From Pelolinea submarina (GTDB lineage: Bacteria > Chloroflexota > Anaerolineae > Anaerolineales > Anaerolineaceae): a stretch of DNA of 64,000 nucleotides. Of the stretch, positions 1 to 64,000 are shown piece after piece; position 1 is the first letter of the stretch, and each line of letters begins with the position of its first letter. The position numbers and the translations under genes were made by a program. The DNA lies in assembly GCF_003966975.1 (NCBI RefSeq), contig NZ_AP018437.1:1178001-1242000 (forward strand), in the 5' to 3' direction. The notes beneath the pieces were generated by a model. The model ran no database searches. It saw only the letters and a list, made by a program, of their open reading frames with translations, and was not told where the DNA came from.

Positions 1-828
1 GGCTATATTGCCTATTCCATTGCGGATCGCCCCGGTATCGCGGTTGGTTTTGTTGCCGGTATGATGGCCTCAAACCAGGGCTCGGGCTTCCTAGGTGGCA
101 TGCTTGGCGGTCTGTTGGCGGGTTATGTAGTCAAAGCCATCAAGCAGCTGAAAGTGCCTTCGATGCTGAAATCCCTTATGCCGGTGTTGATCATCCCCCT
201 GTTGGGTGTGTTCATCGTAGGTTTGGGAATGACCTACGTTTTAGGCGGACCGGTAACCTGGTTGAACCAGGTGGTTGCCCAGGCGTTGGATAGCCTGAGC
301 GGCGGCGGCAAGATCGTTCTGGGTTTGGTCCAGGGCGCTATGCTGGCCTTCGATATGGGCGGCCCTGTCAACAAAGCAGCTTACGCGTTCGCGCTGGCTT
401 CCGCCGAATTGGATAACTGGGGTCCCATGGCCGCGAACTTCATCGCTTCCATGAGCCCGCCGGCCGGTATCGCTTTGGCGCTGTACCTCTTCAAAGATCG
501 CTGGACTTCAGTTGAGCGTGAGGGCATCAGCGGTTGTATCGTTGGCGGTTTGGCGATGATCACTGAATTTGCCATTCCCTACGCTGCTGCGGATCCTCTG
601 CATGTATTGCCTGCGACTATGGTCGGTTCAGCGGTTGGAGCTGCGTTATCCTACGTGTTTGATCTGTCGCTGACAGCTCCCCACGGCGGTCTGTTCGTTA
701 TTCCTTTGGCGAACAAACCTCTCATGATGCTGCTGGTTTTCGCCATTGCCATTGTGGTAACTGCAGGAATGCTGTTCATTCTCAAACCCAAAGTCACAGA
801 ATCAGAGGAAGAAGCCCTCTCCATGTAA
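1..828 (+). CDS. PTS fructose-type transporter, IIC domain (5'-truncated)
   Basis: The reading frame is open from the first base, so the gene starts upstream of the window; the first visible Met is at base 61. The visible 275 residues are very hydrophobic and carry features of fructose-family EIIC: a YIAYSIADRPG segment, Gly-rich loops (GSGFLGGMLGGLLAGY) and a conserved FDMGGPVNKAAY loop. This membrane domain would bind and translocate fructose or a related hexose during phosphorylation by the PTS. IIA and IIB domains are not visible and may lie upstream in the same protein. The C terminus (ESEEEALSM) is short and acidic. A hairpin terminator follows about 50 bases downstream. The fructose family is confident; the actual sugar is inferred. 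Confidence 0.9.
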   Translation, partial: GYIAYSIADRPGIAVGFVAGMMASNQGSGFLGGMLGGLLAGYVVKAIKQLKVPSMLKSLMPVLIIPLLGVFIVGLGMTYVLGGPVTWLNQVVAQALDSLSGGGKIVLGLVQGAMLAFDMGGPVNKAAYAFALASAELDNWGPMAANFIASMSPPAGIALALYLFKDRWTSVEREGISGCIVGGLAMITEFAIPYAAADPLHVLPATMVGSAVGAALSYVFDLSLTAPHGGLFVIPLANKPLMMLLVFAIAIVVTAGMLFILKPKVTESEEEALSM

Positions 829-875
829 GTATGGGCAAGTTAGACCATTAGGAATCCACGTAGATTAATAACATT

Positions 876-944
876 AGGGCTAATTGCAAAGAGGTGTGCG
901 TTACCGCGAATACGATCCGTACGAACATCCTGGCAATTAGCCCT
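876..944 (+). terminator. Long-loop hairpin after the fructose PTS gene
   Basis: A perfect 12-bp stem (AGGGCTAATTGC at 876-887 with GCAATTAGCCCT at 933-944) encloses a 45-base loop and is followed by CCTTTATTTTA. The loop is unusually long for an intrinsic terminator and may fold further. Termination of the fructose PTS transcript is the simplest reading. Confidence 0.6.
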
Positions 945-1000
945 CCTTTATTTTATATGAAATTGATGATTTATGGAAATGACAATCAGGAGTATTAAAA

Positions 1001-1921
1001 ATGACAAAAATTAGTGATGTAATGGGCAAGCTGCCTTTCCCTCCGGGGCAGTTGCAGCCCAAGCATATCCGTAAAGAAGAATATATCGACAGCATTTATC
1101 CCCCCGCATCCCCCGAACTCAGTGATCTGACTCGCTTTATCGTCAGCACCGATAAAATGTTTGTCGGCACCTATCAATTGGGCCCCGGCGGTTCTTTTAA
1201 CCCGCCCGACCTGCACCCCGGCGACGAGACTTACTACATCCTCAACGGCACCCTGACCCAGCAAAATGCCATAAACGGCCAGGTCATCCGGGCTTACGAG
1301 GGCGAATCCATTTGGATGCCCCGCGAAGCCTGGCACAAAGCCTTCAATTTTGAAGATGAAATCCTGCGTATTCTATTTTTCATTGCGCCCAAAGCCTGGG
1401 ATGAGAAAATTCCGCCGGACGATTACCCGCATGGCGACGATATCAAAGCTTACAAGGGCAAGAATAACGCCAAATATCCGGTTCTGTCTTCGTTGGATAA
1501 ACCCTATAAAGTCGGTACGACCGACGATATTGGCCGTTGGCCGGTACCCGGGCCCGAAGGCCGCAAAGATCCCATGCTGTTCTATCGCATTCGTGAAGAA
1601 GACAAGCTCTTGAATATCTATGGTCATGACGATACTTTACTGGTGAAATTCTTTGTCTCCAATGACCTGATGCACATGGGCGAATTCATCCTGCCTGCCG
1701 GCGGCAAAGGCCCGCGCCTTTCACCGGTGGACTGCCATAAAGGCGATTGCGCGCTGTTCGTAGTAGATGGACCGGTAACCGTCTATCTGCCCGAAACCGA
1801 AGAGGCCTTTATCGTGAATGTGGAAGATACCATGTTCATTCCTGAAGGTGTTCCTTATCGGTTGATGAATTTCACAGCTAAACCGGTGAAGGCTGTTTTC
1901 ATGATTGCACCGGAGCTTTAA
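1001..1921 (+). CDS. Double-cupin domain protein
   Basis: This 306-residue protein looks like a bicupin. The first cupin, around residues 55-130, has the pattern P-D-L-H-P-G-D-E-T-Y-Y with a later W-H, which fits a metal-binding cupin (His, Glu, His). A second barrel lies around residues 205-300 (GGKGPRLSPVDCHKGDCALF, then a PEGVPYRLMNF stretch). No signal peptide is seen, so it is probably cytoplasmic. The start ATG has an AGGAG site 8-9 bases upstream. It sits alone between two hairpin terminators. The substrate cannot be named; a sugar isomerase or an oxidoreductase are both possible for cupins in a sugar-PTS neighbourhood. Confidence 0.8.
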   Translation: MTKISDVMGKLPFPPGQLQPKHIRKEEYIDSIYPPASPELSDLTRFIVSTDKMFVGTYQLGPGGSFNPPDLHPGDETYYILNGTLTQQNAINGQVIRAYEGESIWMPREAWHKAFNFEDEILRILFFIAPKAWDEKIPPDDYPHGDDIKAYKGKNNAKYPVLSSLDKPYKVGTTDDIGRWPVPGPEGRKDPMLFYRIREEDKLLNIYGHDDTLLVKFFVSNDLMHMGEFILPAGGKGPRLSPVDCHKGDCALFVVDGPVTVYLPETEEAFIVNVEDTMFIPEGVPYRLMNFTAKPVKAVFMIAPEL

Positions 1922-1959
1922 GCTCCTTTCAAACGGATAAAACCGGTTCAAATATAGGT

Positions 1960-2020
1960 GAAAAAGGCAGAAGGGGATTGCTGTTTAGCGGTATGGAGAA
2001 GTGTCCTTTCTGCCTTTTTC
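1960..2020 (+). terminator. Terminator after the cupin gene
   Basis: A perfect 13-bp stem (GAAAAAGGCAGAA at 1960-1972 with TTCTGCCTTTTTC at 2008-2020) encloses a 35-base loop. The T-run is built into the right arm. Confidence 0.6.
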
Positions 2021-2067
2021 CTGTAAGTAGAGTACTGTTAAAATAAACCTGATCGGAAATAGAGAAT

Positions 2068-2604
2068 ATGAAAAGTGACGTGCAGGGTACTAAAGTTCAA
2101 TGTCCATTCGATGGTAAGCTGGAGATGCCGGGCCGCTGCATTGCGTGCGGTCAACCCACCCGGGGCAAGAAATGGCAGATAACCACGACCAATTTTCTCA
2201 GGAATCACAAATATATTTTCAAATTTCCGATTTGCGATGATTGCGCCGAAGCGCAGGCCAGGTATGTCAATGTAAAGCCGATCAATATCATCAGCGTAAT
2301 TATCGTTCTCCTTACAATTGTCTCATTCCTGCAACCTTCCGTGGACCTTTCTCCAGTCTTATATAACTTGGGCGGCGCGATATGGCTGAGCATCGTCATC
2401 GCTTATACGCTTTGGATGAATATGAAAGCCTGGCGGGAAAATACCGCGGAGGTAGCGGAACGAAATTCCGTTCTGAAGAGTGCCGTACGTTTTGAAAAAG
2501 TTGAAATGCCCCGCAAGAAACAAAAGGGCCAGGCTATTATTTGGTTTACCAGCAGCCAATTCGCGCGAGATTTCATTCGATTAAATAAAGGACAAGTGCT
2601 ATAA
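2068..2604 (+). CDS. Small Cys-rich membrane protein, function unknown
   Basis: I do not recognise this 178-residue protein. The N-terminal 70 residues contain Cys at 12, 27, 30, 60 and 63 (CIACGQPT and CDDCAE), which suggests a zinc-ribbon-like fold. Two adjacent hydrophobic helices follow (about residues 74-115). The C-terminal 65 residues are basic and probably cytoplasmic (PRKKQKGQAIIWF). The gene stands alone, with the cupin terminator before it and a 490-base AT-rich gap after it. It may be a small membrane sensor or a membrane-anchored zinc ribbon; nothing in the context decides this. Confidence 0.7.
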   Translation: MKSDVQGTKVQCPFDGKLEMPGRCIACGQPTRGKKWQITTTNFLRNHKYIFKFPICDDCAEAQARYVNVKPINIISVIIVLLTIVSFLQPSVDLSPVLYNLGGAIWLSIVIAYTLWMNMKAWRENTAEVAERNSVLKSAVRFEKVEMPRKKQKGQAIIWFTSSQFARDFIRLNKGQVL

Positions 2605-2837
2605 ATAAATATGTAATTTAATTTTTATTTAGTAAGAAAAGTGTTCAAGTCGCAATGGGGGAGTTGACTATTAATGGTGGGCAATGTGATTTGTGTTTAC
2701 CAAATTGATGAGCTCTGTATTTGATTGAAGTTATCCATTGTTTATATAGTGTCAGTAATAAAGAAATATATTTGGCGGATTAATAATATTTTTTTACTGT
2801 TTACTGCTGCAAAATAAAATAACCAGGGATGATTTTA

Positions 2838-2890
2838 TTAACAATTTATTTGAATATGATACAATGTAGTAACAACATTACGTTATAACG
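2838..2890 (+). promoter_or_regulatory. Predicted promoter and palindromic site ahead of the mannose-family PTS operon
   Basis: The gap 2605-3097 is AT-rich and has no convincing gene. It holds TTAACA (2838-2843), a 16-base spacer and TACAAT (2860-2865), a good sigma-70-type promoter. About 15 bases after the -10 box is the perfect 10-bp palindrome CGTTATAACG (2881-2890), placed where a repressor would act. The predicted leader is about 225 nt. It contains one strong Shine-Dalgarno-like AAAGGAGG near 3023 without a following start, then the true AAAGGAG before the IIC gene at 3098. Confidence 0.5.
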
Positions 2891-3097
2891 AATATTGATG
2901 GATTTGTGCCAATTATGCAATTATTTTATAAAAATATGGAGAAAATGTACGCGGTTTGTATTCTCTTTTCAATCCGAGACAAATTCCCTTATTAAGGATT
3001 AATTTAATTTCAATTTGAAAGAAAAGGAGGTCAGAGGAAATAAAAAAAATAAATCATTTGTTTTCACAGAAATAAAAAATTTATAAAGGAGTGAATT

Positions 3098-3844
3098 ATG
3101 TCACCAATACTAACTGCATTAGTATTAGCAATTTGGGCCTACATATGTGTTTATGATATGTTGGCTCCTATGTTCATTCTGGCCAACCGTCCTTTGATTG
3201 CCGGCTTTGTAACCGGTTTAATCGTTGGCGATGTCCAGACCGGTATGCTAATCGGCGGTACCCTGGAGTTGATGTCATTAGGTGTTTATACCTATGGCGG
3301 CGCCACGGTTCCCGATTACACCGTAGGTGCCATCCTGGGTACTTATTTCGGTAAAGGCGGCAACTTTGATATCGGTATCGCCCTGGCGGTCCCGGCTGCT
3401 TTACTTTTGACCCAGGTGGATATCCTGAACCGTTTCCTGAACTTCGTTTACGTCCACAAAGCGGATAGATTTGCTGAAGAGGGCGACGACAAGGGCTTCG
3501 AGCGCATGATGGTTTGGACCAGCCATATCATTTGGGGTCTGTCCCGCGCCATCCCAGTCTTCCTGGCTGTGGCTTTCGGTGAACCGGTCGTGAAAGGTGT
3601 CAGTTCGTTCTTTGAGGCCTTCCCCTGGATCAACAAGGGCATCACCGCTGCTGGTGGTTTATTACCGGCCATTGGGTTTGCGATGCTGCTGAAGATCCTG
3701 CCGGTGGAAAAATATCCTGCCTTCCTGCTGTTGGGCTTTGTACTCTTTGCGTATCTGAAGATGCCGCTGTTGGGTATTGCCCTGTTCGGTGTGGCGGTCG
3801 CTGGAATTTTCCAATACGTCAAATATCAGAAACAGGAGGCATAA
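3098..3844 (+). CDS. PTS mannose/fructose/sorbose-family IIC
   Basis: This 248-residue membrane protein matches the EIIC of the mannose (Man/Sor/Aga) PTS class. Its N terminus shows the family's Gly-rich signature: FVTGLIVGDVQTGMLIGGTL followed by ELMSLGVYTYGGATVPDY. Several hydrophobic helices extend to the C terminus. With IID it forms the sugar-translocating pore, while IIA and IIB, encoded just downstream, pass phosphate to the substrate. The IID start codon follows the IIC stop by one base, so the two are translationally coupled. Substrates in this class are often amino sugars (GalNAc, GlcNAc, GalN); NagA at 9.6 kb supports that here. Start chosen by AAAGGAG 7 bases upstream. Confidence 0.93.
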   Translation: MSPILTALVLAIWAYICVYDMLAPMFILANRPLIAGFVTGLIVGDVQTGMLIGGTLELMSLGVYTYGGATVPDYTVGAILGTYFGKGGNFDIGIALAVPAALLLTQVDILNRFLNFVYVHKADRFAEEGDDKGFERMMVWTSHIIWGLSRAIPVFLAVAFGEPVVKGVSSFFEAFPWINKGITAAGGLLPAIGFAMLLKILPVEKYPAFLLLGFVLFAYLKMPLLGIALFGVAVAGIFQYVKYQKQEA

Positions 3845-3845
3845 G

Positions 3846-4673
3846 ATGGCTACTAAAGCGAAAATCACGCATGCCGATATCATGAAATGCTTCTGGCGCT
3901 ATATTTTCATGTCGCAGTGCGGCTGGAACTATGAGCGCATGCAGTCCGTTGGCTATTGCTACTCGATGCTGCCTGTCCTGAAGAAGATGCACCCGGATCC
4001 AGAAGATTTCAAGGAAGCTTTCATCACCAACTTAAACTTCTTTAACACCAACCCGGTTGTCGGTACCCCCCTGATCATGGGTGCTCATATTGCGTTGGAA
4101 GAAGCCGGAGCTTCATACGACACGACCGAGGGTTTGAAAGTCGGTTTGATGGGCCCTCTGGCCGGTGTCGGCGACACCCTGGTTTGGGCGCTGTATAACA
4201 GCATTATCTTCTCCATTGCCGCCATCATGGCGTTGAATGGTAATGCGATGGGCCCGATCATGGCGATGGTCCTGGTGTTCTTCCCTTACATGGCCATCCG
4301 CTACTGGCAGATCACCTGGGCGTATAAAGAGGGAACCCACTTACTGACTTCAATCGGCAGTGGTGCCATTGGCCGTATCACCGAATTTGCCACCATCGTT
4401 GGCTTGATCGTGATCGGCGGTTTTGCTCCCTCCATCGTCAGCCTGACCACGCCATTGGCTTACAGCCAGGGCGCAGTTATCAATGGCGAAACTGTAACCC
4501 AAACAGTAACAGTTCAAGCGCAATTAGACGCGATCTTGCCTTACATGCTGCCGGTTTTAGCTACCTTCCTGTGCTACTGGCTGCTGAAGAAGAAGAGCTG
4601 GAGCCCCGTCAAAGTTATTTTGATGTTAGTCGTCATCGGTTTCATTGGTGGCGCTTTGGGTATCTTCGGCTAA
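3846..4673 (+). CDS. PTS mannose/fructose/sorbose-family IID
   Basis: This 275-residue protein is EIID of the mannose PTS class. The N-terminal cytoplasmic part has the family pattern (FWRYIFMSQCGWNYERMQS, then NLNFFNTNP and GLMGPLAGVGDTLVWA). Transmembrane helices follow, including two near the C terminus. I start at ATG 3846, with CAGGAGG just upstream, rather than at an in-frame upstream ATG inside the IIC gene, because MATKAKITHADIMKCFWRY matches the family's N terminus. EIID works only with EIIC. A terminator follows 18 bases after the stop, although more genes of the same PTS lie beyond it. Confidence 0.93.
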   Translation: MATKAKITHADIMKCFWRYIFMSQCGWNYERMQSVGYCYSMLPVLKKMHPDPEDFKEAFITNLNFFNTNPVVGTPLIMGAHIALEEAGASYDTTEGLKVGLMGPLAGVGDTLVWALYNSIIFSIAAIMALNGNAMGPIMAMVLVFFPYMAIRYWQITWAYKEGTHLLTSIGSGAIGRITEFATIVGLIVIGGFAPSIVSLTTPLAYSQGAVINGETVTQTVTVQAQLDAILPYMLPVLATFLCYWLLKKKSWSPVKVILMLVVIGFIGGALGIFG

Positions 4674-4690
4674 ATTTCAACGAATCAAAA

Positions 4691-4723
4691 AAAAGCAGGG
4701 TAAACGTGTTTTACCCTGCTTTT
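4691..4723 (+). terminator. Terminator-like hairpin inside the PTS cluster
   Basis: A perfect 14-bp stem (AAAAGCAGGGTAAA at 4691-4704, TTTACCCTGCTTTT at 4710-4723) with a 5-base loop has the T-run in its right arm. It lies between the IID gene and the SIS gene at 4749. It probably sets a higher level of the membrane subunits than of the downstream soluble proteins. Confidence 0.75.
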
Positions 4724-4748
4724 ATTGAGCTTATTATTAGGAGTAAAA

Positions 4749-5459
4749 ATGCAAAAACAATATTTTGACCTGGCCGTTGAGAAAATTACGGCCATTAAGA
4801 CAGACGAGGAAGATCATATTCGCGAGGCTGCAAAATTGGTAGCCGGTTCATTAATGAACCGCAATTGGGTGTACACCTTCGGCAGCGGCCATTCACAGTT
4901 ATTGGCAATGGAAGTCCACGGCCGCGCAGGCGGTTTGTACCCAATTGTGCACATCCCCGACCCGATGAACGGCCGCGCTGAAAAAGTGGAAGGTTTCGGA
5001 CCGATCCTGATCGAGGGGTTGAATTTTAAAAAAGGTGAGACGGTTTTTGTGATCTCCAATTCAGGCAGAAACCCGGAACCGTTGGAAATTGCAATAGCAG
5101 TGAAAGAAGGCGGAGCTAATTTGATCGCTGTAACGTCATTGGCCCATTCCAAATCGGTTACCTCACGGCATTCATCCGGTAAATTACTGTACCAGTTGGC
5201 GGATGTAGTTTTGGATACCCACACTCCCGCCGGCGATGCATCCCTGGCTTTTGAGAACAGTCCCATTCGCTCCGGTGCATTGTCCACCGTGCTGGGCGCG
5301 GCTATCATGGATGCAGTCGTGGTGGAAGCCATCGAAATGATGCTCAAACAAGGTTTTGTGCCGCCGGTACTCATCAGCTCTAACCTGGATGGTTCCGATG
5401 AACATAACCAGCGTATTATGGATGAATACGGGCAATTCCCGCAGCCCCGTTTTATATAA
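4749..5459 (+). CDS. SIS-domain phosphosugar-binding protein (first paralogue)
   Basis: This 236-residue protein has one SIS (sugar isomerase) fold. Landmarks are a Gly/Ser phosphate loop (TFGSGHSQLLAMEVHGRAGG), a second Ser-rich loop (VFVISNSGRNPEP) and a SRHSSGK motif. It resembles the UPF0309 group. SIS proteins isomerise, deaminate or sense phosphosugars. Inside a PTS operon it probably acts on the imported sugar phosphate. The start ATG at 4749 follows ATTAGGAG; an upstream in-frame TTG at 4725 lies next to the terminator and is rejected. A paralogue at 10854-11600 sits next to nagA. The exact reaction is not determined. Confidence 0.85.
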   Translation: MQKQYFDLAVEKITAIKTDEEDHIREAAKLVAGSLMNRNWVYTFGSGHSQLLAMEVHGRAGGLYPIVHIPDPMNGRAEKVEGFGPILIEGLNFKKGETVFVISNSGRNPEPLEIAIAVKEGGANLIAVTSLAHSKSVTSRHSSGKLLYQLADVVLDTHTPAGDASLAFENSPIRSGALSTVLGAAIMDAVVVEAIEMMLKQGFVPPVLISSNLDGSDEHNQRIMDEYGQFPQPRFI

Positions 5460-5480
5460 TCAGGCAAGTTTGGAGGAAGG

Positions 5481-5891
5481 TTGATTAGTATTTTGATTGT
5501 CTCGCATGGGAAATTGGCAGCCGGTATGCTGGATGCACTGCGGATGCTCACCGGAGATCAGGGCCAGATTGCTGCACTGGGCCTGTGTGAAAGCGAAGCC
5601 CCGGAAGAATTGGTCGAGCACGTACGCGCCGAGATCAACAAGATGGATGATGGGGATGGCGTCTTGATCGCCGTTGACCTATACGGCGCAACCCCCTTCC
5701 ATTCCAGTGCGCGCCTGTTTCTGGAAAGCGATCGAAAAATCGAGGTCGTCACCGGCGTGAACTTGCCGATGCTGGCCGAAATTATGGTCAATCGGGAAGA
5801 CACAAGCCTGGAAGAGCTGGTCAAACAGGCTTATCAGGCTGGATTGGACGGTATCCAGATGCTGCCGGACAGTATTCGAAATGCGAAATAG
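5481..5891 (+). CDS. PTS mannose-family IIA
   Basis: This 136-residue soluble EIIA of the mannose class takes phosphate from HPr and hands it to IIB. The phosphorylated His is His9 in the opening motif ILIVSHGKLAAGM, and the typical LYGATPFHSSARLF stretch follows around residues 68-80. The start is a TTG at 5481 with a strong TTTGGAGGAAGG site directly before it; no ATG fits. Full length for a stand-alone IIA. It lies between the SIS gene and IIB, 21 and 36 bases apart, and clearly belongs to the same transporter. Confidence 0.92.
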   Translation: MISILIVSHGKLAAGMLDALRMLTGDQGQIAALGLCESEAPEELVEHVRAEINKMDDGDGVLIAVDLYGATPFHSSARLFLESDRKIEVVTGVNLPMLAEIMVNREDTSLEELVKQAYQAGLDGIQMLPDSIRNAK

Positions 5892-5927
5892 CGAATAAAA
5901 TAATGATACATAAGGAAGGAGAATATT

Positions 5928-6428
5928 ATGTCAGTTATGCATGTCCGAATGGATAATCGTCTGATCCATGGTCAGATCCTGGTTTCATGGAATTCTCATT
6001 ATAAGATTGATCATTTGATTGTTACTAACGATAAAGTTGCAAACGATCCACTGCAAATAACGTTGTTGAAGGCTGTAACTCCCATTGGGGCCAAAGTTTC
6101 CGTGTTGACGGTAGAAGATTGTGTTAAATATTGCCTCAGCCCGGAAGCGGAGAAAGAAAACATTTTCGTCATCGCGAAAATGCCGGAAGATGGTTTGGAA
6201 TTGGTAGAGCGCGGCCTGAGCATCCCGGTGCTCAATCTTGGCAACCAGGCCTTTGTCAGAAATTCCAAAAAGCTATCGAACACCGTTTTCCTGACAGAAG
6301 ATGGTGTGAAGGCTTTGAAGAAGATTCATGAGAAAGGCATCAAAATAACTTGCCGGATGATGCCTACGGATGCGGAAGGTGAATTCTGGCCAACCATCGA
6401 AAAAACTTTCCCTGAATGGACTAAATAG
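5928..6428 (+). CDS. PTS mannose/fructose/sorbose-family IIB
   Basis: This 166-residue soluble EIIB carries the class motif RMDNRLIHGQILVSW; His14 is the predicted phospho-His that donates phosphate to the sugar in the IIC/IID pore. Length and the C-terminal FWPTIEKTFPEW region fit the family. A good AAGGAGA site precedes the ATG. With IIA, IIC and IID this gives all four subunits as separate proteins. EI and HPr are not in the window. Confidence 0.92.
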   Translation: MSVMHVRMDNRLIHGQILVSWNSHYKIDHLIVTNDKVANDPLQITLLKAVTPIGAKVSVLTVEDCVKYCLSPEAEKENIFVIAKMPEDGLELVERGLSIPVLNLGNQAFVRNSKKLSNTVFLTEDGVKALKKIHEKGIKITCRMMPTDAEGEFWPTIEKTFPEWTK

Positions 6429-6477
6429 GTTTTTATCTTACGTCTTTGATTATCGCTGGAAAGGAGCACCCTGATCC

Positions 6478-7752
6478 ATGTTTAACGCTGCTGCAGTAGA
6501 AGTTGACATCACTCCCCCGGTTGGGGTGAAAATGGCTGGTTACGGAGCTCGCCTGAAAGCCAGCCAGGGGATTCACGACCCATTAAAAGCCCAAATCCTT
6601 TTCCTGGAATTGAACGATTCCAGGGCGGTCTTGATCAGTATGGATTTGCTGGCTGTGCAAGCTCAGTTTTCAAAAAATATGCGAGCGGCTATAACCGAGA
6701 AAACCGGCGTGGCTGAAGACCATGTGTTAATCGCCTGCTCCCATACGCATTCCGGTCCGCAGGGTTTTAATCTGGACGATTTGATCCTGCAAGAGACGCA
6801 ATATGAAACGCTGCAGGAGATCACCTGCCAGAAAATCGCGGGCGCGTGCGCCTGGGCAAAAGGATTGCTGCAGCCGGCGGTTATTTCACTGGGGCACAGC
6901 ACAATCGATGGATTGGGGCTGAACCGTAACGATCCGCAAAAAGGCGCGGCCGATCACCAGGTTTCTGTGCTGCGGATCGACGAAGCTTCCGGAAAACCGT
7001 TGGCTGTGCTGTTCAATTATGGCTGCCACCCGACTGTAATGGGGGCGGATAATTTGCAGATTAGCGCGGATTATCCCGGCGCGGCCAGATCCATGCTGAA
7101 GGAATTGTATCCGCAGGTGGTTTTCATGTTCACCAACAGCGCGGCGGGCGACGTCAGCACGCGGTTCACTCGCCGCAGCGCGACTTTTTCTGAAGTGACC
7201 CGCTTGGGTCAAATCATGGGCGCGGCAGTGCTGCAAGCCATGAACGTAGCTGAAAGCTTTGATCCACAAACGCTTAAAGCGCGTGTTGAACCGATTGACT
7301 TGCCTTTAAAAGAATTTCCAACTGAAGCAGAAACGCAAGAATTATTGGCAGAAGCGAAAGACACATTGAGCCGTATGCAGGCAGAGCATGCATCCGCCGG
7401 TGAACTACGCAAGATCATAACGAAAATTGAAGGAATCGAAGTATTCCTGCTACAAATCAAGTATTATAAGGGGAAGGAAAAATTGCAGTCGGAACTTCAA
7501 AGCATCCAAATTGGCCCGCTGCATATCGTTGCGGTTCCAGGTGAACCATTTTCAAAAACCTTCCTGGATATCAAACAGCGCATCCAACCCGACCAGGCTA
7601 TCTTGGTGGGTTATGCTAACGATTACAAGGGCTACTTCCCGGAATCCGTTCCGGGATTGCCGGGCACGTATGAGGATTTTGTCAGCCCGTTTTCTTCCCA
7701 GGCTGCATTAATAATAAAAGAACTCGCCATAAAATTGATTAAGGAAAAATAA
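6478..7752 (+). CDS. Neutral/alkaline ceramidase N-domain-like hydrolase, cytoplasmic
   Basis: This 424-residue protein matches the N-terminal catalytic domain of neutral/alkaline non-lysosomal ceramidases, a zinc amidase fold. It opens with AAAVEVDITPPVGVKMAGYG. Predicted metal-binding His lie in ACSHTHSGP (His89, His91) and in NYGCHPTVMG. Unlike secreted ceramidases it has no signal peptide and lacks the C-terminal domain. It follows the PTS IIB gene by 49 bases. Its job is therefore more likely hydrolysis of an amide or ester on an imported sugar derivative than ceramide cleavage; that is inference. The stop overlaps the next start by one base (TAATG). Confidence 0.8.
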   Translation: MFNAAAVEVDITPPVGVKMAGYGARLKASQGIHDPLKAQILFLELNDSRAVLISMDLLAVQAQFSKNMRAAITEKTGVAEDHVLIACSHTHSGPQGFNLDDLILQETQYETLQEITCQKIAGACAWAKGLLQPAVISLGHSTIDGLGLNRNDPQKGAADHQVSVLRIDEASGKPLAVLFNYGCHPTVMGADNLQISADYPGAARSMLKELYPQVVFMFTNSAAGDVSTRFTRRSATFSEVTRLGQIMGAAVLQAMNVAESFDPQTLKARVEPIDLPLKEFPTEAETQELLAEAKDTLSRMQAEHASAGELRKIITKIEGIEVFLLQIKYYKGKEKLQSELQSIQIGPLHIVAVPGEPFSKTFLDIKQRIQPDQAILVGYANDYKGYFPESVPGLPGTYEDFVSPFSSQAALIIKELAIKLIKEK

Positions 7753-8168
7753 TGAATGAAATTTGGATAATCCGCATGCTGGGTGTTTTCTTTGCTTTGT
7801 TCGGCATTGCCATTCGCTTAGGGTACTTCAGGAAAATGTATTTTTCCAGCAAGGGCGGTATCTACGGATATCTTCCCATGGGGTTATTATTTGTTCTTTA
7901 TTCTTATTATGAAGAAATCTCCGCCGGCAGTTCGGTGAATATGACGATTTACTATGTGGCTTTCGGGTTATTGATTGCGTGCATTCTCTATTTCAGCATC
8001 CGCAAACCGGTTTGGATGAAACCGATCTGGGTCACCTGGGTAGAAAAATACCCACAGAAAGTGATTATTAAGATGGCCGAAGGAATCAAAGATAATCCGG
8101 ATTGGGAGAAGAATACAGCCGACGAAGCCAGCGTGGATGCCTGGGCAAAAAAGATTTCCCGCAAATAA
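7752..8168 (+). CDS. Small membrane protein, function unknown
   Basis: I do not recognise this 138-residue protein. It has about three hydrophobic helices (roughly residues 5-22, 38-55, 68-86), then a soluble basic and acidic tail of about 50 residues. It is translationally coupled to the ceramidase-like gene (shared A in TAATG), so it is probably part of the PTS operon. Confidence 0.65.
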   Translation: MNEIWIIRMLGVFFALFGIAIRLGYFRKMYFSSKGGIYGYLPMGLLFVLYSYYEEISAGSSVNMTIYYVAFGLLIACILYFSIRKPVWMKPIWVTWVEKYPQKVIIKMAEGIKDNPDWEKNTADEASVDAWAKKISRK

Positions 8169-8189
8169 TCTTTGATATACTTGCGGGCG

Positions 8190-8846
8190 ATGAAAAAAGA
8201 CAACGTCCCTATAATTCTGTGTGATTTTGACGGCACCATTACACGTGCTTGTTTATGCGATTTCTTGTATAAAGAATTCGCGTCGTGCGGATTGAAGTTT
8301 TCAGAACTATGGGCTGAAAGCAAGATCGGCACAAAAGAAGAAATCGAAAGCTCGTTCCAGTTCATCCAAGCATCACGCGAGGAAATGGAACGAGCTTTGG
8401 CTTCTATTGAAGTCGTCCCCGGTTTTGAGGGATTTTATCAATACTGCCGGGACCAGGGATTGGAGCTGACCATCGTCAGTGATGGTTTGGAATGGGCCAT
8501 CCGTTATGTGTTAAGCAGGGTGGGGGTCAAGGACATCCGCGTAATGTCCAACCGTATTTTCTTCGAACCGCAAGGTTTTCGTTTTGAATTCCCTTATTAC
8601 AATCCCTCCGCAACTCAAACCGGCGTGTGCAAGCGGGATATCGTGGACGAATTAAAGAAAAAGGGCGAACGCATTATCATGATTGGGGACGGGCGCACGG
8701 ATTTTGAAGCCAGCCGTCTGGCTGACTTTGTCTTTGCGCGCGACGCGCTGTGGGATTATTGCCAGGAGCATCACATTTCGTCCTGGCAGTATGATAATTT
8801 TTTTGATATCCTGGCGTATATTCAGAACCCGGACAATAATCTCTAA
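8190..8846 (+). CDS. HAD-superfamily phosphatase, MtnX/SerB-like (HAD-IB)
   Basis: The protein starts with the HAD motif I LCDFDGTIT, with the nucleophile Asp near residue 11 and the acid/base Asp two residues on. Motif II is TIVSDGLEW and the last motif is IMIGDGRTDFEASR, where the Asp residues bind Mg2+. The cap type and about 218-residue length fit the HAD-IB group that includes MtnX-like 2-hydroxy-3-keto-5-methylthiopentenyl-1-phosphate phosphatases. No other methionine-salvage genes are nearby, so in this position it may dephosphorylate a sugar phosphate. I choose the ATG at 8190; an upstream TTG at 8172 is possible, and neither has a strong ribosome site. Confidence 0.8.
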   Translation: MKKDNVPIILCDFDGTITRACLCDFLYKEFASCGLKFSELWAESKIGTKEEIESSFQFIQASREEMERALASIEVVPGFEGFYQYCRDQGLELTIVSDGLEWAIRYVLSRVGVKDIRVMSNRIFFEPQGFRFEFPYYNPSATQTGVCKRDIVDELKKKGERIIMIGDGRTDFEASRLADFVFARDALWDYCQEHHISSWQYDNFFDILAYIQNPDNNL

Positions 8847-8859
8847 TCAGCAGGAAAAT

Positions 8860-9438
8860 CTATTTGCTTTTTTTCTTTCCCTTTTGCGCTGCTATCGTGT
8901 TGGCTTTAGCACGGGCTTTCAGGTATAACCCCATCGGAATGGACATAATATAGCCCAGCACAAAGGTGCCGCCCCAAGCCAGGGCAACGATCAGTAGAAT
9001 TTGCCACCAGATCATCCCACGCTGGTATAGCGTGAAAGCCAGCAGAAAGTACGCCAAATAGGTAAACCCGCCGGCATATGCCAAAACTCTATAGGCTTTT
9101 TCATTGAAATAAACCTGGGTGATGCTGACCAGCAGCGCCAGCAGAACCACACCGGCGATAAATCCAACCCTGAGCGAAAAGAAATAGGTACACAGACAGA
9201 ATAACAGGACACTGAGATCATGCGGCAGGCTTTGCCAACCGATCTGGGCTTGCTGGCTGGTTTTGGCTTTAATAACCTGCCGGCGCACATCTTCGAACTC
9301 TTTTTCCGTCAGTTCGTTATAACGCTGCATCCAATCCGATTTTTGCTCTTCCGTCATTCTCTCCAGATCGAGTAGTTTCAGGTCGAATAATTGTCTGGCA
9401 AGTTCTTTGGCTCGTTCAAGTCTTTTTTGTTTATCCAT
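8860..9438 (-). CDS. Membrane protein with N-terminal coiled-coil, unknown
   Basis: This 192-residue protein is unrecognised. Residues 1-65 are highly charged and helical (KQKRLERAKELARQLF, then EEQKSDWMQRYNELTEKEF), probably a coiled coil facing the cytoplasm. Four or five hydrophobic helices follow (about 75-175), then a Lys-rich tail (KGKKKSK). It is convergent with the HAD gene, 13 bases apart, and divergent from nagA. Confidence 0.6.
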   Translation of the reverse strand: MDKQKRLERAKELARQLFDLKLLDLERMTEEQKSDWMQRYNELTEKEFEDVRRQVIKAKTSQQAQIGWQSLPHDLSVLLFCLCTYFFSLRVGFIAGVVLLALLVSITQVYFNEKAYRVLAYAGGFTYLAYFLLAFTLYQRGMIWWQILLIVALAWGGTFVLGYIMSIPMGLYLKARAKANTIAAQKGKKKSK

Positions 9439-9631
9439 TCTTCTGTCTCTTACCTCATATTTTTTCGTTCCTATAGTATATTAGGTCAGGGCGGACACGT
9501 CAAATAGGCTGTTTTTGGCGGGATAAAATAAGGTCATCTGCTATTTCTTGCGGGTTATATTATAATGGTAATTACATTACGACATTACAACAATCCATAA
9601 GATTATGGACTCAAATAAAAAAGGATTTGCT

Positions 9632-10807
9632 ATGAAAAACTCAATTTGTATCAATGCCGGCCAGATTTTTACTCCCACAGTTGTTCTGCAAGATAGCTGC
9701 GTGGTTGTCAATGACGCCGGCAGGATTGAATTTGTCGGACCGCGCGCCAAGGCACCCACGGATGCTGCGCAAACTATCCAGGCCGATGACCTGCGTTTGT
9801 CCCCCGGTTTAGTGGATATCCACGTACACGGCGGTTATGGTATCGGCTTCGGGATTGGAGATAAGTGGGAAGCGGACCTGGAGAAATATTCCAACTGGGT
9901 CATCAAGAGCGGTGTGACTGATTTCCTATGCACGCTTTCAGCCGGGACGCATAAGGAACTGTGTGAAATGATGGAAACCTATGTGTCTTATCTGGAAAAA
10001 GGCACTCCCGGCGCGAAAGCCATCGGCATTCACTTGGAAGGCCCTTATTTGAACCCGGAACGTAAGGGCGCCTTCAATCCAGCCTGGCTGCGCACCCCCA
10101 GTGTGGCGGAAGCGCACGATTTCCTGCGCATCGGCGGCAAATGGCTCAAACAAATGACCATGGCGCCTGAGCTTCCCAATGCCGTGGAAGTGGCGGCGGA
10201 ATTCCGTAAGGCCGGTGTGACTGTGGCCCTGGGCCATTCCAACACCGATTACGATACCGCCCGCGCTGCATTAATGGGCGACTTCACGCACGTGACGCAT
10301 ACCTATAACGCGCAAACCGGCCTCAACCACCGCGCCCCTGGCGTGGTAGGCGCCGTGCTCTCTTCAGATGAGATTACCGGTGAGCTGATCGCCGACGGCA
10401 TCCATGTGGATGTGGGCGCCATGCGCGTGCTCCTGCGCGCGCTGGGCACTCAACGGGTAGTGCTGATCACGGACGCTATCCCAGGAGCGGGCCTGCCGGA
10501 CGGCGTTTACAGCTCCATCGGCCAGACTATCACGGTCAAAGACGGCCGCGCCACGCTGGCAAACGGCACCCTGGCCGGCAGCTCGGCTGTATTGAACGAC
10601 TGTGTCCGCAATGCGCACGTGTTAGCCGGCGCCAGTGTGCAGGATGCCATTCGCATGGCTACCCTGAACCCGGCCAAAGTAATTCACATGCAGGATGAAC
10701 TGGGTGTGATTGCCACCGGCCGGAAAGCCGATATGATCTTGATGGATGAGGATTTCAATGTGCGCATGAGTATGGCGGACGGCAAGGTCATCTACAGCGA
10801 TTTATAG
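9632..10807 (+). CDS. nagA: N-acetylglucosamine-6-phosphate deacetylase
   Basis: This 391-residue amidohydrolase removes the acetyl group from GlcNAc-6-phosphate (or GalNAc-6-phosphate in AgaA-type enzymes), giving the amino-sugar phosphate and acetate. Family landmarks appear in order: DIHVHGGYGIGF (His64-x-His66), IHLEGPYLNPERKGAF, LGHSNTDY, THTYNA and ITDAIPGAG. Length is typical. ATG 9632 is preceded by AAAAAGGA; the upstream in-frame ATG at 9605 lacks a ribosome site. The SIS gene begins 46 bases later, so the pair probably form an operon. A TATAAT box at 9561-9566 and repeated ACATTAC motifs lie in the upstream divergent gap, but I could not place a clear -35. Confidence 0.94.
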   Translation: MKNSICINAGQIFTPTVVLQDSCVVVNDAGRIEFVGPRAKAPTDAAQTIQADDLRLSPGLVDIHVHGGYGIGFGIGDKWEADLEKYSNWVIKSGVTDFLCTLSAGTHKELCEMMETYVSYLEKGTPGAKAIGIHLEGPYLNPERKGAFNPAWLRTPSVAEAHDFLRIGGKWLKQMTMAPELPNAVEVAAEFRKAGVTVALGHSNTDYDTARAALMGDFTHVTHTYNAQTGLNHRAPGVVGAVLSSDEITGELIADGIHVDVGAMRVLLRALGTQRVVLITDAIPGAGLPDGVYSSIGQTITVKDGRATLANGTLAGSSAVLNDCVRNAHVLAGASVQDAIRMATLNPAKVIHMQDELGVIATGRKADMILMDEDFNVRMSMADGKVIYSDL

Positions 10808-10853
10808 CCACTCAGAAAATACGGATAGACGCTTGTTTAAAGGAGAGGAATTC

Positions 10854-11600
10854 ATGGAGGAAAAAGGGTATATCAAGTATTTTGACGGTATAGAAGCACT
10901 ACAAAAAAAGATCCGCGCGACGCAGGGCCCTAACATCGAAAAAGCCGCCAGCATTGTGGCGGAAGCATTGATGAACGATGGTCTCCTGCATGTGTACGGC
11001 GCGGGCCATTCAGCCTGTATCACCGAAGAGATTTTCTTCCGTGCCGGAACGGTGGCGGGTATCAACCAGATCCTGGATTTGTCCCTGGCCGGGGCAGTCA
11101 ATGCCTGGAAGAGCGCATACATGGAGCGCCTGGAAGGGATCGGTGAAATTCTCTACCAGCAGAGCCATGCTTCTCCACAGGATGTGTTCCTGGTTATTTC
11201 CAACTCCGGACGCAATGCCGCGCCGATTGAGATGGCGCGCGAAGCCCAAAAACACGGCCACAAGGTCATTGTCGAAACGTGCTCCGAATTCAGCAAAGCA
11301 CAATCCTCGCGCCACTCTTCGGGCAAGCGCCTGCTGGATTATGCCGACGTGATTCTGGATAACCAGGGCGTTTTTGGCGATTGCATTGTTGAAATGGATG
11401 GGTTTTCCATGCCGATGGGGCCGGCTTCCGGCGTACTGGGATCGTTCCTGGTGCATGCCATGCTGGTGCAGGTCGTCTTTACCATGCGCGATATGGGCGT
11501 GGAAAAACCGCCGGTCTTCATGCACGGCAACCTGGATGGCGGCATGGAGTTCAACCAGCAGTTACTGGAAAAGTATTGGCCGCGCATCCGTAACTGGTAA
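10854..11600 (+). CDS. SIS-domain phosphosugar-binding protein (second paralogue)
   Basis: This 248-residue single-SIS protein is paralogous to the one at 4749. It shares the GAGHSACITEEIFFRAG loop, the VFLVISNSGRNAAPIEM loop and a SSRHSSGKRL motif. Together with NagA just upstream it suggests that NagA produces an amino-sugar phosphate that a SIS enzyme isomerises or deaminates. A classical NagB is not in the window. Start ATG 10854 follows AAAGGAGAGG; a TTG at 10833 is less likely. A strong terminator follows. Confidence 0.85.
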   Translation: MEEKGYIKYFDGIEALQKKIRATQGPNIEKAASIVAEALMNDGLLHVYGAGHSACITEEIFFRAGTVAGINQILDLSLAGAVNAWKSAYMERLEGIGEILYQQSHASPQDVFLVISNSGRNAAPIEMAREAQKHGHKVIVETCSEFSKAQSSRHSSGKRLLDYADVILDNQGVFGDCIVEMDGFSMPMGPASGVLGSFLVHAMLVQVVFTMRDMGVEKPPVFMHGNLDGGMEFNQQLLEKYWPRIRNW

Positions 11601-11619
11601 GCTGATATTGAATGATGAG

Positions 11620-11656
11620 AACCGCTCGCAGAATGGTAAATGCGGGCGGTTTTTTT
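11620..11656 (+). terminator. Terminator of the nagA-SIS operon
   Basis: An 11-bp stem with one wobble pair (AACCGCTCGCA at 11620-11630, TGCGGGCGGTT at 11641-11651) has a 10-base loop and is followed by seven T. Confidence 0.85.
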
Positions 11657-11750
11657 ATTCCTGTTTACTGTTGGCTGAGCGCCTGCCCAGAGCGAAGCAT
11701 GAGGTGTCGAAGCCAACCGAATGGGTATAAAACGGCGGCTATGAAAGCCT

Positions 11751-11893
11751 TACAGCCCCTCCCCAGCCCTCCCCATCCCGTCTTCGCCGGGATAGGGAGG
11801 GAGAAAAGCGTCGGTTTCCCCGCGCAAGGCATGCGAGAAAACAAAGCAAGAGATCGGCATTGATCTGTGTTCATCCGTGTGCATCTGTGGTTA
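11751..11893 (+). repeat. 143-bp direct repeat, copy 1
   Basis: This copy matches 12045-12187 with no gap (constant offset 294) and about eight mismatches by eye, roughly 94% identity. It contains TTCGCCGGGATAGGGAG and ends in ATCCGTGTGCATCTGTGG. Short ORFs through it are not credible genes. It lies in a gene-free stretch (11657-12203) made of repeats. Confidence 0.85.
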
Positions 11894-11902
11894 ATTCTAA
11901 GA

Positions 11903-11952
11903 CCGGCCGAGATCCATTCGCCCTGCTTTCGCAGGGCTCAGGATGACATTGG
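11903..11952 (-). repeat. Dispersed hairpin repeat family 1, copy A
   Basis: Read on the minus strand this contains GTCATCCTGAGCCCTGC, then GAAA and GCAGGGC, then GGATCTCGG. A second copy lies at 44132-44176 on the plus strand. The internal hairpin stem differs by a compensatory pair between copies (CCCTGC/GCAGGG here, CCCAGC/GCTGGG there), which suggests that the structure is conserved. Confidence 0.6.
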
Positions 11953-11957
11953 AGGGG

Positions 11958-11999
11958 TAGGTCACACATTCGCCTGCACCCTATGGGTGTGTGTGACAG
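11958..11999 (+). repeat. Hairpin repeat family 2, long-loop member
   Basis: TAGGTCACACA (from 11958) pairs with TGTGTGAC (11990-11997) around a 21-base loop. The TAGGTCA...TGACA frame is the same as in the hairpins at 56.8-57.0 kb. Confidence 0.45.
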
Positions 12000-12044
12000 C
12001 ATCTCGTCAGGCAAGCCCCGCAGGGCACAGGCGAAAGCCTGGCC

Positions 12045-12187
12045 TACAACCCCTCCCCAGCCCTCTCCATCCGGTTTTCGCCGGGATAGGGAGAGAGAAA
12101 AGCGTCGGTTTCTCCGCGCAAGGCATGCGTGAAAATAAAGCAAGAGATCGGCATTGATCTGTGTTCATCCGTGTGCATCTGTGGTTA
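12045..12187 (+). repeat. 143-bp direct repeat, copy 2
   Basis: Second copy of the 11751-11893 repeat. It ends 17 bases beyond the 3' end of the minus-strand corrinoid-activator gene. The two copies bracket family 1 and family 2 hairpins, so the whole block may have grown by duplication. Confidence 0.85.
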
Positions 12188-12203
12188 CTTCAGTACGCTT
12201 GAA

Positions 12204-14000
12204 TCAGGCGCGGATGCCGTTGGCGTAGAAGACCTCGAAATCCGGATAGAGGGTCAATTCCAGGTATTCAATGCGGGCAGCCAGCGCTTCGGCCTGGCGG
12301 CGTGTGGTTTGGGAGACCAGCATCATCTGCGCGCCCAGCCCGGCCGCGTTGCCCACCGCGCGAATGCGCTGGAGGGGAATCTCCGGCAGCATACCGATGC
12401 GTATAGCCTGCGCGGGCAGCATGTAAGACCCAAACGCTCCGGCGATGAGCACTTCATCGATTTCCTGCGCGCTTACCTTCAATGCGTCCATCAATACATC
12501 GATACCGGCGCGGATGGCTCCTTTGGCTAACAGCACCTGATCGATATCTTGCTGCGATAGGGTGATGGGACGATCTTCGCTGTTTCCGGCTGCCAGCGTT
12601 ACATAAGGTTTGCCCTGTGCATCCAATTTCACCAGAGGATGGTTCTTGTCCAGACGCCCGCGTTGGTTGAGCAGCCCGCCGGCGCGCAATTCGCCCAGCG
12701 CGTCCAAGATGCCGGAGCCGCAAATGCCGCTGGCAGGCGTATCCCCGATGACTTCGCAGGTGAAGCGCCCGCCGTCCAGGTGAACATGCTCAATGGCGCC
12801 CGGCGCGGCACGCATACCGAAGCGGATGTGTGCGCCCTCGAAAGCCGGCCCCGAAGCGGTGGAGACGCTGAGGATGCGTTCTCCTTTTTGAAGCGCAATT
12901 TCTGTATTGGTGCCGATATCAATTCCCAAGCGCACGCGTTGGTCCTCACCAAAGCCGCACGCCAGAAGAAACGCCAGGTGATCGGAGCCGACAAATCCGG
13001 CAATGACCGGCGGGGTATAAGCCAGCATGCCCGGCATGCCGCTCAGGCCAATCTGCGGCGCGGGTGTTAATTGCGCGCCGGATGCGACCGGCACAAAAGG
13101 TGAAACGGCCAATCCACCTGTGGGCAGGTTGAGGTAGAAATGATGCATGGCTGTGTTGCCCACCAGGCAAACCTCGGCTACCTGAATAGGCTCGAGGCCG
13201 CTTTGCTTAGTGAGTTCTACCAGGGCTTGTTGAATGGACTGCATTAATACATGATGCAGTTCCAAAGCTTCGCGTTCCCCTTTTTGTGCGTACGCCAGGC
13301 GTGCCATGATATCTTCCCCAAACATCACCTGTGGGTTGGGCAAGCCGATAACGGCAAGCAATTCACCGTTCTCCAAATCGAGCAGGTAGCAGGCCAGTTT
13401 GGTGCTGCCTACGTCCACGGCCAATCCGGCCAGGGGGCTAAGCGGCTGCGGAGTCACATGCTGCAGGCGGCTGCCTCGCATGATCAGGTTTACCCGCCAC
13501 GCGTTTCGGCGCAGTAAATCCGGCAGTTCCCGCAGCACATCCATATCCGCAGTTAGGTGTTCCTCTCGGCTAAGATCCCGGATGCGATCAAAATCAGCCT
13601 GCAGGTTGTGCAGATCAGCAGCCTTTGCCTGAAGGTTCATTTGTCTCAAAGCGGGGTCAATGGATAGCTGTTTATGGCTTGTGCCGGTTTGCAGGACTTG
13701 TCCGGCGGGCAGGGATTCCGGCGGGATGAAGAGCTGGGTTGGACGGTCAATCACTGCGCTGCAGGCCAGACGGTAGCCCTGGGATAATTGCCGGGCGGAC
13801 AGGTGGCGTTCATCTGCCGGCCGGACAGGCAGGTCAGGGGGGAATTCGATAAAACGAACCACGCATTTTCCACAGGTGCCCTCGCCGCCGCAATCCGATC
13901 GCAATTGCAATCCGGCTTGGCGGGCGGCAGCCAGGACTGTGAGCGCTTCTTCCGCTACCAGGCGCTGGCCGGTAGGTTGAAATTCAATCGTGAAGCTCAT
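12204..14000 (-). CDS. Corrinoid activation protein, 2Fe-2S ferredoxin plus ASKHA ATPase (RACo-like)
   Basis: This 598-residue protein is of the RACo/RamA-like class that uses ATP to return an oxidised Co(II) corrinoid to active Co(I) in methyltransferases. The N terminus is a 2Fe-2S ferredoxin with Cys37, Cys43, Cys46 (CGGEGTCGKC) and a fourth at Cys80 (YRLACSAV). A linker follows, then an ASKHA fold: AVDVGSTKLACYLLD around 190, GIDIGTNTEIAL around 365, and CGSGILDALGEL with GAFGSYM towards the C terminus. It has the length of the DUF4445 family. It stands alone, 4 kb from the cobalamin operon. Its corrinoid methyltransferase partner is not in the window. ATG follows GAGGAAA. Confidence 0.88.
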   Translation of the reverse strand: MSFTIEFQPTGQRLVAEEALTVLAAARQAGLQLRSDCGGEGTCGKCVVRFIEFPPDLPVRPADERHLSARQLSQGYRLACSAVIDRPTQLFIPPESLPAGQVLQTGTSHKQLSIDPALRQMNLQAKAADLHNLQADFDRIRDLSREEHLTADMDVLRELPDLLRRNAWRVNLIMRGSRLQHVTPQPLSPLAGLAVDVGSTKLACYLLDLENGELLAVIGLPNPQVMFGEDIMARLAYAQKGEREALELHHVLMQSIQQALVELTKQSGLEPIQVAEVCLVGNTAMHHFYLNLPTGGLAVSPFVPVASGAQLTPAPQIGLSGMPGMLAYTPPVIAGFVGSDHLAFLLACGFGEDQRVRLGIDIGTNTEIALQKGERILSVSTASGPAFEGAHIRFGMRAAPGAIEHVHLDGGRFTCEVIGDTPASGICGSGILDALGELRAGGLLNQRGRLDKNHPLVKLDAQGKPYVTLAAGNSEDRPITLSQQDIDQVLLAKGAIRAGIDVLMDALKVSAQEIDEVLIAGAFGSYMLPAQAIRIGMLPEIPLQRIRAVGNAAGLGAQMMLVSQTTRRQAEALAARIEYLELTLYPDFEVFYANGIRA

Positions 14001-14050
14001 CGATGGTTTTCCTCATGAGATTGATTATATAAAAAAAGATGAGAACTTAA

Positions 14051-14080
14051 AACAAAAATCCACATGATTTCCATGCGGAT
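14051..14080 (-). terminator. Terminator of the HAD-IIA gene
   Basis: On the minus strand, ATCCGCATG (14080-14072), a 5-base loop and CATGTGGAT (14066-14058) form a 9-bp stem with one wobble pair, followed by TTTTGTTTT. It separates this gene from the corrinoid activator downstream. Confidence 0.75.
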
Positions 14081-14105
14081 CGCCAAAAAATGGGATGTGT
14101 TTTTT

Positions 14106-14870
14106 TTAGAGGATCAGGTCGGCAACCGAGTTCACTACGCGGCCGGGCCGGTAGGGGAATTCTTCGATCTGTTTGAGTGAAGTCACGCCGGTCAGCACCA
14201 GGGTGGTTTCCATGCCGCTTTGAATACCTGCGATGATATCGGTATCCATGCGGTCGCCGATCATCATGGTGTTCTCAGAGTGCACGCCCAGGTAGTTCAG
14301 CGCGGAGCGCATCATGAAGGGGCTGGGTTTGCCGCAGTAGAAAGGCGAACGCCCGCTGGCTTTCTCAATCAGGGCGGCCATAGCGCCGCAGGCAGGCGTG
14401 ATGCCACTTTCCGAGGGGCCGGTGGGATCAGGATTGGTCGCAATAAATGAAGCGCCTTCCATGATCAGGCGCACCGCTTTGGTGACCTGGCGGAAATTGT
14501 AGTCAAAGGTTTCGCCCAGCACTACGAAGTCGGGATTTTCATCGGTCATGATGTAGCCGATGTTGTGAATGGCAACGTTCAAACCGCTTTCGCCAATCAC
14601 GAAGGCCGAGCCGGAATCTTTCTGTGCTTTCATAAAATAAGCTGTAGCCAGCGCAGAGGTGAAGATGTGTTCCGCGTCAATATCAATACCGGTGTTTTGC
14701 AGTCTGTGAGCCAGGTCTACCTGGGTATAGATTGAGTTATTGGTGAGCACCAGAAATTTGATGTCGTTCTTCTTGAGCGATTCGATAAACGTATCCGCTC
14801 CCGGGATGATTTTCTTTCCGTGAACTAAAACACCATCCATATCAATTAAATAATTCTTTTTTTCTTCCAT
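14106..14870 (-). CDS. HAD-IIA (NagD-like) phosphatase
   Basis: This 254-residue HAD phosphatase of the NagD/AraL class starts [12 protein letters not shown] (nucleophile Asp10, second Asp12). It has the motif II stretch LVLTNNS, a substrate-cap region with [11 protein letters not shown], motif III Lys in CGKPSPFM, and [11 protein letters not shown] for Mg2+. Such enzymes dephosphorylate sugar phosphates and nucleotides. It is encoded just downstream of the class II aldolase on the same strand, but a terminator lies between. Start ATG follows AAGGAAAA. The physiological substrate is not shown by sequence. Confidence 0.87.
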
Positions 14871-14940
14871 ATTTTTCCTTACTTTTGGTTTTGTTAAATT
14901 TACTAACCCACTATTATTATATTCGTTCTAAAAAGGTTTT

Positions 14941-14979
14941 TTTAAAAAGGGATCCGTTTAATTTTTCGCCGGATCCCTT
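14941..14979 (-). terminator. Terminator of the aldolase gene
   Basis: A 10-bp stem (AAGGGATCCG at 14947-14956, CGGATCCCTT at 14970-14979) is followed on the minus strand by a T-rich run. It could also work in the other direction (TTCTTTTTC). Confidence 0.75.
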
Positions 14980-15004
14980 CTTTTTCTAAAGTAATCAGTT
15001 GATC

Positions 15005-15952
15005 TTAGCTGACCAATTTGCGAACTTCTTCCAGATGTCCTGCGCTGCCGAGATAATCATTCTTTTGGGCAATGAATTTGGCGTATTCGGCCATGAAGAT
15101 CTTGCCGGGTGCACGCAGATCGAAACCTTCCGGATGCTCGAGGAAATATTCGCGGTGTACGCGTGTCCAAACCAGACGTCCATCGGTGTCGATGTTAATC
15201 TTGGTGACACCTAATTGGGCTGCCTGGCGGAATTGGGAAGCGTCCACGCCCTTGGCACCCAGCAGTTTACCGCCGGCCGCGTTGATGCGTTCGACTTCTT
15301 CCTGCGGGACTGAGCTGGAACCGTGCATGACCAGCGGGAAGCCGGGCAGGTTCTTCTGAATCTGTGAAAGCACATCGAAGTGCAGCGACTGGCTGCCCTG
15401 GAATTTGAAGGCGCCGTGGCTGGTGCCGATGGCAACGGCCAACGAATCGCAGCCGGAGCGCTCGACGAAATCTTTGGCCTGATCAGGATTGGTCAGTTTG
15501 GCGTTATCTTCTGAAACATTGACGTGCTCTTCCACGCCGCCCAATTGTCCCAATTCTGCTTCAACAACAATGCCTTTGGCATGAGCCGCATCGACCACAC
15601 GTTTGGTGGTTTCGATGTTCTTTTCGTACGGTTCGCTGCTGGCATCAATCATGACGGAACTATAAAAACCGCTTTTAATGCAATCCATACAAGTTGCCTC
15701 ATCTCCGTGATCGAGATGAACAGCGAAAATAGACTCGGGGAAGACCTCATCGGCTGCCCGAATGATGCCTTCCAGCATCAGTTTGTTGGTGTAACTGCGT
15801 GAGCCTTTGCTGATCTGGATGATGAAAGGCGCCTGGCTGTCAATATTTCCTTGGAAAAGCCCCATAGCTTGTTCCAGGTTATTGATGTTATAAGCGCCTA
15901 TGGCATATTTACCATATGCAGCTTCAAATAATTTTTTGGTCGTAACAATCAT
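15005..15952 (-). CDS. Class II fructose/tagatose-bisphosphate aldolase family
   Basis: This zinc aldolase of 315 residues cleaves ketose 1,6-bisphosphates to DHAP and glyceraldehyde-3-phosphate. Motifs include GAYNINNLEQAMG, FAVHLDHGD (zinc His79 and His82, catalytic Asp81), VEAELGQLGG, AVAIGTSHGAFKF and VMHGSSSVP. Fructose and tagatose variants are hard to separate by eye; with a GalNAc-type PTS nearby, tagatose-bisphosphate is possible, but glycolysis is the default. I choose ATG at 15952 because CTAAGGAGAT lies just upstream; a longer frame to 15994 lacks support. It has its own terminator. Confidence 0.9.
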   Translation of the reverse strand: MIVTTKKLFEAAYGKYAIGAYNINNLEQAMGLFQGNIDSQAPFIIQISKGSRSYTNKLMLEGIIRAADEVFPESIFAVHLDHGDEATCMDCIKSGFYSSVMIDASSEPYEKNIETTKRVVDAAHAKGIVVEAELGQLGGVEEHVNVSEDNAKLTNPDQAKDFVERSGCDSLAVAIGTSHGAFKFQGSQSLHFDVLSQIQKNLPGFPLVMHGSSSVPQEEVERINAAGGKLLGAKGVDASQFRQAAQLGVTKINIDTDGRLVWTRVHREYFLEHPEGFDLRAPGKIFMAEYAKFIAQKNDYLGSAGHLEEVRKLVS

Positions 15953-16141
15953 GCGTATCTCCTTAGTAATGATCCCAATTTTGTACGGATACAATTATAG
16001 TATTAAATATGCAAGCATGTGGATAATTTACAGGTGTATTAATCAAACGTTAACTCCAACTCCTTTCTATTCAATTTTCCTAAAGAAAATGCTGTTTCTA
16101 AAGCCCGCCAGAAACATTACGCTAATCCTCGGCGGAAAATA

Positions 16142-16169
16142 TTGACACGGACTGAGTTCTCTATATAAT
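16142..16169 (+). promoter_or_regulatory. Consensus promoter of the cobalamin operon
   Basis: TTGACA (16142-16147), a 16-base spacer and TATAAT (16164-16169) are both perfect consensus hexamers. Transcription should start near 16176, at the 5' edge of the riboswitch. Confidence 0.85.
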
Positions 16170-16175
16170 CATTAG

Positions 16176-16345
16176 GACAAACAATTGAATTCAACCATGA
16201 GTACCTAACCCCCGGAAGGGAAGGTAGAGCAGAAAACTGCTTTGGCGAAGTCGGTGAAAGTCCGGCGCTGTCCCGCAGCTGTAATCTGTGATTCTCGCAG
16301 AAAGCCAGATCGCCCACTTTTGGTTGGTTCCCAAATTCTTCGCGA
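16176..16345 (+). promoter_or_regulatory. Cobalamin (AdoCbl) riboswitch
   Basis: The leader contains the conserved core of cobalamin riboswitches: GAAGTCGGTGAAAGTCCGGC, then GCTGTCCCGCAGCTGTAA and, further on, AAGCCAGATCGCC. Boundaries are approximate. Downstream, TTCTCGC near 16293 can pair with GCGAGAG near 16340, just ahead of the purine-rich GAGAGAGAGG before the ATG at 16361. I see no T-run terminator, so ligand binding probably hides the ribosome site of btuF (translational control; inferred). The genes that follow are all corrinoid uptake or salvage genes, which fits. Confidence 0.92.
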
Positions 16346-16360
16346 GAGAGAGGTTGGAAC

Positions 16361-17356
16361 ATGCATAAATTCCATTTAAATCCCCGTCCTGTAAAAGTTA
16401 GTATATTTATTTTGATCGCGCTGGCATTCGCGCTTACAGCCTGTGCACCAGCAGTTGCGATTGAGCCAACGGTTGAAGCTGCGGCGGAGTCAATTGAAAC
16501 GCCCGCTGCTGTATTTTCTGCCGTTGACATCATTGATTCCGTTAGCCGTGAGGTTGTCATTGACGCGCCGGCGGCACGCATTGTCTCGTTGGCTCCATCC
16601 ATCACCGAGTCTTTGTATGCCATCGGAGCCGGAGACCTGCTGGTAGGCCGTACGGAATTTTGTGATTATCCTGAAGAAGCATCAGCGCTGCCTGCCATCG
16701 GTGGGTTCTCTTCTTCATCCATCAGCATCGAAGCTATTACCGACCTCGAACCGGATCTGGTGATTGGCGGCAGTATTTATCAAGCTGATTTGATAGATGC
16801 GCTGGAAAGCGCGGGCATCCAGGTGATCATTCTGGAACCCAACAGTATCGAGGAGATTATGGATTCTCTGCAGACACTGGGCGCCGTCACAGGCCATACA
16901 ACGGAAGCATCATCCCTGCTGGATGAAATGCAAACTCGTATCGATACGGTCACGCAGGTAGTCGAGACCATTCCTGAAGAAGAACGCGTTTCCGTATTCT
17001 ACGAAGTCTGGAATGACCCTTATATGACCACTACTAACCAAACCTTCATTGGCGAATTAATTAACATGGCCGGGGGCGTGAATATCTTTGCGGATTTGAG
17101 TGAGGATTACCCCTCGATAAGTTCTGAAGAAGTCATTGAAAAAGACCCGCAGGTTATTTTAGGCCCCAGCAATCACAGCGACCAGTTGAGCGGTGAAATC
17201 ATTGCCGAACGGGAAGGCTGGGGCGATTTATCTGCTGTTCAAAATGGCAGGATCTATATCATTGACGGTAATATCGTTTCTCGTGCCGGGCCGCGGGTAG
17301 TTGACGCGCTGGAGGCAATTGCTCAGGCGCTATATCCGCAAAGTTTCGGAGAATAA
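16361..17356 (+). CDS. btuF: Corrinoid ABC transporter, substrate-binding lipoprotein (BtuF-like)
   Basis: This 331-residue type III periplasmic-binding-fold protein has a lipoprotein signal peptide ending in the lipobox ALTAC near residue 27. The mature part starts low-complexity and then shows RIVSLAPSITESLYAIGAGDLLVGRTEFCDYP, split here by family convention into a SLAPS nucleus and a GRT-CDYP loop, and ends with a GGVNIF and VVDALEAIAQALYP region. It binds the corrinoid outside the membrane and delivers it to BtuCD. The riboswitch immediately upstream makes cobalamin or cobinamide the likely ligand rather than a siderophore. Confidence 0.88.
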   Translation: MHKFHLNPRPVKVSIFILIALAFALTACAPAVAIEPTVEAAAESIETPAAVFSAVDIIDSVSREVVIDAPAARIVSLAPSITESLYAIGAGDLLVGRTEFCDYPEEASALPAIGGFSSSSISIEAITDLEPDLVIGGSIYQADLIDALESAGIQVIILEPNSIEEIMDSLQTLGAVTGHTTEASSLLDEMQTRIDTVTQVVETIPEEERVSVFYEVWNDPYMTTTNQTFIGELINMAGGVNIFADLSEDYPSISSEEVIEKDPQVILGPSNHSDQLSGEIIAEREGWGDLSAVQNGRIYIIDGNIVSRAGPRVVDALEAIAQALYPQSFGE

Positions 17357-18350
17357 GATTAACAGCCGCAATGCGATTGCCTTCAGCCTTCTATTCCTGG
17401 TGCTGTTGGCTGTCATGATTCTCAGTTTAGGGGTAGGAGCGGTACAACTCACTCCGAATGAGACTGTTTCGGCGCTTATCAATCAGGCACAAAAGAACTC
17501 CCACCGTACGATCGTGTGGGAGTTTCGATTTCCCCGCATCCTGCTGGTCGTGTTGTGCGGCGCGGCTTTATCGGCGGCCGGCGTCGGTTTTCAGGGATTG
17601 TTCCGTAATCCTTTGGCCGATCCTTATGTTGTTGGGGCTTCGGGAGGGGCTGCCCTGGGAGCTACTCTGGCAGTCATGCTGCGTTTCTCGCTTCCGCATA
17701 TTACCATCGGGATCGGCGCATTTTTTGGATCCCTGCTGGCAGTGTTGGTTGTATTTGCCATCTCGGAATATAGCAATTATGGCTCGATCGCGGGGCTGCT
17801 ACTGGCCGGATCGGCGATGAGCGCCATGCTCTCCGCTGTGGTATCGCTGCTGCTCTTGCTTAATGATGAAGTTCTGCACGGAGTCTATGCCTGGCTGCTG
17901 GGTAGTTTTGCCAATTCCAGTTGGTCGGAATTGGGCCAAACGTTGTGGTTAGCCCCGCCCGCGATTTTGTGTGTTTTTTTGATGTCGCGCTCTCTGGATG
18001 CTTTGGCGGCAGGCGAAGAAACAGCCCAATCGTTGGGCCTGAATTTGCGTAAAGCCAGATTGATCATTGTAATCAGTTCAAGCCTGGCAACAGCCGCGGC
18101 GGTATCCGTCAGCGGTATTATCGGTTTTGTGGGGTTGATCGCGCCTCATTTGGCGCGTATGCTAGTGGGCGCCAACCATAAGACCATGATGCCGATTGCC
18201 ATGCTGTTGGGCAGTTTGTTGATGCTATTCGCGGATGATTTGGCGCGCACTCTGATGGCGCCGGTTGAAATACCGGTGGGCATTTTCACCGCTCTTTTAG
18301 GGGGGCCATTCTTCCTGTATTTAATGAAAACGGGAGAAAAACGCACATGA
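17301..18350 (+). CDS. btuC: Corrinoid ABC transporter permease (BtuC/FecCD family)
   Basis: This FecCD-type permease has about nine or ten hydrophobic helices. Landmarks are GFQGLFRNPLADPYVVGASGGA, SGIIGFVGLIAPHLARM (the coupling region to the ATPase) and PVGIFTALLGGPFFLYL at the C terminus. The start is uncertain. TTG 17301 overlaps btuF by 56 bases and has no ribosome site. An in-frame ATT at 17358 lies one base after the btuF stop, 6 bases after CGGAG, and directly before the first helix, and so may be the true rare start. The gene overlaps btuD by four bases. Confidence 0.88.
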   Translation: MTRWRQLLRRYIRKVSENKINSRNAIAFSLLFLVLLAVMILSLGVGAVQLTPNETVSALINQAQKNSHRTIVWEFRFPRILLVVLCGAALSAAGVGFQGLFRNPLADPYVVGASGGAALGATLAVMLRFSLPHITIGIGAFFGSLLAVLVVFAISEYSNYGSIAGLLLAGSAMSAMLSAVVSLLLLLNDEVLHGVYAWLLGSFANSSWSELGQTLWLAPPAILCVFLMSRSLDALAAGEETAQSLGLNLRKARLIIVISSSLATAAAVSVSGIIGFVGLIAPHLARMLVGANHKTMMPIAMLLGSLLMLFADDLARTLMAPVEIPVGIFTALLGGPFFLYLMKTGEKRT

Positions 18351-19153
18351 ACATTCTGCGGGCCGAGGAGCTATCGCTCGGTTATCGGAATAAGAAAGTG
18401 GTTGAGCAATTCAGCACTTCCATTCAACAGGGGAGTCTGATAGGGATGGTAGGCCCTAATGGCTCCGGAAAGACCACGTTGCTGCGCGCTCTTTCGGGAT
18501 TGATAAAACCGTTTGGAGGGCAGGTCTTTGTAGGCGAACAAAACCTGTTCTTATTAACGCCGCGAAAAAGAGCACAGTTGATCGGCTGGGTTCCGCAGCG
18601 CGAAAGGCTGGCCTGGCCGTTGACGGTCCGTGAGGTAATTTCACTGGGAAGGGCCCCTCACCGCGGTTGGCTGCTGCCGATGACCAAAACCGATCAGGCA
18701 GTGATTGACGATGTCATACATAATTCCGATTTGGACTCCCTGGAAGACCGGCGCATGGATGAATTATCCGGGGGAGAATTTCAGCGTGTCCTGATCGCGC
18801 GGGCTTTGACCCAGGAACCGCGTGTTTTACTGTTGGACGAACCAACGACCAACCTGGACATTCATTATCAAATTCAAGTGATGGATCTGATTCGCCAACT
18901 GGTGTCGTGCGGGGGCATAACCGTTTTGATGGTTATCCACGATCTCAACATTGCCGCGCGTTACTGTGACGGTTTGATCTTGCTGCATCGCGGAAAACAG
19001 ATTTGTGCGGGCAGCCCCGTGGACGTATTGACGCCGGAGAATCTTGAAGCAGTATTTAATGTAAAAACCAATCTTTATCGGGATCCGTGGGGATTTTGGG
19101 CGGTAAGCGCCAGAAATGGAACAGGACAATATGGAAGAGAAGAACCAAAATAA
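18347..19153 (+). CDS. btuD: Corrinoid ABC transporter ATP-binding protein (BtuD-like)
   Basis: This 268-residue ABC ATPase has Walker A GPNGSGKTT, Q-loop WVPQRE, signature LSGGEFQRVLIARAL, Walker B VLLLDEPTTNLD and H-loop VIHDLNIAARYCD. This order and the helical spacing fit the FecE/BtuD class. It couples ATP hydrolysis to the BtuC permease. The ATG overlaps the permease stop (ATGA), and the 3' end overlaps cobO by 23 bases, so the genes are tightly coupled. Confidence 0.92.
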   Translation: MNILRAEELSLGYRNKKVVEQFSTSIQQGSLIGMVGPNGSGKTTLLRALSGLIKPFGGQVFVGEQNLFLLTPRKRAQLIGWVPQRERLAWPLTVREVISLGRAPHRGWLLPMTKTDQAVIDDVIHNSDLDSLEDRRMDELSGGEFQRVLIARALTQEPRVLLLDEPTTNLDIHYQIQVMDLIRQLVSCGGITVLMVIHDLNIAARYCDGLILLHRGKQICAGSPVDVLTPENLEAVFNVKTNLYRDPWGFWAVSARNGTGQYGREEPK

Positions 19154-19685
19154 TCCCAATCAGCCGCGGGGATTGGTTGTTGTATATACCGGGAATGGCA
19201 AAGGTAAAACCACGGCAGGCATGGGCATGTTAATACGTGCCTGGGGACGCGGTATGCGGGTGGGCGCCATCCAATTTATCAAAGATACGCAAAATGAGTA
19301 TGGCGAGAGCCTGGCAGCCAAGCGCATGGGTATCGACATCCGCCAGGTGGGCAACGGCTGCACCTGGCAGGGCCGCGACCTGCGGGACATGCGCGTTTGC
19401 GGCTTGGAAGGTTGGAATTACGCGCAGGAGCAAATCCGGATGGCCCGCTATGACATTCTCCTGTTGGACGAATTTTCCTTCCTGTTCCACTTCAAATGGC
19501 TGGATATCGACGAGACCATAGCCTGGCTGCGGCAGCACAAACCGCCTCAAATGACTTTGGTCATGACGGGACGTTACGCGCCGCAAGCGCTTATCGATTA
19601 CGCCGATCTGGTAACGGAGATGAGAGAGATCAAGCATCCTTTCAAAACTGAAGGATTGCTATCGCAGCCCGGGGTGGATTTTTAG
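19131..19685 (+). CDS. cobO: Cob(I)yrinic acid a,c-diamide adenosyltransferase (CobO/BtuR type)
   Basis: This 184-residue P-loop enzyme transfers the adenosyl group of ATP to Co(I) corrinoids, the first step after import. It has VVVYTGNGKGKTTAGMGM (P-loop), IQFIKDTQ, LLLDEFSF and a conserved MTLVMTGRYAP stretch. Start ATG 19131 follows ACAGGAC; ATG 19116 is also in frame. The 172-base gap to cobT has only a weak 50-codon ORF (19719-19871) without a ribosome site. Confidence 0.92.
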   Translation: MEEKNQNNPNQPRGLVVVYTGNGKGKTTAGMGMLIRAWGRGMRVGAIQFIKDTQNEYGESLAAKRMGIDIRQVGNGCTWQGRDLRDMRVCGLEGWNYAQEQIRMARYDILLLDEFSFLFHFKWLDIDETIAWLRQHKPPQMTLVMTGRYAPQALIDYADLVTEMREIKHPFKTEGLLSQPGVDF

Positions 19686-19857
19686 GTTGCCCGGTTGACC
19701 GAGGTGTTTTCAAAATCCATGAATGTGATAGATCGAAAGGTTGCAGCCTCAATGCCCTATCCCTGCGATGGAACACATAATCAAAGGCTGATCAACGCGT
19801 TAGATGAAGTCCGAGCTTCTTTAGAAACAACTCATTCCATGAATAAAAGGATAAATC

Positions 19858-20898
19858 ATGCAATTTCCTGAAATCCCTGAGATTGATACGCATGCGGCTG
19901 AAAAAGCAATTGAGCGGCAGGCACGCCTGACCAAACCGGCCGGTTCGTTGGGCAGGTTGGAGAGCCTGTCCGTGCAGCTGGCGGGCATTACGGCCAAGGA
20001 ACGGCCCATGTTTCCCCGTAAGGCGGTAATCCTCATGGCGGCCGACCACGGGGTGGCATTGGAAGGCATCAGTGCCTATCCATCCACCGTAACTGCCCAG
20101 ATGGTCGCGAACATTGCCAACCAGGGGGCCGCAGTAAATGTGATCGCACGTCAAAATGACGCACGGGTGGTGGTTGTGGACATGGGTGTTGCCCAGGATC
20201 TCGGCGCCCTTTCCGGCGTGGTGCATCACAACCTGGCAAAGGGCAGTCAAAATATGCGCCGGGGTCCGGCCATGAGCCGGGCAATGGCCGAAGAGGCAAT
20301 CGACGTGGGCATGCGGGTGCTGCGGAAGCAGGTGCAGGACGGGTTGGATTTGGTGGCTCTGGGTGAAATGGGCATCGGCAATACCACGGCTGCCGCTGCG
20401 GTTGGCGCGGTAATCACCGGTTCGCCGGTGGAAGCCATGACCGGGCGGGGAACAGGATTGGACGACGCCGGATTAGCGCACAAGGTTGAAGTCATCCGAG
20501 AGGCGATTGCGGTCAATCATCCCAACCCGAAGGATGCGCTGGACGTGCTGGCCAAGGTTGGCGGGTTGGATATCGCCGGATTGGTGGGAGTGATAATCGC
20601 TGCGGCGGCCGCGCGCCTGCCGGTAGTGGTGGATGGGTACATCTCCGCCGCGGCTACCCTGGCGGCGGTGGAATTGGCGCCGGGAGTCAAACCGTATCTG
20701 ATTGCCTCCCACCTGTCGGTTGAAAGAGGGCATGCCATCCTTTGCGATTATCTGGACTTGGCGCCGCTTTTTGATTTACAGCTGCGCCTTGGTGAGGGCA
20801 GCGGTGCAGTCCTGGCTTTTCCAATTATCGAGAGCGCCGCGCGCATTCTCAATGAGATGGCTACTTTTGATGAAGCCGGAGTCAGCCAACATGTTTGA
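19858..20898 (+). CDS. cobT: Nicotinate-nucleotide--dimethylbenzimidazole phosphoribosyltransferase
   Basis: This 346-residue CobT makes alpha-ribazole-5'-phosphate from a lower-ligand base and nicotinate mononucleotide. Family features are LTKPAGSLGRLE near the N terminus, LMAADHGVALEG, EMGIGNTTAAAAV and the C-terminal LGEGSGAVLAF, where Glu313 is the predicted catalytic base. Length is typical. ATG follows AAAAGGAT. It overlaps cobS by eight bases. With the downstream genes it allows the cell to install its preferred lower ligand. Confidence 0.95.
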   Translation: MQFPEIPEIDTHAAEKAIERQARLTKPAGSLGRLESLSVQLAGITAKERPMFPRKAVILMAADHGVALEGISAYPSTVTAQMVANIANQGAAVNVIARQNDARVVVVDMGVAQDLGALSGVVHHNLAKGSQNMRRGPAMSRAMAEEAIDVGMRVLRKQVQDGLDLVALGEMGIGNTTAAAAVGAVITGSPVEAMTGRGTGLDDAGLAHKVEVIREAIAVNHPNPKDALDVLAKVGGLDIAGLVGVIIAAAAARLPVVVDGYISAAATLAAVELAPGVKPYLIASHLSVERGHAILCDYLDLAPLFDLQLRLGEGSGAVLAFPIIESAARILNEMATFDEAGVSQHV

Positions 20899-21625
20899 TT
20901 CCCTGATCACCGCATTGGACTTCCTAACCGTTTTGCCTGTCCCGCATCGCAAAGACTATAAACCGCTGGAACTGGGGAAAGCAGCCGCTTGGTTCCCCTG
21001 GGTGGGGGCGCTGCTGGGCGGCTTAACGGCGCTGGTTTACTATGGACTGCTGCTGATATTGCCGCGCATGCTGGCGTCGGCTTTGGCAGTGGCTTTTTGG
21101 ATTGCCGTCACCGGCGGGCTGCATCTGGATGGGTTGGCGGATTGCTGTGATGGCTTGCTGTATGCGGGAACACCGCAGCGCCGGTTGGAAATCATGAAAG
21201 ACCCCCACCACGGTACATTTGCCGATATCGGCCTACCCCTGACTATTTTGATCAAAATCGCGGCGCTTTACAGTCTGCCGCTGGAGGTTTATGGGTTGGC
21301 GCTCCCGCTGGCGGGCGCGCTGTCGCGCTGGCTGCTGCTACCGGCAGGAAAGCAGGCCAACGCGCGGCCGGGGGGATTGGGCGAACAATTTTCAGCCAGT
21401 CTGCAAAAGGGTTCTTTCTACCTGGCGCTTATTCCGGTCATCATCCTGACTTACCAGTTGGGTTGGCAGGCAATCGCGGTAGCCGCAGTTGTCCATGTCT
21501 GTGCCTGGCTGATTTTCCGTACCGCACAAGTGCGTTTGGGCGGAATGACCGGAGATGTTTACGGTTTGGTTGTGGAGCTGGGGGAGCTGCTGGTGTTGAT
21601 GGGTTTTTGCGTGAGGGGATTGTGA
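20891..21625 (+). CDS. cobS: Adenosylcobinamide-GDP ribazoletransferase
   Basis: This 244-residue integral membrane enzyme joins adenosylcobinamide-GDP with alpha-ribazole (phosphate), the last step of nucleotide-loop assembly. It starts FDSLITALDFLTVLPVP, then has GGLHLDGLADCCDGL and MKDPHHGTF, the conserved metal/phosphate-binding loops of CobS, and several hydrophobic helices. ATG 20891 overlaps the cobT stop; the long upstream extension of the frame lies inside cobT and is rejected. Overlaps the next gene by four bases (GTGA). Confidence 0.93.
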   Translation: MFDSLITALDFLTVLPVPHRKDYKPLELGKAAAWFPWVGALLGGLTALVYYGLLLILPRMLASALAVAFWIAVTGGLHLDGLADCCDGLLYAGTPQRRLEIMKDPHHGTFADIGLPLTILIKIAALYSLPLEVYGLALPLAGALSRWLLLPAGKQANARPGGLGEQFSASLQKGSFYLALIPVIILTYQLGWQAIAVAAVVHVCAWLIFRTAQVRLGGMTGDVYGLVVELGELLVLMGFCVRGL

Positions 21626-22434
21626 AAAAAGTACCCTTCCGTATCGGCACCACCTCGTACATCGTGCCGGATGACATTTTGCCGAATGTGCAATTTCTGG
21701 CTGGAAGAGTGGACGACGTGGAACTGGTCCTCTTTGAGGTGGACGAAGGTGAAAACAATTTACCGCATGACGCGGTACTTGACGCGATTCATCAAACCAT
21801 GCAGGCAGCCGATTTGACTTGCACTGTTCACCTGCCGTTGGATTTACGCCTGGGTGACGATCAGGAAAACCAAACGCTTTCCATTACAAAAGCGCTGCGG
21901 GTCATCCGGCAGATGGCTCGCTTGAAACCCTGGGCTTACGTGCTGCACCTGGACGGCCGCAGCGTCCGTACAGCTTGCGGTTCGCAGGAATGGGAAGAAT
22001 GGACCCAACGAACCCGTCAGGCATTAGCCCTTCTGGCAGGCGAACTGGAAGAGCCGCGCTTGTTATCGGCGGAAAACCTGGATGGATATCCCCCGGACTT
22101 TTGGGATCCGGCCTTAGCTGAAATGCCTTTCAGCCGCTGCGTAGATATCGGGCATCTTTGGAAGGACGGGTATGATCCCCTGCCTTTTCTGGAAAAACAC
22201 ATTGAAAATGCGCGCGTTCTGCATATTCATGGAATTGCTCAACGCGACCATCAATCCCTGCAGTATGTTCCTGTACAGGAATTGCGGCGCGTGATGGACT
22301 TTTTGGTAGGCGTGAATTACGAAGGCGTTTTAACGATGGAGGTATTTGGAGAAGATGATTTCCATTCTTCCCGTAGCGTTCTTCTGGAATCCCTGCATCA
22401 AATGAATTTGGAGGCACAATGGGAAAATCGTTGA
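21622..22434 (+). CDS. TIM-barrel cobamide-remodelling phosphodiesterase candidate (CbiR-like)
   Basis: This 270-residue protein belongs to the AP-endonuclease-2/xylose-isomerase-like TIM-barrel superfamily. It begins FRIGTTSYIVPDDILPNV, then DDVELVLFEVDE, LHLDGRSVRT, SAENLDGYPPDFW, CVDIGHLWKDG and TMEVFGEDDF, with His, Asp and Glu placed for metal binding. CbiR is a family member that cleaves the nucleotide loop of cobamides, giving AdoCbi-phosphate for rebuilding. I assign this role from the position between cobS and cobU in a riboswitch operon and from the opening motif. The start is GTG 21622, overlapping cobS; the frame upstream is inside cobS. Alternative: another sugar-phosphate isomerase-like enzyme. 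Confidence 0.75.
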   Translation: MKKVPFRIGTTSYIVPDDILPNVQFLAGRVDDVELVLFEVDEGENNLPHDAVLDAIHQTMQAADLTCTVHLPLDLRLGDDQENQTLSITKALRVIRQMARLKPWAYVLHLDGRSVRTACGSQEWEEWTQRTRQALALLAGELEEPRLLSAENLDGYPPDFWDPALAEMPFSRCVDIGHLWKDGYDPLPFLEKHIENARVLHIHGIAQRDHQSLQYVPVQELRRVMDFLVGVNYEGVLTMEVFGEDDFHSSRSVLLESLHQMNLEAQWENR

Positions 22435-22958
22435 CTTTAATCCTGGGCGGCGCGCGCAGCGGAAAATCGAGTTATGCCCAGAAGTTAATGGATGAAAGCG
22501 GCAAACCGGTGTTGTTCGTGGCTACTGCTACCGCGGGCGATGATGAAATGGCAGCCAGAATCCGCGCTCACCAGGACAGCCGTCCAAAACATTGGACGAC
22601 GCTGGAAGCACCTGTAAACACCGGGCTGGCGATCCAACAAGCAGCAATTGAAGGGAATGTTTTACTGGACTGTGTGACATTGTTGGTGAGCAATGTCCTT
22701 ATGGCTTGTCCACAGCCGCTGGTTGAAGCGGATTTCCAGCGAGCCGTACAAGAAGAAGTGGAAAGTTTGCTGACCGCTTTCAAACGCCATGAGGGAGATT
22801 GGGTAATCGTGTCCAACGAGGTGGGTCTGGGGGTAGTGCCGGCCACGCTAATGGGGCGCTTCTATCGTGATGCGCTCGGACGGGCCAATCAGCAACTGGC
22901 TGCTTCAGCCGACCGGGTTATCTTTATGGTGTCCGGAATACCGATGAAGGTAAAGTAA
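22419..22958 (+). CDS. cobU: Adenosylcobinamide kinase / cobinamide-phosphate guanylyltransferase
   Basis: This 179-residue CobU/CobP converts adenosylcobinamide(-phosphate) to adenosylcobinamide-GDP. It shows the P-loop LILGGARSGKSSYA (10-17), a VATATAGDDEM segment, ARIRAHQDSRP with the predicted guanylylated His51, and VSNEVGLGVVP. Full length. It overlaps the CbiR-like gene by 16 bases and is followed by a strong terminator, so it ends the operon. The AdoCbi-P made by CbiR would enter here. Confidence 0.95.
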   Translation: MGKSLTLILGGARSGKSSYAQKLMDESGKPVLFVATATAGDDEMAARIRAHQDSRPKHWTTLEAPVNTGLAIQQAAIEGNVLLDCVTLLVSNVLMACPQPLVEADFQRAVQEEVESLLTAFKRHEGDWVIVSNEVGLGVVPATLMGRFYRDALGRANQQLAASADRVIFMVSGIPMKVK

Positions 22959-22973
22959 ATTTCTAATTTGGTT

Positions 22974-23011
22974 AAAGAAACACCAACGATTATTACCGTT
23001 GGTGTTTCTTT
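22974..23011. terminator. Bidirectional terminator between the cobalamin operon and the MerR gene
   Basis: A perfect 15-bp stem (AAAGAAACACCAACG at 22974-22988 with its complement at 22997-23011) has an 8-base loop and T-rich ends on both strands. It serves both convergent units. Confidence 0.9.
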
Positions 23012-23039
23012 ATCTGCTAATTTTAAAGATTTCTATTAT

Positions 23040-23795
23040 TTAAGTATGATGATTACAGTAATAATGCACTGCTTCGCGTACGAATGCCGCTCCGCCGGGG
23101 CGAATGCGGTCATAGTTGGCCGCGAAACGCGGATCAGCAACCCACATATCCGCCAGGTTGCGGAAAATTTTCAGATCGAGCGTGTAAAAATAGCGATTCA
23201 AGTAGTCGAAATATTCTCCCACCGCCTGCTGGATGTCCGCATCCTCAGGCGCAGCGCCGGCATCAGCTCCAACCATGCGTGAAATCAACTGATTTCCTTG
23301 TGCTTTTATGTCTTCCTGTTGTTGGGGGGAATAACTGGCCCACTTCTGCTGTGATTCGACATATTGGGAGGTGTTGCCCCAACGCGCGCGTGCCTCTTCT
23401 TCATATTCCGAATGGTCGAAACCCTCGAAGTAATCTTTTTCACCCATCCTGCCGGTGCCGGTCAGGCTGTCGATCGTTTGGTCGAGTGTACGCAGCAAGC
23501 GCTGCAGGCGGTTTTGCTGGGTTTGCAGGCTCAAGCGATGCTTATTGAGTGCATCCACCATATCGAAATCCGGCCGGTTAATAATGGAACGGATATCTTC
23601 CAGCGGCAGATCCAGTTCACGGAAAAACATGATCTGTTGGAGCTTAAGCAGACTGGACTGATCATAGGTACGGTATCCGTTGGCACGGATCTCAACCGGT
23701 TTAAGCAGGTCGATTTGGTCATAGTACCGAATCGTGCGGGTGGTAACCCCTGCCATATCGGCAATTTGCTTGATAGTGTAAGTAGAATCACTCAT
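23040..23795 (-). CDS. MerR-family regulator with TipAS-like C-terminal domain
   Basis: This 251-residue protein has an N-terminal MerR winged helix (YTIKQIADMAGVTTRTIRYYD, then ANGYRTYD), a dimerisation coiled coil (about 80-115) and a C-terminal TipAS-type ligand-binding domain (about 125-250: WGNTSQYVES, then AVGEYFDYLNRYFY). TipA-type proteins bind multidrug or thiopeptide-like ligands and activate efflux or self genes. No efflux gene is adjacent. Its own promoter has the 19-bp spacer typical of MerR control, so it is probably autoregulated. TipAS Cys ligands for thiopeptides are not obvious. Confidence 0.88.
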   Translation of the reverse strand: MSDSTYTIKQIADMAGVTTRTIRYYDQIDLLKPVEIRANGYRTYDQSSLLKLQQIMFFRELDLPLEDIRSIINRPDFDMVDALNKHRLSLQTQQNRLQRLLRTLDQTIDSLTGTGRMGEKDYFEGFDHSEYEEEARARWGNTSQYVESQQKWASYSPQQQEDIKAQGNQLISRMVGADAGAAPEDADIQQAVGEYFDYLNRYFYTLDLKIFRNLADMWVADPRFAANYDRIRPGGAAFVREAVHYYCNHHT

Positions 23796-23805
23796 AGTAA
23801 AAAAT

Positions 23806-23836
23806 ATCTTACACCTTTACGTTACGTTAATGTCAA
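23806..23836 (-). promoter_or_regulatory. MerR-type promoter with 19-bp spacer
   Basis: On the minus strand: TTGACA (23836-23831), a 19-base spacer containing AACGTAACGT, and TAAGAT (23811-23806), 10 bases before the merR ATG. The long spacer with an internal dyad is the hallmark of promoters that MerR proteins activate by twisting DNA. Confidence 0.75.
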
Positions 23837-23842
23837 GCAACC

Positions 23843-23869
23843 AAAATACCGCATTTCTGCGGTATTTTT
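23843..23869. terminator. Terminator between the CDP-alcohol transferase and merR genes
   Basis: An 11-bp stem (AAAATACCGCA at 23843-23853, TGCGGTATTTT at 23858-23868) with a TTTC loop; T-runs on both sides. It should end the minus-strand lipid genes before the merR promoter. Confidence 0.75.
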
Positions 23870-23889
23870 ACTGTCTGGTTGAAAAAAAA

Positions 23890-24639
23890 TTAATCAGCTT
23901 GACTGGAATCTTTGCTTTTTTGAAGTTTCTTAAGCCACTTCTTGCGGTCTTTCCGTTCCAGTTTGATGCCCTGGGTGATAGTTGTATAAGTAAAGAAGAA
24001 AAACAGCAGGAATATAGCACCCATCAGGATGAGGTTATACAACTTTATTGGTGTACTTTGCCATGGGAGATGGATCAGCGGATTGTCAATGGCATAAATA
24101 ATAATGTTTGCGATGATGGCAATTACGCGAACTTCGGTCGGGCCAAGCGAACCATAGGAAATTTTGAATTCACCCTTTACGGAGGTGGTGATGTAAACCA
24201 GATTAGCCATACATTGGTAGCCGACCAAGGCCAGCAATGCCAGGTTTAAATCTACGTATGGGGAAAGGCCAATGCCGATGAAGATAATCACTTCGCTGAT
24301 AGTGTCTATGGTGTGGTCGATAAAGAAACCGTAGCGCGGCCGTTCGATTTTTCGATAGCGTGCCAGGTTGCCGTCCAGACTATCGCCAAACCAGTTGAGG
24401 AAAAATCCCAGATTAGCCAGCCAAAGGAAATTCTTATCAAAGTTAGTCAGATAATAACAGGCGCCGATTAAAACTGAGGCTAATAACCCTAAGAAGGTCA
24501 GATGGTCCGGAGTGACCCAATGGGGCATGTGTTCCACCAACCATGCGATGGCTGGCCGTTCGAGCGGGCCGAGCAGGATCTTATTAACGCGGTGGTGTTT
24601 CTTAATGTTTTTTAATTCATTCTTCTTCTTTTTTGCCAT
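23890..24639 (-). CDS. CDP-alcohol phosphatidyltransferase family membrane protein
   Basis: This 249-residue membrane enzyme swaps CMP of a CDP-lipid (or CDP-alcohol) for an alcohol, as in PG or PI synthesis. The catalytic motif is present around residues 86-112: D-x2-D-G-x2-A-R, then nine residues, G-x3-D-x3-D (DSLDGNLARY and GFFIDHTID). The usual spacing in the middle is seven or eight, so nine is slightly long. About six helices; basic N and C termini. It lies 44 bases downstream of an acyltransferase gene on the same strand, which suggests a glycolipid or phosphoinositide-like pathway. The acceptor alcohol is unknown. Confidence 0.87.
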   Translation of the reverse strand: MAKKKKNELKNIKKHHRVNKILLGPLERPAIAWLVEHMPHWVTPDHLTFLGLLASVLIGACYYLTNFDKNFLWLANLGFFLNWFGDSLDGNLARYRKIERPRYGFFIDHTIDTISEVIIFIGIGLSPYVDLNLALLALVGYQCMANLVYITTSVKGEFKISYGSLGPTEVRVIAIIANIIIYAIDNPLIHLPWQSTPIKLYNLILMGAIFLLFFFFTYTTITQGIKLERKDRKKWLKKLQKSKDSSQAD

Positions 24640-24683
24640 AACTTTATTCTACCTTCTTATTCAGCTTAAAAATTATTTTCAAT

Positions 24684-25586
24684 TTAAGGCATTTCGTCCA
24701 ATGCTTCCGGCCAAACCGGGTAGGTCATCGCCCATTGGCTCGGATTTTGACCGATCATTTTTTCGCCTTCCGCCAGGACTTTTTCGGCGTTTCTCTCGAT
24801 TTCATCCTGTGCATCTTCGTAGGGTTTCATGTAGATTGGGTCTGAACAGCTTAACTCATATTTACCCTGTGAGTTGCGCAGACAGGCGAGGACGACAATC
24901 GCTGAATGCGTTTGCAGGGCCATGCGTACGTAACTGGTCGGCACCGGCGCGGGACGGCCGAAGAATTTGGGATAATAATTGGTTTTATCGAGCGGACGTT
25001 CCATGCCGGTCACGACAAAACCGCCTTCTTTCAGATACGCTTTAGCGGCGCGCATGTTCTCGGTGGACATGGGTCGAATATCCATGCCGATCTCGCGGCG
25101 CAGCTTGTTTTGCCAGGCATAACCGCCGTTCGGTTGGGGATAGCTGAGGACAAATAATTTGTAACCCTGCAGGGCAATGGCGCGCCCGCCCAGGTCAAAA
25201 TTACCTAGATGCGGGCCTATGAAAATGGTGCCCTCATCGCAATCAGCGCGTTCCTGTAAAACCCTCGTGACTTTGGGCGTGAAGATGACTTTTTCCCGGA
25301 TAGCCGGGTAATCATGCATGTAATGGTAAAACTCGAAGATACTGTGCGCGGTGTTGCGGATGGTCCGATCGACCTGGACGTCCAATTCCTCTTTGGATAG
25401 GCGCTCACCGGTTATCACCCATTGGTTGGCGCGGGCTGCCCGGATTAATTTTGCATTCGGGTGCTTGCATAAAAAATCAGCCGCGAAATCAGCCAACTTA
25501 TAACCGGTTTTTGTGGAAGTGTTTTTGGCGACGCCTAAAACAATGCCAATACCTAAACGACTGTTGATGATCGATAGTAGGGACAT
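24684..25586 (-). CDS. Lysophospholipid/PIM-type acyltransferase (HtrB/LpxL superfamily)
   Basis: This 300-residue protein belongs to the LpxL/HtrB/PatA acyltransferase superfamily. The H-x4-D active site is in GPHLGNFDLGG, followed by a substrate pocket region LSYPQPNGGY and a GMERPLDKTNY block. It would add an acyl chain to a glycolipid at the inner leaflet. Lipid A is not expected in a Chloroflexi-like cell, so a phosphatidylinositol-mannoside-like or other glycolipid is more likely, especially next to a CDP-alcohol transferase. This link is inferred. Confidence 0.83.
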   Translation of the reverse strand: MSLLSIINSRLGIGIVLGVAKNTSTKTGYKLADFAADFLCKHPNAKLIRAARANQWVITGERLSKEELDVQVDRTIRNTAHSIFEFYHYMHDYPAIREKVIFTPKVTRVLQERADCDEGTIFIGPHLGNFDLGGRAIALQGYKLFVLSYPQPNGGYAWQNKLRREIGMDIRPMSTENMRAAKAYLKEGGFVVTGMERPLDKTNYYPKFFGRPAPVPTSYVRMALQTHSAIVVLACLRNSQGKYELSCSDPIYMKPYEDAQDEIERNAEKVLAEGEKMIGQNPSQWAMTYPVWPEALDEMP

Positions 25587-25722
25587 ATTTTTAATGTTAA
25601 CACAAATTGATTTGTGAGGTTTCCTTTCTATAAAATCTAAGAAAATTTATATATTAATTTACGGTTGGAAGGAAATAACGATGTGGAAAAGGCCGGGAAA
25701 ATGACAAAAATCATACATTTCC

Positions 25723-25905
25723 TTGACAAAGTACATGGTACATGATAAAAATGTGCCTATCATGTTTGAGATTCGATCACCTAAAGCTAAACATCATTCA
25801 CATATCACTCCTTCTGGAAGGAGCGGCGTTTTGCTATAGGGAAATGAAGTATCTCTAACCTAATAAGTGAACGTGAAGGGCCTTCCAGGAATGGAAGGCC
25901 TTTTT
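25723..25905 (+). promoter_or_regulatory. Leader with inverted repeats and possible attenuator upstream of the amino-acid ABC operon
   Basis: The 480-base gap before 26067 holds TTGACA (25723-25728) with no strong -10, an inverted repeat ACATGATA/TATCATGT (25740-25747, 25759-25766), a small hairpin CTCCTTC/GAAGGAG (25808-25823) and a strong terminator at 25879-25905 (GGCCTTCCA, GGAA, TGGAAGGCC, then five T). The TGGAAGG at 25815-25821 is identical to the terminator's right arm and could pair with its left arm, so the two hairpins may exclude each other. I do not recognise a known riboswitch. Confidence 0.5.
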
Positions 25906-26066
25906 CGTTTGCCTGCTGAATATGAGAAATTATCCGGAGGTTCTGTATGAAAAAATATAAAATATTGCCCTAATACGAAAATGAGATGGATTGGTTTGAA
26001 TTATAGAACTTGATAATTCGGCAGGCTACAAAACAAAATTCTGAAAGTAACGCTATAGGAGAAGAA

Positions 26067-27017
26067 ATGAACAACAAGAAGTATCTGGTAATTGCCTTTC
26101 TGGTAATCGGCGCTCTCGCATTGGGAGCTTGCGGCGGCGCGGACACGACAGCTGCTGACAACACAGCTGCGGAAGAAGCTGCTCCGGCGGAAGATGCGGC
26201 CGCGGAAGAAGCTGCTCCCGCCGAGGAAGCAGCAGCTGAACTGACTTACGACGAAAACGGTATTCCCGTTTACGGCTGCCTGGGCTCAGCTGAAACCGCA
26301 CTGGTCGATCTGGACTGCCGCGAAGTGACCGTGGCTGTTGAAGACGCGTACCTGCCTTTCAACTACATCTACGAAGGCAAGGCCGGCGGTTGGGACTACG
26401 TTGTAATCCCGCAAATTTGCGAACTGCTGCACTGCACCCCCGTATTCCAGGAATGCTCCTGGGATATTCTGATTCAGTCTGTTGCTGATGGCCTGTATGA
26501 CATGGCCGGCGACGGCGTCACCATCACCCCCGAACGCGATGAAATTGTCGATTTCTCGGACAGCTACATCTCCATCGACCAGCGCCTGCTGGTAAAAATG
26601 GGCGAAGATCGCTTTGCTTCCATCGAAGAATTTGTAGCGAACCCGGACCTGATTCTGGGCACCCAGGTAGCTACCACCAACTACGAGACCGCGGCAACCT
26701 ATCTGCCGGAAGATCGCATCAGCGCTTTCGAACAATTCCCCTTCGCCGTTCAGTCTCTGCTTTCCAACGATGTGGATGCAGTCTTGATTGACGAACAGGT
26801 GGGTTTGGGCTACGTTTCCCAGAATCCCGATGACATCGAATTGGTCGGCCCGTCCATTTCCAGTGACTTGCTCGGTTTTGTTTTCCCCAACGACAGCGAC
26901 CTGGTGGAACCCTTCAACACCGCTCTGGCAGAATTAAAGAGCAACGGTTTCCTGGAACAGGTTAACACCCAATTCTTTGGACTTTCCTTCACATTAACTT
27001 ACGACGATATTGAGTAA
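26067..27017 (+). CDS. Polar amino-acid ABC transporter, substrate-binding lipoprotein
   Basis: This 316-residue family-3 solute-binding protein has a lipoprotein signal (LALGACGG, Cys near residue 21). A 35-residue Ala/Glu/Pro-rich linker with repeated EEAAPAE follows, then a binding domain: REVTVAVEDAYLPFNYIYEG, WDILIQSVADGLYDMAGDG and TPERDEIVDFSDSY. Two extra Cys pairs (YGCLGS, LDCREV; PQICELLHCTP) may form disulfides. Ligand type is polar amino acid by family. ATG 26067 has AGGAGAAG upstream; the frame to 26010 is rejected. Confidence 0.9.
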   Translation: MNNKKYLVIAFLVIGALALGACGGADTTAADNTAAEEAAPAEDAAAEEAAPAEEAAAELTYDENGIPVYGCLGSAETALVDLDCREVTVAVEDAYLPFNYIYEGKAGGWDYVVIPQICELLHCTPVFQECSWDILIQSVADGLYDMAGDGVTITPERDEIVDFSDSYISIDQRLLVKMGEDRFASIEEFVANPDLILGTQVATTNYETAATYLPEDRISAFEQFPFAVQSLLSNDVDAVLIDEQVGLGYVSQNPDDIELVGPSISSDLLGFVFPNDSDLVEPFNTALAELKSNGFLEQVNTQFFGLSFTLTYDDIE

Positions 27018-27029
27018 ATAAAAATAAAT

Positions 27030-27058
27030 GGGCTGGCTGATTTCAAATCGGCCAGCCC
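27030..27058 (+). terminator. Hairpin between binding protein and permease genes
   Basis: A 14-bp stem with one wobble pair (27030-27043 with 27045-27058) and almost no loop lies 12 bases after the stop. No T-run follows. It more likely stabilises the binding-protein message or reduces read-through than fully terminates. Confidence 0.5.
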
Positions 27059-27090
27059 GATTTCTAATCGGTTTAAAAATAGAGGACATC

Positions 27091-27969
27091 ATGGCGTTTG
27101 AAGATTCGTTATCTGCTGCACAGAAGGTTTCTTTGCAGCAATCCAGGCGACAGCGGTTACGTACCAGGCTGGCCACCTTTCCCTGGTGGCTGGTGCTTAT
27201 CCTGCTACTTATTGTTGGTACGCTGCTGCTGATCACCAATAGTCCCACTTATAATGAGGCTTTTGTCACCATTCGCAGTGGGATGATCGTAACTTTGTAT
27301 ATCACATTAATATCCTATGCCATTTCACTGCTAATCGGTTTATTCACCGGGTTGGGCCGGGTTTCTTCCAGTATATTGTCCCAAAATATCGCAACATTTT
27401 ACGTGGAACTCATGCGCGGTATTCCCATGCTGGTACTGATCTTCTTCATTGCCCTGGTCATGGTACCGGGTGTGGTGAACTTTTTGGCTTTATTAGGTGC
27501 CAAGCTGATTGAGCTGGGACTGACTACAATTGGGAATCCATTGGCAGGTTTAAGCAACCGCTCAATATCCATGAGCGTGCGCGCAGTAATTGCTCTTTCA
27601 TTGACCTATGGCGCATATTCCGCTGAGATTTTCCGTGCCGGTATTCAATCGGTTGCGAAGGGGCAGATGGAAGCCGCTCGCTCGCAGGGTATGAGCCACG
27701 GACAAGCCATGCGCAACGTTGTGCTGCCGCAGGCCATCCGCAATGTGCTGCCGGCCATTGGGAATGATTTTATTTCCATGCTAAAAGATTCTTCCCTGGT
27801 ATCCATTCTGGCGGTGCGCGATATTACACAGATTGCCCGTTTGTATGCCGGGCATTCATTCCGGTATCCGGAAGCTTATACAACCCTTTCGGTCATGTAT
27901 TTGACCATGACATTATTGCTTTCCATGCTGGTGAAATTATTGGAAAGGCGGTTACGGAATAATGGCTAA
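27091..27969 (+). CDS. Polar amino-acid ABC transporter permease
   Basis: This 292-residue protein is a His/Glu/Gln/Arg-type ABC permease. It has a long N-terminal extension (about 35 residues, charged), about five helices, LYITLISYAISLLIGL, ELMRGIPMLVLIFF and the EAA loop EAARSQGMSHGQAMRNVVLPQ that docks with the ATPase. ATG 27091 is preceded by AGAGGA; the longer frame crosses the hairpin and is rejected. It overlaps the ATPase gene by eight bases. Confidence 0.93.
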   Translation: MAFEDSLSAAQKVSLQQSRRQRLRTRLATFPWWLVLILLLIVGTLLLITNSPTYNEAFVTIRSGMIVTLYITLISYAISLLIGLFTGLGRVSSSILSQNIATFYVELMRGIPMLVLIFFIALVMVPGVVNFLALLGAKLIELGLTTIGNPLAGLSNRSISMSVRAVIALSLTYGAYSAEIFRAGIQSVAKGQMEAARSQGMSHGQAMRNVVLPQAIRNVLPAIGNDFISMLKDSSLVSILAVRDITQIARLYAGHSFRYPEAYTTLSVMYLTMTLLLSMLVKLLERRLRNNG

Positions 27970-28714
27970 TCTTACTGATGAGAAACTGGTCGAAGTAAAG
28001 TCGATCAATAAATGGTTTGGTGATTTACAGGCTCTGGATGATGTCAGCCTGGATGTGCAGTCCGGCAAAGTTATGGTGATCATTGGTCCGAGCGGTTCAG
28101 GTAAATCCACTTTACTGCGCTGCATTAATTATCTGGAGACGCCCACAAATGGGCAGGTTTGGTTTAATGGGGAACGCCTGACCAGTGATCAGAGAGAACT
28201 GAACCGCCACCGCGCGGAAATCGGTATGGTATTCCAGAGCTTTAATTTGTACGCGCACCTTACCATTTTGGAGAATATCACCCTGGCGTTAAAAGTTGTG
28301 AAGAAAATTAAGCAGAAGGATGCTGAAAGCATCGCCATTGAGCAGCTTAAGAAAGTTGGGATTGCGGATAAAGCCGACAAACTACCTTCACAAATTTCCG
28401 GCGGTCAGCAGCAGCGCGCTGCAATTGCCCGCGCCCTGGCCATGCGCCCCAAGTTGATGCTGTTTGATGAACCCACCAGCGCACTTGATCCTGAAATGAT
28501 TAAAGAAGTGCTGGATGTAATGATGATGCTGGCAAAAGAAGGCATCACCATGATCATTGTGACCCACGAGATGGGTTTTGCCCGCGCGGCGGCTGATGAA
28601 GTGATCTTCATGGATAACGGCCGCATCGTGGAGAAAAATACGCCGGACGGACTGTTCAATCAGCCTACCAGCGATCGGACAAAACTCTTCCTGTCACAAA
28701 TCTTACATAAATAA
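27962..28714 (+). CDS. Polar amino-acid ABC transporter ATP-binding protein (GlnQ/HisP type)
   Basis: This 250-residue ABC ATPase has Walker A GPSGSGKSTLLRC, Q-loop MVFQSFNLYAHLT, signature ISGGQQQRAAIARAL, Walker B LMLFDEPTSALDPEM and H-loop VTHEMGFARAAAD. The LFDEPTSALDPEM form and length are typical of the polar amino-acid uptake class. It completes the three-gene transporter. Confidence 0.94.
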   Translation: MANLTDEKLVEVKSINKWFGDLQALDDVSLDVQSGKVMVIIGPSGSGKSTLLRCINYLETPTNGQVWFNGERLTSDQRELNRHRAEIGMVFQSFNLYAHLTILENITLALKVVKKIKQKDAESIAIEQLKKVGIADKADKLPSQISGGQQQRAAIARALAMRPKLMLFDEPTSALDPEMIKEVLDVMMMLAKEGITMIIVTHEMGFARAAADEVIFMDNGRIVEKNTPDGLFNQPTSDRTKLFLSQILHK

Positions 28715-28734
28715 TATCTCATGATGTCCTAAAA

Positions 28735-28777
28735 ATGCGCGGGGAACATAGCTTCGGTTGTGTTCCCCGACGCGCAT
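28735..28777. terminator. Strong hairpin after the ABC operon
   Basis: ATGCGCG and GGGAACA (28735-28748) pair with TGTTCCC and CGCGCAT (28761-28777), with a two-base bulge. No clear T-run follows. It probably marks the end of the transporter message. Confidence 0.5.
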
Positions 28778-28863
28778 GGGCGGAAAGATGTCCCAATCCG
28801 TGTAGAGATAAAAAAGATATCGTGATATAAATTCCTTTATTATCAAAACAGGACGGCAATACG

Positions 28864-30654
28864 TTGAAAAAGAAGAATCATGCAATGGAAAATGGTTCAT
28901 ACCATTTCTACAGCGACAAATTTATCTTGCGGGTAAGCAATCGTGTTTGCATCAGCTCGGAAGAATTGTTGACCAGTGAACCTTTCCTCAAGTTCTATTA
29001 CTCATATTTGGAATCATTAAAAAGGAAGCAGTCTCCGCTTCTGAACATCTTCTCAACTAAAGATTATTCCGAAGATGAAGTCAAATTGCTTCAGGAAACC
29101 CTTTACTACCTGAACTCGCTTCAGGCAGACAAAGTCGCCAAACTTGTGGACGGATCGGAAATTTTCTTTCGGGATACCCTGCTGTTCAATGAATTCATTG
29201 AGCAGTTTTACAATTACTGGCGGCGCATGCACCGTCTGGTGATTTGCGACTCAGTTTTTGATCGCATGGATCAGCGCCCCTATCGCACGTTCAACGATCT
29301 GGTGGAAAGTCTGATGCACCTGGTGCGCAGCACCTACCGCAACATTCAAGAAAACATCACTGGAAAGCATCCCAAGATTTACCGCCAGGTGAGCGCCGGT
29401 GCTGAAATTGGCGCAATCGCGCTGCCGATGAAATTGAATTATCCCAACAGCAGCTTTTCGGTTTTGGATGATATTTTTGTCATCCGCCAGGTGTTGATCT
29501 ATCCACCGATGATCTTCAACACCCCCAATAACAAACGCAAGGGACAGTTCGCGCGCATCGATCGCAATCCTTTGGATGGCATCAAGCTGGATCCCAAAGA
29601 GTGGTTGTGCTACCCGGCTCGGGTGGGGCCGCTGCTGATCGCGATTTATTTCCCGCTCAGCTTTTTCGAGCTGGGATTTTCTCTCTCCAATTTGTTTGAG
29701 CTGGCGGACGAAAACGACCTGCAGCGCAAACCGGACGCGGTTTATATTTACGGCGCGCCGGAAGAAACTTCATTGTCTGTTGACGGCAACGAGACCGTTT
29801 TCTTCGATGATGAGAAGAACAACATCATGGTCGGTTCAGTACCGTTCAAGAATGAATACGCCTACTTCGGCTACCTGAAGAAGATGATCCTGACCCTGCA
29901 CAACATCATCCGCATGAAGGACGGTTACCTGCCCTTCCATGGCGCGATGGTGCAGATCACCATGCGCAATAAGAAACCCTTCTCGGTGTTGATTATGGGC
30001 GACAGCGGTGCGGGAAAGTCCGAATCGATTGAAGCGCTGCGCTTGATTGCCAGTGATGAGATCGAAGACCTGATGGTTGTGGCGGATGATATGGGTTCGA
30101 TTGCCGTAAATGAACAGGGCAGGCTGGTGGGTTACGGTACGGAAATGGGCGCCTTTGTACGCCTGGATGACCTGCAGTCCGGTTATGCCCTGGGCCAGAT
30201 TGACCGCACCATTATCATGAACCCCGACCAGGTCAACGCGCGCGTGGTCATGCCCGTGACGCGTTACGAATACATCATGGCCGGTACGCCCATCGACTGC
30301 GTGTTGTATGCCAATAACTACGAAGCAGTGGATAAGGACCATCCCATCATTGACCGCTTTGCGAATGCCAAAGACGCCTTGAACGTCTTCCGGCGCGGCG
30401 CGGTGATGAGCAAGGGCACTACAACTACCAAGGGGCTGGTGGAGAATTACTTTGCCAATATTTTCGGCCCGCCGCAGTATCACGATCTGCATGAGGGCCT
30501 GGCACAGAAGTATTTCCAGAAAATGTTCGATCAGAACATCTACGTCGGCCAGATGCGTACCCAGTTGGGTATCCCGGGCAGCGAACAAACGGGGCCAAAG
30601 CAGTCAGCCACCGCGCTGCTGCAAATGATTAATGAGAAAGCAGGAGACGCCTAA
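28864..30654 (+). CDS. Large HPr-kinase/PEPCK-like P-loop protein
   Basis: This 596-residue protein has an unrecognised N-terminal part of about 350 residues and a C-terminal kinase-like domain. The latter has GDSGAGKSE (379-387), the P-loop form shared by HPr kinase and ATP-type PEP carboxykinase, preceded by LPFHGAMVQI and followed by VVADDMGSI, GTEMGAFVRLDDLQ and GQIDRTIIMNPDQVNARVV. Similar proteins are often labelled PEP carboxykinase. True HprK is about 310 residues and lacks this N terminus, so neither activity is proven. The start is TTG 28864 or ATG 28885. It is a single-gene unit with its own terminator. Confidence 0.75.
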   Translation: MKKKNHAMENGSYHFYSDKFILRVSNRVCISSEELLTSEPFLKFYYSYLESLKRKQSPLLNIFSTKDYSEDEVKLLQETLYYLNSLQADKVAKLVDGSEIFFRDTLLFNEFIEQFYNYWRRMHRLVICDSVFDRMDQRPYRTFNDLVESLMHLVRSTYRNIQENITGKHPKIYRQVSAGAEIGAIALPMKLNYPNSSFSVLDDIFVIRQVLIYPPMIFNTPNNKRKGQFARIDRNPLDGIKLDPKEWLCYPARVGPLLIAIYFPLSFFELGFSLSNLFELADENDLQRKPDAVYIYGAPEETSLSVDGNETVFFDDEKNNIMVGSVPFKNEYAYFGYLKKMILTLHNIIRMKDGYLPFHGAMVQITMRNKKPFSVLIMGDSGAGKSESIEALRLIASDEIEDLMVVADDMGSIAVNEQGRLVGYGTEMGAFVRLDDLQSGYALGQIDRTIIMNPDQVNARVVMPVTRYEYIMAGTPIDCVLYANNYEAVDKDHPIIDRFANAKDALNVFRRGAVMSKGTTTTKGLVENYFANIFGPPQYHDLHEGLAQKYFQKMFDQNIYVGQMRTQLGIPGSEQTGPKQSATALLQMINEKAGDA

Positions 30655-30674
30655 AGCGTCTCCTTTCTTTTTTT
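30643..30674 (+). terminator. Terminator overlapping the stop codon of the HprK/PEPCK-like gene
   Basis: GGAGACGC (30643-30650) pairs with GCGTCTCC (30656-30663), followed by TTTCTTTTTTT. The TAA stop is in the 5-base loop. Confidence 0.9.
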
Positions 30675-30840
30675 AACCACGCAATAACCGTTTAACCACA
30701 AAATTCGCGAAATACACGAAATATATTGGCGAGTAGGGCGCAACTCACTTATTAAAGGGATCCTTCATATAAACCTTGTTTTACCTTCGGAGCTTATTTT
30801 TATATAATAAACATACGGTAAAACAAAAAGTCTGAATATT

Positions 30841-31602
30841 ATGGATGCCAATTTCCGCTTTTACGCGGAATTAAACGAGTTCCTCCCCCGCGATCGCCAA
30901 TATCAAACACTGCAAATTTCCTTTAAAGACCGCCAAAGTGTTAAACATTTGATCGAATCCAGCGGCATTCCTCACACTGAAGTGGACCTGGTACTGGTGA
31001 ACGGGCAGTCGGTGGATTTCAGTTATTTAGTCCGGCAGGGCGATCGTGTGGCAGTTTATCCGGTTTTTGAATCCGTCGATATCACCCCGCTGTTGAAACT
31101 GCGGCCCGCGCCGCTGCGCGAGGCGCGTTTTGTTTTGGATGGGCACTTGGGCCGCCTGGCAGCTTACCTGCGCATGCTGGGCTTTGACTCGCTTTACCGC
31201 AATGATTACAACGACCAGGAGCTGGCGAAGATTTCAGATGAGCAGAAGCGCATCCTGCTCACGCGCGATCGCGGGCTGCTCAAGCGCAGTCTGGTTACGC
31301 GCGGGTACTGCCTGCGCACACGGGATCCGCGCCAGCAATTATTAGGTGTTGTACGGCGCTTTGACCTGTTGGGGCAGGTGCAGCCTTTCACGCGCTGCAT
31401 TACCTGCAATGGAAAGCTTGAGCCGGTAAGCAAAACAAAGATCGAAGACCAGCTGGAGCCTCTGACCCGCAAGTATTTCCAGGAATTTTCACGCTGCGAG
31501 CAATGCGGCCAGATTTACTGGAAGGGTTCGCACCATGACCGCATGCAAGCCTTATTGGATTGGCTGAAAACGGAATCTGACGGGAATTCAACGGATTTCT
31601 GA
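30841..31602 (+). CDS. Mut7-C RNase-domain protein with ubiquitin-like N-domain
   Basis: This 253-residue protein has an N-terminal ThiS/MoaD-like beta-grasp domain (about 1-85, VDLVLVNGQSVDF and GDRVAVYPVFESVD) and a Mut7-C domain (about 95-250). The latter shows FVLDGHLGRLAAYLRMLGFD, ILLTRDRGLLKR and a zinc site made of CITCNGKL and CEQCGQIYW. Mut7-C is a PIN-like nuclease fold, so RNA cleavage is expected but unproven. The beta-grasp domain lacks a terminal Gly-Gly because it is fused. It has no visible link to the ubiquitin-like operon 20 kb away. Confidence 0.88.
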   Translation: MDANFRFYAELNEFLPRDRQYQTLQISFKDRQSVKHLIESSGIPHTEVDLVLVNGQSVDFSYLVRQGDRVAVYPVFESVDITPLLKLRPAPLREARFVLDGHLGRLAAYLRMLGFDSLYRNDYNDQELAKISDEQKRILLTRDRGLLKRSLVTRGYCLRTRDPRQQLLGVVRRFDLLGQVQPFTRCITCNGKLEPVSKTKIEDQLEPLTRKYFQEFSRCEQCGQIYWKGSHHDRMQALLDWLKTESDGNSTDF

Positions 31603-31704
31603 CGAAATATTGACCAAAAACATATGCATTAGGTTGGTTAAGTGATAGAATCGGCTTCTTGTGCCCCTCGTGATAGAGGGTAATGAGGTAGAAAAATAAA
31701 AGGT

Positions 31705-34566
31705 ATGTTAGCGAATCATGTTGATGTAGAGAAATCATCGGTATTGCTCAAAGATAAAGTCAAACTGGCCGGATTATCGGCGGCTGACGTCTATAAATTA
31801 ATGGGGGTAAGCGAAAAGGGGCTCGCTTCACAAGAAGTACAAGACAGACTGAAAACTTATGGGGCCAACCAAATCAAGGAAGCCAAGAAAGCTTCCCTGC
31901 TGCTTAAGTTTGTCAGTAATTTCACCCACCTGATGGCGATTCTGTTATGGGTGGGGGGATTTGTCGCGTTAATTGCGCGTATGCCGGAGCTGACCATAGC
32001 TATTTGGCTGGTCAATGTTATTAATGGCGCTTTCAGCTTCTGGCAGGAATTCCGCGCGGAGAAAGCAACCGATGCCCTGAAAAAACTGCTGCCGGCATTC
32101 TCACGCGTGCTGCGGGATGGCGTTGAACAGAAGATTTTGGCCGAGGAATTGGTGCCGGGGGACATTGTTCTGCTGGCAGAGGGTGAGAAGATTTCCGCCG
32201 ACTGCCGTCTGGTGGATCAGGCGGCGCTGCGCACCGACCAGGCTACCCTGACCGGCGAATCACGCCCGGTGAACAAGACCGCGGAAGCGGTACTGCAGGA
32301 CAAGATTACTTATACCGAGTTACCCAATATGGTGTTTGCCGGAACGAGCGTTGCGACCGGAACCGGCAAGGCCATCGTGCTTTCCACCGGTATGAACACC
32401 GAATTCGGCAAGATTGCCAACCTGACCCAGGAAATGAAAGAAGAGCTCAGCCCGCTGCAATTGGAGATGAAAAACGTCACCAAAATGGTGACCGTCATTG
32501 CGGTGGTGGTAGGTATTATCTTCTTTATTATGGCGTTGGTCCTGGCAGGGATTGACCCGGCTGAGAGCTTCATTTTTGGGCTGGGCATGATTGTGGCTTT
32601 CGTACCGGAAGGCCTGCTGCCAACTGTGACCCTTGCGCTGGCAATGGGGACGCAGCGCATGGCCAAACGGCACGCGCTGATCAAGAAATTATCCGCTGTA
32701 GAGACATTGGGCTGCACCTCCGTGATCTGTACCGATAAAACCGGCACGCTGACACAGAACGAAATGACCGTGCGCGCGCTTTGGCTGCCGGGTTCAAACC
32801 AAACAATGGGATCAACTTTTTCACTGGGCGGAACCGGTTATGAACCGGTCGGTGAATTGTCGCTGGGTGATGAGAAGGTGGACGCAGAGCAGCAATTTAA
32901 TGTACGCATGCTGCTGACAGCCGGCAGTTTATGCAACGATGCGCGCTTGCTGGAACCGGACGGCGCTCCCGGCCACGGCTGGACGATTTTGGGCGATCCT
33001 ACCGAAGCGGCCATTAAAGTGGCTGCGCGCAAGTGTAAGCTGGATTTGAATGAACTGGAACGGTCGTTCCCGCGCGTTTTTGAAATTCCTTTTGATTCGC
33101 GCCGCAAACGCATGACCACCATTCATAAAATTGATCCCTATCAAGCTTCAAATGAATATTTTGCCTGTGGAAAATCCAAACGCGTTGCCTTCATTAAGGG
33201 CGCGCCCAAGGAAGTCCTGGACTTATGTTCGTCCGTTTGTGTGCAGGGGACTATTTCCGCGATAGACGAGGCAACCCGTGAGGCAGTCATGGCTGCCAAC
33301 GACAATTTCGCTCGCGACGGATTGCGCGTGCTGGCAGTTGCGCAGCGGGCGCTGCCGGACGGCATGTTGAATTATGAAGCCGAACAGATGGAAAGCGAGC
33401 TGGTCTTCATCGGCCTGGTAGCCATGATGGATCCGCCGCGGCCGGAAGTGGCCGAAGCCGTACAGAAATGCCATCATGCCGGCATCCGCATTATCATGAT
33501 CACGGGCGACTACGGCCTGACAGCCGAGAGTATTGCCCGGCGCGTGGGTATCATCCGCGGCAGCCATCCGCGTATTGTGACCGGCTTTGACCTGAATGCC
33601 ATGGATGAGCAGGCGCTGGAAGAGGCGTTGAAAGACGAAGTCATCTTCGCGCGTGTGGCACCGGAGCATAAACTGCGCGTGGTTTCAGCCTTGCAGGAAT
33701 TGGGTTTCATTGTGGCTGTAACGGGCGACGGTGTGAACGACGCGCCGGCTTTAAAGAAAGCCAACATTGGTGTGGCGATGGGTATCAGCGGCAGTGATGT
33801 GGCCAAGGAAGCCGCTGCCATGATCCTGACGGACGATAATTTTGCTTCCATTGTGAACGCGATTGAAGAAGGCCGTGCGGTTTACGCCAACATCCGCAAA
33901 TTCACCACGTACATTTTTACGTCCAACACGCCTGAAGCGGTACCTTTCATTCTTTTCGCTTTCTCGGCGGCGCGTATTCCGCTGGCTTTGAACGTTATGC
34001 ATATCCTTTCAGTTGACCTGGGTACCGATATCGTGCCCGCGCTGGCATTGGGTTCGGAACCGCCGGAACCCGGTATTATGGACCGCCCGCCGCGTAACCT
34101 GAATGAGCACGTCATTGATGGCGCCATGTTAAAGCGGGCCTATTTCTGGCTGGGCAGTATGCAAAGTCTGGCGACCATGGCGGCTTTCTATTATTTTTAT
34201 TGGACGAACGGATTCAGCGGCCAATGGCTGGACCTGCCGGGCGAGGGGAGTATTTACCGCTCTGCTACCGGCATGGCACTGGCAGCGGTGGTAATGACCC
34301 AGATCGGGAACCTGCTGACGCAGCGTTCGGAGCGTACATCAATCTTTAAGCTGCCGTTGAATCGCAACCATATGTTGTGGATTGGCGTTGGTTCTGAAAT
34401 CGTGATTGTCTTGATGATGATTTACGTGCCGATTTTCAATAATTTCATTGGCACAGGGCCTTTCCCGTTGGCAAATTGGGGATTCCTGGCAGCTTGGATA
34501 CCCTCTCTAATCATTATGGATGAAATCCGTAAAGCCCTTTTACGGCGCAAAGAAAAGAGAGGATAA
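31705..34566 (+). CDS. P-type cation ATPase, P2 type close to Na,K-ATPase class
   Basis: This 953-residue P-type ATPase has TGES in the actuator (about 180), the phosphorylation motif CTDKTGTLTQNEMTV, nucleotide-binding KGAPKE, MITGDYGLTAESI and GDGVNDAPALKKANIG. In helix 4 it reads VPEGLLPTVT; the PEGLL form, and helix 6 SVDLGTDIVPALALGSEPPE, resemble Na,K/H,K ATPases (DLGTDMVPA) more than SERCA-type Ca2+ pumps. No beta subunit is present. It probably exports Na+ or exchanges cations. Two TrkA-like regulators follow within 50 bases, which suggests monovalent-ion homeostasis. Confidence 0.9.
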   Translation: MLANHVDVEKSSVLLKDKVKLAGLSAADVYKLMGVSEKGLASQEVQDRLKTYGANQIKEAKKASLLLKFVSNFTHLMAILLWVGGFVALIARMPELTIAIWLVNVINGAFSFWQEFRAEKATDALKKLLPAFSRVLRDGVEQKILAEELVPGDIVLLAEGEKISADCRLVDQAALRTDQATLTGESRPVNKTAEAVLQDKITYTELPNMVFAGTSVATGTGKAIVLSTGMNTEFGKIANLTQEMKEELSPLQLEMKNVTKMVTVIAVVVGIIFFIMALVLAGIDPAESFIFGLGMIVAFVPEGLLPTVTLALAMGTQRMAKRHALIKKLSAVETLGCTSVICTDKTGTLTQNEMTVRALWLPGSNQTMGSTFSLGGTGYEPVGELSLGDEKVDAEQQFNVRMLLTAGSLCNDARLLEPDGAPGHGWTILGDPTEAAIKVAARKCKLDLNELERSFPRVFEIPFDSRRKRMTTIHKIDPYQASNEYFACGKSKRVAFIKGAPKEVLDLCSSVCVQGTISAIDEATREAVMAANDNFARDGLRVLAVAQRALPDGMLNYEAEQMESELVFIGLVAMMDPPRPEVAEAVQKCHHAGIRIIMITGDYGLTAESIARRVGIIRGSHPRIVTGFDLNAMDEQALEEALKDEVIFARVAPEHKLRVVSALQELGFIVAVTGDGVNDAPALKKANIGVAMGISGSDVAKEAAAMILTDDNFASIVNAIEEGRAVYANIRKFTTYIFTSNTPEAVPFILFAFSAARIPLALNVMHILSVDLGTDIVPALALGSEPPEPGIMDRPPRNLNEHVIDGAMLKRAYFWLGSMQSLATMAAFYYFYWTNGFSGQWLDLPGEGSIYRSATGMALAAVVMTQIGNLLTQRSERTSIFKLPLNRNHMLWIGVGSEIVIVLMMIYVPIFNNFIGTGPFPLANWGFLAAWIPSLIIMDEIRKALLRRKEKRG

Positions 34567-34615
34567 TGATGGAAGATATAAACTATGGCATACTGAGATT
34601 AATCAGGAGGAAGCA

Positions 34616-35260
34616 ATGAAAGTGATCATTATCGGGTGCGGGCGCCTGGGATCGGGCATGGCGCGCGATCTGAGCCGGCGCGGTAACGACGTAACGGTCA
34701 TAGATATCAACCCTTTGGCATTTGAACGTCTGGGTACGGGATTGAAGATCAACACAGTGACCGGTATCGGTTTTGACCGTAACGTATTAACCCAAGCCGG
34801 AATTGAATCGGCGGATTCATTGGCGGCAGTGACGGCCAGCGATGAAGCCAACGTGGTAGCGGCCAGGATCGCGAAAATGGTTTTCCGGGTTCCGCGTGTG
34901 GCTGCCCGTGTGTATGATCCGCGCAAAGCGGAAATTTACCGCCGCCTGGGTATTCCAACCATTTCCCCGGTAGCCATCACGGCTGCGCGCATGTCGGATT
35001 TGCTGACCTTCTCCAACCTGAATACGCTCATTCGCCTGGGAACAGGTGAAGTAAGCGTGATTGAGATTGAGGCTAACGACTTGTTGGCCGGACGCACAAT
35101 TGAAGAAATCGGTCTACCGGGTAAGGCACTGGTCATTTCCATTACCCGTATGGGGAAATCTTTTCTGCCAACGGCCAAGATGGCATTGGAATTTGGGGAT
35201 GTTGTCCACCTGGCAGTGATGGGCGAAGATACGGACCGTATTGCAAGCATGTTTGGATAA
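34616..35260 (+). CDS. TrkA/KtrA-like RCK regulator (first)
   Basis: This 214-residue protein has a TrkA-N Rossmann domain (VIIIGCGRLGSGMARDLS, with VIDINPLAFERL for the NAD ribose) and a TrkA-C domain (about 135-214). Such subunits gate K+ channels or Ktr/Trk uptake systems in response to NAD(H) or ATP/ADP. ATG 34616 follows ATCAGGAGG; the frame upstream to 34520 overlaps the ATPase gene and is rejected. No TrkH/KtrB membrane subunit is in the window. Confidence 0.9.
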   Translation: MKVIIIGCGRLGSGMARDLSRRGNDVTVIDINPLAFERLGTGLKINTVTGIGFDRNVLTQAGIESADSLAAVTASDEANVVAARIAKMVFRVPRVAARVYDPRKAEIYRRLGIPTISPVAITAARMSDLLTFSNLNTLIRLGTGEVSVIEIEANDLLAGRTIEEIGLPGKALVISITRMGKSFLPTAKMALEFGDVVHLAVMGEDTDRIASMFG

Positions 35261-35272
35261 GGCGGAGGGACG

Positions 35273-35947
35273 ATGAAAACAATGGTAATTGGCGGCGGCA
35301 AAGTCGGCGAATTCATAGCCGATTTCCTGCAAAAACAGGGCCACAACGTTGTTGTGGTTGAAGAACGCCGCGAAGAGCTGGAACGGCTTCACAAAGAAGT
35401 TGGCGAGCAAAATGTAGTTTTAGGAAGCGGCACCGATCCGGTGGTGCTGGAATCTTCCGGCATCCGCCAGATGGACGTGGTTGCTGCGGTAACCGGCAAG
35501 GACGAAGTCAACCTGGTAGTAGCCAGTCTGGCTCGCTTTGAGTTCAACGTGCCGCGCGTGATTGCGCGTGTGAATAATCCCAAGAATGCCTGGATGTTCA
35601 CCGATGATATGGGTGTGGACGCGGCTTTGAATCAGGCTGAATTGATTGGCCATTTAATCCTTGAAGAAATGTCATTGGGTGATATGGTTCCGCTGTTGAA
35701 ACTGCGCCGCGGACAGTATTCCCTGATCGAAGAGAAAGTTCACCCGCTCTCGATTATGGCAGGCAAACGCATTGAGGAGATCAAACTGCCGGATCAGTGT
35801 GTGCTGATTGCAGTGCTGCGCAAGGATGACATGATCATCCCGCACGGTAAAGTGGAAATTCAGGCGGCTGATGAAATCATCGCGTTGGCGCATTTCTCCC
35901 AATTGGATGAATTGGACGCAATTTTGGGGCCGGCGGGGCAGCGCTAA
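35273..35947 (+). CDS. TrkA/KtrA-like RCK regulator (second)
   Basis: This 224-residue paralogue has MVIGGGKVGEFIADFLQ with VVVEERREELERL (TrkA-N) and a TrkA-C half (about 140-220, VHPLSIMAGKRIEEIKLPD). It follows the first TrkA-like gene by 12 bases, with GGCGGAGGGACG as ribosome site. Two different RCK proteins in tandem may form a hetero-oligomer ring. A terminator ends the unit. Confidence 0.9.
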   Translation: MKTMVIGGGKVGEFIADFLQKQGHNVVVVEERREELERLHKEVGEQNVVLGSGTDPVVLESSGIRQMDVVAAVTGKDEVNLVVASLARFEFNVPRVIARVNNPKNAWMFTDDMGVDAALNQAELIGHLILEEMSLGDMVPLLKLRRGQYSLIEEKVHPLSIMAGKRIEEIKLPDQCVLIAVLRKDDMIIPHGKVEIQAADEIIALAHFSQLDELDAILGPAGQR

Positions 35948-35969
35948 ATTCCCTCGGATTTTGAAAATT

Positions 35970-36003
35970 AAAGGACTTTATTCAAAAAATAAAGTCCTTT
36001 TTT
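35970..36003 (+). terminator. Terminator of the ATPase-TrkA operon
   Basis: A perfect 13-bp stem (AAAGGACTTTATT at 35970-35982, complement at 35988-36000) with a CAAAA loop and six T. Confidence 0.9.
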
Positions 36004-36072
36004 CTTACACCCTTCTTACAGCATAAAATCATAATTTGTCTTATCCTATCCTGGACTTACAAGGAAACTGTC

Positions 36073-37206
36073 ATGCGAAAGATTACAACATTTATACTGA
36101 TCACCCTATTGGTGTTTGGCAGTGCCATTTTGGGTGCTTTTATTGGTGCTTCAGTGGCGACCAATCGGGCCACTGCCGGTACGACAACGGAAAATGTTCA
36201 GATTCAACCCGTATCTTCCTCCTCCGGTATCAGCCAAATTACGATTTCGTCCAGCAATATTAGCACCACAATTACGCAGGTAGTAGAAAAAGTCCAACCG
36301 ACTGTCGTGACCGTGGTGGGCACGACTCCCGGCCAGATGACCTTTTTCGGTTATTCGGGTGACTCGACTGTCAGCGGCAGCGGCGTGATCATCACACAGG
36401 ATGGCTATATCCTGACCAACAATCATGTAGTGGAGGATACCAACGAACTCACAGTCATCCTCAGCGATGGCTCTGAGCTGGGCGCAACCGTGGTGAGCAC
36501 TGACAGCTTTGCCGATCTGGCTGTTCTCAAGGTGGAAGGCGATATGCCGAGTGTGGCGGTGTTGGGCAATTCGGACAACCTCAAACCGGGCGAGACTGTG
36601 ATCGCGATTGGTTCACCGCTGGGCGATTTCCGCAACAGCGTCACGGTGGGTGTGGTCAGCGCTACCGGCCGTTCGTTGGATACCGGCAAAGGTTATGAGA
36701 TGGAAAACCTGATCCAAACCGATGCGGCTATCAACAGCGGCAATTCCGGCGGCCCGTTGGTGAATCTGGCCGGCGAAGTGGTGGGTATCAACTCCGCGGT
36801 GGTACGCGGCAGCAGTACATCGGCAATTGCCGAAGGACTTGGTTTTGCCATTCCTTCCAATACGGCTTTGCTCATCAGCCAACAGATCATCACCAAAGGC
36901 TATTTTGCGCGGCCTTATATGGGTGTCAGTATTCAACAGATTGATCCTTCCACCGCGGCCCGCTATAACCTGCCGGTGGAATGGGGCGCCTATGTCACGC
37001 GTGTGGGCAGCGGATCCCCGGCTGAAAGCGCCGGAATTCGCCAGGGCGACATCATTGTGCGTATGGGCGATTTGCATTTCGACGAGGATACCCAATTTGT
37101 CAATGCGCTATTCAATTATCAGCCCGGTGATGTGGTGGAGGTTGAAGTTGTGCGCAATAATGCGCACATCACCATGCAGGTGACATTAACCGAAATGAGT
37201 TACTAA
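36073..37206 (+). CDS. HtrA/DegP-like S1C serine protease with PDZ domain
   Basis: This 377-residue protein has one N-terminal membrane helix (about 5-27), a Thr/Ser-rich linker, a trypsin-like domain and one PDZ domain (about 280-375). The catalytic triad is His118 (LTNNHVVED), Asp148 (DSFADLAVLKV) and Ser225 (NSGNSGGPL). It is expected to degrade or refold damaged extracytoplasmic proteins. Architecture and length match single-PDZ bacterial HtrA. ATG follows ACAAGGAAAC. Confidence 0.94.
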   Translation: MRKITTFILITLLVFGSAILGAFIGASVATNRATAGTTTENVQIQPVSSSSGISQITISSSNISTTITQVVEKVQPTVVTVVGTTPGQMTFFGYSGDSTVSGSGVIITQDGYILTNNHVVEDTNELTVILSDGSELGATVVSTDSFADLAVLKVEGDMPSVAVLGNSDNLKPGETVIAIGSPLGDFRNSVTVGVVSATGRSLDTGKGYEMENLIQTDAAINSGNSGGPLVNLAGEVVGINSAVVRGSSTSAIAEGLGFAIPSNTALLISQQIITKGYFARPYMGVSIQQIDPSTAARYNLPVEWGAYVTRVGSGSPAESAGIRQGDIIVRMGDLHFDEDTQFVNALFNYQPGDVVEVEVVRNNAHITMQVTLTEMSY

Positions 37207-37253
37207 ACCTCCGGAAACCTGCCGGGGCACGATTAAATAAACAATAGTAAAAT

Positions 37254-37278
37254 AGCCTGTCTGGAAGGACAGGCTTTT
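37254..37278 (+). terminator. Short terminator just before the Cof-type gene
   Basis: AGCCTGTC (37254-37261) and GACAGGCT (37268-37275) form an 8-bp stem followed by TTTT. The loop region carries GGAAGGA, the only Shine-Dalgarno-like sequence for the ATG at 37281, so the same element may end the htrA message and influence translation of the next gene. Confidence 0.55.
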
Positions 37279-37280
37279 CT

Positions 37281-38108
37281 ATGCAAAACACCATTACCCC
37301 TGAAAAAATAAAAATGCTGGTCTTTGATATTGATGGTACATTGCTGGATTCCGAGCAAGTCCTTCAAGAACAAACCCGCACTGTATTGAAGCAATGCCAG
37401 GAAAAAGGCATTTTGGTGACCATTGCCACCGGGAAAAATTGGGACGCGGTACGTCCCCTGGCACAGCATCTTGAAATCCGGACCCCTCTGATCCTGTCCA
37501 ACGGCGCCTTGCTGGCTGACCTTGAAGGAACATTTGAAGAGAAAATGACCATTCCCGGCGAGGTGATGCGGAGCATCATTCGCATCTGCCGGCAGGAAGA
37601 TAAAGACCTGGTAATTTATTTAGGCGACCGGGTCTATATCGAGCACATGACTTACGACCTTTCTTTCCTGGAAACCTTCGGTTCAGTCAATATGATCGAG
37701 GTAGGCGAGTGGGAGTCATTGGGCGATAAATTATCGGACGTCCACAAATGCATGGCGGTGGATCGCGCATCCACAAAACAGCTAATGGAATTGGAGAAAG
37801 GGTTGCGCGCCGAGGTTGGGGATGTATTGGAATATTGCCTGGCTATGCCGGAAATATTGGATTTAACTCCCAAAGGTGCCACGAAAGGCGCCGGTTTGAC
37901 TCGCTTATGTGAAAGGTTGGGACTTTCCCTCAGTAACGTAATGGCTTTCGGTGACGGCAACAACGATATTGATATTCTCACTGAGGCAGGGGTGGGTGTC
38001 TCGTTAGCCAATGGCATGACCCAAGCCAAAGCCTGCGCCGATCTGGTAGTGCCGTCCAACGACCACAGCGGACCGGCGCAGTTTCTGGAATACCTGTTTG
38101 ACCTTTAA
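37281..38108 (+). CDS. Cof-type HAD-IIB phosphatase
   Basis: This 275-residue HAD phosphatase of the Cof type starts LVFDIDGTLLDSE (nucleophile Asp, second Asp two residues on), then has TIATGKNWDAVRPL and SNGALL, a C2B cap, Lys in TPKGATKGAGL and FGDGNNDIDILTEAGVGVSLANG for Mg2+. Such enzymes dephosphorylate sugar phosphates or flavin/pyridoxal phosphates. It converges with the CPBP gene at 13 bases. Confidence 0.92.
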   Translation: MQNTITPEKIKMLVFDIDGTLLDSEQVLQEQTRTVLKQCQEKGILVTIATGKNWDAVRPLAQHLEIRTPLILSNGALLADLEGTFEEKMTIPGEVMRSIIRICRQEDKDLVIYLGDRVYIEHMTYDLSFLETFGSVNMIEVGEWESLGDKLSDVHKCMAVDRASTKQLMELEKGLRAEVGDVLEYCLAMPEILDLTPKGATKGAGLTRLCERLGLSLSNVMAFGDGNNDIDILTEAGVGVSLANGMTQAKACADLVVPSNDHSGPAQFLEYLFDL

Positions 38109-38121
38109 TTTCCGCGCAGGC

Positions 38122-39018
38122 TTAATCTTTCATTTTCAGCAGGATGATAGCTGAAACCACGGTGAAAGGCAGGCAGCCGATTACACCGGCCGGGCTGGGT
38201 CCTAAAACCATGGGGGTCGCGCCACTCACAAATAGTAATCCCAGGGCGGCGATGCCGTTCAATGCGCCGTGCGCGATCACGGCCGGCCAGACACTGCCTG
38301 CTTTCTGGGAGATCCAACCGAAGAAGACACCGATTGAGAGGGTGAACCAAACCGTCATCAGCAGTCCCAACCAGGGATAGCCCCAGTAATCCAGGCCGTA
38401 GTTGTGGCCCATGGCGATGATCGGCCAATGCCAAATACCCCAGATGACCGAGGAAAGCAGTAATGCTTTACGGTTGCCCATGGCAGCCGAAAGTTTAGGC
38501 AGCAGGTATGCCCGCCAACCGAACTCTTCACCGAAAGTGGCCATGGAATTCAAGACAGGCGCCAGCAGCAGCGCCATTGCGGTTTGGCTGATGACGATGA
38601 CCATCGGGTCACTGATGCTGGTGGCATTGGCGGCTTGCAGCTGCGCGCGCAGGGTGGTGAAGTTGGGATCATAGTATTGCGGCAGGATGACGAAGAATAA
38701 CAAGATACCCAGAATGGTTGCCAGACCCGGGCCGAACCAACCGGCCAGCCAATAAGGCCAGCCTTTTTTCAGATTGGGGCTGATAAAGGCGTTCTGCCAA
38801 CTTTCCCTGGTTATGATGCGCGTGAGGATATTAGCCAGGGCCGGTCCCCACATGAACACGCAAGCTTCTAAAATCAGCGCCAATGTGATGCCGGTGTTGG
38901 GGATCAGCTCAGGACTATTCACCAGCCCGCCGGTAAGAGCGATTACAAGGGCGCTGGACCAGGAAATGCCGAATGCCAGGATCAAAAATAATTTCAAGCG
39001 CCGTTTTTCAATATTCAT
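38122..39018 (-). CDS. CPBP-family intramembrane metalloprotease-like protein
   Basis: This 298-residue protein has about eight helices and the three CPBP (Abi/CAAX protease) motifs: FGEEFGWRAYLLPKL with the catalytic Glu pair, GIWHWPIIAMGHNYG, and AVIAHGALNGIAAL. Glu and His residues should form the active site in the membrane. Substrates of bacterial members are mostly unknown; prenyl-peptide or bacteriocin-related cleavage is a family-level idea only. Confidence 0.9.
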   Translation of the reverse strand: MNIEKRRLKLFLILAFGISWSSALVIALTGGLVNSPELIPNTGITLALILEACVFMWGPALANILTRIITRESWQNAFISPNLKKGWPYWLAGWFGPGLATILGILLFFVILPQYYDPNFTTLRAQLQAANATSISDPMVIVISQTAMALLLAPVLNSMATFGEEFGWRAYLLPKLSAAMGNRKALLLSSVIWGIWHWPIIAMGHNYGLDYWGYPWLGLLMTVWFTLSIGVFFGWISQKAGSVWPAVIAHGALNGIAALGLLFVSGATPMVLGPSPAGVIGCLPFTVVSAIILLKMKD

Positions 39019-39112
39019 ACGTTCTTTCTCCTAATCTCTTCCATTATAAAATACAAGGATAATAAAATTAATTATCCCTGTAAGAATCCATTCCATATAC
39101 GGAATGAAATTA

Positions 39113-40651
39113 TTAAAGTTGTTCTTCCTGCAGCTGCGCCAAGGCGTGAGAGATTTCTTTGGTCTGCGGATAGAGTTTACGGAACAGCTGGTAATGGCGT
39201 TCGTAAACGGGCTTCAGTTCCGGATTGGGCTGGATTTCTTTGGCGATGTGCACCCAATTGTTTTTCAGAGTATCCAATCCATCCACCGCGCCGATGGCCA
39301 TACCGGCCAGGTAGGCGTCGCCGTAGGATGCACCGATGGTCTTTTCGGGTACGATCTGGGGAATGCCGGAGATATCGCTGACCATTTGCAGCCACAGGTC
39401 GTTCTGCGTGCCGCCGCCTACCGCTACGCCGTGCTTGAAAGGTGTGCCGGCTGCCAGCATGGCTTCCAGGTTGTGTCGGATGGCGTAAGCCGTGCCTTCC
39501 AACACCGCGCGGTACATGTCGCCGCGCGTGTGGTTGAGCCCAAGCCCTGCGAACACACCGCGCGCCAGCGGGTCGAAGATGGGCGTGCGTTCGCCGCTCA
39601 GGTAGGGCAGCATCAGCAGGCCGTTTGCTCCGGCAGGGGATTGCGCCGCTTCACGTGCCAACACGGCATAGGCATTGTCCCCGCCGCCTTGCTGTTCGCG
39701 GATCAGATCTTTGGCGAACTGGTCGCGGAACCAGGTGGTGGCCGAACCGCTGGTGGAAAGGCCGGCGGCGTACACATAAGTGCCCTTGAACGCTCCCATG
39801 TCCAGCCACAGTTCGTCGGACGGTGTTGGCTTTTCGATAACAAGGATAAAGAAGGCTGTGCTGCCGTACATGATCATCAGTTCGCCCGGGCTGGCTACGC
39901 CCACGCTGATGGCTTCGGACAGCGCGTCCACCGCACCGAATGTGACCGGCGTACCCTCCAGCAGACCGGTTAGATTGGCCGCTTCGGCGCTGACACGCCC
40001 GGCAATCTCGTTGCTCCAGCCCAGGCGGGGCAGCTTTTCCAGCGGGCAGATCTCGCCCGCGAAACGCTCGTCCCATTCGCCGGAATGGATGTTGATCAGG
40101 GGGTTGAACTCGGAAGCCGTGTGGCGCTCGATCACGTACTCACCGGTGAGTTTGTAGATGATGTAAGAAGTGGCGGTCAGGAATTTATACGCGGCGTTAT
40201 AGACATCCGGTTCGTTCTGCTTGAGCCACAGGATCTTTGGGCCGACTGCCTGGGTGGTCAGGCGCATGCCGCCCAATTCCACCAGCGCCTCGCGACCGTA
40301 CAGCTCTTCCAATTGGTCGATTTGATCCATCGCGCGCGTGTCCACGCCGTACAGGATGCCCGGGCGCAGGGGGCGGCCGCTTTCGTCCACCGGCAGCAGG
40401 CAGGCGCCGATGGCGCTCAAGGCCACCGCGCCAATGCGGTCGCCCTGCGGCAGGCGGCCGGTCAGATCTTTAGCGATGCTGACAAAATCCGCCCACCACA
40501 CCCCGTCCGCATCGTGCTCGGCCCAGCCGGGTTTGGAGATGGACATATCGTGATCAGCTCGCGCCTCTGCCAGGATGGTGCCGTCTTCGCGGCATAGGAC
40601 GCCTTTGGAACTATAGGTGCCGATATCAATGCCAAGTAAAAGTTGTGCCAT
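39113..40651 (-). CDS. FGGY-family carbohydrate kinase (xylulokinase-like)
   Basis: This 512-residue sugar kinase starts LLLGIDIGTYSSKGVLC, the ATP-binding loop of the ASKHA fold, then KPGWAEHDADGVWWADF. Towards the middle it has VTFGAVDALSEAISVG, and in the C half MLPYLSGERTPIFDP, AVGGGTQNDLWLQM and ASYGDAYLAGM. This order fits FGGY kinases of the xylulose/ribulose/gluconate kind. Xylulose is most likely, but substrate cannot be fixed by eye. It is encoded alone downstream of a strong plus-strand promoter that faces the other way. Confidence 0.9.
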   Translation of the reverse strand: MAQLLLGIDIGTYSSKGVLCREDGTILAEARADHDMSISKPGWAEHDADGVWWADFVSIAKDLTGRLPQGDRIGAVALSAIGACLLPVDESGRPLRPGILYGVDTRAMDQIDQLEELYGREALVELGGMRLTTQAVGPKILWLKQNEPDVYNAAYKFLTATSYIIYKLTGEYVIERHTASEFNPLINIHSGEWDERFAGEICPLEKLPRLGWSNEIAGRVSAEAANLTGLLEGTPVTFGAVDALSEAISVGVASPGELMIMYGSTAFFILVIEKPTPSDELWLDMGAFKGTYVYAAGLSTSGSATTWFRDQFAKDLIREQQGGGDNAYAVLAREAAQSPAGANGLLMLPYLSGERTPIFDPLARGVFAGLGLNHTRGDMYRAVLEGTAYAIRHNLEAMLAAGTPFKHGVAVGGGTQNDLWLQMVSDISGIPQIVPEKTIGASYGDAYLAGMAIGAVDGLDTLKNNWVHIAKEIQPNPELKPVYERHYQLFRKLYPQTKEISHALAQLQEEQL

Positions 40652-40766
40652 GCTGCCTCCAATGTGGAAATACCTGTAAATTAATTTTTTCGTAAAACTA
40701 AATTATAACCATTTGATTCCCGGAAAATGCGCAAGATTACAATTTTTCTATATTTGTGTAGACATA

Positions 40767-40795
40767 TTGAATTGGCTTGTACGGGTTGCTATAAT
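40767..40795 (+). promoter_or_regulatory. Near-consensus promoter of the AT-rich orphan gene
   Basis: TTGAAT (40767-40772), a 17-base spacer and TATAAT (40790-40795). The start site should be about 110 bases ahead of the ATG at 40911. Confidence 0.75.
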
Positions 40796-40910
40796 GCAAT
40801 TGGAAATTGAGATAAATCGCTAACAAACAATCTCATTTGCATTGATGGGGGATTCATTTCAGCTATTCAATCTCTAAAGTGATATATGTATTTAATCAGG
40901 GAGGTATCCG

Positions 40911-43490
40911 ATGGAGAAAAAGGGATTGCGCAAATATGCTGAGCTATTGACGGTGACGATTATTCTCATTGTAAGCCTGATTGGGTTGGGTGTTTCACAG
41001 GTATATTCACAAACGAATCCGATAGCTAATGTAATGGATAATTCGCAAATGATTGCGGAAACTCCACGAGTGACGACAAATGAACAGGTGACGCCCACAC
41101 CTACAAAAGATGCTTTTGCCATCATCAAAGCCTACTCCCAACTTGGGAGGCCGGATTTAGCTTATGCTCAATTACAGACTGCTATTGTAGAAAATCCAGA
41201 ACAATATCTTAGTCTACAAATATCAACGCCTATTCCTAATGATGTAATCTATAAGGACCATACCGATTCCCCCATGGTCTTAAAGAACAAATTTAATGGA
41301 TTTTTATTTGAAGGGGGATATTACACAATCCTTAAAGCGTTCGAGGCAACTTCGATTTCAATTTTTACGGGAATTTTCTATGTTTTTCTAGGTTACCTTC
41401 TGATTAAATGGGTATGCAAATTCTTCTGTTCCATTTTTAGATGCCAATTTGATATTGGAGATTTTGAAGCAGGTATAACAATTCAATGTACTCCTGAAGA
41501 AGGATTTCAAGCTTTAATCGAAAAAGAAATATGGAGTCTATCGGACAGAAATGGATTGGATAATCGGTTGTTAATTTTTGAGATTCAAGAAAATCCCTCA
41601 TTTGAAAAAGGCATGACTTTCTTACAAGTAAAAGATGTAGGCGTATTGTTAAAAATACTGAATTATCTATTCCCACCAAACATCATCACATTAATGGGTA
41701 CGTTACATTATTCTCAAGAAAAAGGTGGAGGGGTAACTCTCCAATTAGTTAAGAGAAAAAGTGTAATTATTGCTGTGGCAACCCTCTGGCAGAAGGATTA
41801 TGATCCTGGATTTGTACCTTCAGGGGAATCCATGAATTCCGAATGTTTTTATAATTTGGCTGAACCCGCAGCTTATTGGCTAATTTGGTATTTTATTAAT
41901 AATTTTGATGGATATAGGTATAAAAAATTAATTCAAATTATTGCTAAGAAAAATGAACATTATCAAACCAAAATAAAGAAAAAATTGGTGAGTATTTTCG
42001 GCACAGATAATCATGATAGTGCCATGTTTAATTATCGTGGAGCAAGGTTCGTAGAAAATTTTGAAAAAAGGAAAGAAGAAGCATTACCATGTTTTTATAA
42101 TAGTCTAGATTTCGACCCAAATAATCGACAAGCTTTGTTCAATTTGGCCACAACAATGATGCGAATTAGAACTGAGAAATTCATCAAAGATATTGAGAAT
42201 AATACTGCTGGCGATAATATTGGAAGAGATTCCTCGACAGGCAACAATAAAAAGGAGCAAGAGAATTGTAATAAGGACTTAGTTATCGATTATTCCGAGT
42301 CAATTCTCCTGCTGAATACAGTAATTAAGTTATCTTATGAATCATCCATTAAATCAGCTCGTAGGATTGTGCCAACTCAAAAAATAAAGCAAGTGGAAGA
42401 TGCAGATGAATTAATTTCAGGTGTTGAAAAAAGTAGAATTGCAGATTATTTTGATTCCTTGCTTGCTTTAACCCATTACCATCTTGGAGCAATCGGCGAA
42501 TATATCTTTCAATTAAACGATTGTCACCCGGATTATGGCGATGCTCTTATTGAAAGTCAAAGACAATTCGGTTTTTGTCAAGAAATTCTGAAAAATTGTA
42601 TCGATCATAATATGAAAAGGCATGATCAAAAAACAGTCAGGAAAGATGATCAAAAAGTTAGGGACAACGAGAAGAAGAACAAAAATAGAAATGGGAAAGT
42701 GAATATTCGCGACGACATAAAGAAAATGATGGAAGTTGCGATAGAGAGTAATAGTATTCTTGTGAAAATTGTATCTAAGAATAAAGAGAAAGTGGAAAAA
42801 TTAAAAATTGAAGATAATGTTATGAACATTTCTGAAAAATACAACTTGGCATGTCATTATGCTGCATGCGCTGGTTTTTTCTACTCGAGAAAACCAGAAA
42901 TGGTTGAATTGATTACCCAAAATATGGAGAGGGCAAAATATTATCTGAATGAAGTCATCGAAAATGACGAGAAGAAAAGGAACTGGTCTCAAGTCGACCC
43001 ATCTTTATACCAATTAAGGCAATGGATGGAAAAGAAAGAGCTAAAAACCATTTTACAAAAATTCAAATATCCTCATCCATTAGATGATCTATTCAATATG
43101 AGTCCAGTGTTTGTGGAAAAACTTATAAAAATCAGCGGTCTAAATAATAGCGATGCTTTATTGAAAACTTGTGCGACACAAGCTGGACGCGATTATCTGT
43201 TCAAACGCACTTTATTTGATAAAGACTTGATCCTGGATTGGGCTATTCAAGCTGATCTGATGCGAATTCATTGGATAGATGGTTCTTATGCTAAATTATT
43301 GATCTATTGTGGCGTAAAATCTATCTTTGATTTGTGCAATTATCAAGATGAGGAAATTCTCTTGGAAACAATGTGTAAATATAATGACCTTTACCATTTG
43401 GTTGAGAGACTTCCTTCAAAGATTGAGCTAAAAAAGTGGATTGATGATGCTCGAAAGAAATCGAAGATTCTAGATTATTCCAAGGTATAG
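40911..43490 (+). CDS. AT-rich orphan membrane protein with C-terminal helix-hairpin-helix-like region
   Basis: I do not recognise this 859-residue protein as a whole. It has an N-terminal helix (about 12-33, signal anchor), a Pro/Thr-rich stretch, a TPR-like helix pair (AFAIIKAYSQLGRPDLAYAQ), a second membrane helix (about 148-173), then a long charged region with a TPR-like repeat (EEALPCFYNSLDFDPNNRQA) and Lys/Asn-rich linkers. The last 110 residues resemble DUF4332-type helix-hairpin-helix (LLIYCGVKSIFDLCN). GC is about 35% by eye against well over 50% in its neighbours, so it was probably acquired. ATG follows AGGGAGG. Confidence 0.75.
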   Translation: MEKKGLRKYAELLTVTIILIVSLIGLGVSQVYSQTNPIANVMDNSQMIAETPRVTTNEQVTPTPTKDAFAIIKAYSQLGRPDLAYAQLQTAIVENPEQYLSLQISTPIPNDVIYKDHTDSPMVLKNKFNGFLFEGGYYTILKAFEATSISIFTGIFYVFLGYLLIKWVCKFFCSIFRCQFDIGDFEAGITIQCTPEEGFQALIEKEIWSLSDRNGLDNRLLIFEIQENPSFEKGMTFLQVKDVGVLLKILNYLFPPNIITLMGTLHYSQEKGGGVTLQLVKRKSVIIAVATLWQKDYDPGFVPSGESMNSECFYNLAEPAAYWLIWYFINNFDGYRYKKLIQIIAKKNEHYQTKIKKKLVSIFGTDNHDSAMFNYRGARFVENFEKRKEEALPCFYNSLDFDPNNRQALFNLATTMMRIRTEKFIKDIENNTAGDNIGRDSSTGNNKKEQENCNKDLVIDYSESILLLNTVIKLSYESSIKSARRIVPTQKIKQVEDADELISGVEKSRIADYFDSLLALTHYHLGAIGEYIFQLNDCHPDYGDALIESQRQFGFCQEILKNCIDHNMKRHDQKTVRKDDQKVRDNEKKNKNRNGKVNIRDDIKKMMEVAIESNSILVKIVSKNKEKVEKLKIEDNVMNISEKYNLACHYAACAGFFYSRKPEMVELITQNMERAKYYLNEVIENDEKKRNWSQVDPSLYQLRQWMEKKELKTILQKFKYPHPLDDLFNMSPVFVEKLIKISGLNNSDALLKTCATQAGRDYLFKRTLFDKDLILDWAIQADLMRIHWIDGSYAKLLIYCGVKSIFDLCNYQDEEILLETMCKYNDLYHLVERLPSKIELKKWIDDARKKSKILDYSKV

Positions 43491-43648
43491 AAGAGAAAAC
43501 TTATAACCAATCCAAAAATTGATAAAAATTGTATTATTAAATTTGCTAGTTTCTAATGGCTTATATTAATTAGTCGAAACAAAATATTAGTTCTGAAAAT
43601 AATCTACAGAAAACCTTGATTGTTCAAATCATTTCGGAAGTAATCAAG

Positions 43649-44086
43649 CTATTGAGTTTGATTTGGGGTGGGTTTAACCAATGATGGATTCATTGCTACC
43701 GGTTTATGACGAATATATAACGGGATAAAGTGGATGGGGGTGCCGTCCAGAAATAACATAATGTGATATTCACCTTCTTCTTCGAGAAGGGTGCTGAAAA
43801 ATGCGAAGGTAACGAAACCTTTATGGGCTTGCTGATCACCCGGGCGAGTCTTAAATGGAATAACGATGCGCTTGGAGGCTTCCTTGCCGGAAGGGGAATT
43901 GATCTGCGCGCTCAATTCAAAGGCTTCCTCGCCTGTGGTTTGCATTTCCAGCGCCACATAGAGCTGCGGCCAGCGCTGCGGCAGCTTGGAAACGTTGATA
44001 TATTCGAACGTGCCGATGATGGAGGCCTTGCCGGCCGCGTCCACGCAGGCATAATCGCATAAGAAAGCCCATCTAATAACTGGCAT
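43649..44086 (-). CDS. DUF6941-like conserved protein
   Basis: This 145-residue protein starts RWAFLCDYACVDAAGKASI, then IIGTFEYINVSKLPQRWP; this matches a widespread small family of unknown function (DUF6941). It is predicted to be mostly beta-strand, soluble, without signal peptide. ATG has GGAGGAAG upstream. The 158-base gap to the orphan gene and the 306-base gap to the amylase hold no genes. Confidence 0.7.
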   Translation of the reverse strand: MPVIRWAFLCDYACVDAAGKASIIGTFEYINVSKLPQRWPQLYVALEMQTTGEEAFELSAQINSPSGKEASKRIVIPFKTRPGDQQAHKGFVTFAFFSTLLEEEGEYHIMLFLDGTPIHFIPLYIRHKPVAMNPSLVKPTPNQTQ

Positions 44087-44131
44087 GATCTTCCTCCGTT
44101 GTTATGGAATTATTGTACCCTTGAAAGAATA

Positions 44132-44176
44132 ATTGTCATCCTGAACCCAGCGAAGCTGGGTGAAAGGATCTCGGCT
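44132..44176 (+). repeat. Dispersed hairpin repeat family 1, copy B
   Basis: GTCATCCTGAACCCAGC, GAA, GCTGGGT and then GGATCTCGG. It matches the minus-strand copy at 11903-11952, with the hairpin stem conserved by a compensatory change. A nearby GGCCGAGATC (about 44196) is an inverted match to its right end. Confidence 0.6.
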
Positions 44177-44355
44177 TGCTTTCATTAACCTTTTCCGGCC
44201 GAGATCGCCATGCCGCTGCGCGGTACACGATGATAATAGAAAGCACTCTAGTATTCCTTGCTTTTCGAGGAGGATATGTGAGGAGATTTTTCGCTTGCTG
44301 TGGCGCTGTCTGCGTATAAAAGCACTTTGTAAGTGTAAAATCGGATGATTATCTG

Positions 44356-44383
44356 TTAGAAAAAAGTACCCCTACTATATAAT
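44356..44383 (+). promoter_or_regulatory. Predicted promoter very close to the amylase start
   Basis: TTAGAA (44356-44361), a 16-base spacer and TATAAT (44378-44383). The start codon is only 9 bases after the -10 box, and no Shine-Dalgarno is visible, so the message may be almost leaderless. Confidence 0.5.
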
Positions 44384-44392
44384 CTTCTTAAG

Positions 44393-47300
44393 ATGGAATT
44401 CCACATATCCCGCCAGGCGCGCAAGCGCTACAAGTTCGAAGATTCCCTGTTCTCCTTTAACGGCAATGTCATCTTTGCCAATTTCCACGCCGCGCGGGTA
44501 TTTTCCCAGCGCATGAACGAAGTGCGTAACGCGGCTGCCAACCCACAACTGACAGTGCGCTCCGGGCAGATCAACGCGCTGGGCTTGATCGACGAGATCT
44601 TCCACCACATCTTCGCGCTGTATCGCACGCGCATGAACCCGGTACTGTACGATGACATGCTGGTTTGGCTGGAAAAGGACGTTGGCCGCCGCAAGTTGAG
44701 CACGGCGGTGCGCGCTTTCCTGCGCGAGTTTCCGCCGGTGCCGGTTTACCAGGGTAAGTTGGAACTCAACGATTTCCTGGCGGGAGAAACCGATGGAATT
44801 CCCAACCGCGCTGCGGCAGTTGAAGAATTACTGATGCTGTGGCTGGCCAATCAAAACCCGGCTTTTCTGCCTTATCAGGAGCTGTTTGACGATTCTGATT
44901 TGATTGAGAAGACCGCCTATTTTGAAATTGCGGACAGCTTGCATGAATTTTTTGAAACCCAGCCGCGCTTTGGCCCGGATGGACAGAATCTGGTGGATAT
45001 GCTGCGCAGCCCAGCCATCGCCGTTCCCAATTCGCTCAATGGGCAGCTGGATTACATCCGCAGCCGCTGGAGCGAGCTGTTGGGCCATTACCTGCTTAAA
45101 TTGCTGGGCAGTTTGAACCTGATCTCCGAAGAAGAACGCCTGCGCGGGCTGGGCCCGGGGCCGGTGCGCATTCCCACCTACAGCGAACGCCTGGAAGGGG
45201 AGGAGGAGCGCTTCAGCCGTGATGCGGACTGGATGCCGCACCTGGTGCTGCTGGCCAAAAACACATATGTGTGGCTGGATCAGCTCAGCCGCCAGTATCA
45301 GCGCTCTATCACGCATCTGGACCAAATACCCGATGAGGAGCTGGACAAGCTGGCTTCCTGGGGCGTGACCGGATTGTGGTTGATCGGCTTGTGGGAGCGC
45401 AGTTCGGCCTCCGCGCGCATCAAACAGTTGTGCGGCAATCCGGAAGCGATTGCCTCGGCTTACTCGCTCAAAGATTACCGTATTGCCGACGAGTTGGGCG
45501 GCGAAAGCGCCTGCCAGGACCTGCGCGAACGCGCCTGGCGGCGCGGCATCCGCCTGGCCAGCGACATGGTGCCCAACCACATGGGCATCGATTCCAATTG
45601 GCTGTACGAGCACCCGGATTGGTTCATCTCCATGCCGTATTCGCCTTTCCCGTCCTATTCATTCAACGGTGAAAACCTGAGCCGCAATCCGCGCGCGAAT
45701 GTCCAGATCGAAGACCATTACTACGACCGCACCGACGCGGCCGTAGTATTTAAATATCACGATAATGAAAAGGATTCGGACAAGTTCATCTACCACGGCA
45801 ACGACGGTACTAGTATGCCCTGGAACGACACAGCCCAACTGAACTACCTCAATCCGGAGGTACGCGAGGCGGTCATCCAGAAGATCTTGTCCATCGCGCG
45901 CAATTTCCCCATCATCCGCTTCGACGCGGCTATGACCCTGGCAAGGCGGCATTTTCAGCGCCTGTGGTTTCCGTTGCCGGGCGGCGGATGCGACATTCCC
46001 TCGCGCAGCGAGTTCAGCCTGACAGCCGAGCAGTTCAACCAGTACATGCCGCAGGAATTTTGGCGAGAAGTCGTGGACCGCGTAGCGGTCGAAGCGCCGG
46101 ACACACTGCTGCTGGCAGAAGCCTTTTGGCTGATGGAGAGCTATTTCGTGCGCACGCTGGGCATGCACCGCGTGTACAACAGCGCCTTCATGAACCTGCT
46201 GCGGGACGAGGACAACGCCAAGTACCGCCAGTTGATCAAGAATACGCTGGAATTCGACCCGCAAATCCTGAAACGCTATGTCAATTTCATGAACAACCCG
46301 GACGAACAGACCGCCGCCAACCAGTTTGGCAAAGGCGACAAGTACTTTGGCATCTGCACGCTGCTGGCCACCATGCCGGGGCTGCCCATGCTGGGGCACG
46401 GGCAGGTGGAAGGGTTTACCGAGAAATACGGCATGGAATACAAGCGCGCCTACACGGATGAGTCGCCGGATCAGGCGCTGATCGACCGGCATGCCTGGCA
46501 GATCTTCCCGCTGCTGAAGAAACGCTACCTGTTCTCCGAAGCGGAGCAATTCCACCTGTACGATTTCTATACCCCCGATGGATTAGTAGATGAGAATGTG
46601 TTTGCCTACAGCAACCGCAGCGGCGATGAACGCGCGCTGGTGATCTATCATAATAAATTTGGCGATACGGCCGGTTGGGTGCGCTCTTCGGCGGCTTACA
46701 TGGACAAGGGCAGCGGGGAACTGCGCCAGATCGATCTGCGCGCCGGGTTGGATTTGCCCGCTTCGCGCAACCATTTCGTCATTTTCCAGGATAGTATCAC
46801 GGGACTGGAATACATCCGCAATTGCGGCGAGATTGACCAGAAGGGGCTGTACGTACAACTGGATGCCTACCGGGCGCACGTTTTCCTGAATTTCCGCGTG
46901 ATCGAGGATGACAGCCAGCATAACTGGGCGCGCGTGCATGAGCAGCTGAAAGGGCGCGGCATTGCCGATATCCAGCGTTTACGCTGGGAGCTGCCTTTGC
47001 AGCCTTTACTGCAGCCGCTGCGCGAGATTTTCAACGCAGGTTATCTGACTTTCCTGTTGAAGAATATGCCCCAAACCGTTGGCGGGGAGCTGCCGGATTT
47101 CCTGCTGAATGAAGCCGAGCATAAGTTCGAGGCTTTAGTGAATGGCGCCCGCCAATTGATGCCGGACACCGTTTTCAAGGATATCTCTGCGGGAGCGTTC
47201 AAAAAACACCTGCGGCAATTAGGCACTTTTGTATGGGTCGACCAGATCCTGGCGCTGCTCAGGACCAGCTCGGCGGTGCAGTTATTCTCGCTGCTACGGG

Positions 47301-47827
47301 CGGAGTTGGATGACGAAAAGTGGATTATCCTGTTGAGTTGGTCGTTCCTGGATGGGCTGCGGGGAGCGCTGGATGTGGATTGCGACCGCTTCGGCCAATT
47401 ATTGGAAGAATGGCGCATGCTGCCGCTGCTGCAGGAAGCCATGCGCGCTTTGGGTTTCAGCCGCACCGCTCAGCCCACGCGGCTGCTGGCCTGCCAGCAG
47501 GGCTGGCTGAAACGCTTTGGCCGGCGCACGCCAGATAAATTAATTGCGACGTTGCTGGAAAACGAAGATGTGCGCGGATGGCTGCGCATCAATATCTACG
47601 AGGGCAAGCGCTGGTTCAACCAGGAAGCCTTCGAGGATTGGTGGTTCTACCTGTCCGTGGAAGGGATGCTGGAAATCTTAAATAGCAAAGATGCGCGGGG
47701 CCGTAAGATCGCGCGTCTGGAGCATAGTTCAGAGTTCCTGATGCGCGTGCGTGAGACGGCTTTCGCCTCAGGTTTCGAACTGGAGTGCTGGCTGGAACTT
47801 TTGGGTAATCCCGACGATCCGGAATAA
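44393..47827 (+). CDS. Large GH13-type alpha-amylase family protein
   Basis: This 1144-residue protein has a helical N-terminal part (1-290), a GH13 catalytic barrel (about 295-760) and a C-terminal helical part. GH13 regions: I SDMVPNHMG (Asp391, Asn395, His396); II IRFDAAMTL (Arg509, nucleophile Asp511); III LLAEAFWLM (acid/base Glu576); IV FMNNPDEQT (Asp637). In region IV the usual His before Asp is Pro636, which may change donor or product use. No signal peptide, so it is probably cytoplasmic and acts on storage glucan or imported maltodextrin. It converges with a GH57 gene with one base between the stops. Confidence 0.87.
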   Translation: MEFHISRQARKRYKFEDSLFSFNGNVIFANFHAARVFSQRMNEVRNAAANPQLTVRSGQINALGLIDEIFHHIFALYRTRMNPVLYDDMLVWLEKDVGRRKLSTAVRAFLREFPPVPVYQGKLELNDFLAGETDGIPNRAAAVEELLMLWLANQNPAFLPYQELFDDSDLIEKTAYFEIADSLHEFFETQPRFGPDGQNLVDMLRSPAIAVPNSLNGQLDYIRSRWSELLGHYLLKLLGSLNLISEEERLRGLGPGPVRIPTYSERLEGEEERFSRDADWMPHLVLLAKNTYVWLDQLSRQYQRSITHLDQIPDEELDKLASWGVTGLWLIGLWERSSASARIKQLCGNPEAIASAYSLKDYRIADELGGESACQDLRERAWRRGIRLASDMVPNHMGIDSNWLYEHPDWFISMPYSPFPSYSFNGENLSRNPRANVQIEDHYYDRTDAAVVFKYHDNEKDSDKFIYHGNDGTSMPWNDTAQLNYLNPEVREAVIQKILSIARNFPIIRFDAAMTLARRHFQRLWFPLPGGGCDIPSRSEFSLTAEQFNQYMPQEFWREVVDRVAVEAPDTLLLAEAFWLMESYFVRTLGMHRVYNSAFMNLLRDEDNAKYRQLIKNTLEFDPQILKRYVNFMNNPDEQTAANQFGKGDKYFGICTLLATMPGLPMLGHGQVEGFTEKYGMEYKRAYTDESPDQALIDRHAWQIFPLLKKRYLFSEAEQFHLYDFYTPDGLVDENVFAYSNRSGDERALVIYHNKFGDTAGWVRSSAAYMDKGSGELRQIDLRAGLDLPASRNHFVIFQDSITGLEYIRNCGEIDQKGLYVQLDAYRAHVFLNFRVIEDDSQHNWARVHEQLKGRGIADIQRLRWELPLQPLLQPLREIFNAGYLTFLLKNMPQTVGGELPDFLLNEAEHKFEALVNGARQLMPDTVFKDISAGAFKKHLRQLGTFVWVDQILALLRTSSAVQLFSLLRAELDDEKWIILLSWSFLDGLRGALDVDCDRFGQLLEEWRMLPLLQEAMRALGFSRTAQPTRLLACQQGWLKRFGRRTPDKLIATLLENEDVRGWLRINIYEGKRWFNQEAFEDWWFYLSVEGMLEILNSKDARGRKIARLEHSSEFLMRVRETAFASGFELECWLELLGNPDDPE

Positions 47828-47828
47828 C

Positions 47829-49232
47829 TCAATAATTCAACTGGAAACGCGATAAATAACTGAGGAAAGCCATGTCGCCGTGCAGGCCAGAGGCCTTGCT
47901 CTGCGCGCGGCTGATGATGGGTAGCAGCGCTTCGCTGACGTCCTTACCGCTGGCCAGTCTGGTCAGGTAAGTGGCGTGCGCGGCGTACTTGAGCGCATTC
48001 AGCGGCTCGATGCGATCCAGGTCGTAGAAGAACCAGGCGTCGGAGGACAGCATGCGCAGGCGTTCATTCTCGGCGGCCAGCAGGTTCTTCAGCATGTTGG
48101 TCTCTTCGATGGAAAGGTCTTTTTTGGCGTGCGCGCGCACGAATTCGTTCGGGTTGACCTTGTCGGTGATTACCTGCGCATAGTCGTCACGGGCTTGCCA
48201 GGGGTCTTCCAACAGGCCGTCGGATAATTCAACAAAGACTTGATCCACCGCTTCACACAGCCCGCTGAGGAACTCGCGCAGCGGTTTCTTCCAGGTGGCG
48301 TCGGGTGCGTCGCCGCACACGTCCCGCCAGCGTTCGATGCCGTGATGGCAGCTCCAGGAGGTGTTCTCGAGTACTTCGGCGGTTTGGTCCAGCGGGTGGT
48401 CGCGCAGCCAGCCGGCCGGGTAGGAGCGCAGGATGCCCTGGCTTTCGACCGCGCCGTCCAGCAGGTGCGCCAGGAACATGTCGCGGTAAGGCTGGTGGTG
48501 GCCGTACAGCTCGCCGTCTGAAGCGGCCAGGTAGAACTGCGGCCCGTCGCGTTGGATGAAAGCCATTTGCGGCTGCAGCCAGTCGTGCACGAAGCGGTCG
48601 GCGTTCTCTGTGGCGACCGGGTTGAAGCTGATCTCACCGGACAGGAAGCTGTTGTAAAAGAACACGCCCATGCTGCGCCCGGAGGGCAGCGCTATGCGGT
48701 AGGGGCGGGTGAAATCCAGATCGGGGCGTTTGGCCTGCCAGGGTGCCAGGATAGTGAACTGCATGCCTTCTTCAGCCAGCACGTCCAGCGTTTCCAGGTC
48801 CATGGCCGTTTCGGGCAGCCACATGCCCTGCGGCAGGTGGCCGAACATGCGCTGGAAATCGTGCAGGCCCCAGCGCACCAGGGTGGTCTTATCGCGCCGG
48901 TTGGAAAGCGGCATGATGATGTGATAGTAGGGCTGGGCCATGCCGTTGCTGATGCCCAAGCGCGCGGTCACGGCGTTCTCCTGCTGGATGATGGCTTGCA
49001 GGGTTTCGGGGTGTTCGCGTTCCATCCAATGCGTGAGGGTCGAGCCGATGTTGAAGCTGATCTTCTCGAAGTTGCCCGCGTTGGCGTTGGGCAGGTAGCA
49101 GGAATGGTAGATTTTTTCGGTCCAGTTGGGGTACGGTTCCGCCCCATATTCCTGGGGGATCTCCCCCGTGAAGGGGTCCACCCGCGGGGGCTGGTAGAAG
49201 TGGCCGTGCACGCAGAAGTGTTTTTCAGGCAT
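47829..49232 (-). CDS. GH57/DUF3536-type glycoside hydrolase
   Basis: This 467-residue protein starts CVHGHFYQPPRVDPFTGEIP, the GH57/DUF3536 opening with its active-site His. It then has LPNANAGNFEKISFNIG, WGLHDFQRMFGHLPQGMWLPE and, later, SWSCHHGIERWRDVCGD of DUF3536. Larger DUF3536 proteins run to about 800 residues, so this one is short. GH57 enzymes act on alpha-glucans (amylase, branching enzyme, pullulanase). Placed tail-to-tail with the large GH13 protein, it suggests a cytoplasmic alpha-glucan (glycogen-like) function. Confidence 0.85.
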   Translation of the reverse strand: MPEKHFCVHGHFYQPPRVDPFTGEIPQEYGAEPYPNWTEKIYHSCYLPNANAGNFEKISFNIGSTLTHWMEREHPETLQAIIQQENAVTARLGISNGMAQPYYHIIMPLSNRRDKTTLVRWGLHDFQRMFGHLPQGMWLPETAMDLETLDVLAEEGMQFTILAPWQAKRPDLDFTRPYRIALPSGRSMGVFFYNSFLSGEISFNPVATENADRFVHDWLQPQMAFIQRDGPQFYLAASDGELYGHHQPYRDMFLAHLLDGAVESQGILRSYPAGWLRDHPLDQTAEVLENTSWSCHHGIERWRDVCGDAPDATWKKPLREFLSGLCEAVDQVFVELSDGLLEDPWQARDDYAQVITDKVNPNEFVRAHAKKDLSIEETNMLKNLLAAENERLRMLSSDAWFFYDLDRIEPLNALKYAAHATYLTRLASGKDVSEALLPIISRAQSKASGLHGDMAFLSYLSRFQLNY

Positions 49233-49396
49233 TTAAGAGTATGTTCTTCACTTTTTTATATATTTTCCAAACTTTGGAATTTTACTCTAAAAAGTCCTGT
49301 TCCTGTTTAAATGGAAATTCTCCCCTGCATAACAGCCTGATCTGAAATTGACGATTTTTTTCCCGATAGATGGTTGCAGCGTTCTAAGCTGGATCG

Positions 49397-49816
49397 CTAG
49401 AGGATGACGAATTGGGTGATGTTCTCGGGATTGTATTTGATCTTGATCTGGTCGCCCGGGCGCGGAACGTTCAAGCGCGAAACCATCAACTGCCCGGCGG
49501 TTTGGAACGCCTCACCCGTTTTGGGTGTTACTTTGAGCGTCAGCAGCACCACGGGATTCATGTTAACGGTCGCCCCGGTGTCCTGGATGGCGATCACCTC
49601 GGCGGTGGCATCCGCTCCGGTTTGGGCGAGCTGCTCGGCTAACGCCCCCTGATCCAGGGTTTGGTTGGCCATGTTTAATGCCTGGTTGGCCTGGTCGACA
49701 AAATCCTTGCCCATAAATGCCTTGGTCAGTCCGCCCATCAAGCCCTTGTTGATGGCCTTATCGGCATCTTCAAGCGCCTTCTTGGGGTCTTTCTTGTTCT
49801 TTCCCATATTGAACAT
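49397..49816 (-). CDS. Conserved small soluble protein, unknown
   Basis: This 139-residue protein is unrecognised. The N-terminal 70 residues are helical and charged (KKDPKKALEDADKAINKG); the C-terminal 70 are beta-rich (ATAEVIAIQDTGATVNMNP, then LMVSRLNVPRPGDQIKIKY), like a small SHOCT/OB-type module seen in other hypothetical proteins. AAAGGAT lies before the ATG. It stands alone, 250 bases downstream of the end of the ubiquitin-like operon. Confidence 0.6.
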   Translation of the reverse strand: MFNMGKNKKDPKKALEDADKAINKGLMGGLTKAFMGKDFVDQANQALNMANQTLDQGALAEQLAQTGADATAEVIAIQDTGATVNMNPVVLLTLKVTPKTGEAFQTAGQLMVSRLNVPRPGDQIKIKYNPENITQFVIL

Positions 49817-49999
49817 AAGAGATCCTTTCTACTCAGTAAGATCCTGATCTGGTGGGATGTAAAATGCTTCTGTTTGGGGGAAGAGAGGAGGATTGCAGAA
49901 ACCTGCCAAGGGTGATGAAACCATCATACAGGAATTAAACGTGAATTTCAATGGAAAAAGTTACCGGAAAGAGAACGGATTACCTTACGAATTAAATCA

Positions 50000-50029
50000 G
50001 AGCATGGCCTGTTAGGGCAGGCCATGCTC
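50000..50029 (-). terminator. Hairpin at the end of the ubiquitin-like operon
   Basis: A perfect 12-bp stem (GAGCATGGCCTG at 50000-50011, complement at 50018-50029) with a 6-base loop, 35 bases beyond the last stop. The downstream run is only moderately T-rich (TGATTTAATT). Confidence 0.6.
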
Positions 50030-50063
50030 GTCAGTAGGGTAGGAGGGCGGATATATTTCTAAT

Positions 50064-51200
50064 TTAGTCTTTCAAGGTGATCTTGATCTTCGATTTTTTC
50101 TTTCTCTTGGTAGTCTTGTTATTGTCCCCGCCGCCTTTGAAGGCGTTCAGGATCAGCGGGATACACAGCAGCAGCACCAGCACGGCCAGCAGGCCGAAGA
50201 ACAACGGCCAGGAGGCGGGTTGGGCCACTTCGGGCACCAGGCCGCCGGGGTTGTAGCCGGTCTGCGATTGGCCGCCCACGCCGCTGTAGCGGTCCGCCAG
50301 GGTGACGGTCAGGGCGCGCTGCACGCCGTCGCGCAGGCTGAGCGGGGTCACGTAACTGATGACAACTTCGCTCTGCAAGGCGCGGCGCATCTGGTCGTAG
50401 AGCGCCGACAGCTCGGCTTCGTTCTCGGCATAGCCGTAGCGCCCGCCCGCGTTCTGTGCGATCATGCGCAGGGTGTTCTCGTCGATACCGCTGTACTGGT
50501 CGGTTTCCTCTTCGCCTTCCGGCAGCAGGCCGAAGCCCACTGTGGAAATAGACAGGCCGCCGAAGCCGATGCTCGAAAGGGCCTCGTCGGGTGTGGCGAT
50601 GCTCTGGTTGTCCAGGCCGTCCGTCAGGACGATGATGGCTTTGCGGCCGGAGAGCGGGTTGAGCGTGGCGATGGCCTGCACCAGCGCGTCATACAGGGCT
50701 GTGTCGGAGATGGCCGTGATGCTGTCGATGGCCGAACCGAGCGTCTGCGTATCGGCGGTGATGTCCTGCACCACGTGCACTTCGGTGTTGAAGGTGATGA
50801 TGCCGGCCTGGTCGCCCGCGCGCATCTGGTCGATGTATTCGTGCGCGACCTTCTTGGCGCTGTCCAGCTTGCCGGCGTAGTTCATACTGCCGGAGTTGTC
50901 AATTACCAGCAGGGTAGTCAGCGGGCCGACTTCACCTTCGCCCTGGATGCTCTGGCCGCTGACGGGCTGGCCGTTCTCCAGGAGCTGCAGTTTGCCGGTG
51001 TTGATGACCTGCGGTTCGCCGTTGGTGTCGCGCACGGATACGTAAACGTTCACCAGCGGGAAATTGCTGGTATCGATTTGGGTGATCTGTAGGACGTAGT
51101 CGCCCTGGCTTTCCACCTTGGGGGTGGTCTGGCAGGCCGCGCCCAGCAGGGTCAGCGCCAGCAGCGCAATGGTCAGGAAGGGTCTCATTTTATTTTTCAT
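50064..51200 (-). CDS. VWA-domain lipoprotein with C-terminal membrane helix (ubiquitin-like operon gene 7)
   Basis: This 378-residue protein has a lipoprotein signal (LLGAAC, Cys23), a beta-rich segment, and a von Willebrand A domain whose MIDAS is complete at the start: Asp101, Ser103, Ser105 in VIDNSGSMN; TDGLDNQ supplies a later Asp. One C-terminal helix (about 333-355) is followed by a Lys-rich tail ending KSKIKITLKD. VWA domains bind partners through a metal. The tail faces the cytoplasm and resembles the tails of the E1 and E2 of the same operon. Two bases separate it from the FHA-like gene. Confidence 0.88.
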   Translation of the reverse strand: MKNKMRPFLTIALLALTLLGAACQTTPKVESQGDYVLQITQIDTSNFPLVNVYVSVRDTNGEPQVINTGKLQLLENGQPVSGQSIQGEGEVGPLTTLLVIDNSGSMNYAGKLDSAKKVAHEYIDQMRAGDQAGIITFNTEVHVVQDITADTQTLGSAIDSITAISDTALYDALVQAIATLNPLSGRKAIIVLTDGLDNQSIATPDEALSSIGFGGLSISTVGFGLLPEGEEETDQYSGIDENTLRMIAQNAGGRYGYAENEAELSALYDQMRRALQSEVVISYVTPLSLRDGVQRALTVTLADRYSGVGGQSQTGYNPGGLVPEVAQPASWPLFFGLLAVLVLLLCIPLILNAFKGGGDNNKTTKRKKKSKIKITLKD

Positions 51201-51202
51201 GT

Positions 51203-52060
51203 TTACCTCTTCTCGTGATAGACCATTTCAGATTGGCCCATTTCAATGTGCTGCCCGTTGCGCAGGCGCGAAACTTCGATCTTCTTGCCGTCCAGGTAGG
51301 TGCCGCTCATGCTGATGTCCTTGAGGGTGAAGTAGGTGCCTTCACCTTTCAGAATGGCATGCTGCGGCGCGATATCCGGGTCGGCCACGACAATGTCGGA
51401 TTTGAGCGGGCTGCTGCCGATGGCGGCCGCGGGAGCTTCTTTGCCCAGGAACTTATCCAGGATGAATTCCATGCCCCGCATCTTGCCGGTAGTGATCTCC
51501 AGCCAGGCGCGCGAGAACAGGAACACGATCAGGGCGATGAACACGCCCACGGACATGCCCAGCAGGACCAGCCCGGCGGCTTTGCCCATCAGGGCGTCGG
51601 CGAACATCAGGCGCGCGCCTTCCAACAGCACGCCACCCAACAGGCCGCCGATTAGGCCGCCCAGCCCGCCTTTCCAAAGCTGCGCGCCGCCGGTGATGCC
51701 GGTGGCCAGCCCGGTCAGCAGGCCGAAGATGCCCCAACCGATGGGGCGCCCCCACACCTCACCGCCGATGGAGAGGAACACACCCTCGGCAATGGGCAGG
51801 GCGATGGCGCCGCCCACGGCGCCCAGCAGGGCGCTCAGCAGGGATTTGCGCAGGCCGAACAGAAAGTTCTGCGCGGCGAAGCCTTCACCGAAGCCGATCA
51901 GCAGGCCGATCACGCCGCCCAGCAGCGCGCCCACGATCACTTCGCTCAGAAACAGGTTGTCCGTGAAGGATAAGCCCAGGATGTTGCTGATCTGCCAGCC
52001 AATCAAGCCGCCGATAGCGCCCAGCATTCCATAGGTATAAAAACGTGTAAAACGACTCAT
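51203..52060 (-). CDS. Gly-rich membrane protein with C-terminal FHA-like domain (operon gene 6)
   Basis: This 285-residue protein has about six Gly-rich hydrophobic helices (residues 10-190), then a cytoplasmic FHA-like domain (about 210-285: SDIVVADPDIAPQHAIL and LKDISMSGTYLDGKKI). FHA domains normally bind phosphothreonine. Here the key positions look altered: GR is GS, the Ser two or three before His is replaced in APQH, and the Asn of the NG turn is Ser. Phosphopeptide binding is therefore doubtful. ATG follows GAGGAGG. It may be the membrane platform of the system. Confidence 0.83.
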   Translation of the reverse strand: MSRFTRFYTYGMLGAIGGLIGWQISNILGLSFTDNLFLSEVIVGALLGGVIGLLIGFGEGFAAQNFLFGLRKSLLSALLGAVGGAIALPIAEGVFLSIGGEVWGRPIGWGIFGLLTGLATGITGGAQLWKGGLGGLIGGLLGGVLLEGARLMFADALMGKAAGLVLLGMSVGVFIALIVFLFSRAWLEITTGKMRGMEFILDKFLGKEAPAAAIGSSPLKSDIVVADPDIAPQHAILKGEGTYFTLKDISMSGTYLDGKKIEVSRLRNGQHIEMGQSEMVYHEKR

Positions 52061-52065
52061 GTAGG

Positions 52066-52743
52066 TTAGACCTCCTCAGATTCTTCTTCCTCGTCAAACT
52101 CAATTGAATCCCAGGCAGGCTGCAGGTTTTTCCAAAAGACCACGCTTCTCTGGCGCCTATTGGTCAGCTCATAGAAACCAAAGTAAGAACGCTGGTCGAT
52201 GGTGCCGTCCGGTTTGCGGATGAAGAAACCACCCACCGACTGGTGCGGCTCAATTACCAGGGCAACCTGCCACGCTTCCGGGAAGAAATTTTGATGCAGC
52301 CACAGATCCCAGGCCGAAAAGAAGACACCCATACGCGGGTGGGTATGGTACCAACCCAAAAAGACTTTGTTTGGATAATGTTCTTCCAGGTGATTATGCA
52401 ATGCTACCTGCGTGTCGCCGGTGAATGTCAGATGCGCAGCGCCTTGTTCCGTGTAAACGGCCGGCAGGACGGTGTCCACCACAATGAAGGGTGTGCCGTG
52501 TAGGGAGTCACGGCAGTATTTGCCTGCCATCCAACCGCCCACTTCGTTATCCAGGTCGCTGCCGGCGTGCGCGCACATGCGCACGTAGGCGTTTTGGGTC
52601 ACGAAAATGGATAAAGGCGGCTGAACACGCTGCATCTCCTCGTTGGCCGGTTCCCAACGCAAAGCGTTGTGGATAGGGATGCGCGAATGCTGCGGCTTTA
52701 TTCCGGGTTTATCAAATAATTTCACTCGCGGATAAATATTCAA
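52066..52743 (-). CDS. JAMM/MPN+ metalloprotease, deubiquitinase-like (operon gene 5)
   Basis: This 225-residue protein has a complete JAMM site: Glu67 (NEVGG), His133, His135 (GWYHTHPRMG), Ser143 and Asp146 (FFSAWD), spaced H-x-H-x7-S-x2-D. JAMM proteins cut isopeptide bonds of ubiquitin-like modifiers or trim their C termini. The first 45 residues are an extension of unknown role. The start appears to be TTG 52743 with GGAG about 10 bases upstream. It lies between the UBL and FHA-like genes, 22 and 5 bases away, so its substrate is probably the UBL or UBL conjugates. Confidence 0.92.
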   Translation of the reverse strand: MNIYPRVKLFDKPGIKPQHSRIPIHNALRWEPANEEMQRVQPPLSIFVTQNAYVRMCAHAGSDLDNEVGGWMAGKYCRDSLHGTPFIVVDTVLPAVYTEQGAAHLTFTGDTQVALHNHLEEHYPNKVFLGWYHTHPRMGVFFSAWDLWLHQNFFPEAWQVALVIEPHQSVGGFFIRKPDGTIDQRSYFGFYELTNRRQRSVVFWKNLQPAWDSIEFDEEEESEEV

Positions 52744-52765
52744 GGCGGCAGCTCCAGCTTATAAC

Positions 52766-53032
52766 CTATCCTGCGGTGATGTCGGCAGTGATCATCAGAC
52801 GGTCGTCATCCGGCACACCGGCTGTATTGAGCGTCTCATCATCCTGCAGTTCCCGGCCGAGGGCTTTGCTGTCCAGGCGGTAACTGACGGGGCGGCCGTC
52901 CGGGCCGACGGTGGGCAGTTCCAGGGTGGTTGCCAATTCGGGCACCAATTCCTTCACGGCCACGTCGTCGGGAACTTCCGCGTTGCGGGTTCCTCCGGAG
53001 GGTAAAACCAGGGTTACATTTTTATCAGCCAT
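52766..53032 (-). CDS. Ubiquitin-like protein, YukD/EsaB-like beta-grasp (operon gene 4)
   Basis: This 88-residue protein is a small beta-grasp domain (VTLVLPSGGTRNAEVPDD at the start). It is nearly the same as the first 88 residues of the E2 protein encoded just upstream (shared blocks VPDDVAV, LPTVGPDGRP, DSKALGREL, DRLMIT, DITAG). It ends in a single exposed Gly, not Gly-Gly, so conjugation without processing is possible but unproven. ATG 53032 has AAAGGAG upstream; a longer frame from TTG 53053 is rejected. Predicted modifier of the system. Confidence 0.85.
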   Translation of the reverse strand: MADKNVTLVLPSGGTRNAEVPDDVAVKELVPELATTLELPTVGPDGRPVSYRLDSKALGRELQDDETLNTAGVPDDDRLMITADITAG

Positions 53033-53053
53033 CTTCTTTCTTACTCCTTTCAA

Positions 53054-53905
53054 TTATTTCAGTTTGATTTTTGGCTTTGCCGTTGTGGTGGGTTTGCTGA
53101 ATTTGATCCTCTCAGGGCGCAGCAATTCGCGCGTGTCCACTGGGAAATAATTCGGGTTTTTCTTGCGAAATTCCCTGCACCACTTGGCAGCTTCCATGTC
53201 CCACGGGAAGGGGGGTTTGGTGGGATCATCGTGGAAGTTTTTGTACTGCAGCATTTCCCCCAGCATAATCACCAGGCGGTCCAACGACCGGCTGGCCGAC
53301 CACCAGGCCGCGTCAATACACACGCTGCCGTTGGCATGGTTGATGTTCGGGTGCCAGATGGGGGTCATCCATTTCATGCCCGGCCAGCGCTGCGGGTACT
53401 GGCTGTGCAGGTAGATCTCCACCTGATGATGCTGTCCAATCTTGGGGTTGCCGCTGCGGTCGACGCTCACAATGCCTTTGCATTTGTAGGTGATGATGTA
53501 ACGTTCCGGCGGCAAGCCGACTCGTTCCGATGTGGCTTTGACCTGGATCAGGTCGCTGCGCGCATCGATTTCCTGGATCAATTCGTAATCCTTGCGCAAG
53601 CGGCGCAGGCGCGGGTTGGAATTCACCGAAATCGCGCCGGCACCGGCAGTGATGTCCGTGGTGATCATCAAGCGGTCTTCGCTGGGAATCCCGCTTGCGG
53701 CCAAAGTCTCATCCTCACGCAGCTCGCGCCCTAACGCTTTGCTGTCCATGCGGTAGCCCATGGGCCGGCCGTCCGGGCCGACGGTGGGCAGTCCCAGCAA
53801 GGAGGTGAGTTCTGCCAACAGGTCGCGCACGGCCACATCGTCGGGCACATCCGCCCGGCGGGCGCTTCCGTTGGGTAGTACGAGTGTTACTGAAATATCC
53901 GCCAT
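53054..53905 (-). CDS. Ubiquitin-like domain fused to an E2 conjugating enzyme (operon gene 3)
   Basis: This 283-residue protein has an N-terminal UBL domain (1-88) like the free UBL, then an E2/UBC fold (about 98-255). E2 marks are IWHPNINHANGSVCID: HPN at 185-187 and catalytic Cys196, nine residues after the Asn, as in eukaryotic E2s. The C terminus is Lys-rich and ends KPKIKLK. E2 takes the modifier from E1 as a thioester and passes it to target lysines with or without an E3. The built-in UBL may dock E1, bind the RING partner, or mimic a backside-bound ubiquitin. Confidence 0.92.
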   Translation of the reverse strand: MADISVTLVLPNGSARRADVPDDVAVRDLLAELTSLLGLPTVGPDGRPMGYRMDSKALGRELREDETLAASGIPSEDRLMITTDITAGAGAISVNSNPRLRRLRKDYELIQEIDARSDLIQVKATSERVGLPPERYIITYKCKGIVSVDRSGNPKIGQHHQVEIYLHSQYPQRWPGMKWMTPIWHPNINHANGSVCIDAAWWSASRSLDRLVIMLGEMLQYKNFHDDPTKPPFPWDMEAAKWCREFRKKNPNYFPVDTRELLRPERIKFSKPTTTAKPKIKLK

Positions 53906-53933
53906 TTACTCCTCCACATTAATAAAAATAATT

Positions 53934-54872
53934 TCACAGCTCGTTCCGGTGAGCTACACCGCAGGATCCGGTCAGGTCCCAGCAGTCCTTATGATGCCAG
54001 GTGCCGCATTCGGGACAGACCACGATTTCCTCACTTTTATCGACTTTTTCAAGACAATACGGGCAGACATGTTCCTCTTCACCCATCAATTTAACGTCGT
54101 TCAGCTGCTTGCCTTTGGATTTGCGCGGCGCGGCTGTTTTGACAGCTGTACTTTTCTTCGTCGATTTTTTGGGCGCTTTGATCACGACCGGCGCTGAAAG
54201 CGCGGTGGAAGCGGGTCCGGTGTTGATGTGCACCGCCTTGACGGGCGCACTGATCTTCGGTTTGGAAGCGATCTTTTTTACCTTATCGGAAACCGTATGC
54301 GTAACCTGCCAGTTGCCGGGGTTTATGGCGGACAGCACCGGCTGCACACGCTGGCTGAGCGAGATTGTGGGTTTGGCTGTCCGGGCGCGGGCGGCGGGCC
54401 GGGGCGCGGGCGTGGGTGCCGGGGCTTGCTGTGCCCGCGAAGCCTTGGCGGGTTTATTGACTTTATCCGCTTTGTTTACCGTACGGGAACGGCGCAGGAA
54501 AAACAGCGTGGGCAGGGAAATGATCAGCAGCAACATGCCCTGCGCACCATCGCTGATGTTGGGAGTTTGCAGGGTCAATGCATGGGTCAGGAAGGAGAAA
54601 CGGTAAGGGCTTTCGTAAAAATAATCGACCATCAGCAGGGCCAGCACCTGGGTGATTAATGCGATTAAAAATAAAAGGACCCCGTGCCAGCGGCGGAACA
54701 GAAGCCGCGCGATCAAACTACCGATGAAAGCCACAGCGGCCAGTATGCAGAGGCGCAATATAAAATAATCCATGGTCGGGCGGGGAGCCAGCAGGATGAT
54801 CACCAGCAGTGCCGCGGAGATGCTGAAAACCAGCAGCGCCAGCCATTTCAGGAATGCGTTCAGGACTTTCAT
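53934..54872 (-). CDS. Membrane protein with C-terminal RING-like zinc domain, E3 candidate (operon gene 2)
   Basis: This 312-residue protein has four hydrophobic helices (about 8-29, 36-58, 63-82, 109-127), a long Pro/Ala/Lys-rich linker and a C-terminal treble-clef/RING-like domain with Cys270, Cys273, Cys286, Cys289, His293/His294, Cys297 and Cys304 (CPYC, CPECGTWHHKDC, SCG). This arrangement fits prokaryotic RING-type domains found with ubiquitin-like systems. Binding of the E2 at the membrane is the expected role. The start ATG overlaps the E1 stop (ATGA), so both are co-translated. Alternative: a plain zinc ribbon without ligase activity. Confidence 0.82.
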   Translation of the reverse strand: MKVLNAFLKWLALLVFSISAALLVIILLAPRPTMDYFILRLCILAAVAFIGSLIARLLFRRWHGVLLFLIALITQVLALLMVDYFYESPYRFSFLTHALTLQTPNISDGAQGMLLLIISLPTLFFLRRSRTVNKADKVNKPAKASRAQQAPAPTPAPRPAARARTAKPTISLSQRVQPVLSAINPGNWQVTHTVSDKVKKIASKPKISAPVKAVHINTGPASTALSAPVVIKAPKKSTKKSTAVKTAAPRKSKGKQLNDVKLMGEEEHVCPYCLEKVDKSEEIVVCPECGTWHHKDCWDLTGSCGVAHRNEL

Positions 54873-56569
54873 GAAGACTTCTTATCCTTGACCTTGATAG
54901 TGATTTTTTCTTCCTTTTCAACGGGCGTGCTGATCTTTACGTCCGGGTCATGCAATTTAATCTTGGGACGGCTTTTCAAGACAACTTTTTCGCCCAGTTT
55001 GATGCGCCCGCTCAGTTTGAGCGGGGTTTCATAGGCCGGTTTCTCAAAATGGTTGAAATGCAGCGCATCTTCCAAATCGCCGCTCAGTTCATAAAAACGA
55101 TATTCGCTGGCATTAAATGCACGTACGATGTGCAGAGCCGGCACGCCCAGACTGGCCAGGGTGCGGGAGAGGAAATTCTCCTCGCCGGTGATGGTGTGGG
55201 AAAGTTCCGTCTCGCGCAACAAACCGCAGGCCGGGCAGTGAGCGCGGTTGAATCCGACTGAAGAGATGGGTTCCAGAATCTCCTCGTGTGTGCCGCACTG
55301 CGGGCAGTTCAGCGAGAGCACCAATTCCTGGTCCAACTCGATGACCGCGTCCGGACCCAGGTCGCGGCGCGCGATTTTGAGAAGGTCGCCCAGTGTGGTG
55401 GTGTCGGCGCGCAGGGGCAGCTCGGTGATGTCGCCGTAGGTCCAATGGCTTTCGCAGTCCTCCACCGGCGTGTAGGCGGTGGTGTGCATTTCATTAGTCA
55501 TGCCATTGAAATGGATCACCTGGCCGGGTTTGACCGGCTTGCCGTGCAGCAGCTTAAGAGCTTCCTGCGACTGGATGGCGGCGATGATGGAGGCGATGGT
55601 GGGGGTGGTGGGCACCTTGCCCAGCAGCACGTTCTCGCGTGCCAGCAGCGGGCAGGAATAGCGCAGCGCAAGGTCGCGGCGGGCCTGCTCGGTCAGGCTG
55701 CATTCGAAGCAGGCACCCTGGCCGGGCACAAACACGCGCGCCAGACCGAAGAATTCCTGAATGGCCCCGTCCACCCAGGGTTTATCAATCCAGTAAGCAA
55801 AGCGGTTGATGGCCAGCCGGGCTTCGCGGTTATCCAGGCAGCCGATGATGACATCCATGCGCCGGAAAACACCCAGACCGATGTCGGTGGTCACATCGCC
55901 GTGTACGTACTGCACGTGAATGTTGGGGTTGATCTCCTTGGCGCGCGCGGCGGCCACTTCGGCTTTCTTGCGGCCGGAATCGCTTTCGCGGAAAAGCACC
56001 GAGCGGGACAGGTTGGCCAGCTCGATAGTATCGAAATCAACGATGAAGATGTGGCCGATGCCCATCAGCACCAGGTTCTTGATGACCTCGTTGCCCAGTG
56101 CGCCGGCACCTACCACCATGACCTTGGCGTTTTCCACCTTTTCACGCTCCCACCAGGAAATGAACTCAAAAGTGCCCTGGCGGTCGGTTTTCAGATTGGG
56201 GATAATCAGGGGCTTTTCGGGGTTGGAGGGCAGACGGCGCGGGCCGTCGGGAAAATCGTCCGGCGAAATACGCACGCGCCCGGCCACAGGCTGGTTTTCA
56301 GCCAACTCGGCAATTTGATGGGCCAACGGCAGGTTGTGCTCATCCAGTTCGGAGATGAACCAGCCCACGCCGTGGCGCGACTCGATCAGGTTGATCTCTT
56401 CCAGCGCTTTCAACGCTTCACGCAGGGTGGAGCGGCTTACGCCGAAGAGCTTGATCAGGTCACGCTCGGCCGGCAGCTGGAAGCCGGACTGGTATGTTCC
56501 GTCCAGAACCTGCGCGGCCAATTTGCCGGCTACAATTTCAGATAAAGATTTGCGGGGAATTTCGTCCAC
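54869..56569 (-). CDS. E1-like activating enzyme with N-terminal GntR DNA-binding domain (operon gene 1)
   Basis: This 566-residue protein fuses a GntR winged helix (about 8-73: LPAERDLIKLFGVSRSTLREA, written here as its core, then ESRHGVGWFIS) to a ThiF/E1 adenylyltransferase. The E1 part has VVGAGALGNEVIKNL (154-159), DFDTIELANLSRS with Arg189, GCLDNREAR, Cys287/Cys290 (ACFEC) and Cys306 (YSCPLLA), placed like the active-site Cys of eukaryotic UBA3. Two later Cys pairs (422/425, 445/448) may bind zinc. The tail is Lys-rich (RPKIKL, KITIKVKD). GTG start with GAGG five bases upstream. It should activate the UBL and may also repress its own operon. Confidence 0.93.
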   Translation of the reverse strand: MDEIPRKSLSEIVAGKLAAQVLDGTYQSGFQLPAERDLIKLFGVSRSTLREALKALEEINLIESRHGVGWFISELDEHNLPLAHQIAELAENQPVAGRVRISPDDFPDGPRRLPSNPEKPLIIPNLKTDRQGTFEFISWWEREKVENAKVMVVGAGALGNEVIKNLVLMGIGHIFIVDFDTIELANLSRSVLFRESDSGRKKAEVAAARAKEINPNIHVQYVHGDVTTDIGLGVFRRMDVIIGCLDNREARLAINRFAYWIDKPWVDGAIQEFFGLARVFVPGQGACFECSLTEQARRDLALRYSCPLLARENVLLGKVPTTPTIASIIAAIQSQEALKLLHGKPVKPGQVIHFNGMTNEMHTTAYTPVEDCESHWTYGDITELPLRADTTTLGDLLKIARRDLGPDAVIELDQELVLSLNCPQCGTHEEILEPISSVGFNRAHCPACGLLRETELSHTITGEENFLSRTLASLGVPALHIVRAFNASEYRFYELSGDLEDALHFNHFEKPAYETPLKLSGRIKLGEKVVLKSRPKIKLHDPDVKISTPVEKEEKITIKVKDKKSS

Positions 56570-56581
56570 TGGTGCCTCGCT

Positions 56582-56612
56582 TTTGGTATATTGGTCAGAC
56601 CACTATACCAAA
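56582..56612. promoter_or_regulatory. 31-bp palindromic GntR/FadR-type operator
   Basis: The core TGGTCAGACCA (56592-56602) is the classic FadR-subfamily GntR site. It is flanked by TTTGGTATA (56582-56590) and TATACCAAA (56604-56612) around the same centre, base 56597. Only one of 15 base pairs is broken. It begins at the -10 box and covers the predicted start site of the ubiquitin-like operon, so a bound protein should block transcription. Confidence 0.88.
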
Positions 56613-56640
56613 GTATAGGAGTTTTTGTTGGGGTTGTCAA
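56612..56640 (-). promoter_or_regulatory. Strong promoter of the ubiquitin-like operon
   Basis: On the minus strand: TTGACA (56640-56635), a 17-base spacer and TATACT (56617-56612). The predicted start is near 56605, giving a leader of about 35 nt to the GTG at 56569. Near-consensus strength plus an overlapping operator implies a normally repressed, inducible unit. Confidence 0.88.
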
Positions 56641-56799
56641 TAGATTAATAAAGAATCACAGATCTGTAGGAAAAACACATTGTGTTTTCCTTCAAGGGTT
56701 AATTATATCCGGCCCGGGATTGCAGCGGAGGTTGGCGAGTATTTCAATTCTGAAAGAAATGAATAATATTTGCAGTATCCTGCTTAGAATATTTTTTTT

Positions 56800-57017
56800 G
56801 TCACGCATGAATGCGTGACCTATAAAAATCCGGGTAGGTCAGGCATTCTTGCCTGACAGAATTTATTGCTAACAAACTTATCCTTGTGTCAACCATCCCT
56901 CTGGAGGGACAGACGAACGCGTGATCTATAATGCGATATGTTTGGTTAGGCAATCACCTATTAATTGGATGTGCATGATAAAGCCGGTTTAAACGTCACG
57001 CATGAATGCGTGACCTA
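56800..57017. repeat. Cluster of hairpin repeats, family 2
   Basis: Three palindromes share the frame TAGGTCA-x-GCATTC-n-TGC-y-TGACA: minus strand at 56800-56822, plus strand at 56834-56858 (arms GTCAGGCA and TGCCTGAC) and minus strand at 56995-57017. The arm changes are compensatory (CACGCA/TGCGTG against CAGGCA/TGCCTG). A degenerate fourth copy lies near 56912-56930. The gap 56641-57036 otherwise holds no gene. Confidence 0.7.
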
Positions 57018-57036
57018 CATGGCACAACTGATAATT

Positions 57037-57067
57037 AAAAAAGCGGCCCCGTGTTGAAAGGGGCCGC
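57037..57067 (-). terminator. Terminator of the iron alcohol dehydrogenase gene
   Basis: On the minus strand, GCGGCCCC (57067-57060) pairs with GGGGCCGC (57050-57043), with a 9-base loop and TTTTTTA after it. Confidence 0.88.
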
Positions 57068-57090
57068 GCTTCGTTTTCTTCTATAAAATG

Positions 57091-58266
57091 CTATTTCGCC
57101 AACTGGTAGATCTCGAGCACTTCGTCGCGGGTGAGCTGCGAGACCATGCCGATGCGTTCCACGCCGATATCGACGGTGGCGTGGTCGGCCAGCATTTCAA
57201 AGCTGTCTTCGGTCACGCCGATCTCGGACAGGCGCGTGGGCAGGCCGATCTCTTTGATGAACTGCTCCAGGGCTTCAATGCCGCGCAGCGCGGTGGTTTC
57301 AAGGTCGTAGAAGTCGGCCGGGACGCCCATGACGCGCGTGGCGAACTCAGCGTACTTGGGCAGGTCGCGCTTGTAAACGTACTTCATCCAGGCCGGGGTG
57401 ATGATGGCCAGGGTGCTGCCGTGGGTCTTCTGGAAGCTGGTGGTGACGGGGTTTTCGATGTTGTGCACAGCCCAGTCGGAGGCGGCGCCCATCTCGATGA
57501 TGGGGCTGTTGCCCAGCATGGCGGCCAGGAACAGGTTGGCGCGCGCTTCATAGTTGCGCGGGTCCTTGATGACCTTGCGGATCTCATCCATGATGGTCAG
57601 CATGTTGGCTTCGCACAGGCGGTTGGACAGGTTGACGTGGTTCTCGCCGTTGAAGTAGCGTTCCATGGTGTGCGAGATGATGTCGAAGGTGCCGGAAACG
57701 GTTTGCTTCAGCGGCAGGGAGAAGGTCAGTTCCGGGTCCATGACCGCGAACTTGAAGCGGAAGGAGTTCTGGAACAGCGGGTATTTGATCAGAGTGTCGC
57801 CGCGGTCGTCCACGACCATTGCGTTGTTGGAAATTTCGCTGCCGGTGCCGGGCATGGTGACGATGGTGCCGAGGGGCAGGCAATCCGGGGACATTTTCTT
57901 GTAATGGGCGAAGTCGGCCAGTTCACCGTCGTTTTTGGTGAAGAAAGCGATGGACTTGGAGCTGTCCATGACACTGCCGCCGCCGATGGCCAGCACGAAG
58001 TCGACGTTCTCTTTACGACACAGCGCCACGCCTTTTTGGATGAGCGAGTAACGCGGGTTGGGGACCACGCCGCCCAACTCCAAAACGGTCAGGCCTTCGG
58101 CTTCCAACAGGCCTTTTACCTTGCCGAGTAATTCTTTCAAATAGTCGCCGCCGTCGTGGTGGATCAGGACCTTCTTGCCGTATTTGGCAACTTCCTTGCC
58201 CACTTTATCGACACTGCCTTTGCCAAAAATCAATTTGGTCGGAAATTCAAGTTCAAAGTTCAACAT
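57091..58266 (-). CDS. Iron-containing alcohol dehydrogenase (butanol-dehydrogenase-like)
   Basis: This 391-residue enzyme belongs to the Fe-ADH family. It starts FELEFPTKLIFGKGS, has the NAD(P) phosphate loop LAIGGGSVMDSSKSI, PLGTIVTMPGTGSEIS and metal-binding residues in the ISHTMERYF and KTHGSTLAIITP regions. Members reduce short aldehydes to alcohols with NAD(P)H during fermentation. Length is typical of the YqhD/BdhA group. It has its own terminator. A long antisense frame on the plus strand is a codon-bias shadow. Confidence 0.93.
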   Translation of the reverse strand: MLNFELEFPTKLIFGKGSVDKVGKEVAKYGKKVLIHHDGGDYLKELLGKVKGLLEAEGLTVLELGGVVPNPRYSLIQKGVALCRKENVDFVLAIGGGSVMDSSKSIAFFTKNDGELADFAHYKKMSPDCLPLGTIVTMPGTGSEISNNAMVVDDRGDTLIKYPLFQNSFRFKFAVMDPELTFSLPLKQTVSGTFDIISHTMERYFNGENHVNLSNRLCEANMLTIMDEIRKVIKDPRNYEARANLFLAAMLGNSPIIEMGAASDWAVHNIENPVTTSFQKTHGSTLAIITPAWMKYVYKRDLPKYAEFATRVMGVPADFYDLETTALRGIEALEQFIKEIGLPTRLSEIGVTEDSFEMLADHATVDIGVERIGMVSQLTRDEVLEIYQLAK

Positions 58267-58839
58267 TTCGTTTATCCTCTTATCTATAAAAATTTTTACA
58301 TGATCTTGTTTGTTAAATCAAATTGTGCCTGCGCACGGTGTATTTGTTTAAGTTTCGACGATATTCACCTTCTTCTTTTACCAATAAAAATGTTAATCCT
58401 AAAACAGACCGCTGTTGAACAGTCCGAGTAAATGCCGTTATATTTGTTTGTAAAATCTCGATGGCAAACCTGAACACGTAATAAATGATTGAATTTCCGC
58501 GGGCCGCGGATGGATGAAAGTTCCAGGCAGACAGGAAACTTGGTTGAAATGTCGATTGGATTGCGGATTGCTTTTTCGATGGATAACAACCACGCAAATG
58601 AGGAGCAGCCCTTGAGGGGTAGGGAAGAATACGGTTATTGCCAGATCATCTTGGGCCTAACAATATTCTTACCGCTAACTATAAAAGTCTTAACCTGGAA
58701 GAATCTGGTTCACTGCCTCTGTTAATGTTCACATCAGTGCGCAAATATGTTACTCCAACTGGCGTATTTGCGCAACATCTTTTACGGAATCGCGAATTTT
58801 GGCGGCAAAAGCCGGAATACCTGTATAAAAGGAAGGGTT
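58267..58839. other. Gene-free stretch, 573 bases
   Basis: No convincing ORF. It contains a GC-rich inverted repeat TCCGCG/CGCGGA near 58496-58510 and a 9-bp stem GCGCAAATA/TATTTGCGC (58739-58747, 58765-58773) 65 bases beyond the end of the gpsA-like gene. The short frames here have no ribosome sites or recognisable motifs. It may be a decayed gene region. Confidence 0.5.
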
Positions 58840-59907
58840 TTATCCCAATTGGCTGAACATGGCGTCAAAGTCCAGCCTGAGCGGTTGGGCGTTCACCACC
58901 ACGTCGATCAGGGTATGCATAAGCGGCATATCCTGCGCCCGCAGCAGACCGCGTGCTTCCAGTTTGGGCAGCGCCACAGCCATCTGCTCGATCACCAACG
59001 CGGCTTCCAACGTTTCGCCTTTCAGGATCGCGCGCGCTTCCTGTATGCTTTTGCCTTCACCCAGCAGCTGGCCCAGCGTTACGGAGCGCCCGCCCCGGCT
59101 GGTGACGAACAGGTCGCCGGCGCCCGGCAGCCCATAGGCAAAATGCTCATCCACGCCCAGCATGGTCAATATGTGATGGATCTCGGTGGCGCCTTGTGCA
59201 AACAGGGCCGCGGCGGTGTTGTGCATATAAGCGCCGGCCGTGTCCGGCCCGCCGGAAGCCTTCAACATACCGGCCGCCAGCCCCACGCCCAGCGCATAGG
59301 CATTCTTGAGCGCTACGGCAACCTCCAGCGCGACCATCTCGCTGGTGGGCTGCACGTGGTAATAATCCGTGCGGTAGATGTCCGCTAGCCAGCGCGCGGT
59401 TTCGATTTCGCGCGAGCCGAAAAAGACGCAGCTCTGGCGCCGCCCGGCCAATTCGCCGGCGATGCAGGGGCCGCCGATGGCCGCCAGCGAGACCTGCTCG
59501 CGCAGCCCGGCAGGCAGCTCGGCGCGCAGCACCTCCGGCAGGATCAGCAAGCTGCCGCCCGGTTCGGCTTCCAGTCCTTTGGTGACGGCGATGACCGTAT
59601 CGCCAGCTTTGAGATAAGGCGCCAGGGTCTGGCCGATCCAGTGCGCGCCCATGGAGTTGACTCCGCTGAGGATGAAATCCACGCCTTCCAGCGCGGTTTC
59701 TATCTCTTCCAGGTAATAAGGTGTGACGTTGGGCGGTAACTCGCGCTTCAAGCGCGGGTGGAAGTTCTTTTCCTTGCAGCTTTGGATGATGTCGCGGTCC
59801 AGGTGCGTGCCGACCAGACGAATTTCGTGGCCGTTATCGCTCAGTGGCCAGGCAGTGGCGGTGCCCATCACGCCCGCGCCGACGATGGCAGCAGTGATCT
59901 TTTTCAA
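58840..59907 (-). CDS. gpsA: Glycerol-3-phosphate dehydrogenase [NAD(P)+]-like
   Basis: This 355-residue protein has the Rossmann loop AAIVGAGVMGTATAWPL, VDFILSGVNSMGAHWIGQ, AVTKGLE, AAIGGPCIAGELAGR, ALKNAYALGVGLAAG (catalytic Lys region) and LPGAGDLFVTSRGGRS, all in the GpsA order. It would reduce DHAP to sn-glycerol-3-phosphate for membrane lipid synthesis. Slightly longer than E. coli GpsA. It is downstream of corA on the same strand, 27 bases away. Confidence 0.87.
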   Translation of the reverse strand: MKKITAAIVGAGVMGTATAWPLSDNGHEIRLVGTHLDRDIIQSCKEKNFHPRLKRELPPNVTPYYLEEIETALEGVDFILSGVNSMGAHWIGQTLAPYLKAGDTVIAVTKGLEAEPGGSLLILPEVLRAELPAGLREQVSLAAIGGPCIAGELAGRRQSCVFFGSREIETARWLADIYRTDYYHVQPTSEMVALEVAVALKNAYALGVGLAAGMLKASGGPDTAGAYMHNTAAALFAQGATEIHHILTMLGVDEHFAYGLPGAGDLFVTSRGGRSVTLGQLLGEGKSIQEARAILKGETLEAALVIEQMAVALPKLEARGLLRAQDMPLMHTLIDVVVNAQPLRLDFDAMFSQLG

Positions 59908-59934
59908 GATATTTCTCCTCAGTCTTTCGTGTTT

Positions 59935-60915
59935 TTACATCCAGGCGCGCTTGCGCATCCACAGGAACATACCCACAGGCATACCCACCATGACGGCCAG
60001 GGTGATAAAGAATGGCAGCATGTCAGTCCAGCTACGCATACCCCCGCTGGGTTCAAAGAAATTCATACCGAAGAACCCCGTTAAAAAGGAAAGCGGCATG
60101 AATAAGGTGGTGATGATAGTCAGTGTCTTCATGATGTCGTTCAGGCGGTTGTTGACCACCGACAGGTAGGTATCCAGCGCGCCGCTGACCAGGTCGCGCA
60201 GGTTCTCGGTGATGTCCTGCACGCGCACCAAGTGGTCGTACACGTCGCGGTAATACATGCGTTCTTTCTGTCCGACCAACTCGAAATCGCCGCGCGACAA
60301 CTTGTTGAGCACTTCGCGCTGTGGCGCGACGATGCGGCGCATGTTGAGCAGGGAGCGTTTGATACTGAATATGTCTTGCAGCAGGCCGGAGTCGGGTTCT
60401 TCCATAACCTGATCCTCAATATCTTCCACCCGCTCGTCCAAGCGGTCGATCAGCAGCATGTATTCGTTAGCCAGCTCATCCATGATTTGGTAGAGCAGGT
60501 AGTTGCTGCCGCGCTGCAGCAAGCGCTGGTCGCGCTGGCAGTTGGCCCACACCACCTCGATAGCGCGGATGGTTTGGGGATGGTAGGTGACGATGTAGCG
60601 CTTGCCCATGAAGACATCCAACTCGAGCGACTTATTGATGTCTTCCAGCAACTGCTCGGAATGCACGCCCTCCAGCGCCAGGTAAAAATACTCGCCCCAA
60701 TCGTCGATCTTGGGAATGTGCGTTTCCACCAGGGCGTCGTCGACGGCCAGCGGGTGAAAGTGAAAGACATCTTCCATTACCTTCCGGCAAACGTCCAGCC
60801 CATCCCCGTTGAGGTCCAGCCAGACCAGCCCGGTTTGTTCGGCCATCGTCTTTTCGATATCAGTCGGTGAAAGATTCTCAAAGCTGTGCGGGCCATTTTC
60901 TACCAGTATACGCAT
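59935..60915 (-). CDS. corA: CorA-type Mg2+/Co2+ channel
   Basis: This 326-residue protein has a cytoplasmic N domain, a long central helix and two C-terminal membrane helices. The signature GMN is in GFFGMNFFEP, at the end of the first helix, and a basic C-terminal tail (MRKRAWM) follows the second. It forms a pentameric channel for Mg2+ uptake. Length and order are standard. Confidence 0.94.
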   Translation of the reverse strand: MRILVENGPHSFENLSPTDIEKTMAEQTGLVWLDLNGDGLDVCRKVMEDVFHFHPLAVDDALVETHIPKIDDWGEYFYLALEGVHSEQLLEDINKSLELDVFMGKRYIVTYHPQTIRAIEVVWANCQRDQRLLQRGSNYLLYQIMDELANEYMLLIDRLDERVEDIEDQVMEEPDSGLLQDIFSIKRSLLNMRRIVAPQREVLNKLSRGDFELVGQKERMYYRDVYDHLVRVQDITENLRDLVSGALDTYLSVVNNRLNDIMKTLTIITTLFMPLSFLTGFFGMNFFEPSGGMRSWTDMLPFFITLAVMVGMPVGMFLWMRKRAWM

Positions 60916-60936
60916 GGGGTTCCCCTTCCTTTTACT

Positions 60937-61440
60937 TTAAAGTTCTCGCAGGAACTCATCCAGCAAGCCGCGGTATTGCTCGTCCTGGTACATGCGGCCG
61001 CGGTGCTTGGTCAGGTAATTTTCCGTGTGTTCCAGATCCACAAAACCGAATTTGCGGTACAAGCCGTGGGCTTCGTCCGTTCCCAGCAGCCAGCGCCGGA
61101 TAACGCGCAGTTCGGGATGCATCAACATGGTCTCCATCAGGAAGCGGGACAGCCCTTTACCGCGCTGCTCCGGTGTAATAAAAACGTCCGTTACCCAGGC
61201 AAAAGTGGCGTAATCGGTAACCACTCTGCCAAAGCCCACCTGCGTTCCGTCGTTTTGATAGACCCCAAAGCACAACGAATTTTCCAGGGTTCGTTCCAAT
61301 AATTTAAAAGGAATGCCGGTCGCCCAATAGGATTCATTGGCTAGCCAGTCATGAATGAAAGGCAAATCAAGTTTGGAAGGGTCGCTGCTAACAAAATAGT
61401 CGTCTGAAAAATTTTCCTGAATCAAGCTTAACGCGCGCAT
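60937..61440 (-). CDS. GNAT-family N-acetyltransferase
   Basis: This 167-residue protein has the GNAT core: VGFGRVVTDYATFAWVTDVF, the acetyl-CoA loop EQRGKGLSRFLMETML and the C-terminal GLYRKFGFVDLE. It belongs to the small cytoplasmic acetyltransferases of unknown substrate. Encoded just upstream of corA on the same strand, 21 bases apart. Confidence 0.9.
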   Translation of the reverse strand: MRALSLIQENFSDDYFVSSDPSKLDLPFIHDWLANESYWATGIPFKLLERTLENSLCFGVYQNDGTQVGFGRVVTDYATFAWVTDVFITPEQRGKGLSRFLMETMLMHPELRVIRRWLLGTDEAHGLYRKFGFVDLEHTENYLTKHRGRMYQDEQYRGLLDEFLREL

Positions 61441-61529
61441 ATGCTCCTCAACAATAAAAGATGAATATGGATTTTAGGAGAAGGGTTTAACAAAGCCCTT
61501 TCAATGATTATATACAGACCTGCCTGATT

Positions 61530-62648
61530 TTAGCTATCCCAACCGCAGGTTTCGATGACATAATCGGCAGGGTCAGCGCCAGGGGTTTGAATGGAAAGGC
61601 TGCTGCCGAAATAAGGGATGTTGACATTCAATCCAGCCGCTCCGGCCAGATTCGGGTGACTGTTTATCAGAATGGCTAATTGGCGCAGCACGCAGGTGAG
61701 GTAATCCTGGTTGGTGAACTGCAGGGCGCTGGAATTGGCCAGCTTACGCGCAATCAAATAGGGCGTCTCTCCCAACGGGCCGGCAGCTAATTTTTGGACA
61801 TAATCGCCTGAAAGATAGACAGTCAATCCGGATGTAGCGCGCGTCCATTGGATGGATTCGCCGGAGGCTTGTACGGCTTCCTTTTGCGCGAACTTCTCCT
61901 CCCAGCGTGGCGAGTGAATCCAACCCATGCTGTTCTGCACCGAATAGACACCGGCGGAACTGTACACCTGGCGCATCTCCAGCGCGGATGGCTGCGGGTT
62001 TGCGGTTATTTCCCAGGCGTTCTGCTGGACGATTTCCAGTTGGTCCCCGCCGGCGCGGTTGATCACCATGGAATGCCCGCCGTCAGCCGAAATGAGGATA
62101 TCGCCGGGTTGGGGCGGCGTCGCGCTGCCGTCGGGATAATAGTGCAGGTCGCTATAAGGTTCGTATAGCTTGTATTGCGCGCTTTCAGTGGAGAGCAACC
62201 CGGTTTCTGCCTGATAGGCAACCTGGGCGGCGGTTTGCACCACGCCGATAAGCTGGTAGGGGCTCCAAATGTTGCCCGGCCATTTGTACGGGTAGCCCAA
62301 TTGCCGGTCGTAGAGCCATAAAACGAACTCGATACACTGGAAGCAGCCGCCGGCGGTGCACTGGTATTGGAAGGGCAGGTAGCCGCTATAATCCAGCGGC
62401 CCCTGGGTTTGATAGACCACGCTGACGCCATGTCCGCCCAGAATATCCTCTCCTGTTAGCACAATCTGCGATGCGGTGGGAATGCGGGTATAACCGCGCT
62501 CTTCCAGCTCGAGTGAGGATGGTTCGGAGAATGGGGTTAATGCCGAACTGAAAAAGGCTGCCAGCAGGAGCCAGTTTATCCAGTGATTCTTTGCGAAAAA
62601 ACCGGTAAAATTTGAAATAATTAAAAGCCCTTTTTTTATTCGGCCCAT
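61530..62648 (-). CDS. Membrane-anchored CHAP-domain protein
   Basis: This 372-residue protein has an N-terminal hydrophobic helix (about 20-38), then a CHAP-like cysteine amidase domain (about 85-235). Predicted Cys lies in CFQCIEFVLWLY, His in DGGHSMVINRAG, and an Asn/Glu partner in VQQNAWEI. CHAP domains cut peptidoglycan peptides or glutathionylspermidine. The C-terminal 130 residues are not recognised. No neighbouring lysis or phage genes are seen, so cell-wall remodelling is likely. Confidence 0.78.
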   Translation of the reverse strand: MGRIKKGLLIISNFTGFFAKNHWINWLLLAAFFSSALTPFSEPSSLELEERGYTRIPTASQIVLTGEDILGGHGVSVVYQTQGPLDYSGYLPFQYQCTAGGCFQCIEFVLWLYDRQLGYPYKWPGNIWSPYQLIGVVQTAAQVAYQAETGLLSTESAQYKLYEPYSDLHYYPDGSATPPQPGDILISADGGHSMVINRAGGDQLEIVQQNAWEITANPQPSALEMRQVYSSAGVYSVQNSMGWIHSPRWEEKFAQKEAVQASGESIQWTRATSGLTVYLSGDYVQKLAAGPLGETPYLIARKLANSSALQFTNQDYLTCVLRQLAILINSHPNLAGAAGLNVNIPYFGSSLSIQTPGADPADYVIETCGWDS

Positions 62649-62802
62649 GGCTGGAAAATCTTACTGAGCATGATTTTGCACCTATTATAAAGGAAGCAGC
62701 CGCTGTACCAGATAGATTTTAAAAATAATTTATGTCTTTGTAAGCATTAAGCCGTGGTGGTAAACTTACTGGGCAACCCTAAAAATAAAGGAACATAGTC
62801 GA

Positions 62803-63903
62803 ATGAGAGTCATTTATCCCTTCACAGCGATTGTCGGTCAGGAACGCATGAAACGCGCCCTGATTTTAAACGCGGTCGAACCGCGCATCGGTGGTGTATT
62901 GATCCGCGGCGAACGCGGCACGGCCAAATCTACGGCCGCGCGTGCTTTGGCTGCCCTGCTGCCGCAGGTGCGGGTGGTAGAAGACTGCCGCTTTGCCTGC
63001 GACCCGGACCATCCGGAAACCTGGTGCACCGAGTGCCGTGAGCGCGTAGAACGCGGCGAAAAGCTGCCTATCGCACTGCGCCGCACGCCCTTCGTGGACC
63101 TGCCCGTTTCCGCTACCGAAGACCGCGTGGTGGGTACGCTGGATATCGAATCGGCTATTCAAAAAGGCGAGCGCCGTTTCGACGCCGGCATTTTGGCGGC
63201 GGCTAACCGCGGTCTTCTCTATATCGACGAAGTCAATCTGCTGGACGACCATGTGGTGGACGTGCTGCTGGATTCTGCTGCGATGGGGATGAACATTGTG
63301 GAACGCGAAGGTATTTCCTTCAGCCACCCGGCCCGCTTTATCCTGGTAGGCACCATGAACCCCGAAGAGGGCGAACTGCGCCCGCAGCTGCTGGACCGCT
63401 TTGCGCTTTCCGTGGAAATCCACGGTATCCGCACGGCACGCGAACGCGTGCAAATCATGGAACGTAACCTGGCTTTCGAACAGGATTCCGAAGCGTTCCG
63501 CCAGGAATGGATGGCGCAGGAAGAAGAACTCTCCAAAACCATCGACCAGGCCCGCAAGTTGGTCGAAAAAGTAGAATATACCGACCGTAACTTATTGGCG
63601 ATTGCTTCCTTGACCGCTTCACTGAATGTGGACGGACACCGTTCCGACCTGGTAATCCTGAAAGCTTCACGCGCGCATGCCGCTTTGGAAGGCCGCACGC
63701 GTATCAACGACCTGGATATCGCCCTGGCTGCCGAACTGGCATTGCCGCACCGTCTGAAGGGCGGCCCCGGCCAGCAGAATGAAATCGCTGCGGACGAGAT
63801 TAGCCAGAAGATCGAACAGCTCATCGGCGGGCAGAGCGAAGAAACCTCCCCCAAGGATGACCAAAAACCGGACCACGACCGAGATAACTCAAAAAAAGTC
63901 TAG
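62803..63903 (+). CDS. AAA+ ATPase, magnesium-chelatase subunit I type (BchI/ChlI-like)
   Basis: This 366-residue AAA+ protein has Walker A GERGTAKST (36-44), a Cys-rich insert (CRFACDPDHPETWCTECRERV, cut here to note four Cys around 63-83), RRTPFVDLPVSATEDRVVGT, Walker B LLYIDEVNLLDD and FILVGTMNPEEGELRPQLLDRF. This is the BchI pattern. In a non-phototroph it may pair with a VWA partner for metal insertion into corrin or porphyrin, or act as a generic MoxR-like chaperone. The next frame overlaps its stop (TAGTG). ATG follows AAAGGAAC. Confidence 0.9.
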   Translation: MRVIYPFTAIVGQERMKRALILNAVEPRIGGVLIRGERGTAKSTAARALAALLPQVRVVEDCRFACDPDHPETWCTECRERVERGEKLPIALRRTPFVDLPVSATEDRVVGTLDIESAIQKGERRFDAGILAAANRGLLYIDEVNLLDDHVVDVLLDSAAMGMNIVEREGISFSHPARFILVGTMNPEEGELRPQLLDRFALSVEIHGIRTARERVQIMERNLAFEQDSEAFRQEWMAQEEELSKTIDQARKLVEKVEYTDRNLLAIASLTASLNVDGHRSDLVILKASRAHAALEGRTRINDLDIALAAELALPHRLKGGPGQQNEIAADEISQKIEQLIGGQSEETSPKDDQKPDHDRDNSKKV

Positions 63904-64000
63904 TGGGGGAAGAGTCGGGTGACCTTCCGGAACAGGAAGGTGATGTCCCTCTTTCCCCCAAGGATATCTTCGACCAGTACAATGCGAACTGGTGGGAGGG
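63903..64000 (+). CDS. Start of a gene after the chelatase-type ATPase (3'-truncated)
   Basis: A GTG at 63903 overlaps the stop of the ATPase gene by one base and stays open to the window end, giving about 32 residues (VGEESGDLPEQEGDVPLSP, then DIFDQYNANWWE). In similar loci the next gene is a VWA-type chelatase D subunit, which would fit an acidic, Pro-rich N terminus, but too little is visible to name it. No Shine-Dalgarno; coupling by overlap. Confidence 0.5.
   Translation, partial: MGEESGDLPEQEGDVPLSPKDIFDQYNANWWE

Follow-up and report, generated by a model that had tools for sequence, protein, structure and literature searches.

Why should the activating enzyme of a bacterial ubiquitin-like conjugation pathway carry a DNA-binding domain? 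The question arises from a compact operon of Pelolinea submarina, an environmental Anaerolineae bacterium with a 3.52-Mb single-contig genome, which lies in the 64,000-nucleotide stretch of contig NZ_AP018437.1 analyzed here (positions 1,178,001 to 1,242,000; hereinafter the window). A first-pass annotation had proposed that the E1 of this operon regulates itself, with the DNA-binding domain alone to go on; a conserved operator in the E1 promoter now makes this a strong prediction. Accordingly, we posit a YukD-type conjugation pathway whose E1, by virtue of a fused FadR-type DNA-binding domain, likely represses its own operon via this operator.

A conserved seven-gene operon for a predicted conjugation pathway

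Seven consecutive minus-strand genes occupy positions 50064–56569 of the window with all intergenic gaps or overlaps below 30 bases, and both gene calls and Pfam bear out the set initially read from the sequence, namely E1, RING, E2, a YukD-type modifier (UBL), JAMM, FHA and VWA. The Pfam matches above the gathering score are, from the E1 to the VWA protein, GntR and ThiF; Prok-RING_1; YukD and UQ_con; YukD; JAB and Prok-JAB; FHA; and VWA. The E1 gene (54869–56569, GTG start) codes for 566 residues and is followed by those for a RING-like protein (53934–54872), with predicted N-terminal membrane helices and a C-terminal Prok-RING_1 finger, and the E2 (53054–53905), which displays the HPN motif, Cys196, an N-terminal YukD-type UBL domain (residues 6–80) and a C-terminal PKIKLK. 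The free modifier (52766–53032) has 88 residues and ends in DITAG without an extension; its start is at 53032, while the family comparisons used 53026, two codons shorter. The remaining genes encode the JAMM peptidase (52066–52743, TTG start), an FHA protein (51203–52060), predicted to be a multi-pass membrane protein with a C-terminal FHA domain, and a VWA protein (50064–51200) with an N-terminal signal, a predicted C-terminal membrane helix (333–351) and a cytosolic tail, KIKITLKD. On the same strand, 3′ of the last gene, is a terminator-like hairpin of 12 pairs (50000–50029), from a scan that yielded 12 sites against a background mean of 8.1. The membrane placement proposed earlier for the RING, FHA and VWA parts agrees with the hydropathy scan, itself a prediction. 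The designation of the VWA protein as a lipoprotein is apt for this genome, where a lipobox is present, but does not extend to the family, as a regular expression finds the lipobox in only 3 of 73 relatives.

We compared the window with the best 80 of 91 named loci, all labeled Chloroflexota (n = 81). The first-pass annotation had staked its reading on a gene order conserved in relatives, and the order E1-RING-E2-UBL-JAMM-FHA-VWA is identical in 64 of the 81 loci. Five others possess a second JAMM gene (361–422 residues, before the usual JAMM in L188, L190, L194, L196 and L198), one has FHA before JAMM, and 11 are incomplete, with the absent genes always at the sequence end (within 146 bases). 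Of 151 genomes from the family and order, 33 encode a full-length or partial GntR-E1, that of P. submarina among them, and both operon and operator are present in the cultured relative Leptolinea tardivitalis YMTK-2.

The catalytic residues, all but Ser143 of the JAMM already singled out at first pass, are invariant in the relatives bar gaps: E1 Cys306 is kept in 73 of 79 (the other six being gaps), the His-Pro-Asn and Cys196 of the E2 in 81 of 81, and JAMM Glu67 in 77 of 77, with His133, His135, Ser143 and Asp146 in 76 of 77 (one gap). In 75 of 78 relatives the modifier ends in [VI]TAG with no extension, which leaves its C-terminal glycine exposed, and the E2 has a fused N-terminal YukD domain of its own, i.e., a second modifier domain, in 81 of 81. 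The RING pre-finger motif recurs in 74 of 79, a raw count that is given no weight here. The co-encoded E1, E2, RING, JAMM and UBL, with the catalytic residues of E1, E2 and JAMM in place, are as expected of a YukD-type bacterial ubiquitin-like conjugation operon. The constancy of gene order and catalytic residues argues for a working pathway, of which conjugation itself is the predicted activity.

The flanking genes had been described as metabolic and not defensive. This holds for five of the six flanking ORFs (Fe-alcohol dehydrogenase, glycerol-3-phosphate dehydrogenase, CorA transporter, GH57 and alpha-amylase), and PADLOC returns weak CorA matches only on the flanks; the sixth ORF, with no Pfam family, falls outside the description. 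A 139-residue protein with no Pfam family and its own promoter-like sequence is encoded directly downstream of the operon (49397–49816).

The DNA-binding domain of the E1

The E1 combines a GntR winged helix (10–72), a linker, a ThiF adenylation domain (129–366, with Cys306), a zinc-binding C-terminal domain (about 380–505) that aligns with the E1 ubiquitin-fold region, and a disordered tail (511–566). Residues 94–121 of the linker are of low confidence in the structure model, and the model of the E1 extends over the C-terminal region of its SUMO and NEDD8 counterparts. The best curated NCBIfam models for the protein are ThiF and MoeB, all below their cut-offs. By sequence, the solved structures closest to the winged helix are FadR-type regulators and PdhR. 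FadR contacts DNA via R35, T44, R45, T46, T47, R49 and H65 (PMC4259882, excerpt). The equivalents of its contact arginines, R36, R46 and R50 of the E1, are invariant in all ungapped rows (70, 71 and 71 of 79), in 71 rows T48 is conserved as Thr or Ser, and S45 is mostly kept; H66, the equivalent of His65, is not conserved, with His at this position in 10 of the 71 ungapped rows. Thus, the His65 equivalent excepted, the E1 has a FadR-type GntR winged helix with its contact arginines, the invariance of which indicates a domain under selection. Pfam finds no FCD ligand-binding domain in the E1; the ThiF adenylation domain follows the GntR domain instead.

A conserved predicted operator in the E1 promoter

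The predicted operon promoter, TTGACA-17-TATACT, shows 11 of 12 consensus matches and a 17-base spacer, with its −35 box at 56635–56640 and its −10 box at 56612–56617, both on the minus strand. The promoter scan gave 4 promoter-like sites as compared to 3.3 in shuffles, a weak score by itself to which the operator comparison adds support. The predicted operator TGGTATAGTGGTCTGACCAATATACCA (56584–56610, minus strand) begins one base after the −10 box, where transcription would start, within a 31-base palindrome matched at 14 of 15 positions, and its center TGGTCTGACCA displays the FadR spacing, TGGT-n3-ACCA. This is the generic operator core of FadR-type regulators, and a 17-mer of this form occurs in published papers.

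At least 19 of the 27 operator positions match in 61 of 70 scorable relatives, as compared to 0.2% of 1400 shuffles, and in 44 of these 61 promoters the operator starts 0–3 bases after the −10 box. Across all 70 rows, the operator holds 1.14 bits of information per base and the core 1.63, against 0.24 and 0.23 in shuffled promoters, which were aligned in the same way as the real ones; these 70-row figures are the fair comparison. The operator flanks have 0.05 and 0.18 bits in 64 dereplicated sequences (a profile restricted to rows scoring at least 17, 67 of the 70 prior to dereplication); hence, the operator is far more conserved than the surrounding DNA. A stricter count, over 61 of the 79 loci, recovers the core in 55 and not in six, three of which have a one-base variant. 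No operator was found in two of the 70 E1 promoters (L188 and L192), that of L184 (Ardenticatenales) presents a different palindrome, TGGTATACGTGGCATACCA, at the usual operator place, possibly reflecting changed specificity, and the contig of L133 has no DNA upstream of the E1.

Related loci with other E1 architectures allow a further comparison. The E1 of family f20 is 56% identical over residues 120–506 and has no GntR domain; its gene order is E1-UBL-E2-JAMM-JAMM-RING, and its promoter shows no FadR-type core. No core was found in 19 kb around a second operon of the P. submarina genome with a GntR-less E1, and the GntR-E1 locus L211, from another class, retains TGGTCTGACCA just after a TATAAT box. 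With the operon described here, these make four loci from three lineages in which the GntR domain and the operator are either both present or both absent.

The second conjugation operon (L038:7649–15580, corresponding to C1 1483648–1491579) codes for the GntR-less E1, two E2s, a weak YukD-type UBL, JAMM, VWA, two RING-like proteins and a CAP-family protein, along with a weak PARP-like protein below the Pfam cut-off. The end of its E1 has a stretch that looks UBL-like by eye and is unreported by Pfam. GntR-less relatives of the seven-gene operon occur in L208 and L209 (genomes G288 and G506); they have a pair of JAMM genes, one with a predicted membrane segment after it, and a modifier likewise ending in VTAG.

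Two predicted lipoprotein genes with the same operator

The 27-base operator pattern, with up to three mismatches, has three sites in the P. submarina genome and none with the reversed control; a looser pattern matched the reversed control once. The two further copies precede genes for predicted lipoproteins of 253 and 214 residues, each after a TTGACA promoter, and neither protein matches Pfam at E 0.5. Close orthologues of the 253-residue lipoprotein (54–100% identity) are present in ten genomes from three genera, all with the operon, and the operator lies immediately upstream of its gene in 10 of 10; the gene for the 214-residue protein has it upstream in three genomes. Distant relatives of the former, at 25–38% identity, are common in genomes both with and without the operon, 73 of 151 in all, and thus it is not the lipoprotein family but its close orthologues alone that are pathway-specific. 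A divergent gene for a DUF3048 protein (L080:3302–4516; Pfam there) adjoins the operator-preceded lipoprotein gene, and the two may have a control region in common; similar ORFs are seen by eye in L117–L121. No gene is assigned to a three-mismatch operator site in G001 (C5:37554).

An extended operator pattern is found in 28 of 33 operon-bearing relatives as compared to 0 of 33 operon-lacking ones, a contrast that is informative through the lipoprotein sites only, since absence of the operon trivially removes the main site. The five operon-bearing misses include contigs starting inside or close to the E1 gene, plus two diverged sites. Sites outside the operon turned up in three genera only. 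Across distant families, the short pattern TGGTCNGACCANNANACCA, allowing one mismatch, matches in 26 of 36 genomes: 25 of 26 with a GntR-E1, 0 of 2 with a GntR-less E1 and 1 of 8 with no operon; in one GntR-E1 genome (G122) the match is only at an unrelated place. The reversed pattern also matched many genomes, and hence lone matches outside the operon are at chance level. The more distant families show the operon's own site only; thus, autoregulation looks ancestral and the control of the lipoproteins like a later addition.

Charged motifs at protein termini

A C-terminal [IVL]-polar-[LIFM]-basic motif is shared by the E2 (79 of 81), the VWA protein (58 of 69) and the E1 (33 of 79), and occurs in 7 of 844 other ORFs. 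In the second operon, acidic hydrophobic motifs lie near the N-termini of five proteins, amounting to 9 in 2602 residues against a background of 0.46 per 1000 residues in the window ORFs. We read both as possible docking motifs that may serve the modifier, the net charge of which is −9 here, +2 in the second operon and −1 in the GntR-less operon, a charge match between modifier and motif that spans three systems only. Docking of the E2 tail in cis on its own UBL domain was considered and set aside, as AlphaFold leaves residues 266–283 disordered at a pLDDT below 50.

The E1 as a proposed regulator of its own pathway

The sequences directly show the domain fusion, the lack of variation in the catalytic and DNA-contacting residues, and the conservation of gene order and operators. 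With a GntR domain fused to the E1, and a matching conserved operator both in its own promoter and before two lipoprotein genes, the E1 is the likely repressor of its own pathway. ThiF-type E1s are dimers, and such a dimer would place two winged helices on the palindrome, thereby blocking RNA polymerase. In what is the least certain step, the adenylation domain would replace the ligand domain of FadR as the sensor. Repression would then be set by whether the E1 is free, holds an adenylate or is occupied with E2 and RING at the membrane, as accumulated biotinoyl-adenylate sets it in BirA; such BirA-like feedback is our preferred model for E1 sensing. We infer both which state is sensed and which way expression responds: the E1 would be released from the operator when engaged in catalysis or at the membrane, such that a changed demand for conjugation would re-express the operon and the two surface lipoproteins together. 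The basic C-terminal motif of E2 and VWA might gather the machinery at the membrane. More tentatively, we envisage the E1 as the transcription factor of its own pathway, a BirA-like switch that could read the conjugation state on a dedicated operator and tie membrane tagging to surface-lipoprotein expression, with the machinery recruited to the modifier, in the manner of SUMO-interacting motifs, by a short docking motif of matching charge that is basic in this operon and acidic in the second.

Other readings of the regulatory elements are less compelling. It is rather unlikely that the E1 acts as an activator or a tuning roadblock, with conjugation and regulation as independent jobs of a simple trigger enzyme: no coupling of catalytic state to DNA binding is apparent in the sequence, and the low model confidence of linker residues 94–121 would suit an uncoupled protein, but in 44 of the 61 promoters with a score of at least 19 the site starts 0–3 bases beyond the −10 box, a placement usual for repression. 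A separate FadR/GntR regulator binding the operator, with the GntR domain of the E1 a relic or in some other role, could draw on a core generic for FadR-type proteins and on the several other GntR-type proteins encoded in the genome. However, the three contact arginines of the E1 are invariant, GntR-less E1 operons do not have the site, and the extended site is absent from the 33 operon-lacking relatives, counted irrespective of their GntR content, leaving this alternative quite unlikely.

As to the pathway itself, the PADLOC E1-E2 and JAB models match the E1 and JAMM, and the genome has a second operon with a PARP-like and a CAP protein, features in keeping with phage defense of the Bil, Bub or type II CBASS kind. 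Such a role seems improbable given the want of PADLOC matches for the E2, UBL, FHA and VWA proteins, the mostly metabolic flanks and a gene order kept across the class. A sulfur-carrier or cofactor pathway of the ThiS/MoaD-like kind in place of protein conjugation would accord with ThiF and MoeB as the top curated models, albeit under their cut-offs, yet it is rendered highly improbable by the co-encoded RING, JAMM and UQ_con E2 with its invariant cysteine, and by the coverage of the SUMO/NEDD8 E1 C-terminal region. Self-repression by the E1 hence remains our favored reading. If true, an E1 seated on its own promoter would tie gene expression directly to the first chemical step of tagging, and would open an experimental way to the signals sensed by these widespread but unexplained operons. 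As the operator points to two putatively co-regulated lipoprotein genes, the cell surface can be tested as the likely place of action.

Comparison with known systems

YukD-like conjugation was reportedly proposed by Burroughs in 2011. The first-pass annotation rightly placed prokaryotic E1/E2/JAB/RING/UBL sets in a known class: such operons were predicted earlier by comparative genomics (Iyer 2006; Kaur 2020; excerpts), and a Ubl-E2 fusion with JAB, E1 and RING has been described (Kaur 2020, PMC7159879, excerpt). The operon studied here has the same enzyme set; what its E1 adds is the GntR domain, matched by a conserved operator and a small predicted regulon. The accessible text of Iyer 2006 mentions no GntR or wHTH domain, and a literature search mainly of openly available papers found no paper on a GntR-E1 or on a conjugation E1 as its own operator-binding regulator. 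Thus, the enzyme set is of a known predicted kind, and the predicted role of the E1 as an operator-bound regulator is the new part.

The Caldiarchaeum subterraneum ubiquitin operon is a likewise compact set of Ub, E1, E2, RING and deubiquitinase (PMC11354881, excerpt), and its Ub is among the structural matches (6fj7); by comparison, the present operon has a YukD-type modifier ending in AG, FHA and VWA partners, and a putative built-in regulator. The Bil E1 is defined by an inactive and an active adenylation domain (PMC11354881, excerpt), whereas the E1 here has one ThiF stretch (129–366), and in place of the CEHH motif of the Bil E2, positions +6, +8 and +13 after Cys196 are Trp, Ala and Asp. 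The seven operon and six flanking proteins include no type II CBASS CD-NTase, and no type VII secretion WXG100 or FtsK/EccC-type protein. Bub and Bil with CapW, CapH+CapP or CapK+CapS are likewise conjugation operons under a DNA-binding repressor; however, there a neighboring gene of its own encodes the repressor, and CBASS operons are likewise repressed by separate proteins (PMC13373217, excerpt), while here it would be part of the E1. In all the published control of bacterial conjugation operons that we met, the regulator is a separate protein.

The E1 has in common with the FadR/PdhR subfamily the winged helix, the contact arginines and the TGGT-n3-ACCA core, but where those regulators have an FCD domain it has the E1 module. 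Neither Pfam nor any of the 25 NCBIfam families listed for the E1 indicates a biotin protein ligase catalytic domain. A close functional parallel would nevertheless be BirA, which in group II has a DNA-binding domain on the enzyme that is absent from group I, just as it is from the GntR-less E1s, and which in B. subtilis acts at three sites (PMC4016012, excerpt). BirA differs in its unrelated catalytic fold and in having biotin as its substrate instead of a protein; the E1 would thus work like BirA without being a member of its family.
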